From Reticulascus tulasneorum (Eukaryota; Ascomycota; Sordariomycetes; Glomerellales; Reticulascaceae): a stretch of 64,000 nucleotides of DNA. Positions 1 through 64,000 of the stretch are shown in pieces. A program made the position numbers and the translations under genes. The stretch spans positions 1,612,001 through 1,676,000 of the forward strand of contig LSAX01000001.1 in the NCBI GenBank assembly GCA_001557505.1, in the 5' to 3' direction. The notes below the pieces were generated by a model. That model ran no database searches. It saw only the letters and a list, made by a program, of their open reading frames with translations, and was not told the DNA's origin. Position 1 is the stretch's first letter, and each line of letters starts with the position of its first letter.

Positions 1-613
1 TGCCAATGGGGCCAGCACTGCTTACGTCGAGAAGCACTTGCAGCTGCCGGTTGTTTGCACTCCTACCGGTGTTAAGCATCTGCATCACGCTGCTGCCAAA
101 TTCGACATTGGCGCCTATTTCGAGGCCAACGGCCACGGCACCGTTCTCTTCAGCTCCGACGCCATGCGTGCCTTCCGGGAAAAGAAACCCCAGTCGCCGG
201 CACAGAAGGATGCCCTCGACACCTTAACCGCTGTCGGCAACCTAGTCAATCAGACTGTCGGTGATGCGCTCTCGGACATGCTTATGGTGGAGGTGATCCT
301 TGCCCACAAGGGCTGGACTCTTAAGGACTGGGCCACGACCTACAGCGATCTGCCTAACCGCCTCGTCCGCGTCGAAGTGGCAAACAAAGACTCCTTCCAA
401 ACCACGGACGCCGAGCGCCGCCTCAGTGAACCCCCAGGAGCGCAGGAAGAGATCGACCAGTGCGTCAGGAAATATACCAAGGCCCGTTCCTTCGCCCGCG
501 CCAGCGGCACAGAGAACGCTTGCCGCGTCTACGCCGAGGCGGCCACTCGCTCCGAGGCAGACGAGCTCGCCAACAAGGTCGCCCAGATCGTGAAACAGTA
601 CGGCGGCACGTAG
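1..613 (+). CDS. AGM1: Phosphoacetylglucosamine mutase, C-terminal part (partial gene)
   Basis: The frame is open from base 2, so the gene starts outside the window; about 203 C-terminal residues are present and it ends at TAG 611-613. The enzyme interconverts GlcNAc-6-phosphate and GlcNAc-1-phosphate in the cytosol, a step toward UDP-GlcNAc for chitin, N-glycans and GPI anchors. Near the C-terminus is ARASGTENACRVYAEA, the phosphate-binding loop of the alpha-D-phosphohexomutase family in its AGM1/PCM1 form. Upstream, GVKHLHHAAAKFDIGAYFEANGHG matches the sugar-binding domain 3 region of eukaryotic AGM1 (quoted loosely; the key part is FEANGHG). No intron is seen in this part. The catalytic serine loop lies upstream of the window and cannot be checked. 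Confidence 0.9.
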   Translation, partial: ANGASTAYVEKHLQLPVVCTPTGVKHLHHAAAKFDIGAYFEANGHGTVLFSSDAMRAFREKKPQSPAQKDALDTLTAVGNLVNQTVGDALSDMLMVEVILAHKGWTLKDWATTYSDLPNRLVRVEVANKDSFQTTDAERRLSEPPGAQEEIDQCVRKYTKARSFARASGTENACRVYAEAATRSEADELANKVAQIVKQYGGT

Positions 614-1591
614 AGCAGTGACCTGCCGGGTGTGTTCACGGCAGGATTGGCTTCCGCAGCGTAACATCATTAGATGAGATCAGGTGGAAAGGGTGGAGAA
701 AGGCTTAGTAACTTCGGAGGAGCGGGCAGTGTCTATTTTTCTAAAAGTATTTGGCGTTGAAAAGCAGAAAGAATTCGGGTAGGGAAGGGGGATAATAGCC
801 CAAGAAGGCGAATAAAGACATGAATATGTCGAAACGATTGATATCCCCTCCTTTGACGATGCATAGTGGCTTTCGATAGAATCGAATAGACAGGCATTGG
901 TAGCTCTGAAGAAATGGCATCCACCCCCATAAATTAACTTAAGCTTCGCATTGACTTATTTGCTGCGACTCGAAATCATGAACACAAGAGATTCACTTCC
1001 TTCAGATTGATAATCATGCGTTGAGGATAGGTTTGACTAGTCGTCTCATTCATTCTGCTAAGCTTCATACACTATCTACAAAACAGCCCACTTCTTTTCC
1101 GTGCTCCCTCCCAGAGACCAGCCAATACTTATACAGTCGCATTAGACAGCAGGTTTTAGTATATACTAATGTAAGAAGGAACATCCAACAGACAAAAACA
1201 TTAAACACTGTTTTGTGTTCGGTATATCGTGCCTCCCATGGACGAGGACGCCGGAGGTCTGGCAATCCGCCAAAGACCTCGAATATGTGTGGGACGCCCG
1301 CAAAATATGCCCCCGTACAACATGAAAATCTAAACAAAAACAAAAAAACACCGACGGTCCCTAGACGCGCCTTTCCCAATGCTGGTGATATGCTGAAATG
1401 CTAGTTGCAACACCGGAAACCCAGTGCGCAGTTTAAAAACGGCCGTGCCATAGCTGGTTGCTCGTGGAGGGGATGTCCTGGCCGAGAGCAATAAGCCTGA
1501 AACCCACCGCTCGGCGTTCCGGGTCGAGCTGAATTATGCAGCGGCCCTAAAAGCCCCTCTACCCAAAGTGTGGTCGGGCCACAGGAAACAT
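614..1591. other. Intergenic, 3' ends of two convergent genes
   Basis: This 978-bp stretch lies between the stop of the mutase (plus) and the stop of the coiled-coil gene (minus). It should hold both 3' UTRs. Short frames exist on both strands but none has recognisable protein features or splice partners. I see no RNA gene. Confidence 0.6.
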
Positions 1592-4500
1592 TTATACGCT
1601 GCCGCTCAGCGTCTTAAAGCGCTCCTCGAAGGTCTTAACTCTCTCGTCCTCGATCACTTTCTGCAGCCGGCGTGTCTCCCGGACAGCTGTCTCTCGCTCC
1701 TCCTGCAAGGTAAAGACCTCGATCTGGGCGGCGCTCATCCTAGCAACGACGTCTTGCATCTGAGAGTCGGCCTCTGTGAGGGACTTTTCGAGCTCCTCGA
1801 CCTTAGTGCGAAGCGATACGATTTGAGCCTCTTCTTCGATGCTCTTCTGGGCTGCCAGACGAGGCGAGCGGGGAAAGAGGGGGGATGCCATCGGGCTGAG
1901 GCTAGATTTGCGGGGAGACATCAGGCCACCAAGTGCTGGGGAGGTGTTTGCTCGGCGTAGCTGAGTGTTATGCGCCTCCTTGAGCGCAGTGAGCTGCTCT
2001 TCGTGGCGGCTGAGGCGGTCCTCGGAGGCTGACTGTGCAGCGAGAAGCTGCTCTTCGAGAGTGCGGAGCCGGCTTTGCAACCCAGTGATGCGTTCAACGT
2101 TGGCCTTGCGATCTGCATCGCCGCGAGCTACCGTGTCAGAGAGACGCTGGCGCAGTCCAGCATTAGCAGCAAGCTGCTGGCGGACCTGGATGGCGAGCTC
2201 TTCGACTCGGCGGGCAGACTCTCGGAGCTCGTCTGCTAGTGCGCGCTCGCTTTCGAGATGTTTACTCTCGCTAGCCGTCAAGCTGTCCAGTTGTGTCTTG
2301 AATGCAGCTGCGTCTTGCTTGGCAGCATCACGCTCAGAGACGGCAGCAGAGAGAGATTGCTCAAGTCGCTGTATCGCGAGTTGCGTTCTCTCATCCGTAT
2401 CGCCGATGCCCGCACCACCTAGTTCGAGATTCTTGATTCTCTCCAGCGACTCCTTGTATGCGAGCTGCAGATCTTTGAACGCAGCTTCAAGGGAGGCCGA
2501 GGTGACAGGGACTGCGGATGCAGAGGCATTACCACTAGATCTGGAGAACGATGGGGGAATGAGGATATCCTTCTCCGTCAACAGGCTGCGCAGAGAGGCA
2601 ATTTCCTCTTCAGCCCGGTCGAGGTCCATCTTAAGACCACCAAGGCCCTTCTCCACCTGCCATTTCTGCTCCACAGCCTCCTCAGCCCGTCGACGGAGGA
2701 CGGTGATCTCGTTCCGAAGATTGGAGATATCCTTCTCAAAACCAGCCTTCCTCGGCGAGCTTGCTAATAATCGTTCGCGCTCAATCTCAAGAGACTTGAT
2801 CTTCTTCTCGTTCTCACGGTTTTGGTATTCTTGTCGCTCGAGAAGATTCTTCAATGCGCTGTGCAAAGCGTCCCTCTGCGCTTCAACATCCTTGAGTCTG
2901 TCGGATAGGGCGTCGCGAGATTCAACCTGCTTAACGGTGTTGGACCTTGCAAGTCCTGCCGGAGGTTTTTGCAGCTTAAATGATCCTGCGGTGACGGAGT
3001 TCGACCTGGACAGGCCAAGGGACATCCGAGATGCAGGCTGATCTTTCGCGTTTCGCAAGTTGGTGTTCTCCTGCTTCAGCGTTTGCATTTCTTGTTGCAT
3101 TTTCGTGGACTCGTATGTGAGGTTGACGTGCTGGCTAGCCTCGGCTTCGAGCCCCTCAACTCTGGCTCTCAGTTGTGGCACAATTTCATCTCGAAGATTA
3201 TCGCGCTCGTTGGATGCGTTCCGGAGCTCACCCTTGAGGGCAGAAAGAAGGTCCTCGAAGTTATCTTTGACCTGTTTCTCCTCCGAGAGTCTCCGTCGCA
3301 GATCCTCACATGTGCGCTCGAGTTCCTTGACACGTCCATTCGCATCCACGCTGCTCATCTGTGCCCTATCGATCTGTGACGCCCGCTCGGCCAACTCCTT
3401 GATTTGCTGGTCTAGCAGCTTCCGTCTTGATCGCTCGTCCTGCAGCTTTGTGGTCAATTCCAGTCTGACCTGTGCTTTCTCTTGGTCTGCCCTCCTCTGT
3501 ATCTTCTCCACCTCATCTCTGCTCTGGTCATATTCACTGAGTTTCGCGGAACTGTAGCCCGAATCCGAGAAGTAGTCGCTTGTTCTCTTCCCGGGGGCTT
3601 GTGGGTTGTCAACTTGTGCTTGCAGTCTGTCGACTAGGTCTTCTAGGTCCATCTCGCGCCGGATGGACGAGGCCAACTCGGCGCTGATGCCCTTCAACTC
3701 GTCCTCCATCTCTTCGATTTGTGGCGGCGGCGGTGGGGTAGCGGCCGGTGGTGTGAGTAAACTTGATTCGCAATATCCGAGTGGGTTTGCTGTAGAAGCA
3801 TTGGCTTTTGCGCCGTTGTGGTGTGAACTGGGTACTCCTGATGTGGTCGAAGAATCATCTGTCAAGATGGAAGGCCTCGGAGAGAGTGGCGAGGGAAAGG
3901 ACGAGAACTCTGAGGTTGATGGAGAAGGCGAGGCGGCCCAGGCAAAGAATGAGCCAAGTTTCGAAGAACCGGGCGATTTGGGAAGAGGTTTGTTGAACTG
4001 CGGAGGGTTGCTCTGGTCAATAAGTGTTGCTGAATCTTGTGAATAATTATTGTTGGCCCTTCCAAGGTTTAGGTGCGGAGGAATGGGCTTTGGAGCAATG
4101 ATTGGCATGGCAGGATTATCATTAGTATTAAGACTGTAAGTTGAGTCCGAGTCGTTGTCCGTGTCCTCCTCGATTATAGACTCGGGTCGTACGTCCAGCG
4201 TGTGTGACGGGAAAACGTGGGCTGTCAAATCGGCGTGCTCTGGCAGCACGGCCGGAGGAGATGTTTGAGGAGCTGCAGGGTTGTTGCTTGGGTTGTTTCG
4301 CGACAGAAGCTCTGCCGTGTGCTCAGCAGCCCGGTAGTTGGCAGGAGATCTGCTTGGAAGGAAGAAAATCAGTCAATTGAACATTGGACATTTCCCGGAA
4401 TAACCGGGCGGGATTGGCAAATTGCTTAGAGGTATGTAGACTCACGACTTATCGAGCGGGCCAGTGGTGGGAGACGCGACGGAGGCTATGGAAGGGCCAA

Positions 4501-4918
4501 CGGTCGCGGGATACTCGTATAGTGTGGGACTGTCGAGGGAGTAGGAGCGAGAGAATCTGGTCTCGGGCAGAGGAAGACTGCCGGGCAATATCGTGAGGTG
4601 CGTGGCGGAGGAGTAGCGGGTGGCCAGCGGTGATGCTGCAGAGGAGAGAGGCTTCCGCTTGATGATGCCGGAGTGATTAGGATTAATGGCGAGGGCGACA
4701 GTGTGCGATCTGGTGCGAGCGGGCGATGGCGAGTTGGAGCGAGAGAACGATGAGGCTCCAGGAGTGATCGGAGGTGGGTGACTGTGGTGTGCGGACCGTT
4801 GACCACGGTGCACATCAGGTGAAGCGTAAGGAGTATCAGAAATATGCTGGTCTCGTCCGTGTGCACGACCAGCATCAACGGGTGGGAGGACAACAAGACG
4901 ACGATGGTCGGTAGCCAT
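1592..4918 (-). CDS. Large coiled-coil protein, possibly Uds1 / 'M protein repeat' family
   Basis: Two exons, 4446-4918 and 1592-4349, give 1076 residues; the intron 4350-4445 has donor GTGAGT and acceptor CAG, and the split serine codon keeps phase. The start is ATG 4918 (MATDHRRLVV). Residues 1 to about 365 are low-complexity and rich in Ser and Pro, with many SP sites. From about 365 to the end there are long heptad-rich coiled coils, broken near 600-630 and 955-990 by Ser/Pro linkers (for example SPRKSSLSPM). No membrane segment or catalytic motif is visible. Comparable fungal proteins are often annotated as M protein repeat protein or Up-regulated during septation (Uds1). I think this one belongs there but cannot confirm it. 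A structural role in septation or cell-end scaffolding is inference. The adjacent mutase is convergent and probably unrelated. Confidence 0.8.
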
Positions 4919-5610
4919 TATGCGCGATGTTGCAGTCTTATCACCGGGAAGAGGCGCACTTTTGATCGAACGATTAAGGAAAGGGCAGAGCAATTCAATA
5001 ATTCGGAGCCATCCTCCATTGGAAAGAGAGAATACGGCAAAAGAGAGAAATGAAGCGATGGGAGAATTGGCACTTGGACAAGTCGGTGACCCGAGGAGGG
5101 TAGCATTGGCGAGCTGTGACTGGTCGCAAGGGGGGGGCAGAGGCGGTGGTCATTGGGCGAAAGGCAGCCTGTGGAAGGGGGACGTAGAAGGCAGCTAATT
5201 TCCAGCCAAAGGGAACGGCCGAGCCAGTTGTGGTTGCACTTGGCGCTTGGTACCTTGCCTTAGCGTCTTTTTTTTTCGCAGATAAACAGGGGCGGGGGGT
5301 TCCTGAACGGGGCAGCTGTCCACGTTGGAAAAAGTACAGGTACAGGTACCACTACCGTCGTCAGTTCAGCTACCGAGCACATGGTTACCAATACTTGGTC
5401 ATAGCGGTTAGCCCTTTTTGGTGGAGGGTGTGCTACCGAACTCTTTCGACAACAGTAATTTTAAACGTCGCGAACGTGGCGTCAAAGAGAGGGGGGGGGG
5501 GAGGACGAGGAGGACGAGGAGAGGCCTTCCCCTGCCCTGTTGCCCCTGCGTGCATACATACCTTAGATACATAGGTAGGGAAGAGGGGGGGGGAGAAGCG
5601 AGAGATACCT

Positions 5611-5645
<35 letters not shown>

Positions 5646-8600
5646 GAGGGTGAACTGCATCAGTTTCGTCCGATATTCTGACAGCTGTCAAGCTCCCTCC
5701 AAAGAAGCTGTATCAAGCTTTTTTCTTGCTCTGTTTAGGGCAGGAAACACGGCAAGCTGTCGTTTCGTTTCACGCAATGCAATGCATTGCAGCGCATGTT
5801 TCCGACCGGACTTTTTTTGTGCGCGGGACGAACGACGAGATGCAAATGCATTGACTGTCTGCGAATCTCCTTGGTGTGCCGCGAACCCTTTCTCCAAATC
5901 GATCTACGACGAGTACTACGTACATAGCCACACAGCATAGAAATCTCCAAGTCTGCAACAACCCCCCTCCGTTCATTATTACAGTGGGGTTTTAGTTGAC
6001 CGTAGTATGATTTGCTTTGCTTTGACAGTGACCCCAATGTTTCGATGACGGACAATCGAAACATTGGAAGGCATACGGGAACAAAGAACACGGGATGAGA
6101 ACGAGAAGAGTGAGAGAGTGTCCCGTCTCTGCAAGTAACTAATCGGCCAACATCTACATAATGGCCATTCACTAACACTCCCTACCTGGGGGCTAAGGGA
6201 GTAACCTACTAGTTAGCGATAGTCCGAACGCCCAGCGGCTCACCGACTCTTCGCGCGCGGATACTGCAGCTACATTCCAGTCATTGCGACCAGTCTGGCC
6301 TAGTTTCAACTCCTGCGCCGGTGATAATACGTGTATGTACTCCTTACTAGGTAAGTACGTAAGTACACACTTTGTAGGAATAGGAGCAAGATCATCCTCC
6401 GTGTTGCCTTGTTCCCTGTTCCCGACCCCATCGCCAGCTTCTGCCGAAGCTAGGGACAATGGACGCCAGGCCTCGCTCGATGCTGGCGAGATTGTCAGCA
6501 GCACGGTCCGCAAGAAAGTCCCGATCCTTTTCGGACAGACCATCCTCTCCTCCACCATTCCACATTTGACGAAAAGCTCGTGCCGTGTCAAAAAAGTGTC
6601 TGTTCCACCAGAGGGATGACCTGGGCGCCAGCCATGCTGCAGCCACTCGAAACCAGAAACCAGAGGGCGTCTTCACTGCCCACGCGCGGGACAACAATGA
6701 CGAACTGGCCCGCATCTTTGACGTATCTACAGCACCATTTTTGTTCTGAATGCATCAAAGCTTGTGTTTCTGACGACCCGGCAGAATGAACAGAAGAAAC
6801 AAACCTGAAAACGAAAGGCTATTGCAAAGACGACGCACTCTCGCCAGAGACTGATGCATTTCTTCCCTGGAGCATCATTGGTCAAGCTCAAGAACCCCTT
6901 ATTATCAGTACCGTACCACGTCAGCTGGCCCCCCCCTAATTATCGTTCTGTTTGTTGGGGAACCGCATGGCCATAAGTCGATCCAACTGCCCACACACAC
7001 ACAGCGAGGGTTTAGCGGCAGGAACCAAACTTCCTCTGGTTAGAAGGGCAGATCGCCCAGAAGTAGTGACCCCTCCCTCCGTAGCGCCCCCCTGGCAAAT
7101 GATCCAAGCGCCCTGAAATTCCCCTGCTTCTTGCGTGAAATTACAGATGAGTGGCGGTTGCATCTGCGGCGATGGCACTCCAACTGTTCTTATCGAAATT
7201 ACTTCACTTGATCCGAGATGGCTCTAATGCAAGCACTCAAAAACGATACCAACATTTAATTCCCGCGTTCGAGAGGGGGCACTTTTTCGCGCCGGCAGAT
7301 GGTCGATTAGGGGGCAAACGTACGCGATCATACGCATCCTGGCGCGAAGTTGGGGGCGGCGGCCTCGCGCCATCATCCACCTACCTCATGCATGACCGGC
7401 CGTCCTGGGGCTCTGGAGGTTCCGATCCCCGACCACTCGCCATCATCCGGCTCCGTGGCCTGTCCGGGGCCAGGGACGGACTTCACGACTTCGAGTTCGG
7501 GCCTGGGATGCTCAGCGACCATCGCAGGTTCGCCACCGTCTGACATCAGCCGGCCCGAAGATGTGATTACGAATGCGTGACTGTGCAGGACGGGAATGCT
7601 TACCTACCTAATCTGTAGTAAATTTATAATAGAAAAACACATAGTCCCCAAGACTTCCATATGTATGCCGTCGTGCAGACGACGTCTGAATAAAGCTGGG
7701 GATTCAGGTCGTCAAAAGAAGCACTCATCCGAGGCAAATCTGGATCTCACATCACTCCCCATCGTGGGCATGGCGCGCGCGTTGCGCATCGCCATCTCTG
7801 CGATATTGCCGCATCTGGAATTCCCAATGGGGCAATTTGCTTTCACGATCGCTTAGAGAAACTGACATCTAATCGGTCTAGACGGCTATTCCTTGTTCCT
7901 TGGTAAGCTTCTCGCCCTCTATAGGAAAGGTCTCCGAAGAAATGTGCCGATGGCACCCACGTGGCTGTGAGGCTAAAAGCATGCAATGCAATAGGAAGCG
8001 CTACCATGGGGCATGCTGATGGTTTGTCATCGGATGGCCAGGTTGCCGAACAACGTCAACCCTGACAAAAGACCACCAGCGCATCGGAGACTTGACTTCC
8101 ACAGGTCGAAATCTACAGTTCGGCGATAACATGCAGCGTTGCAGCCCTGGTCGACAGGCTCCGAGTTGGATAAGCGGCGGGGCTTGGAGTCTCCAAGCTT
8201 CATGCTGTTGAGACGCAGCATCCTGGTTTATCACGCGTTTTCCCCATGAGGGCTGGGCCAGGGACACCAAGAGGAAGAAGACATGGGCTCTGTGCGTATG
8301 CACTACCTGAGATGCGCTTCCAGTCAAACGAACAGAGGGTGCGCGAAGAGCGAAAGAGCGAAATTATTAGCCACATATCGGCCAAAGCCATGGCTAGATT
8401 TCTAATCGAGGCGCTGTTCGGCCGAGTCCAACATCAAAGTGATTAGTGATGGCTTTGATATGTCGAAGTCGATCATGAGGCTCCACTGATGGAGATGGCT
8501 CGGAAATGAGCCCGATGGAAATCAATTGAAATCAACCCGCCTCGTGCGATACGCATGTCCGGCTGCACTTACTGTCGTTTGGCTTAGAAACATCTTGTTG

Positions 8601-10315
8601 TTTGCCAGCTCGAACCGCAACGGCTGACTGATGCCCCGCTCATCAGATGTGTGGGCGAGAACCTTCAGCAGATATCGCTGCATGCCGGTAGCTTCCTGGA
8701 GTGGCCAGTCATCGCGAGATACCCTTTTTGCTATTTTCCCCGGGGGTACATACAGACGATCGTACGAGGGGCCATCCGTGATAGATTGCGTATCAGCATC
8801 GAATGGGCGGCGAAAAATAAATATTGCGATGGCAATCTTGAACCTACGAGAACCTCGTGTCCACTGTGCGACTACCATCAAAAGTGGAGAAGACAATATA
8901 CGAGGGAGCACTCACGTTGCCGACTTAGGTAACTTTCGTCCCTCGGCCCAACCCTCAGGGGCCCAGTCAGGACCCAAAATACCTCAGTTTCAATCGAGAT
9001 CACCGTCATGATGAGACTAACCTGCGGGCTCTAAGGAAAATACCAATCGGAGGCAAGGAAGAAGCCGTATTGGTCCTAAACCGCTGCGCAGAGTTCCCCT
9101 ACAAAACGCAGTGTGCACTAGACCATATTCTTGATTGGGGGTTATGGGCATCACGCACAAGGGTCAGGGCGCGACGTCATCAGCTGAAAGCCTGTTGCGT
9201 ATGATTTTAAGGCTGAGCTCATATTTAGGTAAGTTACGTAGCCTCCCTAGCGTGTGTGCTATTTTGCTTGTCCCCAGGCCAGATTGGAATGAATATACAT
9301 AGACGGAGATAAGTAATCCAGGGTCTGGTGCATCGGCGAAAAAAAGCAGTTTTCGCGGCGGGCGCGGCGCATTCTTAGCCTCCAATTCTCCCCCAAAAGT
9401 CGGGCCACGCAAACGAGCGCTAGCTAAAAACAAACTCGCAAGTGTGGCACACCTTCGACTTGCGTCAATCCGCCATTTGTCCGTTAGGGGCAGCCAGTTT
9501 GTCTTGGCTGACATACCCACTGAGATGATGATGGATAGAAGCTGGGGGATCGACTTCGGCCCCTCAACGGAGGAGCGCCGCAATGTTCAAACATCACTCT
9601 AGTCCCGCGGGACCGGTGAGAGGGGGGGGGGGTCCCTGTTTTTCCTGTTACGACCTGAGAAATACCTAAACTTAAAGTTACTAACTTGGCACTCCAGGGG
9701 CTTACTCAGATTCCCAAGCCCCAGTTAAGGGCCGGCCCAGGAGCGTTGAACAATGCTTACTCTATTCGATTCGTTCCTATTCGGGACCTCCAAGCCTTCC
9801 CTATGCGTCGCGTCTCCCGAGCCGTTATAAAATCCCGGCTTGAAGGGGAGGGGGGGGGGGCGGCCTTCTCGTCTCGTATAAGTATACAGGGGCAGAAGTT
9901 CGAACGGGCACCGATCCCGTCACACTGGGTATCAAACTAAACCACCTACGTTTATATGTCCAATAGTGCGGAGCCCCGCCGAACTTCAGAGGGGTCAGTC
10001 TAGAGATAAATTTTATAAGGACCGCCATATTTCGTACGCAGATATCTGTTGCTCCTGCGGAGTTCCGCAGACGAGAAAGCGGAGAGGCAATCCCACACAA
10101 TCGAAATACGAGGAGGGAAGCGCTCCCGATCCTGCAAACCCAAAACACATACGTACCCGAAGAGCCTCTGGGACCGAAAAAACTAAGGAGCCAGCTATAG
10201 AGTGCCACCCCGATCCTTGGTCTGGTGTGCATGAGTGTGGCTGCACCGCATGTTCGACTACGGAGGGAACGTAAATCGAATCCTCCTGCACAACCACCTT
10301 GGCAGGTTTAGCAGC
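4919..10315. other. 5.4 kb gene-poor stretch
   Basis: I find no convincing protein gene here. The stretch carries simple repeats (TG/GA near 5611-5643, GAGGAC near 5501-5524) and several G homopolymers of 8-11 bases (about 5490, 5586, 9622, 9848). Two minus-strand frames have somewhat protein-like composition (6392-6715 and 8522-8911), but they have no recognisable domain, start context or splice partner. The left edge must contain the promoter of the coiled-coil gene and the right edge that of the Zn2Cys6 gene. Confidence 0.5.
5611..5643. repeat. Compound microsatellite (TG)n(GA)n
   Basis: About six TG units run directly into about eleven GA units. It lies in non-coding DNA, about 0.7 kb upstream of the coiled-coil gene's start codon. 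Confidence 0.9.
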
Positions 10316-11569
10316 ATGTCCGGCCAGCCGAGCTCCTCCTCCTCACTCATATCAACCCGCCGCCGGGCCTGTACCGCGTGCCAGCAGGCCAAAAGACGGT
10401 GCGACCAGCGCCTGCCACGCTGTGGCCGGTGCACCCAGAAGGGGCTGGATGACTGCAATTACCCGTCCCTCGAGGCGGCCGTCGCGGCCGCCGACTTCAA
10501 CTTCTTCACAGACGTGCTCGGCGGGTCGGCACCCGCCGACACGATCCCCAACATCCTCCCGGCTACAGGGCGGTGCATGGAGACCGAGACACCCTGGCCG
10601 CTCTTCTACAACACCTCTGGCCTGGGAAGCACCGTCGTCACGCGCGACGCCATGCTGTACTGCACGGAGCAGTACCGCTCGTTCCCGCGGCGCTGGGTGA
10701 GCCAGAGCGGGACCGCGCCATTCATCCATCCCGCCCTATATCTGCCCAGCACGGGCGGCGCGGACGGGCTGCCCCAGGTCCTCCAGGATTGCTTCTGCGC
10801 GTGCGCGGCGTACGCGGCCAAGAACGACGAGAACGCGAGCCTGGTGATGGGCATCATCGAGGCAAAAGCGACGGCACTGCTGTACCTGCCGGATCAGCAG
10901 AGCTGGACGCTCCCGCAGCAGGTGGCGGCCCTGCAGGCGCTGGTGATGTACCAGATGATCCGGTGGTTCGACGGCGACATTCGACAGCGCGTGCAGGCCG
11001 ACTCCGTGGAGCCAATACTCGCGGCCTGGACGACGGCGTTACAAGCACGAGTGGGCGGCGCGATCCTCAGCCCCGACGACGACCTGATAGCGATGACGGA
11101 GCACAGCTCCTTCACGTCCGAAGCAGGCCCCTCGGCCGACATGGTGCACTCCCGGAGCGGCACGCCCTTGAGGCTCGCGCGCGACGACACCAAGACGGCG
11201 TGGCGCTGCTGGCTCCTGCGCGAGAGCATCCGGCGCGTCATCGTCATGTCGTACCTCATCCGCGGCGTCTACGCCATGGCCAAGCAGGGCTACTGCAAGC
11301 TCGACCCCGTCGTCTCGGACATGTCATTCACGGGGCAGGCCAAGCTCTGGGGCGCCAACACGGCCGAGCGCTGGAGCCGCGCCCGCGAGCAGGAGAATCC
11401 CTGGTGGGTGTCGCGCATGGACTTCCAGGGCGTGCTGACGCTGGCGGACCCGCGCGAGCTGGACGAGTTCACCGTCATGCTGGCCGTGACGTATCGCGGC
11501 AGGGACGTGGTCGAGGACTGGATGGCGCATGGCGTCGCCGCTGCGGGCCACGCCCACGGCCAGATGTGA
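10316..11569 (+). CDS. Zn2Cys6 (fungal binuclear zinc cluster) transcription factor
   Basis: A single exon encodes 417 residues. The start ATG 10316 (MSGQPSSSS) puts the zinc cluster close to the N-terminus, as is usual; an in-frame ATG at 10250 would add 22 residues. The cluster is Cys19-x2-Cys22-x6-Cys29-x6-Cys36-x2-Cys39-x7-Cys47, with the basic run RRR before it and KRR within it. The rest is mostly helical and probably acts as the activation or ligand-sensing region, but I see no clear fungal_trans signature. It is a nuclear DNA-binding regulator of unknown targets, likely recognising CGG/CCG triplets. The gene is GC-rich, especially at third positions, compared with the AT-richer DNA on both sides, and it has no close neighbour that would suggest a pathway. 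Confidence 0.85.
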   Translation: MSGQPSSSSSLISTRRRACTACQQAKRRCDQRLPRCGRCTQKGLDDCNYPSLEAAVAAADFNFFTDVLGGSAPADTIPNILPATGRCMETETPWPLFYNTSGLGSTVVTRDAMLYCTEQYRSFPRRWVSQSGTAPFIHPALYLPSTGGADGLPQVLQDCFCACAAYAAKNDENASLVMGIIEAKATALLYLPDQQSWTLPQQVAALQALVMYQMIRWFDGDIRQRVQADSVEPILAAWTTALQARVGGAILSPDDDLIAMTEHSSFTSEAGPSADMVHSRSGTPLRLARDDTKTAWRCWLLRESIRRVIVMSYLIRGVYAMAKQGYCKLDPVVSDMSFTGQAKLWGANTAERWSRAREQENPWWVSRMDFQGVLTLADPRELDEFTVMLAVTYRGRDVVEDWMAHGVAAAGHAHGQM

Positions 11570-12666
11570 GAAAAAAGGAAATGAAAGAAAGCAAAAGGCG
11601 CTGAGTGAGCGGATCATGCTAGCCTCGCCTCGTATCGCGGGCCTCCCCCCCACTTCCTCTCGTCCCCCATTATCTCCATCTCTCCGTCGTATTCTTTCAC
11701 CTTCCTTTGCGGAGTAGCTTCGATCACAGCATTAAGGGTTCCGGAGTCTTTCTTTTTTTGATTTAGATTCATTTTCGGCGAGATTAGGGGCGGAATAAAG
11801 CGAGGGCGCTCTTGTTTTGGCATCAAAGGAGTTTTTCGGGATGGTGGATTCATCGGTGGCAGTCGCTCGGCGTCGGGCGGGCAATCTGCAGCAGGGCGCA
11901 AACGGGGGAATATCAGCCTCATAACCGCCCAAAAATGTGGATCATTTTACTCTAGAGACATTGCAGCTTTTTTACATGCTCTCTCTCTCTCACTGGAAAA
12001 CTAAGGTTTCGGTAGCGGGGATGGGTGAGGTGAGATGAGAAAGATGAATGGATGGTGGGTGGGGGAGAAGGGGGGGGGCCGTTCAGGGAAACTTTGGTAC
12101 ATAGGTGTGTGGTAGTTAGTTTACGGGTCAGATTTGGGGAAGACGGGACGAAAGGGGAAAGGAATCATAAGGTATGGATCGGTGTGTGGAAAATATGAAG
12201 TTACGAAGTTGATGCGTAAATTCTCTCTATTCCCGTAATCCTCGTGTATGATTTTGTGGTATCACGCGTGACAACATAACATCCCAACAATCATGTGGAA
12301 GACTCGTCAATCATGGCCCGTTCTTTGGCAGTGGAATGCCCGTTTTTCTCTAACTCCCCCTTCCACCCCATCGCCTCGCCTTTCGTTCGCCTTGCAGACT
12401 GACTCCTGGAAAATCAATGGGGATCTCCAATGTGCGGTGCAAAGTAGTGACGAAACGCCGTCCGGCGTTCGGCCGTGCTGACGCTATCTGGACAATGCTG
12501 ACGTCGAGGCAAAAAAAAAAAGTCTGCACCGCCGAACAGGCCTCTCATGGCGCATCTTGCAGGACCCTCCATGAGACATCTAGACTTTCCATGAGAACTT
12601 CTAGAATATCTCAACAATAACACCATTAGCCTTGACACTCCTCGCAACCGGGTGCTAACGCTAGCA
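11570..12666. other. Intergenic, convergent 3' ends
   Basis: This holds the presumed 3' UTRs of the Zn2Cys6 gene (plus) and PRMT1 (minus). It includes a CT run near 11978-11992, a G-run near 12071 and a poly-A run near 12511. No gene was recognised. Confidence 0.5.
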
Positions 12667-14075
<1,409 letters not shown>

Positions 14076-14560
14076 GGTGGAATATGGCAGGTTCTTACGC
14101 AAACAAATGCTAAAGGGAAGGCTTGCGCAGATTTTTTTTCCACCCACGGTATTGTAAAAACAAGAGACAAGAGCGCGGTGAAGTTTTGAACTTCCAGGGT
14201 CCCGTCTAGCCTTTTTAATCGGGCAAAAAATTACGGGGATTGTCACCGCCTTAATGCACGCCCCACTTCGGCGATTGTGCAGCGTCTTATCGGTGTGCCA
14301 GGTGGCAATTGGAGCTTGCCGGGCCGTGATGCCCTCAACATCAGTCCCAAGCTGGTTGCCGCCTACTTCATTTGCGTTTCATATTAAACACTACAGTATT
14401 ATAGCCAGCAATGGCACTTGCATTTCAGTGCTGGAAAAGCGATAAGTGGTTAGTTTGGTCCTCAAACACTAACTATCCTGAGTTTCAGGACATGTAGTCG
14501 AATCCTGTACTCCAAGCCATGCTATCCGAAGTTTCTATAAACTAATGACCTCTCCTCTCC
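14076..14560. other. Intergenic: PRMT1 promoter and POL4 3' end
   Basis: This contains the promoter and 5' leader of PRMT1 and the 3' end of the polymerase gene, both on the minus strand. I see no further gene or RNA. Confidence 0.5.
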
Positions 14561-17005
14561 TCAGCACCACCGTTCATGCGGTTCCCTCCATTTGACCCCC
14601 AGGATCTCGAAGATGCGTTTCTCATCACGTCCCTCCACTAACTCTCCTTCAGTCATCTTGGCTCTGCCAGGACCCCTCATCACATCCTTGTATAAGCCCC
14701 TTTGGTTGAGCCTCATGCCCTTCTTGGATGCTAGCAACCGGATGCTTCGATTGAAGATATCATTGCCAGTGAAGTATATCAGAGCTGCACCAATCTCTGT
14801 CTCTGGAACGAGAAGTAGGTCTATGCGGCGCCATATTGGCCGGTAGTCGACATCATTGAAACCCTGGATCTTGGGCAGTATACAGCACCCGTGCCATTTG
14901 CTCCCGTCAATATTGTGCCTGGACGCTGCAAGAGTAGCAACAAGGAAACCCCGTGTCTCAAGGGATTTCACCAGCCCTCGTAGCAATGGTAGTAGCTCCG
15001 AAGTCGAGGCGGTTCCATTCTTCGTCACAATGAAGTCGATATCACCGCTACTCTCCGAGCCCCTTCTATAGCTGCCACCAACGATGAGTTCCACAGTCGG
15101 ATCCAACTCCGCAGCAGCCGCCTTGACAACTTCCGCCAATGCTTCAACCTCTCTCCGTGGGATTCGTGTGTTCAAGTCGTCATAGTGCTCCACGCCAATG
15201 CTCTGGTTCTTAGTTAACTTGGCCTTTTCTCTCAGGTCGTCCAGTGTGCGAAATCCTTGGGCGATCCATCGATTCGCCTGAGCAGTACCAACATCGTGAA
15301 TATTAAGAAACAGCTCGAGAACTTCATCCATCGGCTCCTTTTTGGCATATTCTAAACGGCGTAACCTGTCGGTAGCGACGATCTCCGCTATCTTCATCGC
15401 CAAGCGTTGTCCGATGCTGGGAAGCGCGAAGGCCTCTTCCTCCGTGGTGATCTTTGCTGGCTGTCGTTTCAAGACAGATATAGCCTTTCGATAGGCAGTC
15501 GTTCGCCAGTTGTCATTGATTCGGCCGTAGTAGTTGCACATGCTTTGCAGAACCTCGATAGTCCGGGCGTTCGGATTCTCTTCAGCACCTCCCTGCTGAC
15601 CCCCTTTATTGCACGCGAAACTGTCTTCCCATGTTATTTCCTTGTGCCCAGATCTTGCGCCCTTTCCTGTAGGCTTTTTCTTCCGTCGCCGCTCGCCCTC
15701 TGACCCATCCTCGGCCGAATCGGAAACTTGCTCGGATGTGTCTATGACTGACGCTGCATCTTCATCATCGTCCCCATCCAGTGGCAGATCCTTAAACTGC
15801 TGTATGATGGAGATGAACTCTGACAGCTCATCTTTTGGACTTGAAGTCGGCATCTCGACCTGCATTGTTAGACTTGCCGTGTTATCTACAATCTGTTCAT
15901 CGACCGGTACCATTGTGGGGTTCGATGATGGAATAGTTCGTGGCAAGTCAAGCTGATTCACTTCCGCAGCAGGTGCCGCGTCCTTCTCCCTGCTTCGTTG
16001 CGAAGAATCTTCGCTCCGAGGTGGTGTGCCGGCTGGTGGCACATGGTCCCATCGTTTTGGATTGCTGATTGGGGGCTTTAGTTGCAGAGACTTGTCAGAA
16101 TGTTCGGATGTTGCTGAGGATGCCGGTCGTGCTTGTGTCGAAGACGATGGTGATCCGGCGACTATGTACTGGTATTGATTTGGATTCAAGATGCTTCGAA
16201 ACTCGATGCAATCAAGAGGATAATGCTCATTCACCACTATCCTCGGCTTGCCGTCATCTGCACGTTCTAGGATCGGCGCGATGTGTGCAAAATACAAATG
16301 GCTGTCCACAATGATGTGGGTTGCATCGCGAATGTCCCTAGTCCACCGGGCGCCGTACTCTTGTGCTCTCCGAATGCGCAACTTCCTTGGCCCGGCGATG
16401 TCATCGTTCGGGATGAAGAAGAAAGTCAGCCCCTTGAAGACCCGATCCGTGTACGATACCAGCTTGATCGGCGCATCGCGCTTTCGCTTGTTCATTGTAA
16501 GAGCCAAAGATGGCGAGTTGTCCCAGTTCTGAGGAGGTATCTGTCTTGTGAGTGGCAGAGGTGTGGTTGCGCTTCTAATCAGTGGCAGAAGTGGTCGAAG
16601 CGGACGAAGCGGCCGAAGAGGTGCGCGGGTAGAATCCGGGATCGGGGTTTCCTCCACGGTCGAAGTGTCCAGAGCCACGGGTTCCTTCCTTCTCGGACCC
16701 TTGATCTGAGCAAGGGGTGTCCTCTCGATGACGGTGGTTCGCTTACTCTCCGTCAATGGCACAGGCGCCGAATATGTCCTCCTAGGATGGCCGGCAGGTT
16801 GCAGTTCGTCTTCCCGCGTCGCCTGTTGCAGCCCAGCGTGTGCTCTTGATGGTTTCGCTACAGCTGCGCAGAAGGCACGAAACTGGCGCCTACGCGTTTC
16901 TTCTTCCTCTTCGAACTCGTCTTCGTCGTCAATGGTCTTGCTCAGCGCTTCCAACTGTTTGAAGAAGGAGACTTTATCCTCGAGAGAAGATCCCGTGGAG
17001 GCCAT
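14561..17005 (-). CDS. POL4: DNA polymerase X family, Pol IV / Pol lambda-like
   Basis: A single exon encodes 814 residues from ATG 17005 (MASTGSSLED). The open frame extends about 40 codons upstream without an in-frame ATG. An N-terminal BRCT domain lies at about 185-285, followed by a long charged linker (about 285-475). Then comes the polymerase X core at about 475-814: the 8-kDa and fingers helices, the HhH segment (IHDVGTAQANRW), and the palm motif GGSYRRG (643-649) with catalytic Asp655 and Asp657 and the third Asp729 in RRIDLLL. The YFTG motif (744-747) and the following FNRS favour a Pol lambda/Pol IV enzyme. Its expected role is gap filling in non-homologous end joining and base-excision repair in the nucleus. 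At 814 residues it is longer than yeast Pol4 (582) because of its disordered N-terminus and linker. Confidence 0.93.
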   Translation of the reverse strand: MASTGSSLEDKVSFFKQLEALSKTIDDEDEFEEEEETRRRQFRAFCAAVAKPSRAHAGLQQATREDELQPAGHPRRTYSAPVPLTESKRTTVIERTPLAQIKGPRRKEPVALDTSTVEETPIPDSTRAPLRPLRPLRPLLPLIRSATTPLPLTRQIPPQNWDNSPSLALTMNKRKRDAPIKLVSYTDRVFKGLTFFFIPNDDIAGPRKLRIRRAQEYGARWTRDIRDATHIIVDSHLYFAHIAPILERADDGKPRIVVNEHYPLDCIEFRSILNPNQYQYIVAGSPSSSTQARPASSATSEHSDKSLQLKPPISNPKRWDHVPPAGTPPRSEDSSQRSREKDAAPAAEVNQLDLPRTIPSSNPTMVPVDEQIVDNTASLTMQVEMPTSSPKDELSEFISIIQQFKDLPLDGDDDEDAASVIDTSEQVSDSAEDGSEGERRRKKKPTGKGARSGHKEITWEDSFACNKGGQQGGAEENPNARTIEVLQSMCNYYGRINDNWRTTAYRKAISVLKRQPAKITTEEEAFALPSIGQRLAMKIAEIVATDRLRRLEYAKKEPMDEVLELFLNIHDVGTAQANRWIAQGFRTLDDLREKAKLTKNQSIGVEHYDDLNTRIPRREVEALAEVVKAAAAELDPTVELIVGGSYRRGSESSGDIDFIVTKNGTASTSELLPLLRGLVKSLETRGFLVATLAASRHNIDGSKWHGCCILPKIQGFNDVDYRPIWRRIDLLLVPETEIGAALIYFTGNDIFNRSIRLLASKKGMRLNQRGLYKDVMRGPGRAKMTEGELVEGRDEKRIFEILGVKWREPHERWC

Positions 17006-17977
17006 CCCGTCCGTGCTTGTGATGTGGTGTTGGGGAAGATGGGAGCGTGGTGCTGCTGAGCAGAAGTCATGTCCATAGCTAGCTGCTGCTGCTGCTGCTG
17101 CCTGACCCTGTCGGGGAAAATTCAAGAATATGGAGATGGTGGCACGTCCAAATATGTATTCCCCGCAACCAGAGTAGAAGCGATCCTTTATTATTCAGGT
17201 GTGGTGTGTGGTGTGTGCGTTGGCTGCTCGGCTTATACTATAGGAGTATAGTTGCATTAGTGGATCACCGTGCTCAGCTGCAAGTCATCCCGTTGGGGCA
17301 GGCTCCAGCGTCTAAATCTAGTGACAATCCATAAGGTAACCTAATGTGAGTTGCATACCATGCCCTGAATGGCCCAATGGCGGGGACAGCGCAACTTAAC
17401 CTTAGAACTCACCTAAATAGTTAATTAGTGCATCCCGAGTCCACATTAACGGGATCATCCTATTTCAGTCGCCCCCAATCCGCTACCTTTGCAAACCCCC
17501 CCCCAGATGCCTTCACAATCGAGCAAAGATTTACCGCCAATGTTTATTGATAATTTGTCCATTGATGGTATTCAAGATAGCAAACAGTACCGGTCATCGC
17601 ACGTCTATACACAAGTAATTACAAGTACAGCGGAAAGGGGATGGTGCTCTTGTCCATCCCTCCCGCATTGAGGTATCAACATATTCAATCCCATGCATGC
17701 AAAGCGTGCCTCATTCCCTGTCCCAGATATATCCAACTCCTTTCACTGCCGTCTAAACTCTGCGGGCCGGCATTGAGAATAAACATCAGCCTCTCATGAT
17801 GCATTTCTCCAAGTCTCTGGCTCGAGTGTGTTGGGTGACAGGTACCCATGCCAGAGTGTAGGGGGTTGTCGCGCCTCCTCGTCTGGAAACACATACGAAA
17901 TAACCCCCTCTTCTCCCCGCCATCCCCCCCCTGGCGTCTGCCAAAGATAAATATCGAACTCATTCCCCCAAGATTTC
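17006..17977. other. Intergenic between POL4 and the ammonium transporter
   Basis: This is the POL4 promoter and leader plus the 3' region of the transporter, both on the minus strand. It carries a GCT trinucleotide run at 17082-17101 just upstream of the POL4 start. No gene was recognised. Confidence 0.5.
17082..17101. repeat. GCT/CAG trinucleotide run
   Basis: About 6.7 GCT units lie 77-96 bp upstream of the POL4 start codon, in the presumed 5' leader. If translation began further upstream they would encode alanines. Confidence 0.85.
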
Positions 17978-19693
17978 CTATTGAGCGTGAGGATGTTGTG
18001 ATGATCCTGCGAACATGCGAGCATCCATCAACGGAATGCTGTTTTTCTCAACTTGTTGGAAGCCTCCACCTTCGCCCGAGTATCGGCTGGCCGCCTCGTT
18101 CTCGACATCGTTAAGTACTTCTCTTGTGAGCTCGACATAGTCATAGGCGAACTCGCCGATCTCCGCGTCGTCGATACCCAGTATCTCTGCCTCTTCAGTG
18201 GCCCGTAGTCGGAGGCCAGGAATCATGTTCATGATGAACAGGATGATACATGTACCAACAAACGAGTATGCGCCACCACTGAAAGAGTCCGCCAGCTGGT
18301 ATCCAAGCTGAATCCAGTTGTGATTTACCCAGCCGCCCTTGATGGATTGAACGTTGTCCAGGTGGGCAATGTAGTCGGCCGCGAAGAAGGCCGTGCAAAT
18401 GTTTCCAACGAGACCACCGATACCGTGCACGGCGAAAATATCGAGGGCATCGTCGATTCGGAGAAGAAACTTCAGTTTGGTGGCGTAGTTGGCGAATCCA
18501 GCACCAAGCGCTCCGAAAATGACAGCGGCCCAGACAGGCACATAACCTATGTTCAGTCAGCCACGCGAGTTCCACTTACACCAGTTGTCTCACAAGCTGT
18601 GGATAGAAATGGGAAGCTTACCAGAGCCAGGAGTGATGGAGACCAGGCCGGCAACGACGCCGGAGCAGAATCCGACCGTTGACCACTTTCTCTCCAGTCT
18701 ATAATCGAGGACACACCAGGTAATGCCTCCGACGCATGCAGCGAGGTTGGTGACGACTGCGGCCATTACGGCGCGCAGGTTTGCAGAAAGAGCCGATCCA
18801 GCATTGAATCCGAACCATCCAACCCAGAGAAACACGGTGCCAATGACGATGTGGGTGACGTTGTGGGGGCGGTAGTTCAGCTCGTGAGTGCCGTGACCTC
18901 GGCGCTTTCCGAGCATCATCGAGTAGGCCAGAGCAGCAGTCCCGGATGCAATATGCACAGGCGTTCCTCCAGCAAAATCGAGGCCGCCCATCTTGTTGGA
19001 CCAGCCGCTAGGATTCCATGTCCAGCACGCAATAGGGTCGTAGATGACTGTTGCCCAGATGAACATGAAGATGACGCAGGGGAGCATGCGGCCCCGCTCG
19101 GCGACGGCACCGGTTGCGAGGGCGACGGTGATGGCGGAGAACATGCCCTGGTAGATGGCGAACAGCAGGTCCGGAATTCGGCTCGATCCTACGGAGGGCT
19201 GGGCGAGAACATCCTTGAAGCCGAAGTTGGACAGATCACCAATGAACAGGCCAGCGCTGTGGGAGAAGGTCAGAGAGTAACCCCAGAAGAACCATTGAAA
19301 GCTGGTGACTGCGGTGGCCATGACGGAGAGCCAGATGAGAGAGAGCGCCGATTTTCTTCGAGCCAAGCCGGAATAGAAGAAGCTGGAGGTTGTTCGTGTT
19401 AGCAGGTTCGTGTCGCCATCTGCGCAAGGTCTCCATGCACGTACCCAACGCCTGGAATCATGAGCAGGACGAGTGCGGTTGCGGTTATCATCCATGCGAT
19501 ATCACCAGTCTGAGGGGGCGCAGATATTAGCACGCGACCACGGATAAGCTCAATTGTGATGCCGATAACATACCTCGTACCAAATGTTGAGGTTCTGGGT
19601 CAACGAGTCGCCTCCCGTAGGACCGGTGCCATTGTAGGGCACTTTGATCGTGTAGTTCAGGGCGTTCAGATCGAGGCCCTCGATGGTAGCCAT
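17978..19693 (-). CDS. Ammonium transporter, Amt/Mep family (Mep2-like)
   Basis: Four exons (19574-19693, 19445-19509, 18622-19382, 17978-18546) with matching phases give 504 residues. The protein is a plasma-membrane ammonium channel/transporter with about eleven hydrophobic helices, starting MATIEGLDLN. The twin-histidine pore residues are both present: His205 in PVHIASG and His356 in VHGIGG. Mep1/Mep3-type yeast proteins have Glu at the first position, so this His-His pair places it with Mep2-like high-affinity transporters and possible ammonium sensors. IPGVGFFYSGLARRKS marks the conserved end of the first helices. The C-terminal tail is cytosolic and contains acidic segments (ATEEAEILGIDDAEIGE). 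Upstream DNA carries GATA motifs consistent with nitrogen control. Confidence 0.95.
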
Positions 19694-19882
19694 TGTTCCG
19701 GAATTGTCGACCGTGTCGGCGGGGAAACTTGGGAGCCGTGGTGCATAGGAGCTCAAATGCTCACTTCAGTTGGGGTTCCTTGGGACAACTAAGCCCTCGA
19801 TTTAAGACCGGTGATGAAGGAACAGAAACCCAAAGAAATAAAGAGCGGTGAGATGAGTATTACAGGTTTGGAGGCGTGGAGT

Positions 19883-20492
19883 GATAAGGTGAAGGACGGG
19901 GAGAAGTGGGATGGCCGAGCTTAAGAATGTGGAGGTTGGTCCGAAGACAGGATGGAAGGGGAGTGGCGTGTGGACAAGAACAGAGCTAACGACAAAGGCC
20001 TCTAAAAACCCAGGACGGAGGGCCGAATCCTGGTCAGAGGGCAAAGATGGGCGAGGCGTATCTGCTGTCCACTATCCCACGGAGCAAGGCCAGAAAAAAA
20101 GGAACAAGCCAAGGCTACACGACTGGGGGGGTAAAAATCTTAGGCCGTGGGATGGCTTGCAGAAGAAGCAATTCTCGAGTGATCCAATCGCATGGGCAGA
20201 CCAACGGGGGGTGGCCTATCGATCGGGTCCAGGTCTCTCTCTTCTCTCTCTGCCTTTCGTGACTAAGTTGCTACCCAGGCACAGTATGTAGGTAGGGACC
20301 TGGTTGTGTGGGCGGAGTAGATCCAACCAGGGTGTCTGGGTGGGAGAAGGAAGGGGTCGAAGTTGGCGGCGGTAATGGCGACGTACACGAGAGGAAGAAG
20401 CAATTCTACTGCACAGATTATGTACTTACCCTATGCTGGAGGACGGAAAGAAGATTTTCGGAAAACGTTCCACCAGGGCAGAGGGTGGATAA
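19883..20492. promoter_or_regulatory. GATA motifs upstream of the ammonium transporter
   Basis: GATAAG occurs at 19883 and 20488 on the plus strand, and GATAGG is read on the minus strand near 20217. Further HGATAR sites lie near 20752 and 21178. Fungal GATA factors of the AreA/Nit2 type bind such sites and activate Mep genes under nitrogen limitation. The motif is short, so chance occurrence cannot be excluded. Confidence 0.35.
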
Positions 20493-20789
20493 GACAATCA
20501 AAAAGGCAGGGTGAATGAGAAGAGAGTCGCAGTGAGGGTGAAGGGGGAGGGGGGGCCGGCGGAAGGGACGGATTCGCTTTAGATCAATCAAAGCCAACGG
20601 CTTATTATTTCTCTTTCAATCTCCAATCCCCTCCCATATTTTAGCTTACTCTCCATCATGCATGTGCTTCTGCATCCCCAACCGCAGAGCAGATGGATTG
20701 CTTTGCCCTGGGGGGGGGGACATGGAGCCTCTCGGTGGCATAGCGCGGTGAGATAACCGGGGGACATGGGACATTGATCAAGGGCAACA

Positions 20790-20819
20790 GGGGGCGGTGG
20801 AAGGGGGGAGGGGGGGGGG
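20790..20819 (+). other. G-rich tract with G-quadruplex potential
   Basis: Thirty bases contain several runs of three or more guanines, including a run of six and a run of ten or so, separated by one to a few bases. More G-runs lie just upstream (20708-20717, 20759-20770). It is in non-coding DNA. Confidence 0.6.
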
Positions 20820-20943
20820 CGAGGATGCTGGTGTGGATATGTATGCTGATGGATACTGGAGCCGAGTCCATGGGAATATGCAGCCACAAGAAGCGGTTTG
20901 GCCTAGGTAGCACGTAGTCCCCTTGTTAGACCCCATCATCAAC

Positions 20944-20965
20944 TGCCTAGCTACCTTGCTAGGCA
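20944..20965. repeat. Perfect 8-bp inverted repeat (TGCCTAGC / GCTAGGCA)
   Basis: The arms 20944-20951 and 20958-20965 are separated by six bases. A related shorter palindrome, TGCCTA-GG-TAGGCA, sits at 21809-21822. Both could be regulator sites or remnants of a small repeat; nothing shows which. Confidence 0.6.
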
Positions 20966-23900
20966 TTTTGCCCCGTTCTCGGTAGTAGAGGAGGCAGATG
21001 GTATGGAGGTTGTGTAGTAATAATTATGTAGTAAGAGACAGTCACTGGTTGAGGGCATGGGGGTATGAACTGCGTGCGGGTGGCTAGTATTCGTTATTTG
21101 AATCACCTCGAAGAGAGGAAGAAAGAAGGAGAGAGGCATCGGTCCATATCACCAATGCTATCTCACCATGCTTACATGATAACGTGGGTGAGGGAAAGGA
21201 AAGGGGGGAGGAGAGCGTGACAGAGTGCACGCCTGGAAATGATTCTAATCAACGCTCCACCATGTTGCGTACACTCTCCCTCTCTCTCTGTTTAATAAGT
21301 GCATGAATCCACGACACATGCTGGCATGTCATCATCGTCCTGCTCGTATTTTATCGCCGGCGAGACCCAGACCAATGTTTCGACCCCGCCGGGTGTTCAA
21401 GGGCAGCCGCAAAAGGAACAACGTGGTGGCCTTGTCGCAGCATATAATTACCTTTCCTCGACCGGCGAGTCAAGGAAGCGCGAGGGAATGACTTCAGGGG
21501 CAGAGGAGGGGAGGGCAGCCGGCCGCATCATACCTGTAACGAGTGTACTACGCTGTACATGCAACAATCTAGATTGCGTTGTAGGCCGAGGTGTGGTTAC
21601 TTTCCATGGTTGGTGCCTTGGTATTTTATGTTCTTACATACATCCCGCAATATCGTATTGCTCGGAAGGGGCATGGTATAAAGGAGCAGTAACCTTACCA
21701 TGGTGCGGGACCTCGGGGAGAGCGCACTATGGTATATAACTAACTTTGAGCCTGGTCTCCAGGTAATTGCTACCTTACGTTGCCTGCGTGTAAGTATGCA
21801 GAGTTAACTGCCTAGGTAGGCAATTGGAAGAATCGTAAATTGTCGTCCCAATTTGCACATGAAAAATACCGCGGCAAACAGGGCCAGAATAAGAGTTTTG
21901 CACCAGTCGGAATGGCTCGTGGGTTTTGGAATTCGGCACAAACGGGCGGCAAACGGCGGCGGGCGACTCTGCTGACCTTACTTACTTACCTACCTTACCT
22001 TACTTAGTACCTACTCCTCAGTGGGCAAAAAGGTACTTTACAGCGGCATGCAGCAGGCAGCATGTGAAGCGGAGATTTCTCGAGTCGCGACATGATGACC
22101 GAGTAGACTAAACAGGGTAAGGCATGGCCGACGAAACCCACTGAAAAAAGTCCTCTCATCCTGCTGCTGTCAAATTTACAGGACGCCCGACTAAGTTACC
22201 AAGCAACCGGGGGGGTTGGAAGTATCGAAGGGCAGGCTGCCAGCTAAGGCTGTAGGTGGACAACCTTGGAATGATGAAGTAATTACCTGAAATCCACTGT
22301 ACTTACAGAAAGGCTAGGACCACATCGCTCTGGTCGTCCTGGGACGTCCTAATAAGTCGGCCCGTATCATTAGTATATGAAATAAGGTAAGTTAGGGTTT
22401 TTAGGTAGTACAATCACTTATCGTTCAAATCTCAAAAATACATCTGAAGTGCCGGCAGTCCTACCCTTCACAAGGAAAAAGGAACATATAAAAATAAAAC
22501 GATGCGATGCTACCGAATCGAGCCGGGATTCTGCGCTGCTCGCATCTCGCAACATACCCCGTACATACCCATACCATAAACTTAATTACATACTGTACGT
22601 ACTCCGTTGGAGTAATGGCAATCTGTGCGTCCACAGCGCTCCTCCCTGGTCCATGATGATTGCACGAGAGACATTACCTTTCCCGTGTTCCAATTGATTG
22701 ATTGATTGTCCCCTTTGTCCAGAATTTCCATCAGGAAACCCCCCCTCCCCCTGTCCCTATGCTACGCCATATTGGTAACCGAACAAGGATCGGCATGGAT
22801 GCTCTCCCGAAGAGCCAGCAGGGGGGGGAGTCATTCAGTGCCCTGCCCCCCCCTTCTCCCTCATCAATCCAATCCCCCCTCATACAGAATATGCAGATGA
22901 AATACATAGGCAGGGCCAAGTGCAAAATCGATGGGCTAAGGACAAGTTGTAATTCATGATAAGGGCCCCCACCCCGATTGGTTCCGCGATTCAACGTGCC
23001 CCTGGTCCTGCGAGCTGTGGGGGTGGCCTGTACAGCACCAGATGTATGTACCGTACCGTATGTAGTAGCATCATCATCATCATTTTGCACATCTCGTCCC
23101 CTTCGCTATGGATTTTTACTATTCTTTTCTTCTTCCTCAGCCCCCCCCCCCTTCCCATCGCTTGCCCTTCTCCACACTTCCTGGGCAAGCACTCGACCAC
23201 TCAGGTCGCTACTATGCACTATTGCCATCGGAGCGCAATCAACTTGAAATGTTGCAGCGTCCTGGTGTGACAAGGAGGCGTCTGCATTTGTTGCATGAGT
23301 GGCTGCTGGCTGCTAGCTGCTGGCTGCACAGCACGAGCAGGAGGAGCCCGGACGTGATGAACGATGCAGCAAGCCTGGGGCGATGTATGTACGTAGTGTA
23401 CCACCCTACATACCATCCCATGCACCATACGGAGTAGGAGGAAGAGAATAGAGATGTTTCGTTGCCACCTGCGGCAGTCGACTGCCTCTTCCAGGATCGC
23501 AGCCGACCGAGGACGCCGCCGAGCCTCCGCTGAAACAGAAACATCTCGTCACATCACCATGAACCCTCCTTCCGCTCATCACATCATCACTGCCATTGGC
23601 AGGGGGCGTATCCAAGAAGGGACTCGGGTCAAAATCCATGTCGCTCTAGTAGGCTCACGAAGCGCACAGCAAACGAATGGCTGGGGATGAAGATTCCTGC
23701 CAAGCTGATGTGCTTGATGATATCCACGTGCGGGGCTCTCCATCCGCTGCCGACTACTGTACGTAGTAGTTAGCCTTTGACCACCGACACCAAAAACCCC
23801 TGTGTCAACGCAATCGCGGCGGCGACTATCGCGCCGCAGGTGGGAGAGGCACAGAGGGTGTTCGTTCGTTCGTCCGCCCCATCAGCACCAGTACCGACTA

Positions 23901-25840
23901 GCGCGGTAGGGTGCCTGGCAGGCTTGCAGCTGTTGGGACATGAAGAACGCGGGATTGGGACCACTCCCATCCCTTTCTCAGCTCGACGACCGTGCTGCGT
24001 GAGCACTGATGGCAGATGGTTCCCCCCACGTGAAATCAGCAGCGACAGAAAGACGCATGAACTTCAATCTTGAGATGTTGAGAATGAAATCTAACGAGAC
24101 ACGAAAAGTGGCGTCATCCCGTGGCATATCAAAGACATTCATCGTAGTCATACATACTGTACAGACCACAGACACCCCGCAGAAAATCCAGGGGCCAGGA
24201 TAAGGACCATGCCAAGTATGGGCTACCCGTCCGCGCCGCCAGCGGCTGGTCTCGATCACGACAGCCGGTTCATGAACCAAAGTACGATCCAATATCCCAG
24301 GAAGTTGCCAGGAGGGTTTGCGATGCTTGCAATGCTGCCCTTCCATTTTTTTTCTCTTTCAACCATGGGCCCTGCACCCCACTTACTGACAAACCGAAAT
24401 GTGTATCTTCATAAGAGAGATCAGCACAATATTGTGACGCCGTATCGTGTGTCCATTGTCGCGCCGCGAGCCAACTGATCGCCGTCAATTCTCGTCTTCA
24501 AGACATGTTTGCGACGCCGGCCCATCTCGTCGCCCGCCATTAGTCTTCCCCAATCTCGCAGATCTGGCAGACGAAACTTGCGGAACACGCATGTTTCCCG
24601 CCAAAGTGGCGAGCTGTAAAAGCAAAGAAAATTGTCTCGGCCTGGATGTTTCCGCGTGCAGGCTCTCCACACAATGTCCGGAGCATTGGCCGTTGAGCGG
24701 GCCAAGAACGAACCGCACCATAGATGCAGGTCCGAAAGCCACACTCCTGACTATCAACCCCCTTCAGGAAGGTTCGAAGGGGCTTCACGAGATTTGCTAA
24801 TCGATTCTCCAGAGTCTCCTTGTTCGAATACCGCGCAGAGCCACCGTATTGGCCCCCAGTCCTGCAGGGGAGCCACCGCCTCACCTCAGGGACATGCCGT
24901 GTTTCTCATTCCATAATGGCCAAGTTGAGTATAGCGGTAACCGGGGCGCACACGACTTACATACTTTGACGCTTCAGTCTTGAGAGTGATCTAGTGAGAC
25001 GGCAGCCAGCTCCTGCAGCACGGGCATCTGCATCGTGAAGGTTTGAAAGCGTAGCCCCGTCGCTAACTCAGCAGGTGCCGGCGGTTCTTCTTCATCAGTC
25101 TCGGCGGTATTTCCTTCCTGCTCCATGCTCCGGGACCCGTAGCACCGGGTGTCTCGCATATATCAGATAGTCAACCTCCTTCTCGGCACTGAGGCTGCTC
25201 GGCAGTTCTTCGAAGACAAGGCTGCGAAACAAAAAAAACCTGTCAATGATTTTACAAATTGACACTTTTTTCTTCTCTCTTCTACGCACCGTGGCACCCT
25301 CCTCAGGAAGGGTTGGCGAGCGTACCTGCAAGGCAAATGAAAAATGTCTCATGCTACTGCAAACCCCCAGGCATCAACTAGCCGAGTGCAGCCATGCAGT
25401 TAATAGGACAGCCGCAAGTGTAGAAGGCTGTCTCTTATTTTTTTTGTCCCCCAACTATAGATGCTCCAATGCGCAAGAAAAGCCTTTGTCATCGCAGCTA
25501 AGAAGTTTTTGAGGTGCAGATTTTGAACCACTACAATCTCTGCTGCAAGATATGCCTATCTCAATGTAAATGACCAAAATATGAGGCATATTCCGGGTCG
25601 TCTCGGCCGCGCCCCGCTTCTTCACGGCAACCCCGTCTCTTCTTCCAAATTTTCCAATATCTCCAGTTGATCGGAGTTCAGCTGTCCAGAACAGGTCCAG
25701 GGAGGAATCGATAGTTGACATTCCAGAACCTCGACGGTCGTTCAAGAGCCGCTTTTGGCGGTGTGGTAATGGCGTGGGGGTTGGCCGCCACCACACTTCA
25801 TCACCTGACTCCGTTTGCTGCCCGTCAACGAACTTGGATG

Positions 25841-25841
<1 letters not shown>

Positions 25842-25874
<33 letters not shown>
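25842..25874. repeat. CA microsatellite
   Basis: About 16 uninterrupted CA units in non-coding DNA. Confidence 0.95.
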
Positions 25875-25875
<1 letters not shown>

Positions 25876-26877
25876 ACTCTCGTTCGTTGGTAGAATTGCC
25901 AATTCCCAGCGGCGAGGGTTCGTGAGGTTTTGAATGTGACGCTAGAAGGGTTCTGGAAACCCATCAGTCGTCTCACATTGCCTAAATGTTGGCCTGGATT
26001 GGCCGGATGGCGTGCCACTGCGTCTGCCAAAATTGCTAATTTTGATAGTCATGTCATGGTAATATCCCGATGTTGATGACCGTTCTTGCCTGCGTCTGGC
26101 GCCTCCAGGCATGGCCAAGGTAGCTGAAACCTGCTCCATGTGAACTACATGGGCGGACTGGTTCCTGTTCAGCTCACCCTGGCATCAGGAGCTCCTCGAT
26201 ATATCCCTCAAGGTAGCCAGAGCATGGTCAGATGTGAAGAGGGCATGGCTTGAAGCTCTGACTTTTGCGAGGTCGCAACAATGGAACGGTTCGGTACCAG
26301 CCAGGGCTCTGATGAAAACTTCAACTCCCGGTACTACAGAGATCCGGCAGATTGTCCACCGACTCTCTGGTTTCATCCCTCGTTATCGATGGTAATTAGA
26401 TAGCATGCCTTACGTGTGAGTCTGACAGATGGAAAACACAAAAGCTCGCCTCCGAGCAGAAACCCACCTGGTGCGCGAATGATGCCAATCACTCCATGTC
26501 TCGCCGTGACTCCTGAACCGGGTCATTCGGATAATGCTACCGATCGAAGTACTTTCTGTGCGCTCCAAGTGGTTTCGTGCGAAGAATCTCCCTAAGCCAT
26601 CAGATAGTCGGCCTACAAGTCTTGCATGTTTAACACAAGATCCAGCCACGGCGGGTGTTGGCTGATTTGGCAGCAAGGAGGAGGAACTTGTAAGGATATT
26701 CGACCCTCGAAAGTGAGTCTCCATACACGTAGTTCAGACTTGAGGATGCTACGATCGAGGTGATGGAAGTAGAATTTCAACCTCCCTGAAGCAAAGTACT
26801 CTTGCAGCATTTGAAATGCCGAGTTGCATAGGATATAAGAGTAAACGCCATCTACCAAAGAGTGCACCGTATTTCAA

Positions 26878-29800
26878 TCAACAAGAGCGCCCATCCACCA
26901 ATCCCCACTGTCCGCCGCAAGAGCACTTTCTCTGCTGCGCCAGCACAAACGTAAACCCCGGCCGCGACCCAAACACGTCCTCCATGACCGACGCACAACG
27001 CACGCATCTCCGCCATTGCAGGACGGGTTGCCTGCTCTCGTCGCCTTCCTTCACGTCCCGCGGTGCGATCAAGTCCACGCGCTTGAAGACGTCGACATAG
27101 CGCCCGCGCGCCTTCTTCGAGGCGAGAGATCTCTTGTCGTCGTCAACCTCGAGGAGGTCAAAGTCGGCAAAGAAGAGCTTCGCGGGGTCGGTCTGGGCCT
27201 TGTATGCCTTCAGGCTCGTGTTGAAGAACTTGAGCAGCACGGGAATGAATGCGGGAGGGGGAGACGATGCGAGGAGCATGTTGAGTTCGCAGTGGAGCTG
27301 TGCGCTCTTAATTGCATTGTCCATGGCCTTGCTCCCCATCTGCTGGCCTTGCGCTGCGTTCTTGCTTGCGAAACTCGCCAGTGAAGTTTGATATGCACTC
27401 CGGATTTCAGCCCCCAGGCCGCTGAGGAGCTTGTCAAACTCCTGTACTTTGATCAAGCTTCCCGATGTGACTCGCTGCATCTTTTGATACGCCTTATACA
27501 GCAGGACGTGAGGCACTCTCGCCTGGGTAGACGGGTCCGTCGCGTTCTGAATCGCGGCTCGGCGCTCGTAGAATTCTATGGCGCGGTTGGAGAGTGCCTC
27601 GAGGTGTAGCAGGCGGCGGCAGACTGCGGAGAGGAAGCCGCGGGTAGAAGAACAGAGCAGCAGATGTAAAGAGACGTCGGAGCGGGATTGTAGGTAGGTT
27701 GTCATCTCAGCAAAACGCTGAGGGTTAAGAAGCGCTATAAATCGGGGGTCGTCAAGTAGGGAGAAGAGAGAGTCTGTCAGCCAGGAGAGAAGATCGAGAG
27801 ACCATTTTGCGCAACCAGAGAGTGCCTCGACAACCTCTGCAAGACTGGTCAGTTTTGGTCCTCCAAAGCAACATTTGAGTTAAGGTTAAGCTAAGTACTA
27901 ACCGTGTTCATCCAGAGGGCTAAGCTTTTCCCGAATATTGATCGGAGTGTTGCTTGCAATTGTAATAAGAATGACAACGTTTCTAGCGTTGAGCGCGAGC
28001 ATGGCAAACTTGCTGCCGAATGTCCGCGGTTGGAACTCGCCCTTGAAACCAAGGTGGTTCAGGATGCTCAGACATAGTTGCAGCGAGCTATTCCTGACGA
28101 GGCTATCATGATGGCTATCTTCCGAGTAGTCGACAGGAATCTTGAGCATCCGTACGATCTCGTTTATCCAGTCAAAGGTGAAACCTTGGAAATAGTTAGC
28201 TTCCAACGCGGTAAATACCAGGCATTATTCTTACGGTGTTTTGAGGCGAATGGCCGAGCAATGGCAAGGATGTCGTCGTAGTTGATGTGATAAAAGGTGG
28301 CTGCCGATGCGGCAACTGTCAGACCAGCAACTACGGCAGCGTATTGGTCTGCCATTGTCAGCATGTTGAGCCACAGCAGCGGGTACAGCATTGGGTTGGT
28401 GCATACCGTCTTGGTTTGAGTTTCCAATATCTCCTAAGGGGTAATGCAACCCGCTCCACTTTACCTTGCCGTCGTCGCATATATTGACAATGGAACAGTT
28501 GGTCGGCGAGAAAGCCATCTGCAAACCTGTCATCCCAGTCAGCAAACAAGCACTAAACCGTGGGACAGGCGGCCTTACAAGGAGTCTCCTCGGAGAAGGT
28601 GAAGCCGACTTGGTTGAGACTCATAATTTTGTCTAATTGCGTTTCGTTGTATATCTCGTTCATGGTGAATCGATCTCGGTATTCGACCGTCCCGTCACTG
28701 AAGGCTATACATAAAACCTTTCCAAATTGGATCGTTTGCAGCCCAATCACGACTTTATTTAGCACGATGGGCTCTAGTTTCTTCAGCCGAGTCATAGCCT
28801 GGGAGTGTGTCAGCGCACATCGTGACAGAGATGATTGTCGTTGCAATTACCGGTGGAGCAGATCCGGTGCTATTCCGTCGACTGCCCAGCTGCTCAAATG
28901 CGGGATGTAACCCCTGAGCCTGGTCGCTCAGGACCTCCCACCTGTCAATGACGCTTTCTACCTCTTGGTATGGGGAGCTCGGGGTTGGGAGGAACGTTCG
29001 AACGCCCAAGATAAGGGACTGCGCCCACGACTGGCCGTTGCTATCCATGGTCGGTGGCAGTATTTCTAGGTGGGAGAGTTGGGTCATGGAAGAGTCGAGA
29101 TGGCTGGCGCCTGGCCCAGTCTGCAGCCAGCTCGACACGGCAACGTGCCTCTCCTTCATAGAGGGGCTTAATGGCTGGCTACCAGGAGGCAGCTTGTTGT
29201 CAGACTGAGGCAGTCCCCAGCCAATCTGAACCCTAAGGACTCGAAGTTGCTTGGAAGTGGTCGCAAGCGCGATCAACAAGGTATCTAATGCCCGGTTAGA
29301 GCTGAAAGGAAGAGGTATAGGGGGCCATGGCGTTGGGTTCCGTGGGGAGTAAACTGACTCTTCTCCGTACATATCGATGCATGAGTGACGAGGTCTTCCG
29401 AGGCATTGATGCTCTCAAGCTCCAGCGTAGTCTCCTCAACCTTGTTGTTATTCTGGGTCCAGTGCAGCTTCAGAAGCCCATTCGTGGTGACACATAGCAA
29501 TGCGCTCTTGGCGGGATTGGGGTGCCAGGGCCCCCAGGCGTGGATGAAGGAGCTCTCATAACGATAGCTGTTTGCCTCTTTGACTGCAGGACCATGGAAC
29601 ACGTTATACTGGTCCCGTTCGTTAGAAACATCTTGGCCGGGGCCGCCTTGGGCGCATTAGGTCCTCACCTGACGGCTCTGGGGCATGAGGCTCAGCCAGT
29701 AACTGCCGACGACAGCATGTAAGTCATCGACTGGGTCGATATCCCATTTCCGAACGGAAAAGGGCTTGTTGAGACAGATTGAGAAGGACAAGATGGAGAC

Positions 29801-30263
29801 TCGTCCGGCAGAATCAATGACGGCGAGTTCGGGGCTACTGGTGGCGGCCCAGGTGAGATGCACGATGGGGCTTGCAGAGGTCGTGCTGATGTGTTCGCAC
29901 TTGGAGGGCTCACTGAGGCCCCATACGCCATTTTCGGGATGGCTGCGCAGATACCTGACTTCGACGGACAAGCCATCCGGCGCAACGGATGCGATGGTGC
30001 CGGCTCTCGACCAGGCAACGCCCCTGGGGTGTGTGTGAGTCATTGAAGAGATGTAAAGTTGGGGGAGTGATTGGGGAGGGGTACTGGCAACAGCCACGGC
30101 TGCGAAGCTCATCTATTCTCTGGTGGAGCTGCTTGCTGGGTGGCCGGGAGGTTGGTAGAGAAAGAGAGACGCCGTCGCCGAATAGATCATCGACGTCCAA
30201 CTGAGCGACTTGCATTGGATTCATGTTGCTGTCTAGGATGAGCGGCATGTTGTCGTCGGTCAT
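26878..30263 (-). CDS. MED16: Mediator of RNA polymerase II transcription subunit 16 (Sin4)
   Basis: Nine exons (30085-30263, 29669-30023, 29359-29608, 28851-29284, 28579-28798, 28407-28526, 28235-28348, 27903-28184, 26878-27836) splice in phase to 970 residues. Introns are 50-74 nt and most have clear CTAAC or CTGAC branch sites. MED16 is a tail-module subunit of Mediator that links activators to RNA polymerase II in the nucleus. The start MTDDNMPLIL is followed by DVDDLFGDG and RGCCQ-GVAWSRAGTIAS, typical of fungal MED16 before its WD-like N-terminal region. Other family segments are FTFDWINEIVRMLK in exon 8 and the C-terminal CVRCASVMED...GFTFVLAQQRKCSCGG, a Cys-rich end that may bind zinc. 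The exon 3 to exon 4 junction (29359/29284) is chosen by branch-site position; an alternative donor lies 12 nt upstream. Confidence 0.9.
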
Positions 30264-32662
30264 GTCACGGGCAATGTTGCTCTTTGATGTGTTTGTTTGG
30301 ATCAGCCTTGGTCGAAGGACTGATGGTTTAAGGATGAATAAGCCAAGTGCGAAGAGAGCGGACTATGCCGTATCTTATTCCACGACCACGCCTCATCGAA
30401 CCAAGGTATCCAAAAGTGAAAGAAGAAAAAGCTACAAATCAATGGAGACTGTTGGCTGGGCGTGGAAGGCTGAGCGAAGCGATTTGGCGAATGGTGGATT
30501 CTGACATGTGGCTGGTGAGGAACGGCGGTATCTTAACAATTAATTTCTGGGAGCAACAAATTTCCCAAGAGCACCCTGTATAAGAAGGTCTTTGCCGGCT
30601 TTGCTGCTAATTACTTCGGACGTGTAATAGTCAATGGTAGATGAAATGGTAAATACGGGCAGGGAGCCTTGGTGATTGCAACGTGCGAGTTGCTTGTGTG
30701 AGTGTGTACGTGTGAGTGAGTGTGTGCGGTGCACGAAGTCCAGCTTTCCCACCTAGTAGTATTCAGCCTTCTTTTTGCCCCATTCTTTCCCGAGCATCTA
30801 GTGGAAGACGGAGAATCCCAAGGTCAGCCACACCTGTGGCTGACTGACTCGAGCCAGGCCAATCGTGCGTGGGGATGATGTGTGTGGAGAATGAGAGCGC
30901 CAGGGATCCCCCCGAGCTGGGACCCACACAATATGGGCGAGTTCGTGTTTCCGAGCAACGGGTACCGCTTTTGCATTGAATGGAAGGACTCGATCCCAGT
31001 TTCAGTCTGAACTGTTCATTGGCCTGTGATGTCCCATAATTACTCACAAGAATAGGAATGGGGGAGAGGTCGAACGACCCAGCAAGGCGGGCCGCGGGTT
31101 TTGTTATTATGCGAGAGAATAATAACATGAGGCTTTGTTTACACAAGGCTGGATTGGATGACTGTGCTTGTCTGCGTTTGTGTAGGCGGTACTGTATGTA
31201 ATCATCTCTTCGACGAGTACGAGATGACGTTAGAGAGAGTGAGAGAGAGAGAGAGGAGGCCCTCTCATTGCGGTAAAGTTACCAGCCAGGTACGTACCAC
31301 GTTCGCATCAGGGATGGAGATCTCAGGCGGGCACCATGTCTTCTGGTTTTTGTGGTTCACCGCCGCATCTTACTGTCGCGGCTTTTGCGGTCTAATACGT
31401 AGTATGTACAATGTACGAAGTACTAGGCTGCTTGCAATTGGTGCTCCGCCGTCAGCTTATTGCCTCGCACATCTTGACTTTGTGGCTGCCGCTCCTGTTC
31501 AGCCCGACTCGTCCATCCCCGTGATGCCCGGCAGGCAGGAGGATTCAAAGTTTGGGGTTCTTTGACATGTTCGAGGCGAGGAGGAACAAGCAGAGAATTA
31601 CAAAACCATTCATCAATGAGCAGTTGAACAGCACCTTTTCCTGTTTGCTGGTACGTACAATTACATGGCAGCAAAATATCATTCATACAGCAAGCAGCCT
31701 CATCAAGTGAGGCTAAATCTCGAACAAACTGCATTTTTAATTTCCAGGGAACCAACCCCGTTCCCGCTGTTTAAAAAAAAATTACCCCGTGCCAAAGGAC
31801 AATTCCCAGACTAGAGGCTAAGGAGAAAAGAGGAGTAGAACAGCATCGAGAAAGAAAGACACCACCACATTGAGAGTTGGGGGGCGCCGCCCAGCCAGCT
31901 AGCACGTAGCCCGTTCATTCTCTGCATAACGGCACGGAAACGCAGAGGCGAGCGGAAGAGGAGTTGGAGGGAGACTGGGCGAAATCCGATTAAGCGATCA
32001 GCTGTCCGGTCGGCTAGCCAGGGAATCAGAAGCAGAGCAACGGAAAAAGGGGAAAAAAGTAATAGGAAAGCGAGGCAAAGAGAAGTAACGGCAATAAGCC
32101 GATGTAAAGGAGAAAGCAAAACGAGAAAAAGGGAGACCTGGGGACGTGGACACCCACAGACCGGATACCAGACACGCACACACACTCCCTGCACGCAGAG
32201 GGCGGAGAGGAGTGTGAGCAAGAAGAAGAAGACGAAGAAGAGACACACCCACGTCCTGTATGTACGTACGTCCCGGATCCGCATCCATCCATCCATCCCC
32301 CATCGCCGCGCCGACCTCCTCACACCTTGCCTACCAAGATTACTTGGCTCACTCGCTCGCCTGTCTCTCACCCTCCTCCCCTTCTCCTCCACACTTCATT
32401 TCGACAACGACACCCCATACAAACCTCGACTTCTCGACAACCACGAAACCCCATTCCCACCCGACAACCCTTTCGTGTCGACTATTTAAAAAAATAACAG
32501 GAGGCAAGAAAGCCTGTCCGTTCTTTACATCCGCAAGCAACCAAAAAAAAAAAAACCCCCATACCCAGCAACGCCATGGTATAAGACAACCCACATCCCG
32601 AATTCATTTCTCCCCCTTCTCTTCCCTCACCCTTCGCTTCTGCGACCAAGACCTTGCACATC
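30264..32662. other. 2.4 kb divergent promoter region of MED16 and the sirtuin
   Basis: MED16 (minus) and the sirtuin (plus) diverge from here. The sirtuin side has a long CT- and A-rich leader (about 32280-32660), including CCAT repeats (32284-32299) and poly-A runs. A GA run lies at 31232-31256. Long minus-strand frames at 31811-32392 are low-complexity and I do not believe they are genes. Confidence 0.5.
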
Positions 32663-34819
32663 ATGGACGCGCAAGGGCAGACGTCGTCTCCCCCTTCCTC
32701 GCCCCCCTCGTCCCCTCTGTCCGTCCTCTCCAAGTCGCCCTCGCTGCCTCCATCGCCAACCACGACGCTCGATGCGTCCAAGCGATACCCCTCCCCGACT
32801 TCCTCCATGCCTTCCGGCAGCCAATCTCCAATCAAGGTCGAGAGCGCGCCCGACTCCATTCACGTCAATACCGACGATGTCGCCGACGACCCGCCCCCGC
32901 GGAAGAAGCGCAGGTTGCAAGGCCCCAAGGAACGGACGACCGAATACCTCGACCTGAAAAATGTCAGCGTCGGACTGGACGGCGACGATGAGGCCAAGCT
33001 GGAGCGGCTGCTCTCCGCCCTAAAGAAGAGGAAGAAGATTGTCGTCATCGCGGGCGCTGGCATCTCCGTTTCGGCTGGCATTCCCGACTTTCGGTCCAAA
33101 CAAGGCTTGTTCGCTACCCTGCCGAACGAACACAAGATGAAGGGTTCGGGAAAACACCTCTTCGACGCCTCCGTCTACAAGCACGATTCCTCCACCGAAA
33201 AATTCCATAAGATGGTCTGCGACCTGGCGCAGATGGTCAGCACGGCCAAGCCTACCCCCTTCCACCATATGCTGGCGTCGCTAGCCGAGGAGGGCCGCCT
33301 ATTACGCCTCTACACGCAAAACGTCGACTGCATAGACACCAACATGGCGCCCCTGTCCACCACTGTCCCGCTCAACACCAAAGGTCCCTGGCCAACCTCC
33401 ATCCAGCTCCACGGCAGCATCGAAAAAATGGTGTGCACGAAGTGTGCGCATATCGACCCCTTCAACAGCGAGCTCTTCATCGGCCATGAGGCGCCATTGT
33501 GTGAAAAGTGCAAGGAGCTCGACAATGTGCGGACCTCCTACGCCGGCAAGCGCAGCCATGGCATTGGCCGTCTACGCCCCAGAATGGTCCTCTACAACGA
33601 GTACAACCCGGACGAGGAGGCTATCGGTAACGTCTCCAGCACGGATCTCAAATCTCGGCCAGATGCTGTCATCGTCGTCGGCACATCGCTGAAGATCCCT
33701 GGCGTCCGCCGCCTGGTCAAGGAGCTCTGCCAGGTGACCCGAAGTCGCAGGGACGGCTTCACAGCATGGATCAACGTGGACCCCGAGCCGCAGCACAACG
33801 ACTTTAAGGAGTGCTGGGACTTGGTCGTCCGGGGACAGTGCGATGACGTTGCCGGTCTAATCTCGTTGCCGCATTGGGACGAGCAAGACATCGAGGACAG
33901 TGCCATCCTCAGCGGCGAAGACCACGAGATCCGCCAGCGACGTCTGAGCCGCGATAAGTTGGAGGTTCAACTGCCGCCGGCTCTGCCATCTCAAGCAGCT
34001 CCCAAGGTTCGCAAGGCCCTGCCCGACACCCCCAGGAAATCCAAGTTGGAAGTTGTACTGGAGGCCAAGCCTAAACTGGTCGAGCAGGTCCAGGGCATCC
34101 CAACCCCGACCGCAAGTCCGAAGATGCCAGCCTCCGAACCTGGCAAGAAGCTCGCCAAATCGAAGCAGAGCAAGCTGTCATTCGCCGGGAAGCAGGTTCC
34201 GGACTCTGAGAGTGAAGCATCGATCAAGGGCAAGAAATCCAAACCCAAGAAGCCTCGCCAGACCAAGAAGGCAGCCGCACCGCCCAAGGGTACCGTCACG
34301 CAGACTTTCAAGGCCGTCAAGAGTCGCACAGATGATATGCAGGCCACGGAAAAGAAGGCGATGGACAGCCTCGCCTCGCCAGATCTCTCATCACAAGCCG
34401 GTCTCTCAGACGCTTACGAGCTCCCGCCTCTTCGGCCCAGGGGCCAAAAGGCACCGGACAGCGTCATGTACACGTCGCGCGATGCCCACACGAGCGAGTC
34501 TCTCCGTAGCGAGGAACCCCCCTCCACGCCGACTCTGCCAGTCCTGCAGAAGGCAGCGGATACCATCACCGCGGCGCTCCCCCCTAGCACTCCGCCCATG
34601 GCCGATCGGAGCATATTCGCGGGCTACATGTCCGGACAGTCAACACCAACCATCCGGGCACGGCCCAACTCATCACCCTGCATCGGAGTATCCACCGATA
34701 CCTACAAAGGCAGCATCGTCGCCGCCGTCCCGTCCACGCCGACCCACAAACGCACCCTGTCCGCAGACACCATCTCTCCGAAGTCCATACCCAGGGGTAT
34801 GGAGATGCTCGTCGACTAA
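32663..34819 (+). CDS. hst4: NAD-dependent histone deacetylase, Hst3/Hst4-type sirtuin
   Basis: A single exon gives 718 residues from ATG 32663 (MDAQGQTSSP). The Sir2 domain covers about 105-410: the NAD-binding loop GAGISVSAGIPDFRS (131-145), TQNVDCID (218-225), catalytic His250 in QLHGS, zinc ligands Cys258/Cys261 and Cys280/Cys283, and GTSLKIPGVRRLVKE (340-354), which is characteristic of the Hst3/Hst4 branch. These enzymes remove acetyl groups from histone H3 Lys56 and so affect replication-coupled chromatin assembly and genome stability. A basic PRKKRR stretch near residue 79 is a likely nuclear localisation signal. The N-terminus (1-75) and the C-terminal 300 residues are disordered and rich in Ser, Pro and Lys with many SP/TP sites, which suggests cell-cycle phosphorylation and turnover as known for Hst3/4; that link is inference. 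Confidence 0.92.
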   Translation: MDAQGQTSSPPSSPPSSPLSVLSKSPSLPPSPTTTLDASKRYPSPTSSMPSGSQSPIKVESAPDSIHVNTDDVADDPPPRKKRRLQGPKERTTEYLDLKNVSVGLDGDDEAKLERLLSALKKRKKIVVIAGAGISVSAGIPDFRSKQGLFATLPNEHKMKGSGKHLFDASVYKHDSSTEKFHKMVCDLAQMVSTAKPTPFHHMLASLAEEGRLLRLYTQNVDCIDTNMAPLSTTVPLNTKGPWPTSIQLHGSIEKMVCTKCAHIDPFNSELFIGHEAPLCEKCKELDNVRTSYAGKRSHGIGRLRPRMVLYNEYNPDEEAIGNVSSTDLKSRPDAVIVVGTSLKIPGVRRLVKELCQVTRSRRDGFTAWINVDPEPQHNDFKECWDLVVRGQCDDVAGLISLPHWDEQDIEDSAILSGEDHEIRQRRLSRDKLEVQLPPALPSQAAPKVRKALPDTPRKSKLEVVLEAKPKLVEQVQGIPTPTASPKMPASEPGKKLAKSKQSKLSFAGKQVPDSESEASIKGKKSKPKKPRQTKKAAAPPKGTVTQTFKAVKSRTDDMQATEKKAMDSLASPDLSSQAGLSDAYELPPLRPRGQKAPDSVMYTSRDAHTSESLRSEEPPSTPTLPVLQKAADTITAALPPSTPPMADRSIFAGYMSGQSTPTIRARPNSSPCIGVSTDTYKGSIVAAVPSTPTHKRTLSADTISPKSIPRGMEMLVD

Positions 34820-36004
34820 ACAACCCCCGCCGGTCTGGTGCCGCCGAAATATCATATTCATTTCCCCTTTGTTTAGGAAAGGCGGCCTGCGTCTTGCTTC
34901 TACGTACGGAAAATGCATTCCCGGGAGTTATTGGGTGCCCCAACTTCGTCGAGGGCATTCAGGGAGTCTTCGTTTTTTTTTTTTTTGGCCATTCAAAATT
35001 TTATCGATTACTGTGCCGGAGAGTACATGCGACTCTCTAAAACCGAGGCTCTGTAAATCCCATCCCGAACTTTGTATGCACATAAACACAAACACACACA
35101 CAATCAAACTCCTGTATCACCCGAAAGGCCCCTCCTGGCAAATATACCATGTTGAGGAAAGTCATGGTATGGATAGAGGAGAGGTTACTTACTAGTTGCA
35201 CATTGTGCAATATTAATATACTCACTACGATGAAGAATGGTGCCACTCCTTTCGTGAACATTGCCGTCTTTTCCTGTCAGTAGAGCCCGTAGAATCATGC
35301 TAGTCACAAAGTCAAAGCGGTTCCCAAGCACAAATATGATTTCATGACGCTTTATTTTGCTATCTCTATACTCCCAGACAGGCTACAGGGCTGACTCTCC
35401 CACTCGCCTATTTCTCGTCATGTCCACAAAGGGTGGTTGGTTCCATGCCAAAAAAGGACCAAGATTCCCGAACTCGCCTTTATCTGCGAGCGGATTCTTT
35501 CTCACCAGTAATATATTCTAACAAAGTTGCGTAACATACCGCGTCTCATCACTGGTGCTGTGCATGTGTCGGCCTCCCCTTCCTACCGCGCTTGCACAAC
35601 TCGTCGGCGAAAGCCAAGTCCCAATAGAGCAAGGCTGAGGATTCGCGACGGACACGCTGGCGAGGCTGACATCATGTGACTTGGACGTATCGCTCCCCAT
35701 TCAATCATCTTCGCCATGAAACGAAACCGGCTGTCTCGCTCGGATGAGTCTCTTTGTAATCATGACGAAGGAAGACACGACCATCATGCTGTATCTTCGT
35801 AACTCCTAAATCGGTGCCCTATACCATGCAATTCCGGGTATGTTGTTTATGGTTTCCACACCTTGGGAAACAGAATGCCAATTCCTTATACCGAAACGCC
35901 AGATCAATGCAGATGATGCAACTACATCGTTCTTTTTTGAGAGAGAGTGCGAGATGTCATGTGTTGTATGTATTTTTGGTTGAGTAGATCATGCCAGACC
36001 CCCA
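34820..36004. other. Intergenic, convergent 3' ends of the sirtuin and CHD1
   Basis: Almost 1.2 kb without a recognisable gene. It includes a T-run at about 34974-34985 and a short CA-rich segment near 35088-35101. It should contain both 3' UTRs. Confidence 0.5.
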
Positions 36005-39000
36005 TCAGGACGGGGTGGCTGATGTGCCATTGGTAACGGCAGGTGTCGATTTCGAGGCTTCTGGGCCCTTAGTCTCTCTAGCCCGAAGTGTCGTATACAT
36101 ATCACTGAGCCTTCTTCCTGTAATGTTACTCGTGCTGTCAACAGGCCACAAAGAAGCCAAGAAGTCCCTACAAACGTTAGTCTAACTGCACACATATGTG
36201 AGGATCGACGGGGACATACCAGAAACGGTTCTTCAAAGCTTCGTCTCCAACCTTAACAAATTCCCGGTCCAGGAAAGTGCCAATAACAACAAGCTCTTTG
36301 CCGAAGATTTTGGCGCGTTCTTTGCTCGACTTGACCTTCTCCTTCGTGGTGGCAAGAATTGTTTCGAAGTTCTCCCGCACTGGCTTCAACAGGTACCACA
36401 GCATCGCATCAGGGTCCTTTTCCCTGTCCTCTTTGTTGTCTCCCATCTTGCGAAGCACCTCCAACCGCCGAAGAGCTTTGGTGCGACGTTCTTGTTCCGG
36501 CTGAGGATCTTTGTCAGGTCGAGCATCACTGCGCCGATGTTCCTCTGGCCGTCGATGCTTTTGATTGCTGCTGCGATCGCCCTCATCGTCGCGCTGCTTT
36601 CGCTTGTCAGGTCTCGGTGAGAAGGAGTCTTCGACGTTGCCCTTAGAACGGCGAGGATCATCAACTCTTCGGTGCTTAGGAATACGTCCATCATCGTGGC
36701 CAGTATGTTTCCTCTTGCTATCGGGTCGGGGTGTACCTCTCTCGTCAGCATTACTGCGAGATCGATGATGATCTCCATGACTATGGTTGCGATCACGATC
36801 ACGGTCGCGCTGCTGGCTACCCTTCTTGGTCATTTGGGGCGCGGGGGATGCCGCTGCGCTACCGACATCGCTTCGACGATGGCCGTTTGCAAGGGCAAGC
36901 TTCTTGTTGTTGCGATGGTGATTCTCAACCACCTTCTGGGCCGTGGCATCATCGGAATATTTCGAATAGAGCACCGACAACAAATATTCGGAACGCCGGA
37001 CAAGATGGACGGCTCCAGGAGCCTTGATACCCTTCTCAGTGCCCTTGTTCCGCTCTTCCTTTTTCTCGATGCGATGCTCTTCCAAGAAGAACTTCTCGTA
37101 GAGTTCCAGTTCTTTGTCATCCCGAATTTGCGTCCAAGCGCCAAATCCGTACCGGTCAATGCCAACAAGAAGCATGCCGTCCTCTTTTGCGCCCCATTCG
37201 CATGAGTAGTGTGCGCCCTTGGATGCATCAGGAAGGCGGAAGGTTCTGAAATCGTTGGCCTTTTGTAACTCCTGTCGAAGAAGACGGAGTTGCCGTGGAC
37301 GCTCAATTGCTGTTTCTGCGTTCATCTTTTTCACCTCCCCAAAATCAACCAAGACAGCCTTTTTATCCTTCTTTGTAAGAGACTTCCCGAGCTTCCGCTC
37401 GTCTTCTGCCAGCTTTGCGATATTCTCGTCGATAGCCTGCTCGCTTGTTTTGGTAAAGCCCTCAAGTATAGAAGCCAAGAACCCACGATCCCTATCAGCC
37501 AGGCGAGCCTCTTCAACAAGTTCATCCCCGCGGTCCTCCATAGACCCATAGCGGAAAAAGGCCCGGATAAGATTTCTCGTCTCCTTCTCGTTCAGGGGAC
37601 GTTTGGGGTCCGACAATAAAGCTCGCTGCTCTTCCTGTTCCTGCAACAGCTGCTTCTCCCTCTGCCGCTTCTTGGCAAGACGGTCCGCTCTATCGGAGTC
37701 TTTTCCATTGCGGCTCTTCATAGCTGCTCTTCGAGGGGCACTTTCAGCGGCGACCTTGGCAACATAATCCTCATGCTGCCGCTTCTCTTCCTCTGACCTA
37801 ATGACCGCGAGTTCTTCTGCCGGAATGATCTGGTCCCAGTCTAAAGTTAAGTCGTCGACTTTGACATCCGTGAACTGCATAAAATTGTCCCAGTCGATAC
37901 CACCGCTGCTGAGATTCATTTTGTCGTCGACCTTGGTCTTGGTCACTTCGGCATTCTCAAGAATAGAGTCAATATCCAGCTGCTCCAATCGCTCCTGATT
38001 GCCTGTTTGCTCGAACATTTTCTGGGAGCGCATTTTGAGGACCCACTGGATGTCTTCATTGGACGACGGGCCATCCATCTTCAAGCCCTTCTTGTTGAAT
38101 TCTTCACGGAACGCCTTGCCGTCGTCTGTGACACCTGCTTGGATCGTGAGATACTCTAGAAGCAGCTTATTACGAGCCCGTTCCAGGACCTCTTCCTCGA
38201 CCGTCTCCTTAGAGACTAGGCGATAAATGTTGACAGGTCGCTTCTGTCCAATTCGATGAGCGCGGCCCATGGCCTGCAAATCAGCTTGCGGGTTCCAATC
38301 CGAATCGAAGATGATCACAGTGTCTGCGGTCATGAGGTTGATTCCTAGACCACCTGCTCGGGTGGACAGGAGGAAACAGAAGTCATCACTATCCTCGGCG
38401 TTAAAGTGGTTGATCGCCATTCGGCGCGGCCCCGCTGCGATGGTGCCATCTAACCGTTGGAATTTGTATCCTCTAAGTGCGAGGTAGTCGCTTAGAATAT
38501 CCAGCATCTTCACCATCTGACTGAAGACGAGAACGCGGTGGCCATCCTTCTTTAGCTTAGTGAGAAGCTGGTCAAGGAGCATCATTTTGCCACTGCTAGC
38601 AATCAAGCCTTTGACCTGGTCTTCTCGACGAGTGCTGCCACTCAAGACTCTGTCTTCTGCACCTGGGAACATGTAGGGATGGTTGCTGACTTTCTTGAGC
38701 TCCATCATGATGTTCAAAAGTGAGCTCTTCTGGCCAGTAGCGTCACTGAGCGCAGCATAATTCCTGGTTAGAACATTCTTGTAGTACTCGAGTTGGACAT
38801 CCGACAACTCCACTCGAATGATTTTCTCGGTTTTTGGGGGAAGGTCTGACTCGACTGTCTCCTTCGTACGCCGCAGGATGTATGGCGCAATGGATTTATG
38901 GAGGTCTTGCAGTTTCTCTTGTGCGTCGCTGCCAGCTAGGCTCTCTAGGTCCTCGTCAATGAATACTTTGCCAGGGTTCAAAAAGTCCATTAGTGCCGAC

Positions 39001-41043
39001 AGTTCCATGAGATTGTTCTGGATAGGCGTTCCGGTGATCAGTATCTTGCAGGGAACGCCGAAGCTTACAAGCCTGCTGTAGAGCTGGGATTCTTTGTTTT
39101 TCAGTCGATGTGCTTCATCAACAGCAAGAACCTGCCATTTAATAGTTTGGAGGAACTGCCAGTCATGAAGGATCATCTCGTAAGAAGTAACCACGACATT
39201 GAACTTGGGTTTCTTCGGATTGCCGTTGATCAGGAGCTCATTGTCGCGGATGGTATTACGAGCAGTCTCGTTTCCGAGATAGACGACATAGTTGGTGTCA
39301 GGTGCCCAGGTGTCGAAGGTGTCACCCCATGCCGGAATGACACTAAGAGGTGCTACGACGAGGAAGGGGCCTTCTTGTTCACGTTCATGCCGTAACCAGC
39401 TGAGAAATGAAACACTTTGGACAGTCTTTCCCAGACCCATCTCATCGGCCAGAATGACATTGTTCGCCCGGGTCCAGTTGAGGCTGAGGAAGTTCAAGCC
39501 CCTTAGCTGAAACTCACGTAGCTCACCTCCCACGATATAGTCTGGCTGCGCTTCCAGCTTGACCATTCTGCTTCGAGTATCCGGGTTTGTCTCTGTGCGG
39601 TCGGAGATCCATGAACGGGAAGAGCGGTCCAAAAACTGATCGATCTTGTCTTGAAAGTCTGCGCTGATGGCGGAGGCAGCTTCCCAAGTGCACTCGTCAT
39701 AATAGGCACCTTTCCACTTGACGAGATATTCGGTGCCTTCTTCACCGTCGCGGACAGCAACGACTCGTTCCACCTTCGTAAGATCCTCAAGCGTCTCCTC
39801 TGCGCGTTCTCGGTCTAAGAAAAACTGCTCCTTGCTCTCAGGAGCGATATCGTCCCCAAATTTGATGAGGAGCTCAAAATCGACAACAGTCCTGTAGTAG
39901 TTCTCCAGCTTGCGATAACCTCGATAGCCTCGAAGGTTTTCCGCCGACTCCCAGGTATCGTGCAGATGAGACAGGCCTTGCCACTTGATATAATACTCGA
40001 AGTCGTCTCGGGATGACTCGTAGTTAGACTCCAGACCCTCTTTCAATCGATGTCGCAAGACCTTGTCAATGTACGGTGAGTTGTCCACAGCTTCGGCGGT
40101 ATAGTTTGGAGTAAGCTCGTCGGCATGATCCTCACCGTCGCTTTCTTCGTATGCGCCTTGCTGTACATTTGTTGCCGCCCGTCGGCTAGACCATCGTTTC
40201 TCAACGTACAGCAACGATGGCTCTGCTTCGCGTTGGCGGCGGGCTTTCTTTTGGAGGCTTTTCGCACGAGCTCCGCCATAGGTATCTGAGTCGGAGTCAT
40301 CGACAGAGGCTTGACGAGCAGGCGTGCCTCGTTTCGAGGCTGGAGGAAGCAAAGGTCAGCTCTGATCAGGACCCTAAGGACGAGTGATGGTAGCAACAGC
40401 TCGGAAAACTTACATTGCTGGGAAGTTTCTAGACGACGTCTTTTGATAATTCTTCGGCTTGCAGGAATTACATCTTCATCGGAATCATCATCGGAATCGA
40501 CCTAATAGCAGCCTGAGTCAGGAAAGATGTTCCAAAAAATTTTAGCAGGTGCCTTACAACTTTACGTGGTTGGGTTGGACGAGTCTGGGTTGCGTTAGTT
40601 CATATTCATATCAATCAAGTTGGCCCAACTCGTACACTGCGTCTTAATCCATACAACTCTGGATTGGCTTTGATAAACTGGGCTTCTTCAACAGGGGCCT
40701 TCCGTTTCGAGGCGCGTTGGGAATCGTTGGAGCTGGATCGGACGTCGGCTGCACCATCGCTCTGTGCGTCAGCCAGCGTATCATCCATGTCGAAATCGGC
40801 ATCATCGGATGCGTTATCAGCACCAGACTGTTCGCTTTCCGAGGTATCTTGGTCGCCATTGATGTAGTTGGTCATGTCATTCGGATCGGGGGACGGCGAC
40901 GACGAGGCATTGTCAATGGCAGCCTCTTGGACGTCGGACAGGTCACTCTCGCTTTGGTGGGGGCTGTCAATTATGGGGGAAGAAGGAACGACTCGATGCG
41001 ACGTATGTCCATTTGTTGGACCGGGTTCAAGGGGACTAGACAT
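36005..41043 (-). CDS. CHD1: Chromodomain helicase CHD1, ATP-dependent nucleosome remodeller
   Basis: Five exons (40636-41043, 40558-40584, 40414-40501, 36220-40339, 36005-36167) splice in phase to 1601 residues. Exon 2 is only 27 nt. The acidic Ser/Asp-rich N-terminus (1-175) is followed by tandem chromodomains (about 245-330 and 355-415). Next is the Snf2 ATPase with Walker A DEMGLGKT and the DEAH-type box VDEAHRLKN, then the C-terminal helicase lobe with TRAGGLGINL and QAMGRAHRIGQ. The CHD1 helical C-terminal domain (DUF4208) ends the fold, with MLWYLLKPVRENFE and a tail starting NRFWDFLASLWPV. CHD1 spaces nucleosomes over transcribed genes. The frame of the main exon runs on to a stop at 36177, but the family-like C-terminus appears only after removing a 52-nt intron (36168-36219, branch GACTAAC). 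The exon 1 donor could instead lie 6 nt downstream. Confidence 0.95.
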
Positions 41044-42979
41044 CGTGATGGTCTAAGTCAAGGCTGCCTGCTTCAAGTCGAACGACGTTAGCCCAACATT
41101 CAGCATTCTGGAGGCGCAGGAGCGTGTCGCTCATGGCGAACATGGTTTGGCGACCAGGATACAACACCAAACAGCTGCGTTCAGCCAGATATTGATGGAG
41201 AAAACGAAGTCGTCGCATCTCGAGGGTGTAGTTGATGAAGACGAGGCTGAAGGATGATCAAAATGCAATTGGGGCAGTCGGTGAGGACAGAGACACCCCG
41301 ACACGCGCCCGTAGCATCGGATTCATCAGTAGCGATCTCTCACGTCGCATCTGAGTCTTTCGAAACCACAGGATAGCGTTGTTCGTCTTGGTATCGAGGC
41401 GCATGTGCTCAGGTTCGAGATCGCGATGGATGGCGTGTGATGGAGATGGGGAATTTGGGAGGACGGGTAACAGGAGCTTTGAAAGATTACTTACGAGTCA
41501 TTAACGAATGCCCCTCAGGCAGCGGAGATCATCGGTAATGCCAGCGTCGGGATTGGAAATAGTTATTAGCAACCGATGGTGTGGTTGTAGATATCCAGAA
41601 GGTTGAAGGGTGGAAGGTGGAATATCAAAATCAGTGGTGGAGGCAGGAAAGAATTGGTTGCACGGTGAGTGCCGGAGGTACAAATCGCTTGTACCATCTC
41701 ATCTAGGTATCCACTGTGGGCCAGCCCAGCACCAAAGCTTCCCAGCACACTGACCATTTTTATCGGGAGTCCTTGCCTGAGGCCACCAGAACCGAAACAG
41801 CAGCTTTTGATAGGATCAGCCTCACACAAGTTGATATCTACCTACCTACCAGTTCACAATGGCCCATTCTTGTTCGTAGTCAATGGAAGAATTGACCAGA
41901 ATCAAATCAACAATGTGATTTTGTGAAACTATTCTCATTTTGAATTGCCCATTGTGCCCGAATCTCGATACAAGTCAACAACTCCCATTTACCCCTGCTG
42001 GTCCCAATACTCATTCAATAAATCTCGCGGGACACGAGCAAGAACCCAAGGCGACGGCACAGCATGGTCTCGGCCGTGGTATTCTAGCAGCCGCAGATTA
42101 GGGTAGAAAAGACCATCTTCGCCGAGCCTGCTTTATTCGTTGGGACTAATTTACAAAATGTCATCGCAAGAATACTACAATTACAACAGATCACCACAGA
42201 TTACATAGAAACCATTGACATCAAACTGAACTGCTTGACATCCGCTCACACAACCGACAGACTATCGGGGCTAATTGGTCGATAACGAGGCCCAAGAGTA
42301 AAGATGTCCATAATGAAGAGGAGCAACCTTTATGAGTCAGTAGCTGTGGGAAGCATATGAGCTGAAGTTTACTGCGAGGTTGCCTTATCCTAACGGGCGT
42401 TGGTGCCTGATCGCCCAGCCAGTCAGAATGAACAGGATTCGTGTTGCTGCGTGCCTCTGACCCTGCTTGACGACTGGAACCTCCATATATTTCCGCGAAT
42501 CCTCCACAATCATGTCTAGCTCTAGAGCACAGCTTCCCGGGCTTCCTCTATTCTCAGTTCTAGCCCCGTGATTACGGCCGTGGTCACCACCGCTGAGAAG
42601 GTCCATGTGGTGGTCTCTGAGGCATCTTACAGTCTATACTGCTCTCCAGCCTTATGCGAGAAGACTTTGTTGATAGCTCCTAGATTCACTAAGGGCAATT
42701 TTATAATGTGCACATATTCGGGTATATTTGACTGACATTCTCGCATGTCAAGCTGCAAGAATCCAGCCGAGCGGCATCTGTCTCGTGAATGGCGGGGGCT
42801 ATTACGCTCACTGTAGAACAATGCCAGGTGGAAGACTGCGCATCTAGCCAAGGATCTCCTGAACAATCTCCCTTCCCCCGGCTATCCAGACTAGTTAGCT
42901 TCTTTTAGACGAATACGTCTCTCCTTTCTACATCCAGTCCCTCTCCTCTTGCCAACCACTAATGAAACTCGATTTGCTG
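41044..42979. other. 1.9 kb intergenic: CHD1 promoter and 3' region of a regulator gene
   Basis: CHD1 is read leftward from 41043 and the next gene ends at 42980. Small frames here have no recognisable content. I see no RNA gene or mobile element. Confidence 0.5.
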
Positions 42980-45299
42980 TTACGCGGAACCAAACAAGCC
43001 CCATTCCTCACGGAATCTCCGGACGAGACCGTCGACGCGCCATCCCGCCGCCTTGACGCGGTTGAGGCACGCGAGCAAGTCTCTCTGCTGCGTCGGATGC
43101 GTCATGCGCCGCGCGGCGAGGAAGAATGCCGAGAACATACACGGGTCCCAGCACTGCGTATGCTGCTCGCCACAGGTCACCGCGATGCCGCACACACGCC
43201 GAGCGTGCCACAGTGGTGACATGTGTGCAGCTTCAGCCTCTGTCTCAGCTTGGTGATGGTTTTCGTGAGGCTGACTCGTGCGAGGTTTATGGCTCATCAG
43301 CACAAGCATGGCAGCGTGATACGTGACGTTGGCGGACATACCAGCCCCGCTGGTAAAGAGCACGGTCGGAAATTCGGCACCGTTACCGTCGAGCTCAGCT
43401 AGTGGCTGGAGCTCGGACGGACGGCCAGCGTGCCATTCCCGCAGCTCAGCGAGAAGCTTGTTCCATCTCTCGATGCGGGCTCTGCCGGAATATCGCGGGG
43501 CTGGAGACGCCGTAGCTTCACCAGAGTCCGGCGACTCGAGGCAGAGGCTCATGACATCCGCGAGAAGAGCAAGGCAGCGGAGGGAAGCATTCAAGACCTC
43601 CTGGAAGCTGACGCACTCTGTAGGTAGAGTTCTTGAAAACTCCAAAACATCGCGGAGGATACCGGAGCTCAGGTCGCTGGCTGTTTCGTGCATTAACGAA
43701 TATGCGATATCTTTACCCAGGAGTGTCTCGGTCAGCAATTGAGCCTATGTCCAACTGTAAGGCTGGGCCTAATAGAGTGGGTATACCTATGCGAAGTATG
43801 CAATAGATGAGATGAGGCGAGACGGCATACCTAGCCTTGCCATAAGGGCAACAAGAGCACACCACATCCTCTGGTGACTTGCATCTGCAAAGTCGTACAG
43901 ATTGAAGCTTGGAATGTGCCCCCCCACGAAACTGGGCTCCCAGGCATCCGGTACGGCCCCAACGAATAGCTGAGTCTTCAAGAGCACAAAGCTGCCCATG
44001 ATCTGAAGGGCGGAAAAGGGATGCACTTGGTCGGGCGGAATGGACCTCAAGTGCAGTGGCAGCGAGCCGCTGCCATAGCGGGGCATCTGCTCCGCTTCGG
44101 ACCCGGAAGACGCAGCAGCCAGCTGTACAACTGCGTCTAACAGGAACGGCGAGATTATGGCAAGTCGGGGGATGAGGAGGCCAAAGGTTTGGCTCAGATC
44201 GTAAATGTCTAGCTAGTTGTCGAGGATGTCGGTCCGCGGTTAGTGATGTTGGGGGGTAGATTAACTGGAGGCATCTTGAAAGGCAGAATGGAAAGTAAAC
44301 TCACCATGGGGGCGACGTGACTGATGTAGTGTCTCAAGAGATAAATTGTTTCGACTGACAGCAGTAGCTCTCTTACTTGAGCAGGCGCGTTGTTGGGGCC
44401 TCGAGCCTGAACGGACTGGGTGAGCTGGTCCGGGTTTGCAAGACTGCGGGACTGTTCTAAGGATAAGAATCCTGACAACACCTCTGTATCTAAATTGTTA
44501 GTTAGCAGCCTGAGAAACTTTGGAGTTGGTAGAAATACTACTGTTTTCATTAGTGGTCTGTCCCAGTTGCTCGGAGTTGGATTTCCGAGACGGCTGATTT
44601 AAAACAAGATTGGTGGTCGTTCCTAGGCCGCGGTCCTGGACGAACAGCTCTTCGTTAAGTGGGCTGTGGTTTCCTCGGATACCTCGCTGGGACCTGTCGA
44701 CAATCTTCGGCGTGCCCGTTCCCGTAAGCGTAAGAGCCTTCACCTGCTGGTCTCCAGGTTCCTCCGGAGCTGCAATGGCAAGAGTATGTGTGGGATTGGC
44801 CGCGTCAGCACGACCAGAGGAGTCCCCATCGCTGACGAACTAGAGCCATAAACACATATGTCAATATGTAGTGGAAGGGGGGATCATATGGGTGGCAAGA
44901 TTAGGGGTTTGGGTACCTGCAAGACCGAGTACTCTGGCATCGCCGAGGCGGAGCCGGCATGATGAGACTCGGGGTCCCGTACTAGCGTCCGCGTGTTTCT
45001 CTCGAGAAAGGACAGACGTGTGACATATTGGCACTCGAAGTCGGCACTGACGCAGCGCCCACAACGCGGTTTGCCCTCGTCGCCTACATAGCCCTCCGAA
45101 CATCAGCCAGATGTGTTGAAGAGGGGGAGACGACATGTCTTTGCGACTGGTGGTGGGGCTAACATTTGCGACGCTGAGCTCGGCAGCGCTGGCAGCCGGT
45201 GCGTGTGCGTGTCTTCTGCGCACGCCGATGCTGATGCTGCTCTTGCCCCTCAGAAGTCCCCTGATTTTCGTTGGCAAGTTGGGTGCTACCTCCAACCAT
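42980..45299 (-). CDS. Zn2Cys6 transcription factor with possible nonsense codon
   Basis: Best uninterrupted model: exons 45164-45299, 44917-45083, 44542-44839, 44305-44489, 43831-44212 and 42980-43710, all in phase, 632 residues, start ATG 45299 (MVGGSTQLAN). The zinc cluster crosses the first intron: Cys36-x2-Cys39-x6-Cys46-x6-Cys53-x2-Cys56-x6-Cys63. The middle region (TIYLLRHYISHVAPM-LDIYDL, then MWCALVALMARL) looks like the fungal transcription-factor regulatory domain. The fifth intron is uncertain. Continuing exon 5 past 43831 gives GMPSRLISSIAYFA, which fits the family, but then meets TAG at 43787-43789 right before a GTATAC donor. The model here avoids it with a 120-nt intron at the cost of about 24 expected residues. 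The gene is divergent from an MDR oxidoreductase, a likely target. Confidence 0.75.
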
Positions 45300-45391
45300 G
45301 ACAGAGATCTGCCAGGCAGGTGAAGTATTAGCGCGGCAGTATCTCTTGCGTCTGGGCGTATGAGAATGACTCAAGTAGTTAACAAATCATC

Positions 45392-45441
45392 CCGCTGGGA
45401 GTGGAACTAAACTCCGCTGGAAGTAGAACTGAACTCCGCTG
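45392..45441. repeat. 22-bp tandem direct repeat with CCGCTGG half sites
   Basis: Copy 1 (45392-45413) and copy 2 (45414-45435) agree at 19 of 22 bases; the three differences are all A/G transitions. A third partial copy, CCGCTG, follows at 45436-45441. Zn2Cys6 proteins bind CCG/CGG triplets, so regularly spaced CCG units beside such a gene make a plausible operator. Confidence 0.7.
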
Positions 45442-45743
45442 TTGGTTCTGTTGTCGTTGTCATGAGGAATGCTTAAGGCGGAAATAGGAATGCAGAAGCG
45501 CTTGCTAACCTAAGCAAAGGGGCTGTTGCTTGTTTATAAGCGGTGCGGCAAGCGGATACCCTTGCCTGTTTAGGCGACTTGGCGCCACTACTTCCGGAAA
45601 AGGAAAAGGGTGCCGCGTTCTTCAATTACACGCAGCGCGCAAACGTGAGCAGACTATCCAGAAGATAGTTATTTCGATTTCACATCACGTCTATTAGCTT
45701 TAGATAGTAATTGCTTCCCTTCTACGATATGGCTCAACAGCAA

Positions 45744-45750
45744 TATAAAA
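45744..45750 (+). promoter_or_regulatory. TATA box of the MDR oxidoreductase gene
   Basis: TATAAAA sits about 95 bp upstream of the ATG at 45845, a normal distance for a fungal core promoter. It suggests a regulated rather than a housekeeping gene. Confidence 0.6.
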
Positions 45751-45844
45751 GGACTGCTCACCCAGCTGCCACTCCTAGCCTAGAGAACCATGCATCCAAG
45801 TCCTCAATCAACCCTCGAGCAGTCTATCATATCAACAACACGAA

Positions 45845-47081
45845 ATGGCGCCAGTACCAAAGACCATGAAGGCCTGGATTATCACACAAGCCGGCAGACC
45901 AAAGGATGCCCTCGAGCTGAAGACTGACTGGCCAACTCCAGCACCGCCGAAGGGTGGGGACATCCTTGTTAGAGTCTCTTACGCCGCCTTGAATCCTTTG
46001 GACGTCAAGTTGATGAGCATATGGATCCCTTTCAAGAAGAACGCCATCCCTGGTGCCGATTTTGTTGGCGAGATCATCCAGGTCGGGCCCTCCGTCGCCA
46101 CCTCCTCTCCTGACTTGCGCGTCGGCATGACAGTTTGCGGCACCGTTCCCACTATGCAGATAATCCGTGGCGGCGGTACACTGGCCGAGTATGTGGTGCT
46201 GCCGGCGCATATGGTTACGGAGAAGCCGCCGGATCTTGAGGATGCCGCTGCCGCTGGGATTCTGGGTGTCCCAGGGCAGACGACCGCCATATTGATGCGC
46301 GCGGCCGCTGTCAGCGCTGGCGATAGGGTATTGGTAAACGGGGCAAGTGGCGGCGTGGGCTGCGTACTTTTACAGGTACTTCACGCAATTGGGATCCATG
46401 TCACAGCAATCTGTTCGGGGAAGAACGCGGATATGGTACGGCGCCTCGGTGCCTCGGAGGTATGGTTGACCGGCTTCCCGATGACCATATATGACTCTCA
46501 GAGCACTAACGAATTCGTGCCACATTAGGTCATTGACTATACCGCACACAACCCCCTGCACGCTTATCTGTCTACCAATTTCAGGGACGAACCATTCGAT
46601 GTCGTCTTCGATTGCGTGGGGGATCAAACGCTCTACCACAAATCCGCGGGATACCTAAAGCCAAAGGGGAGGTTCCTCACTATCGCAGGCGGCCTACTAT
46701 TCCCAATCAAAACCAAGTGTATTCCGACCATGTTTGGAGGGACGCCACGGAGTTATTCAAGTATCATGAACTCTCCATCCGGCCCAAACGCTAGCGAGGT
46801 CGCCGGATGGGTTGAAAAGGGCTGGGTAACGGAGCTCCCTATCGACTCAAAATTCGGCATGGATGATGCCACGCAGGTAGGCGCTCGCCTTCTTTTCCCA
46901 TTCCCTTTTCTTTAGATTATTTGTCTGTCATTTCCCCTCTTCCTTTCTTTCTACCCTATGGAACAAAGTCTCCCCTGTAACTGTAACTTGATTAAATACA
47001 GTGTTGCTTACCTCTATCCAGGCCTTCGAGAAACTGGCGTCGAAACACGCACGGGGCAAGATTGTCGTAAAGGTATCATAA
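45845..47081 (+). CDS. Zinc-free medium-chain dehydrogenase/reductase (quinone oxidoreductase-like)
   Basis: Three exons (45845-46459, 46529-46876, 47022-47081) give 340 residues, start MAPVPKTMKA. The order is a GroES-like N-terminal domain (about 25-125, with YAALNPLDVKL and GADFVGEI) and then a Rossmann domain with the glycine motif NGASGGVG (165-172), followed by the ASEVIDY segment created by the first splice. The cysteine cluster for structural zinc and the zinc-binding catalytic residues of alcohol dehydrogenases are absent, so it is likely an NADPH-dependent quinone/enone reductase or a trans-enoyl-reductase type enzyme in the cytosol. The substrate is unknown. The last exon encodes only AFEKLASKHARGKIVVKVS, a typical MDR ending, and lies after a 145-nt intron. 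It diverges from the Zn2Cys6 gene on its left. Confidence 0.88.
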
Positions 47082-47916
47082 TCAAGTTATTTCAGTGGTG
47101 CAATTACAAGAGTAGAAACTCGTTGGTTTGAAGAAGTAACTTCGTCGGGAGGTGGCCATGTGCTGTAGTATGTCGTTTAGAAAGGTATATCCTAGAAATA
47201 ACTTTGCAAGTATAGAAAAATTAGAGATTATTATCTACAAACTACTTATTAATCACAAGGAGGGGTAAGACGCGGTATGGTACTACGCTTAGGCTTAAGA
47301 GAAATCACTTCAACTTACTATCAACCCATTATCTTGCTGGACGAGGAGAAATCGTGCTCCCAGTGTACCTTATTCAGAACCCACCCTGAATGCCCGGTGT
47401 GTCGTAAATCCCTGCTAGGCAGAAGAACTTCTCGTGTTTGTGGCAAGCGGTGCTCACGATCCATAGCGCAGAGCAGAATCCTGGACATTAAAGTCCGCGG
47501 GGGCTTTCAGTTTGATGGCCGGCCGGATTATCCGTAAACATCCGAAAGCTCAGACTTAGGGCCCGAGATCCGGGCCTATCCTCAATTGCTCCAGCTTTCT
47601 CCGTGAACCCCCCTCTCGGTCGCAGATCCGATACTCTCGCTTCCATTTCGGAGATGGATTTTGTTCCGTAGAGGCTCGGCGACGTTGGCTAACAGGTCTG
47701 TCTCGGAAGAGTCCAATACTTCCCCAGACAGCACAATGTGGTAGGGAAAACTCGCGGTCTTAAGGAATGCAGGAGTTGGCTTCGCGCTCTCGGGTTTTCT
47801 GCTATAACAGATATCTTTCGTTAAAGGGCCTTGCCCCCGATGCTTGCAGTTGCCATTATAGCGCCAGCCACTGACTGCCACATGCTCTTTCTATCCTCAC
47901 ATTGTAGGCAATCAAC
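47082..47916. other. Intergenic, convergent 3' ends; two weak frames
   Basis: The left part is AT-rich (47085-47260). A plus frame at 47277-47537 has four CxxC-like cysteine pairs and a minus frame at 47582-47881 has moderate composition. Neither has a recognisable family, splice partner or promoter. They may be decayed sequence. I list them only as observations. Confidence 0.4.
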
Positions 47917-50900
47917 CTACACTGCGAAATCCGCCTTCTCCAACCTCCTGGCTAGCTGCAAGTACCCCTCAACCATAGTATACGGCCCCCGATCCAGCCT
48001 CAACCTGCCGTCGTCCTGTCCCACCTCCAGAGCATTGTATTTTGTCTCCTCCTCGTCTTCTGCTCCATCTTCTTCGCTGTCGGCATCCGTGCCACCATCT
48101 GTCGCTTGGACGGACACACTGTATGGCTGCAGCCAATTCCACGTCCCCTTTGAGCTTGGAACCATTGGCAACCGGATGGGCGCCGTCTCTGGATCCGGCG
48201 GCACAGCTGACCTTTGGTTCTCGAGCCACGAGGACGCTGTCAGCTGTCGCGTCGGGTCGTACGAGACGGGTACGTCTTTAGTCACCAACAACGGTCCAGC
48301 TGTAAAAAATGCGGCTGGGAGGCTCGTTAGTCACTGAGTAGGTGGGCAGGGCTGTGGGACGTACATATCTTGTGGAGGCCTTGCTGGACGGTCCAGGGTG
48401 GCAACTGCAACGTCGTCGCGGGTAGAATGGGGCTGTACACGTGCAGCGGCGTGAACGGAGACACGAGCATAGTCTTGACCATCATCTTTGCAGCATGACT
48501 CTCCGCGAAGCTGTTGTTCCGCAATGGTATGGCCGGATCGACGTAGTACGGCCGCAGAGTTGGGAAATCCTTTGGCTCGATCAGGGTCCTCGGGTCGCCT
48601 GGAATGAGTGCTGGGGGCGGCGTCAGGGGTACGCCATCGACGATCCCGGCTGTGAAGTAAGTGTGTAAAGTCTCCCAGTCCGTCGTTCCCGTCACTGTGT
48701 TGTCGGCGTCGAAGTAGCCCACGACTCCGTCTGCCGGCCGATCCATATCTCCGATCTTAACGGGGAATTTATAGCCTAAGAGAATCTTTGCTTCGGAAGG
48801 AGGATCCATACCGACAGGCAAAAGTGTTGTCTGTGACACCAGAGGCTCAATGGCCAACTCGAGACTGAAGCCCACGTTAACCAAGGCAAGGGGGCTTCCG
48901 ACGATTGCCGTAGCGCTAGCGGCGTACTCTGGGGGCGGGTAGGACATGCTTTGGGTTGCCTTTATGACCATATCCCAGAAGGACCGGAGGTAGGGTGCGC
49001 CCGAGACGGGGTCGCGGATGCGGTCGATCAGTTGCTCGAGCTGGGATGAGGCGGCATCTGGGCCAGGCTTTGCTGGTTCAAAAGGAAGCCATTTGGCGTT
49101 TGTGGTGACGCCCAAGGGCCCCTGAGCGGTTAGTATGAAGCTCAACGGCGTCCAAATGGAAGGAGCTTAGGGCTGCATACTCCAAGGTTTACTTCGACAT
49201 AGAAAATGCCATCCGAGGTAAAGAACTGGAGACCGTAGTCGGCGTAATTGATGATTACCCTGGAGCCCATTTAGCGTCACTCACCTTTGATCATACTAAT
49301 CAAATAGTCTGCTCTAGAGGACCTACCATCCCTGAATGGGCTGATCCCAATGCGATGCAGTCCTCCACCCAGAAAACAACCCGTCGTCGTCCTGAACCTT
49401 CTCAACAAAAGCCGCATTCAGCCGGGCGTCCTGGTTGATGGCTGGTGTGAGCTGGATGTACGGGCAGAGAGGATACTCCCCCGGCAACTGCGGATCCGCT
49501 AGATGAAGTGGCGTTACCGTGTTGAGTTCGGTCGAACCGGCAACGAATCCAGGACAAACTTGGTCGCCAAGACAAGGAAACACCGTCTCTGGAAACGCGC
49601 TCGGGTCCCGAAGGGGCTGACTTGGAGGTATGGGACTGATGGCTTGGCCAAACTTGTCGACGATGGTCATTTTGGTGAACAGGAGCTGGCCGTGAGTGAC
49701 ACCCTTAAACGGGGCAGTCGGGGACCCGGAGAAGTCGACGAGAGGGCCATATGGTGTCGCGGCGCTCTGGTCTTGGATCATGAAGACGTCGGTTGCTGTA
49801 AGTCCGATATCGAGAACGGCGTCGGACGCTGCTTGGAGTGCGATACCTTGCTCTCTGCCCGAAAGGGTAAGGTTTGGAGAGACGTGAGAGCCTTCGGCCA
49901 GGGTGAGCAGGTTGCTCGTGATTCCCTGCAGCTCGCCGGACACGAACTTGAGCTGCCCGACTTTCTCTACGAAAGCCTGTCTCTTAGCCAAGGTGTCAAG
50001 ATCAACGGGGAGATCGACGCCCGCGATGTCGAGGACTTGCGAGACGATGGCCTGCAGGTTGAACACGGGCTGCGAAAGCATCATCATCCGCCCGCCTACC
50101 GTGCGTTGGTCTAAGATGCTGTCCGGCTGGTTGGCCAGCGCGCCTTTGACAACGTAGCGGACTTTGGGGTGGTTGCTCCCGACGGGCGAACTCAGGAGCT
50201 CGACGGACCATTTATCAAAAGGGATGTGGAAGTACGTAGCCTCCCACTCCAGAAAAAGCGGACACCAAGGCTGACCGGCCCAGGTCTTGAAGCCCAGCCG
50301 TGCGCCGCGGTCTCGTGTCGAGAGCGCTTGGGCTTCTCTCAAGAGGACCTGGATCGCGATATTGACGTCCTCGTCGCCCGTCTTGCCCACGGGGATAAGT
50401 GGCGGCATGTCGCGACCCGCGCCGAAGTACGCACTATCTCCCAGTGGTCGCGCCTCCAGGCGGCCTAGATACTCCGTCGCCCAACCCGAGTCCATTCCCG
50501 CAATGCATAGCGTCGGGTCTTTCCGCGTGAAGAAGGGCTCCCGGGCAATGCTACGGGCTTTGACTTTAGGAGGACTGAGGTCCGGGGGATTTACGATGGA
50601 TGCGATCTCGGCGTCAGTTTTCTCAACTAACGCGGCCGTGGAAAGAACGCGATCTTTGAACCTGGTCGCTTCTTCGCGATATTGTGCCTTGGGCCCCGGG
50701 AGGGAGCTGCTCGGGTCGGACACGAACCGCCACCAGACGGAAAACAACGACCACTGCATCAGCTTCAACTTTTTCTTCGCCGCATCTTGCAGGGCCTGCA
50801 GCTCGTTTGCTTTGCGTAGGTAGTCTACTTCGGAAAACCCGGTCGCATCGGGGACGACGGAGGGGCGAGCGACCGCTTGTCCCGGCGCTACTTTCTCGTC

Positions 50901-52250
50901 GTAGTGCCATTCCGTCCCTCCAGCACTTCGCATGTAATTGTGGAAATCAATGAGATCTGCTGCTTTTATTCGTCCATCATAGCCGTCTTCGACTGCGTAC
51001 AGGATCTCGGCGATATTGAGAATATTGGCAGCGGTGTTTGCAGTTTCGTTTCCCAGAACAGTTTCCGCATTGGCCTTATGCGCCTGCAGGAACGTCAAGA
51101 TTGAGTCCAAGGGCGTGCTAGCGACCGACAGTGGCTCCATCTTCTCATCTGCACTGAAGAGCTTTGCGTAATCCTCGGCCGGAGTGTCAGGCTTGAGATC
51201 GGCATCATACGAAACATCGTACATCGCGCCATGAGACACCAGTCTCGTGAAGGCGTGTGAATGGCCGTTTTTGCGCATCCAGTCATCGGAAACTTCGAGA
51301 AACAAAGCCTTGAATCTCTCCTTGAAGCTGCCACTGAGGCCCGAAAAAGAGAGCGGATCGTCTGCTGGGTCCGCATGCCACCCGATGACGGTGTAGTCGC
51401 ACTCTGCTTTCAGAAGATGACGATTCCGGCCCGCTGCATCGACATACTCAAACGTGTCCACGATGGAGAAGACGTTGGAATTGTGTTGCGTGTTGTCGGC
51501 GAAGAAGAGATTGGAAGAGCTCATGACCGTCAATGGAACCCTACGTGCCCTGTTGCCGGCCTCTTCCCACTCGTCCACAGGGACCTTGTTCCCGATGAAG
51601 TAGGTTGCTTGTCTGTCGAGAACCAACGGGTCCCTCTCGTCTCCAGACTGATAATACACGAACGGGCTGACGTCTGTCTCGAGATCCACCTCAGGGCCAA
51701 GCTCGTCGACCGTCCAGAGCCGGTCGCTTTCGACAACCCAGCCGTCGAGGTCCTTGATCTGCGCGTCTGCGGGCTCGCGATGTCTGAGAGATCGGACGAC
51801 GAGCCAGCGGTTAGGAACCGTTCGAAACAACGGGTTCTTGGAAATGTTTTCCTTGGTAGGAAGGTCTGTTGTCACGGCGGCGCCGCCCGTCGCAGCGCGG
51901 TACAGCCTCGGCAAGCTCCAATGTACAGACACGCCAATCCTGTTGTCCCGGGGTGGCGGCACGAACGAAGAATCGGATGCCGGCACACTGGGGTCGAGGA
52001 CGAAGGGCGACTGTTCCTCGACAGCACTTATCCGGCTGTTTACGGCCGCCGGCTGTGTGTTGCTCAAGTCCACTTTTGGAAGAACGTCGTGCTGGATCTC
52101 GGCGCTGTTGAGGCGGAGACCGCGGTAGTCGGGCTGCGTGACGGGAGCGATTCGAATTGCGCCCTCCTCAGAGACTTTAGTATTGAGTACAAAGGCATCA
52201 ATACTCATGGGCAGACAGAAAACACTGCTCGCACCCATGGATCCCGCCAT
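47917..52250 (-). CDS. Giant protein of unnamed family, cluster gene A (1380 aa)
   Basis: Four exons (49327-52250, 49181-49259, 48365-49121, 47917-48299) splice in phase to 1380 residues. Taken singly, the frames would look like two or three genes. The last intron has a clear GACTAAC branch site. The start is ATG 52250 (MAGSMGASSV); Met15 (MSIDAFVLN) is a possible alternative. No signal peptide, membrane helix or catalytic motif is evident. N-terminal landmarks are GVSVHWSLPRLYRA (106-119), VPNRWLVVRSL (145-155) and GWVVESDRL (170-178). I recall similar strings (HWALPDAL, VPNRWLV, WVVESD) in uncharacterised large bacterial proteins but cannot verify this. The second half is predicted to be mainly beta strands and loops; an acidic patch (DADSEEDGAEDEEE) lies near the C-terminus. 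It diverges from the tyrosinase over 437 bp. Function unknown; a partner or substrate scaffold of the tyrosinase is inference. Confidence 0.82.
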
Positions 52251-52687
52251 TTTGGCTGGCGTTGCGTTCTTGCTCTCGGATAGATTGCTAGCGATTGATG
52301 TCTTCCGAGATGTGAGCTAGGCGTACATCGACACCAGCATCAACTTCCAAAGGCATTGGAATTCCACAATGCACGAAGCTCCCAAGCTGCCAGTATTCGC
52401 CAAGATCCATGCCACCTCGCGATTGGATATATCGATCAACAGGGTCGGAGCACATCGTTGCCAATAGGAGTATAGTCCTGGATGCATGCATCTCAGCCGC
52501 AGTGGGCTTCGGGCATCTTGCTCATGCACCATGCACCCAGTCCATCGGTAAAACCTGCCCTACACGTTCCCGCCCAGGTCGTCCATAATACTTGCGGTAT
52601 TCGCGATGATGATATTGGTGCTACCGTTCGCTCATGCGTTGAGTCGCTCCCATCGTCGCGAGACGACAACCACGGCCAGCACACACA
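52251..52687. promoter_or_regulatory. Bidirectional promoter of cluster gene A and the tyrosinase
   Basis: The 437 bp between two divergent start codons has no credible coding content. A GATATATC element at about 52424 is AT-rich enough to serve as a core promoter. Shared control of the two genes is inferred from the arrangement only. Confidence 0.5.
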
Positions 52688-55658
52688 ATGACGCCGAATC
52701 CAGCGCGCGACGCTATCAATCAGAAATGGGTTGCCGGCATCCCGAATAGCGGGCCAGGCTACCCGCGCATGGAGATTGACGACTTCTGCCAGGATTATGC
52801 TCGGTTGAATCTGTATCTCCTCGCGATGGAGAAGCTCCAGTCCAACGACAAATGGCGGGAGGATATGTGGTCCTGGTTTCAGATCCAGGGCATCCATGGG
52901 TGCGTCCACGATGTGTCCTGCATTTTCTCTTTTATTTGGCCTTTGACCTACCGTCACATGAGCTTCAGGGAAAGTGCCTGCAAACTTGACAAGATGTCTG
53001 ACTTTGCACAGAGCGCCCTTCATCACTTGGGACGGCGTGGGTGGCGGAACACTATACAACTGGTTTCGGACGAATAAGAAGAAGTCGAGGCACAAGGGCT
53101 GGGGCAACGACAGACTTGTCAAAAGTGGTACTGCGGATCAGGGATACTGCACGCATTCTAGCGTATTGTTCCCGACCTGGCATCGGGCGTATGCCGCCAT
53201 GATTGAACAGGCGATTCAGGCCACGATGGTCGAGCTGGCTGACTTGTTTGTCGACGGCATGATGCCTGGAGAGGAAGGACCGCCGGGACCAGACAGCTTG
53301 AAGTGGCAGTCTGTACAGGCTGCGTTGATGTTTCGTCAGCCGTAAGTCCAAATTTGGGAAAAGATCACAGGAAGCTCATTTCCTGCTGGGATCCTTACAC
53401 AGCGAACCTTCCCATGTACTGGATAGAATGCTTACATTTTTAGATACTGGGACCCTTTTAGAGCACGAGCCGGGCGGACGGCCGACGGTAACGTTCAAAT
53501 GGGCTTATCCCTGATCTTTGCCGTCAAGCAAGTTAAAGTTACGAGACCGGATCTGAGGGAGGAGTTAATTAACAACCCGTTGTACTCGTACAAGTACCCC
53601 GAAATCTTAGCAAACGACAGCACACTGCACCCCCCGCCAGCGAGGGACCGATTCGGCATCATGAGGTGGGCAGGTCATAGACTTGGCCAGACGCAGACAA
53701 TGAGGCATCCGAGTGGACCAGGGCTATCAGACCACGTTAGCGTCCAAAAGACTCTCGAAGGTACCGGCGGTGCAGGCATTATGGCCTTGATGCAGATGGC
53801 ATACCACGTCCTGATGCTCGACAACTTACAAGGTGGTCAGACCGCCGTGCAGGGCGATCGCATCTACCACCGGTTCTCGACGACAGACTGGACGAGGGCC
53901 GAAGAGCGGGCGGCTGGACGCCCTGGGCCCGAAGATGAGCTGGAGACGCTTTCCCTAGAAGCCTGGCATAACCAGAGTGCGTAATCTCCTTCCACAGATC
54001 TACACCACTCCCTACAAAGTTATCTTGTTCGTTCTCGTCACGCGGAAGATATTTAACCAAACCGCGAAACAGTCCACGGTTCTGTCGGCTCCGCGGACGA
54101 ACCAATCATCGGAGGCACCATGGCCAGCCCCGTGACGGCCGGCCATGACCCGATCTTCATCTTTCACCATTCCAACATCGATAGGCATTTCGCCTTCTGG
54201 CAGACGCTGCACCCGGAACCGTGGCTCGGCGAGAATTCGATGGCGTCCACCAGCAACACCTTCACCGCTATGATAAACACCTGGGAGGGGAGCCGCACCC
54301 CACTGCTCCCGTTCCGCAAGCCCACGAAGAATGCTAAAGCGGCGCCCACGACGTTCTGGAGCTCGGACGACCTGAGGGACCATGCGGTGCTAGGGTATCA
54401 GTACGAAGAGATCCCAACGGGGCCGGGCTGGGACGCAGCGAGGAGGAAGGACGCGGCCACGAAGGCGATTAATAGGCGGTTGGCGTGGTGGAAGACGAAC
54501 CAGCCGGCCGTGGACCCGGTGAGAATGGATAGCGTGAGGGCGATCCCGCAACCCGTGCTGGTGGATGGGAGTACGGAGCTTGCGGACTTTTGGTCAGTCC
54601 GACGGTGGACTCCTAGGGTGAATCTGAGAGCAGAGCGAGAGACGGCTTCGCAAAGACAGCGTCTTCTTGTGGCCGATTCGGGATCTAGGCAGGATGAGGA
54701 TGCGGGTCCAGTAATTTTGCGAGCAGGTTCCGGCAAGGCTTCCGATGAAGAAGACGAAGAAGGTGAAGATGATGGGTCCGACGATAACAAAAGTGTCAAG
54801 ACTGCCAAAGCGGAGCAGTTCACAACCATACCAGGCACCAACACCACGACCATCTTCCCACCAGGGACAATGGACGCCAAGGGCCGCGTCCCGCTCTGGT
54901 TCTTCAACTTCCGCGTCCTGCGCCACGCCGTCGGGACCAGCTTCACCATCTACGTCTTCCTGGGTAACTTTCCGCCCAACAGTCGCGATTGGCGTCGCTC
55001 GCCTGGCTTGGTTTTGGCGCTGCCCCAGTTCATAGCGCCGAATCCTGATGCTTTCGAGAGCGACGATGACGGCGCAGACGACGGTGGTATGCGTGAAACA
55101 CGCCGCCCGCTTCGTTTGAGATCGCAGCGGTCCCTGAATCCTCGGTGCGAGAACTGTGCGAGGCAAGAGGAGCGCGGTGCGCAGATGGCGGGCGGGGCGC
55201 CGTTGACGCAGGCATTGATTCGATATCTGAGGATGGGACGGGAGGTGCCAATGCCGGATGAGATTACGGACGGCGAGTTGCCGGGCGTTAGACTCGAGGG
55301 TCTGGGACAGGATCAGGTTGTGCCGTTTTTGAAGAGGAATCTACATTGGCGAGTTCTGAGGGTAAGTTTATCATATCACTTCTTATCTCCGAGTGCCTTG
55401 GGGGCTTCTCGTCAGAGATTGCGAGTTTCGGTGGGAAGCATGAATCGGATGAGTGTGCTGCTGACTTTTTGATACACGCAGTCTGATGGGCAGGAGCTGG
55501 ACCGCGGGGACATTGCGGAATTCAAAGTCTTTGTCACGCATCGCTTCATGACGCTTCCAAAAAGGGACGAGGACACGCCCATCTACGAGCCGTGTGAGCT
55601 GAGGTGGGAGGTGACGGACCAGCGGCCTGGAGGGCTGGATCACGGAGATGTGCCTTGA
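52688..55658 (+). CDS. Tyrosinase (type-3 copper monophenol/diphenol oxidase), cluster gene B (846 aa)
   Basis: Five exons (52688-52899, 53012-53341, 53444-53976, 54073-55361, 55482-55658) splice in phase to 846 residues, start MTPNPARDAI. CuA ligands: His70 in FQIQGIHG, His119 in CTHSSVLFPTWHR and His128. Cys117 sits two residues before His119, as in tyrosinases with a Cys-His thioether. CuB ligands: His356 and His360 in WHNQIHG and His391 in DPIFIFHHSNID, a full match to the PROSITE tyrosinase 2 pattern. It oxidises phenols and catechols to quinones. A tyrosinase C-terminal domain follows (AVGTSFTIYVFLG and FLKRNLHWRVLR), normally a cap cleaved for activation. It is longer than common fungal tyrosinases because of a long CuA-CuB spacer and an acidic insertion (SDEEDEEGEDDGSDD). 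No signal peptide is seen. Neighbours suggest a specialised, possibly intracellular, substrate. Confidence 0.93.
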
Positions 55659-55852
55659 AGCCGCTGGACTTTTCGTCGTCCTATCATCTTGTTCGCTCGT
55701 ACGAGTCTCCTGTTGTTGGAATTAGGTTCACGAAGCAGTTGTTTAGTGTTAGATTGCCAAACATGAGAGACTACTCGGGCATCACATAATAGAATAACCA
55801 TCTATCCAGATAAAAACTCTAGTTCCATCTTAGCTAGAGAACCCCCAAATCC
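55659..55852. other. Short convergent spacer
   Basis: 194 bp separate the stop codons of the tyrosinase (plus) and cluster gene C (minus). Both 3' UTRs must fit here or overlap. Confidence 0.5.
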
Positions 55853-58800
55853 TCATAACGCTTCGCCGCGTAAGTCAACGTCACCACCATCCTTCTTCAA
55901 AACGACGACCTCGCTCTCTATAACACCCGAGTCACCCCCAGGAAGCCCATACGCCTCTGAGACCTTGATCTTACACACGCCCCTCGTCTCCAGCCCAGAC
56001 ACACCTATCACCTGTACGCTTGTCGGAGTTTGTATCAGCGCAACCTCGCAGTTCACCAGAACGAAGCTCAGGTCCTTCACGTATTCGGTCGCCAGCCCAG
56101 CGGACGGCCTTTGCGAGGTCGAGCCACGCGGAACTAACTTGATGTCGAGCTTGTCCGCGGAGGCGCTGACGAAGGTGATGAGTCGCTTGTTTGAGAGCAT
56201 GCGTGCGCCATGTCCATTGGTGTATGGGCTTTTGAGAAGAGGTTCTACTTGTGATGTGGGTGATGATGGCGGCGACGGACGGCCTGCTGCGGTGGGGATG
56301 GAGATCGTGATGCCTGAGAGTAGGTGTTGAGCGGATATTGACGATGGCAGACGCTTGATAGAGAAGATAAGATTAATGACGTGCTTCGTCGATGTAGGGA
56401 TGTAGTCTCGTGCCGAGTATACCGTATCGGGAGCATCTTGGTTAGCCGACGCTGCTGCGCTGCGATATGCCGGATAGACGACTACGCGATACTGAGAAGT
56501 CGTGCTGGACAAGTCTCGCCTCGCCAAGCGCTGTCTGTGTCGCACTTGCGGTGGAAAGGACGGGAGGACTGGAAGCCTGTGTAAATCCAAAGGCTCAGAC
56601 ACTTCTGGTGCCAACCTTTGCGCCTGCAGGCGGTGGATTGTCGGGATGGTTGCGTTCGGTCGCCTACTGGCAAACTTCTCAAAGTTGTCCCAATCAATGG
56701 TCGCATCATCTGTCTCCAAACCTGGAGATACGGCCACAAGCCGGAGGGGCTGCAGATCCGGCAACGGCAACGGTATATGGAACGAGCGTCCGGTCCATAT
56801 GGTGCGATCCGGCAATGGCATCGAGCGTGGAACAGTGCCATCTGGCGGCAGAATGCTCAGCTGGTAGTTTGAGTCGCTCAGCTCCAGGGACAGAATCGCC
56901 GAGTTCACGGGCATGTGGAACGCCTGTGGCGGGCTTGTCGTCGAGTCTTCGAACTGCAGTGCATCCACGAGATCCCTGGCCATCATCACGAAACTCAAGC
57001 ACCGTGTTGCTGGGTTATACCACAGTTGCCTCTGCGCCGCCGTGGGCGTTCGTGGTGCCGGAATCGGGGGCCACTCGCCCGTGTCCTCGCTGGGCCGAGG
57101 TGCACCCTGCGTGTAGAGCGTCTTGAGATTGCTGTTAATGAGATATCGCTGCTGGTGCGGCGGCTGGATAAATCGGATGTCGTAAAGGTCCTCGGGTTCG
57201 CAGTCTAGGAGCGCAAAAATTGTGTTGTCGCTCATTCTAGTCAGGCGAATCATCGGTTCGCGCTTGGTGTCCGGAAAGTATATCCCTGCCAGAAGGCCGC
57301 GCTTCCGACACCGAGCCACGATGCGGATGTCGGGCATGATGCGTATGAGCTCGGACCGGAGCAGGAAGCCGTACCGGGGTGTCGGCGGCTTGGGAGTTGT
57401 CCCCTCTGCGATGGGAGTATGGAGGTACGTGTTGTAGGCCTCCTTGATCTTCTTCCTGACCGTGTCATCGATTGGGTCTAGGTGGTTCGCGACGGACAAG
57501 GCACCGTCGATGAAGCAGTCGAGCCATGAGTCGTCGACGTGGAAGAACCGCAAAGATTCGGGAGGCAGGTGGCTTGGATCCGTGATCAGGTAGTGGGCGG
57601 GGATGTCGGACAGGAAGAGCTTGTCGCTGATCCAGTTATGGATGATTTCCCAGTCCGAGTTGGTGGCCGAGCCGAGATCATAGTCGTTGTACAGCTTCTC
57701 GCCCGACGCCGTCTGGGCCGCCATAGCAGTGTTGATTGCGCGCAAAAAGGACGGGCGAATGTCGGGGTGAGTCAGGAATGGGGCGACAGGTTCCGTGGTG
57801 GGCAGAAGATTCCTGGCTGGAGCCGTGCCGATAGAGGATGCTGCCGCCACGTCTACAAGATTGTCCGTCAAGCTTCTGAGTGCACCACGCATAGAGGCTA
57901 CGCCATTGACCAAGGTACGAGTCTTATCGCTCGCCCACTTGTGTACGAGCGATCGGAACCGGAAGAGCGCAGAGTTGAATACGCCGTCAGAGACAGCCAT
58001 CAACCTGCCCAGTTGCCAGGCCGAGCTGTACGTCATGTCCATGACACCCAGGTCTGGATCCAGGACCTGGTACTCTTTGCCAGTGTTGGATGATCCAGGC
58101 CAGTCTCTCACAACGTCTGGCATCCATGGCGCTTTGATCGGCGTCAGCGGCCCGCGCGAGAAGCAGAGTGTCTCCTCGCCGGTGGAAGCACGCCACCGAT
58201 GAAGCGAATAGCCGCGAGAGAGCCGGTCCTTTAGGAGCTTGGAATGTGCACCCGCGTCCGGCAAGGGTGGTTTGGGCGCGGGCGGGATGCTGTCCAGGGC
58301 CGCTGTCGACGGCCTGAGCGCACCCTTCGTAGCGGCAAGATTGTTCATCGTGTCCTTGAAGTTGATCGGGTTCGGCGGCACGGCCAGGTATGTCCAGCTA
58401 TGCAGAGAAACTATTCCAATCCTCGCCGCGGTGTTGGATCTCTGCGGAATGTGCGTCCCGGAAATGTCTGAATCGCTGGCAAAAAGCTGGCCAAGGTACT
58501 CGGTGCTAACGAGGTGAACCACATGCGTGGTGGGGGACCTGACGCTCGTATCCCCAGACATCTGGCTGATGCACACAGAGAAGAGTGCCGTTTCGTTGCC
58601 TGCAGCATCTGGGAACCCAGCGGTGCTCACCTCGCGGACGTGAGCAACATGCGGGAGCCCAAAGAAGATGGTTTGGTCGAAGATCTGTCTCATCTGCGAC
58701 GCCTTGGGGAAGATGATTTTGGTTTTGTCGATCGATGCTTGCATGTCAATCCATTCAGGGCTCTCGACCGCGTTCTCAAACTCAGCCTCGTACTCGACGC

Positions 58801-59401
58801 GGGATGTGATCTTGGTCAGGAAGTCGCCCGCCGACATGGAGAAGGCGCCGGAAGCAGTGACCTTCTCGAACGATTCGTCGGGGATGCCCAGCGCCCTGGC
58901 CTCGGCGGCATCGACTTGCAGCTCGGCGGGTGTGAGGACAACCAAAGCAATCCAGGGCGTGAGTCTCATGGGACCGGGCCTCTCCCACGGCACGTGCGGG
59001 TCATTGAAGACGATATGCGGGAGGACGGCGGATTCCTCCGATCCGCCCTCGGGTGGGTAGACGGAATGAATGACCTTAGGGTCCAGTTCAAACCGCGGTG
59101 CCATGACATCGAACTCCTGCAGGACGATGGGCGTAGTGTCCGGGTTGGGTGGGAAGGTCGGTGCAGCGACACTGTCGTAGTTGAAGACGTCCAGACTGCC
59201 CGTCGACACCCAGATCGTCTGCCTGACTTCGATGCCATATCGGCCGGGAGCCAGGGATGGCTCAAATCGGGGGTACAGTTTCATTTCTCCTGCCTTCGGA
59301 CGGCCATCGTCGATCGCTTGTGGGTTGAGCATGCCGTCGAAGAGCGCGCGAGGCAGACGCCGCGGCCCTCCACGGGGTCGTCGCAATCGGCCAAGGTCCA
59401 T
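55853..59401 (-). CDS. Giant protein of unnamed family, cluster gene C (1182 aa)
   Basis: A single uninterrupted 3.5-kb frame from ATG 59401 (MDLGRLRRPR) ends at 55853. The first 23 residues are Arg-rich; Met24 or Met40 could also be starts. Landmarks are RFELDPKVIHSVYPP (103-117), LPHIVFNDPHVPWERP (127-142) and PWIALVVLT (149-157). I recall comparable strings (LPHIVL...LPWER) in large uncharacterised bacterial proteins, but I cannot verify this. There is no signal peptide, transmembrane helix or known catalytic motif. The C-terminal 250 residues look beta-rich (for example YRVVVYPAYRS, HVINLIFSIKRLP). The gene converges with the tyrosinase and diverges from the DUF6603 gene. Lack of introns contrasts with the multi-exon neighbours. 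The function is unknown. Confidence 0.8.
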   Translation of the reverse strand: MDLGRLRRPRGGPRRLPRALFDGMLNPQAIDDGRPKAGEMKLYPRFEPSLAPGRYGIEVRQTIWVSTGSLDVFNYDSVAAPTFPPNPDTTPIVLQEFDVMAPRFELDPKVIHSVYPPEGGSEESAVLPHIVFNDPHVPWERPGPMRLTPWIALVVLTPAELQVDAAEARALGIPDESFEKVTASGAFSMSAGDFLTKITSRVEYEAEFENAVESPEWIDMQASIDKTKIIFPKASQMRQIFDQTIFFGLPHVAHVREVSTAGFPDAAGNETALFSVCISQMSGDTSVRSPTTHVVHLVSTEYLGQLFASDSDISGTHIPQRSNTAARIGIVSLHSWTYLAVPPNPINFKDTMNNLAATKGALRPSTAALDSIPPAPKPPLPDAGAHSKLLKDRLSRGYSLHRWRASTGEETLCFSRGPLTPIKAPWMPDVVRDWPGSSNTGKEYQVLDPDLGVMDMTYSSAWQLGRLMAVSDGVFNSALFRFRSLVHKWASDKTRTLVNGVASMRGALRSLTDNLVDVAAASSIGTAPARNLLPTTEPVAPFLTHPDIRPSFLRAINTAMAAQTASGEKLYNDYDLGSATNSDWEIIHNWISDKLFLSDIPAHYLITDPSHLPPESLRFFHVDDSWLDCFIDGALSVANHLDPIDDTVRKKIKEAYNTYLHTPIAEGTTPKPPTPRYGFLLRSELIRIMPDIRIVARCRKRGLLAGIYFPDTKREPMIRLTRMSDNTIFALLDCEPEDLYDIRFIQPPHQQRYLINSNLKTLYTQGAPRPSEDTGEWPPIPAPRTPTAAQRQLWYNPATRCLSFVMMARDLVDALQFEDSTTSPPQAFHMPVNSAILSLELSDSNYQLSILPPDGTVPRSMPLPDRTIWTGRSFHIPLPLPDLQPLRLVAVSPGLETDDATIDWDNFEKFASRRPNATIPTIHRLQAQRLAPEVSEPLDLHRLPVLPSFPPQVRHRQRLARRDLSSTTSQYRVVVYPAYRSAAASANQDAPDTVYSARDYIPTSTKHVINLIFSIKRLPSSISAQHLLSGITISIPTAAGRPSPPSSPTSQVEPLLKSPYTNGHGARMLSNKRLITFVSASADKLDIKLVPRGSTSQRPSAGLATEYVKDLSFVLVNCEVALIQTPTSVQVIGVSGLETRGVCKIKVSEAYGLPGGDSGVIESEVVVLKKDGGDVDLRGEAL

Positions 59402-59948
59402 TCCGGTGCCCGGTGATCAACTGTTTTCCGAGCAAAGCTGAATCTCTGGAGAATGGAAAACGTCTATTTCTTCAATTCTACAGTCATAATTGAGGGCAAC
59501 CATGACGGTGCTGGGCCGCTGGTCCTCTGGTCGGCTAGACTTGCCATTTTCCTGGCATTGGGCCGGGGGAGGATCTCCAAAATGCCACGATGGCGCTGTG
59601 GCGTGGGGAGCTGAACTCGGGCTGCTTATTATCGACCCAATGATATGCCCTTCATCTGTTCCCTTATCCAATATTATTGCCTATTTGAGCGTAATCCCGA
59701 TCTGTCGGGACAACCACTGACTGAGCTTCCCATCCTCTCGCCCACCTGCCCAGGACGACCAGGTTCGGCCGGTACTTGTAGACACTTCACATCGCCCACA
59801 CCAGTGAAAACGATGGGCAGCAGAGCCGCAGCAAGGAGCTTCCTCGTCCATCTCTCGTGATTGTACCTGACAGTTGGTAACCGTCTCAACATTGGGTAAT
59901 CTCACCAACATACCTCTAGAGGGTCATCAACCCCGCGCGTGACGAGGC
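59402..59948. promoter_or_regulatory. Bidirectional promoter of cluster genes C and D
   Basis: 547 bp between divergent start codons, without a credible gene; small frames here show no domain. Shared regulation of the two flanking genes is inferred from the geometry. Confidence 0.5.
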
Positions 59949-62900
59949 ATGTCGCTCGACAGTTTCCTTGTCAACGGCGTCCCCAACACGGGGAGCAGGA
60001 ACTGGGCCACGGCTCTCGGAACCCTGGGCCTCGCCCCCGTGCCCGAGCCTTCGTCCGTCGGTCTTGCCGCCACTGGACCGCGTTTCTGGGACGCCTCATT
60101 CTCATCATCCCAAAACCGCCGCAGGTTCGGCACCGATGGCGTCTCTATCTCGCCGCAAGACACGCCAAACAGGTCCGCTGTCCTCGGCATGCTATCCCCC
60201 ACGCCAGGGACAGCACTGGCCGGCCCCTTGAAGTTCTCCGACGTCCGCGCCGAGTTTGGCGTCATACCCGCGGATGCACCGCGCGAGCTGGTCGGCCTTT
60301 TGAGTGCCATTGACAGCTCTGGTCTTCTCATGGTGACGCTGGACGATTCCGATACGGCGCGGAACGCACTATGGGCGTTCCCTGATGGCGTGTACAACAT
60401 TACCGTCTGCATGACCTTCAAGTTCGGGAATCTGGAGGCGCTTCAGCTGCTATCGCAGTTTGTCAAGAGCGAGTTCGGGATCAACATCAGCATCGGCTTG
60501 TCGGACTGCCGGCTCGAGTTCACGCAGACAACAGGCTTTGATCCGGACCCAGATGAGCCCGGCGGCTTTTACGTCTCGTCGTCGTATCGCCTCGCCGTCA
60601 GTGTGCGAGTTGCTTCGTTTGAGATATCAGTCGTGTTCACTCCGTTCGACGTCGACATCTACTTCTCAGATCCACCGGGCGTTCCCGTGACAGCCAGTAT
60701 CTTCGAGCGTCTGAGTGATGCTGTGTTTCGTGCCTCGGATCCCTCCGTATCGAAGGGCGTCGATTCCGAAAGCCTGCCCGCGTCTTCGCCCTCCGGTCCA
60801 TTTGCTTCGCTTCTTAGTGACGTTGATCTATGGTATATTACTCTTAGTCGCGACGTCATAGGTGAGATTGTAGAAGGAACAGATGAGCGGGAAGATGGGG
60901 GGGAGGAGGATCAAGTTGATCTCCGGCCTCGCACGCCCATCTACGGGCCAGTTTACTGGAGCATCACCTTGCTGGGGGCGTGGCGTATTGGCTCCGAGAA
61001 CCAAACGGTTCTGTTGGCGTTGACATACAACTCTCAAACAAGCCGGTTCGCTGGCAGGGTGCTTTTCGAGGCCGACATACCCCAGCGCACATTCAACCGC
61101 CACCCTGACTTTCTTTGGGTGACAGACCAGCTCCCTCCGCGAGTCCTTTCCAAGCTTGCTACCAAGCCAGTCCCTCGCAGCCTCAGCCTCTGGAAGCTGT
61201 TCGCGGACAGTGGACAACCTCCCAGAATGGATGTGATCCCCACCGAACTGACGGAGGCATTCGTCTCCTTTCGCAAGACGAGTGCAAGCGAGTCCACGCT
61301 CGAGTTCGCAACCGCGATCAGCTCACACAACGCGGTCCAGCCGGGTACGAGGCCAACACCCAGTCCATTCAGCTGGGACAAAATCGGCGTCGCAATCGTC
61401 AAACAGCAGAGTCCATCCACGACCACGACCAGCATCCACGTATCGACAGTGATCACCCTAGCCTCGTCCCCAAGCTTTGATCCAGCCATGGTGGCCATCG
61501 CAATTGACTATGCCACGGGTCGTCCCTGGCTCCTTCACGGACGGGCTGAGAACTTGTCCGCCGGCCTTCTGGCCGGTTTCTTCCACGCCGAGATCAGCGC
61601 GTCCGCAACTAGTCTTCTCGGCTCGCTCAGCCTCCGCTATTTGGATATACTCTACACCTTCAGTGGATCTGGGGAAGCGTCGTCGTTTCTCATTAGCGGT
61701 GCTCTGGTCCTCGGCGACCTAGAGCTCGACCTGGCGTACCAGTATGCGTCGGGGCTTGTAGCGGACAATGAGCGCACGGCAGCTCAGATTGCGTGGGAGA
61801 AGCGTCCGGCTGGCGAGAATGATCCCGTTCGGCCGGTTGGAAGTCCCGGTAGTCGTGTTGCGCAGTGGACCTTCCAGGCGACGCTCGGGGCAAAGTCCAC
61901 GGGTTCGACGCTCGGTTCTGTGATTGGATCTTTTGCCCCGGGCGTTGCCTCCAAGCTCCCCGGTTTTGTGAGCAACATTGAAGTCCCAGCGGCATCAGGT
62001 GATAAAGCTCCCGTATTGTTGAGATTGGCGTCGATGGGAGCAATCTCCGGGGGCGGCGACGGTACGCTGATGCTGACGTTGCGCATCTCGTTTGCCGGCT
62101 TGTCAGTGATGTTCGTGTCCATCCCGGGACCAGCAGGTGCAGTGAGACGAGTATTGCGTGTATCAGCTGATCAAATCCCTCTGGTCAGTGGCATTCCTCT
62201 GATCGAAGTGCTCCCACCGCCTTTTGATCAGTTGCTGTATCTGTGGGTGGACGATGGTGACGGCGGCGACGGCTTCACCAAGGACGAGCTAGACCAGATC
62301 AACGCCGAACTCAGCCGTTCGCGGACTGACAAGATCCAACCAAAAGAGACCAACAAAGCGAGCGCCGGCACCACCGCGCCCATTCTCCTCGCAGGCCATC
62401 ACTTCATGGTTGTCCAGGACGGGAAAGTCATTCTCGACCACCACTTCTCGCAGGCCAATCCTGATGATCCAAATACAGAGCCAGGTCCACCTGGAGGCGC
62501 GGGCGCGAACGCAGCTGAGCCCACGAAAGGCGCAATGGACAAGGAGTTGCCGCTGTTGACTATACACGGCATCAGCCTCCAGTTCAACACTCCCACGCTA
62601 AGTATCGGCATCGACGCGACGGTGAAGCTGGGACCCATCGCTTTCACAACCATCGGCTTCAGCATCAACTTTGACTTGACACACATCAAGCTCAATGATC
62701 TTGGGTCCTTAATCACCGGCGGCTTCGTGAGCTTTGCTCTGCACGGCCTCGCTGTGAATCTTGATCAGCCGCCGCTCAAGCTCGCAGGCGTCTTCATACA
62801 CGACAAAGGCGAAGGTGAAGAGAGATTTCGCGGGGGTATATCGTTCGGATACGGAGCGTGGCAGTTTATGGCCCTCGGCGAGTACAGGATCCTCACGAGG

Positions 62901-64000
62901 CCGACGGGGAACTTCAAGTCGGTGTTTGTGTACGCCAAGCTGGACGGACCGCTCATCACGCTGGCCTTTGCGACTGTATCCGGCGTGCGGTTGGGATTTG
63001 GATATAATAGCGTCGTTCGATCGCCCACGCTGCAGCAGCTTCCTGTCTTTCCGTTCCTGAACGACTCGGGCGCTAGGAATGCCGGTAATGATCCGATGAA
63101 GATACTCAAGGTTATGATGGGGGATGGGGAACAGCAGGCTTGGGTATCGCCCAAGGAGGACGCTTATTGGGTGGTGGCGGTGGGTGATCTAACATCCATA
63201 CCCATTGCGCGTGGGGTAACGATCAGTTGATCGACTGACACTCAATAGGGGCTTACTCTCACCGCGTTCGGCATTCTCTCCGTCACCGCTGTGGCCATGG
63301 TCGGCTTCCGCGACGGTGGCACGATCGTCTCGGTATTCGCAGATGGCGTAGCCCAGATGCCCCCTGGAGCCGTGGACCAAGCATGCCTTGTCTATGTCGA
63401 GATCGGGATGATGGCCGAGCTGAACACGGTCGACGGGTACTTCACCGTGCAGGCCGCGCTGGCTCCGTCGTCGCATATTCTCGTGCCGTCGTGCCGGTTG
63501 ACCGGCGGTTTTGCGATGACCAACTGGTTCGGGCCTAGCACGTATGCGGGGGATTTCGTGTTCACGGTAGGAGGAGTGAGTATAAGTCATTTTCCACGTC
63601 CCACGCGACTTCGGGTGTTGGGTTGATATGTGCTAACTGTAGACTAGTACCATCGTGCATTCAAGCCCCCGCCGTGGTATCCCGTCGTGCCGCGTCTGGG
63701 CGTCTCGTTCACCCTTGCTGACATGGTGAACGTCACCGGCGTCGCCTACTTTGCCATCACTCCCAAATGCGTTATGGGCGGCGGCGCGCTCCATCTCGGC
63801 CTGGAGGTCGGGCCTGTATCGGCTTGGCTGGACGTCCTCTTCGACGTCTTCATCCAGTTCAAGCCGTTCCACTACATGGCCGATCTAGCCGTGTCAGTCG
63901 GCTGCGCCATCACGATCAAGGTTTGGTTCATTCATGTCCGGGTCAGCGCCAGCGTCGGCGCAGCCCTTCACATAGAAGGACCTCACAAATTCCACGGAGT
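59949..64000 (+). CDS. DUF6603-like giant protein, cluster gene D (partial, >1300 aa)
   Basis: Exons 59949-63179, 63249-63575 and 63648 onward are in phase; the frame is open at the window end with 1303 residues so far, start MSLDSFLVNG. I recognise the region from about residue 860 as DUF6603: the repeating hydrophobic/small pattern (GGFVSFALHGLAVNL, FRGGISFGYG), then LTGGFAMTNWF, YPVVPRLGVSF, VMGGGALHLG and FKPFHYMADLAVSVG. The family occurs in bacteria and fungi and has no established function. The alternating pattern suggests long amphipathic beta sheets. There is no signal peptide. The first intron (63180-63248, donor GTGGGT, branch CTGAC) joins AYWVVA to GLTLTAFG, fitting the family. 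A donor 36 nt downstream would leave a 33-nt intron, too short. Partner genes on the left suggest a common role. Confidence 0.82.

Follow-up and report, generated by a model that had tools for sequence, protein, structure and literature searches.

The locus at the end of the window, the stretch of 64,000 nucleotides of Reticulascus tulasneorum DNA analysed here, raises the question of why a tyrosinase gene should lie among three genes for giant proteins, and whether the four belong together. The genes, here called A, T, B and D, are intact when spliced at GT-AG introns and stand in the order A(-) T(+) B(-) D(+) (Table 1). An earlier note had described four large genes, and splicing reproduced its lengths for A, T and B as well as its intergenic gaps of 437, 194 and 547 bp. 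For D, more than 1303 residues had been given; the spliced product is indeed longer and runs beyond the window, ending at what would be window position 65206 (1206 bases past the last letter). One putative intron of D is just 33 bp long, and its borders are uncertain. A second A-B-D locus is present in the same genome.

Table 1. Genes and features of the locus (window coordinates; aa, amino acids).
Feature	Position	Strand	Details
Gene A	47917-52250	-	1380 aa; 4 exons (49327-52250, 49181-49259, 48365-49121, 47917-48299)
Gene T, tyrosinase	52688-55658	+	846 aa; 5 exons (52688-52899, 53012-53341, 53444-53976, 54073-55361, 55482-55658)
Gene B	55853-59401	-	1182 aa; single exon
C-terminal extension of B	55853-57064	-	residues ~780-1182; resembles the N-terminal domain of bacterial C (hhalign)
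Gene D, DUF6603 protein	59949-64000 in window	+	1697 aa; 4 exons (59949-63215, 63249-63575, 63648-63998, 64058-65206)

The protein families bore out what had been read from motifs. T had been called a complete tyrosinase: its last long frame matches PF00264 and PF18132 above their cut-offs, and seven histidines (His 70, 119, 128, 356, 360, 390 and 391) are common to all eight aligned tyrosinases (T and seven others), which we take, from the known layout of the family, to form the two copper sites. T thus shares both domains and the conserved histidines with fungal tyrosinases that carry Tyrosinase_C, but differs from them in its greater length (846 aa), in an acidic stretch that the alignment places ahead of the C-terminal domain, and in its position between two giant genes. 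The DUF6603 domain ascribed to one gene was found by the Pfam scan in the first frame of D (PF20248; E 7.5e-41, 140.7 bits vs a curated cut-off of 27). This Pfam entry, which consists of one domain, has a title that assigns it no known function, and a limited literature search found no paper on it. A and B had been placed outside named families, and the Pfam scan, which covered all of B and the two longest A frames, was empty at E <= 1. A also had no match in PHROGs, and B had none in NCBIfam, PHROGs or PADLOC and no convincing match among solved structures.

In single-sequence searches, A, B and D match bacterial A, B and D, respectively. A had 121 relatives at E <= 0.001; among the 120 listed, the last 14 (P0107-P0120, E 1e-15 to 3e-4) are bacterial wherever a row carries a name. 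B had 95 relatives at the same threshold, the named bacterial ones starting at E 3.7e-29, and bacterial B is matched by the N-terminal part of the fungal protein. The D of the bacterial operon was found from a single sequence with E down to 1.4e-20, and the bacterial relatives of DUF6603 sit in the same module. Among 80 bacterial loci that were found with A alone, in eight phylum-level groups, 75 have D-B-A on one strand, and the other five have B-A starting at a contig end. The D-B gap lies between -50 and 62 bp in 54 of the 75 loci and the B-A gap likewise in 55; values outside this range mostly reflect uncertain starts. The reverse search, from DUF6603, found B next to D in all 12 loci of subtype 1 and A in 10 of them, although two of the 12 seem to repeat contigs from the search with A. 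The B proteins of the two DUF6603 subtypes are homologous (profile comparison, probability 95.8, E 7e-9; cross controls negative). Homology between their A proteins was expected, but the profile comparison gave nothing, and the gene of about 600 aa that follows A in subtype 2 has no match to A, B, D, C or the extension of B.

The neighbour check proposed in the earlier note, run here in bacteria, found the relatives of A, B and D side by side, and its view that the three giants belong together is upheld. A, B and D are no chance neighbours, since their relatives adjoin in bacteria too. The adjacency is met again in the fungus, where T alone intervenes, between A and B; the fungal genes are not arranged as an operon, with alternating strands and an order unlike the bacterial D-B-A. 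Because they are kept together across many bacterial phyla and fungi, the giants very probably work together.

The bacterial operon includes a fourth gene, C, with one conserved N-terminal domain (found in 75 of the 80 loci) and varied tails. Among 91 C proteins, the N-terminal parts form one similarity group and the tails 22. In the reverse search, the domain was detected in just 5 of the 12 loci of subtype 1. As with A and B, none of the libraries scanned gave an entry above cut-off for the conserved part of C. HMMER gave no direct match to the C domain in fungal A, T, B or D. Profile alignment with hhalign paired the extension of fungal B with the N-terminal domain of C (probability 69, E 4.4e-5, 110 columns), and all 31 control comparisons of the extension had E >= 0.13. 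Furthermore, one bacterium (L060) encodes B and C in a single frame of 1613 aa, and in the tree of A it attaches closest to the fungal branch. These observations suggest, if less strongly, that fungal B ends in the conserved domain of bacterial C, joined to it by fusion. As B and C are likely fused, the two proteins are directly predicted to touch.

The earlier note had also proposed that the cluster was possibly acquired from bacteria as a block. In the trees, fungal A forms one clade and fungal B another, each separated from the bacterial rows by a single branch; the trees covered part of the rows (on the fungal side 44 for B and 38 for A in one run, 18 each in a later run), and some rows were taken as fungal from their rank among named fungi. 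These clades fit one ancient acquisition as a block, and to that extent the proposal is supported. It is not supported for the tyrosinase: 5526 frames from 103 bacterial loci gave no hit to it at E <= 1, and we no longer suppose that it arrived from bacteria together with the block. No tyrosinase was found at the second A-B-D locus either. Outside this genome, the search for close relatives of T, which can overlook genes rich in introns where data are unannotated, found one in a single fungus, Patellaria atrata (P0216, 45% identity across the full protein; the next relative has about 30% over half). On these grounds, T is the odd part of the cluster and seems not to belong to the block made up of A, B and D.

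T could accordingly be an unrelated neighbour with its own role in pigment or quinone formation, which landed between A and B of a conserved A-B-D module. The absences just described favour this explanation, as do the ten other tyrosinase places that a domain search found in the genome, and it is a serious contender, if short of an even chance. Against it, T occupies the space that separates A from B, and the one protein closely related to it is encoded on a Patellaria scaffold equal in length to that of A and B. The relative is thus apparently on the same scaffold as A and B, which suggests a kept linkage. Linkage of A and B is indicated in other fungi too, since the two are on scaffolds of equal length in Patellaria, Clohesyomyces and Parascedosporium; in Kuettlingeria they are on separate contigs of a fragmented assembly.

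The preferred explanation, to which we give about an even chance, is that A, B and D represent, in fungi, a conserved giant-protein set (the bacterial operon D-B-A-C) that serves as a chassis with a lineage-specific enzyme. The cluster would then appear to encode a molecular assembly of ancient origin, common to bacteria and fungi, that probably carries an enzyme. We infer both the physical assembly and the function of the module: the A, B, D and C proteins would assemble into a single large complex, in which A and B form the body, D contributes an extended sheet whose beta strands are two-faced (one face oily, one wettable) and which might surround lipid or form a closed barrel, and C presents an exchangeable tail. 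A neighbouring enzyme gene would be added lineage by lineage. In the fungus, the tyrosinase would take this place and enable the assembly to oxidise phenols, e.g. for cross-linking or pigment. T may, as the earlier note suggested, modify the giants or be housed by them.

Enzyme genes also accompany the bacterial module at some loci. A gene of an assigned enzyme family stands just before D in 26 of 98 bacterial loci, nearly always a hydrolase, and the types include the metallo-beta-lactamase fold, the endonuclease/phosphatase fold, subtilase and lipase. An upstream candidate near D was called in only 46 of the 98 loci, several of these being doubtful frames or up to 450 bp away, and a convincing upstream gene was found in few Streptomyces loci. 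A rule that an enzyme gene always precedes D was rejected on this count, and the claim was narrowed to a subset of loci.

The varied folds of these enzymes would also suit a released particle that acts on other cells, with C tails binding the target, D as pore or belt and the enzyme as payload, the fungal form delivering an oxidase. The tail of one C protein among seven scanned (L008) matches phage tail collar or fibre families (just below the Pfam cut-off for the phage tail collar; E 3.5e-19 in PHROGs). A, B and D seldom have a signal-like stretch, which is also the case for particles set free by lysis; for the preferred explanation, this scarcity weakens a secreted role. However, the other C proteins scanned had no such match, A, B and D match no phage family in PHROGs, and a search with one Streptomyces B hit no phage record. 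PADLOC models matched none of six proteins at E <= 0.1, a missing match that does not exclude a defence system, and no injection component was present among the 25 Pfam families listed, out of 45, for 84 flanking genes. We regard such a particle as unlikely. An ordinary secondary-metabolite cluster is highly improbable: tyrosinases are known from such clusters in fungi, but A, B and D are conserved together as neighbours in bacteria without a tyrosinase, and among the matches listed every Pfam family is confined to at most 3 of the 84 bacterial genes from the flanks.

The chassis explanation, drawn in full, describes a class of giant assembly so far undescribed, as judged from family and structure libraries and a limited literature search, and occurring in at least eight bacterial phylum-level groups and in fungi. 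D would be a two-faced beta belt for lipid or a pore, A and B the body, and C an anchored exchangeable tail (fused to B in fungi), with a lineage-specific enzyme, here tyrosinase. We put this full picture forward tentatively, as rather doubtful in all its parts together. Its interest is that none of the three to four giants has a function assigned in the libraries consulted, which lack a family entry for two of the three fungal proteins. Should the giants build one particle, it would represent a novel type of assembly in cells, whose tail and enzyme can both be exchanged, and its occurrence at the fungal locus would show that eukaryotes have retained it.

The structure model of D has two-faced strands, with a mean difference between faces of 3.15 vs 1.57 for shuffled strands. 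Foldseek related D to ApoB100 (E 2.2e-5), but at a query TM-score of 0.14 and an rmsd mostly of 12-18 A (one row 5.8 A). Streptomyces and Paenibacillus, moreover, lack a Gram-negative outer membrane. Because superposition of D with the apolipoprotein B beta belt and with such barrels is poor, the model indicates that D shares with them just a common kind of sheet.

The four genes of the window's cluster belong to a genome of 42.8 Mb in 35 contigs, of which the window occupies contig C1, 1612001-1676000. The presence of introns and the names of the relatives point to a fungal source. The lengths, strands and gaps proposed for these genes in an earlier note were confirmed from reading frames and splice sites, and a 33-bp intron in the model of D is doubtful. 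A Pfam scan matched T to tyrosinase domains and D to DUF6603, and returned no match for B or for the two longest frames of A. T was rightly described as a complete tyrosinase by motif, with all the conserved histidines present. G+C content is 54.6-59.3% across the cluster (48001-64000), compared with mostly 51-55% in the rest of the window; dense coding may be the sole cause.

A, B and D are genuinely linked, the linkage is of ancient origin, and the module they form is new relative to the libraries searched. A single-sequence search with the long frame of A identified 121 proteins, of which 120 were listed. Rows 1-106 of these share 28-63% identity and the named ones are all fungal; the last 14 (E 1e-15 to 3e-4) have bacterial names where named. 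The named bacterial relatives are Paenibacillus caui, Streptomyces, Corallococcus, a Blastocatellia bacterium, Pseudomonas caspiana and Nocardia. The B search returned 95 proteins, with named bacterial matches starting at E 3.7e-29 (Streptomyces olivochromogenes). Because scaffold lengths are equal, A and B are placed on one scaffold each in Patellaria atrata, Clohesyomyces aquaticus and Parascedosporium putredinis, and likewise for the pair of relatives P0001/P0121. They are on separate contigs in Kuettlingeria erythrocarpa, and a further equal-length pair (5482) was left out of the count as too short for both genes.

The bacterial operon was recovered by scanning one genome per species with a pattern derived from an alignment of 14 bacterial-side A sequences. 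This matched 251 stretches, 246 of which encode a relative, and the best 80 of the 246 were kept: Actinomycetota (65, including 40 Streptomyces, towards which the sample is strongly skewed), Bacillota (6), SAR324, Bacteroidota and Pseudomonadota (2 each), and Chlorobiota, Acidobacteriota and Planctomycetota (1 each). As a single query, the window D gave 16 matches among the 4256 frames of these loci (best E 1.4e-20). Using operon profiles built from the window and bacterial rows, A and B were found in 80/80 loci, and D, B and A follow in that order on a single strand in 75; the remaining five start at a contig end, in or close to B. Gaps of -50 to 62 bp separate D from B in 54/75 loci and B from A in 55/75. 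Larger negative gaps are mostly due to uncertain starts, and the D-B gap is at least 100 bp in five loci.

Selection by A was avoided in a reverse test starting from DUF6603, which occurs in 9/296 species genomes in the phylum of a Streptomyces, in 13/296 in that of a Chitinophaga (12 above cut-off), and in 1/299 in that of a Paenibacillus, the centre genome itself. Leaving out the below-cut-off match and places in genomes already represented, 23 loci were taken (8 from the Streptomyces phylum search, 14 from the Chitinophaga phylum search and 1 from a separate search) and split by the score of D against the operon profile into 12 at 420-1216 bits (subtype 1) and 11 at 26-81 bits (subtype 2). 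In subtype 1, B adjoins D in 12/12, A is next in 10/12 and C is found in 5/12; two of these loci (L130 and L133) appear to be contigs already in the first set (L015 and L083). One subtype 2 locus is broken off at a contig end, and the other ten carry same-strand frames of ~930-1390 aa and then ~1590-2230 aa after D. Profile comparison related the first frame (aligned from 7/10 loci) to B (probability 95.8, E 7e-9) and detected no relationship between the second and A. A similar ~600-aa gene lies behind the A-position protein in five subtype 2 loci, and D is preceded by a subtilase in two.

In 75/80 loci A is followed by up to four copies of a gene (C) whose N-terminal ~290 residues form a conserved domain; in the other five the contig ends at most 1.3 kb from A. 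Of 103 C-domain matches, 91 span the greater part of the domain and continue for at least 80 residues as a tail. By similarity, the N-terminal parts of these 91 fall into one group and the tails into 22, with 65/91 in the three largest. Scans of seven C proteins gave one with a tail resembling a collar (E 3.5e-19 in PHROGs, below cut-off in Pfam) and another that matched a beta-propeller. Compared with most bacterial B, fungal B has ~400 additional residues, and 65 aligned fungal extensions matched the C domain over 110 columns in profile comparison (probability 69, E 4.4e-5). The controls compared with the extension (10 segments taken from A, B and D, 20 column shuffles and a reversal of the C profile) all stayed at E 0.13 or above, and those 10 segments at 0.037 or above against the C profile. 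A gammaproteobacterial MAG (L060), alone among the 80 loci, has a single 1613-aa frame consisting of B, the C domain (843-1129) and further sequence; in the A tree it lies between the fungi and all remaining bacterial rows.

Fungal A and fungal B each fall on one side of a single branch with full support (FastTree), and a quick IQ-TREE search, with support from SH-aLRT only, gave the same split. The second locus, on contig C15 of the same genome, has B adjoining A and a D relative ~10 kb away. Its copies and the window genes sit in different fungal subclades in both FastTree trees, and both loci are therefore old.

Of the four genes whose neighbourhoods the earlier note suggested checking, A, B and D are neighbours in bacteria; T had no match across 103 bacterial loci. 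No tyrosinase profile match was found within ~45 kb around the C15 locus, the closest place listed on that contig being ~0.47 Mb away. The nearest relative of T is P0216 of Patellaria atrata (E 9e-218, 45% across the full length), whose scaffold length equals that of Patellaria A and B; the next match has E 9e-46. With its many introns, T would escape this search in metagenome data that lack annotation, and its absence elsewhere is therefore weak evidence.

B gave a confident structure model, with no close match in the PDB. D was modelled as a long antiparallel meander with two-faced strands, oily versus polar (face difference 3.15, compared with 1.57 shuffled); its best structural matches are ApoB100 and porins, with poor superposition. 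With start codons picked mechanically, a signal-like stretch was found in 4/80 A, 0/80 B and 1/75 D. We infer that the A, B and D proteins may form one assembly, served by T.

Among the 98 D-containing loci (75 + 23), 26 have an enzyme-family gene directly upstream of D on the same strand; L130, which repeats L015, does not enter the count a second time. Metallo-beta-lactamase folds account for 13 and endonuclease/phosphatase-like proteins for 7; a stricter gene caller left two of the 26 (L054, L068) uncalled. Related proteins without a Pfam match lie immediately upstream of D in an actinomycete (L017) and a Chitinophaga (L027).

Features of the window cluster and of related loci
Feature	Locus	Description or basis
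A		1380 aa; reading frames and splice sites
T		846 aa; reading frames and splice sites
B		1182 aa; reading frames and splice sites
D		1697 aa; reading frames and splice sites; ends 1206 bases past the window
Second A-B-D locus (C15)	L004:4324-7896, L005:2-4015; D relative in L006, L098	B and A divergent
B frame with C domain	L060:5104-9942	
Subtype 2 DUF6603 module	L122-L125, L128, L136-L138, L140, L141	longer B; different 1.6-2.2-thousand-residue protein in A's place
Metallo-beta-lactamase fold before D	L008, L014, L132, L134	Pfam above cut-off
Metallo-beta-lactamase fold before D	L028, L038, L043, L046, L047, L053, L066, L068, L119	similarity to the Pfam-matched four; L046 weakest
Endonuclease/phosphatase-like before D	L009	Pfam
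Endonuclease/phosphatase-like before D	L010-L012, L013, L018	L010-L012 strong similarity; L013 weak; L018 via L013
Endonuclease/phosphatase-like before D	L022	judged by eye; no Pfam match
Subtilase before D	L054, L136, L138	
Class 3 lipase before D	L127	
DUF4135 protein before D	L015	
PhoD match before D	L123	below cut-off
Related proteins before D	L017:1871-3283, L027:1979-3382	

One Streptomyces B had no relative among 50,697 phage records, and had relatives on eight plasmid records (Streptomyces, Embleya and Paenibacillus). On the Streptomyces olivoreticuli chromosome (L102, L105, L108 and L117), score-identical DUF6603 matches lie at distances mirrored from both ends, as if the module were in terminal repeats.
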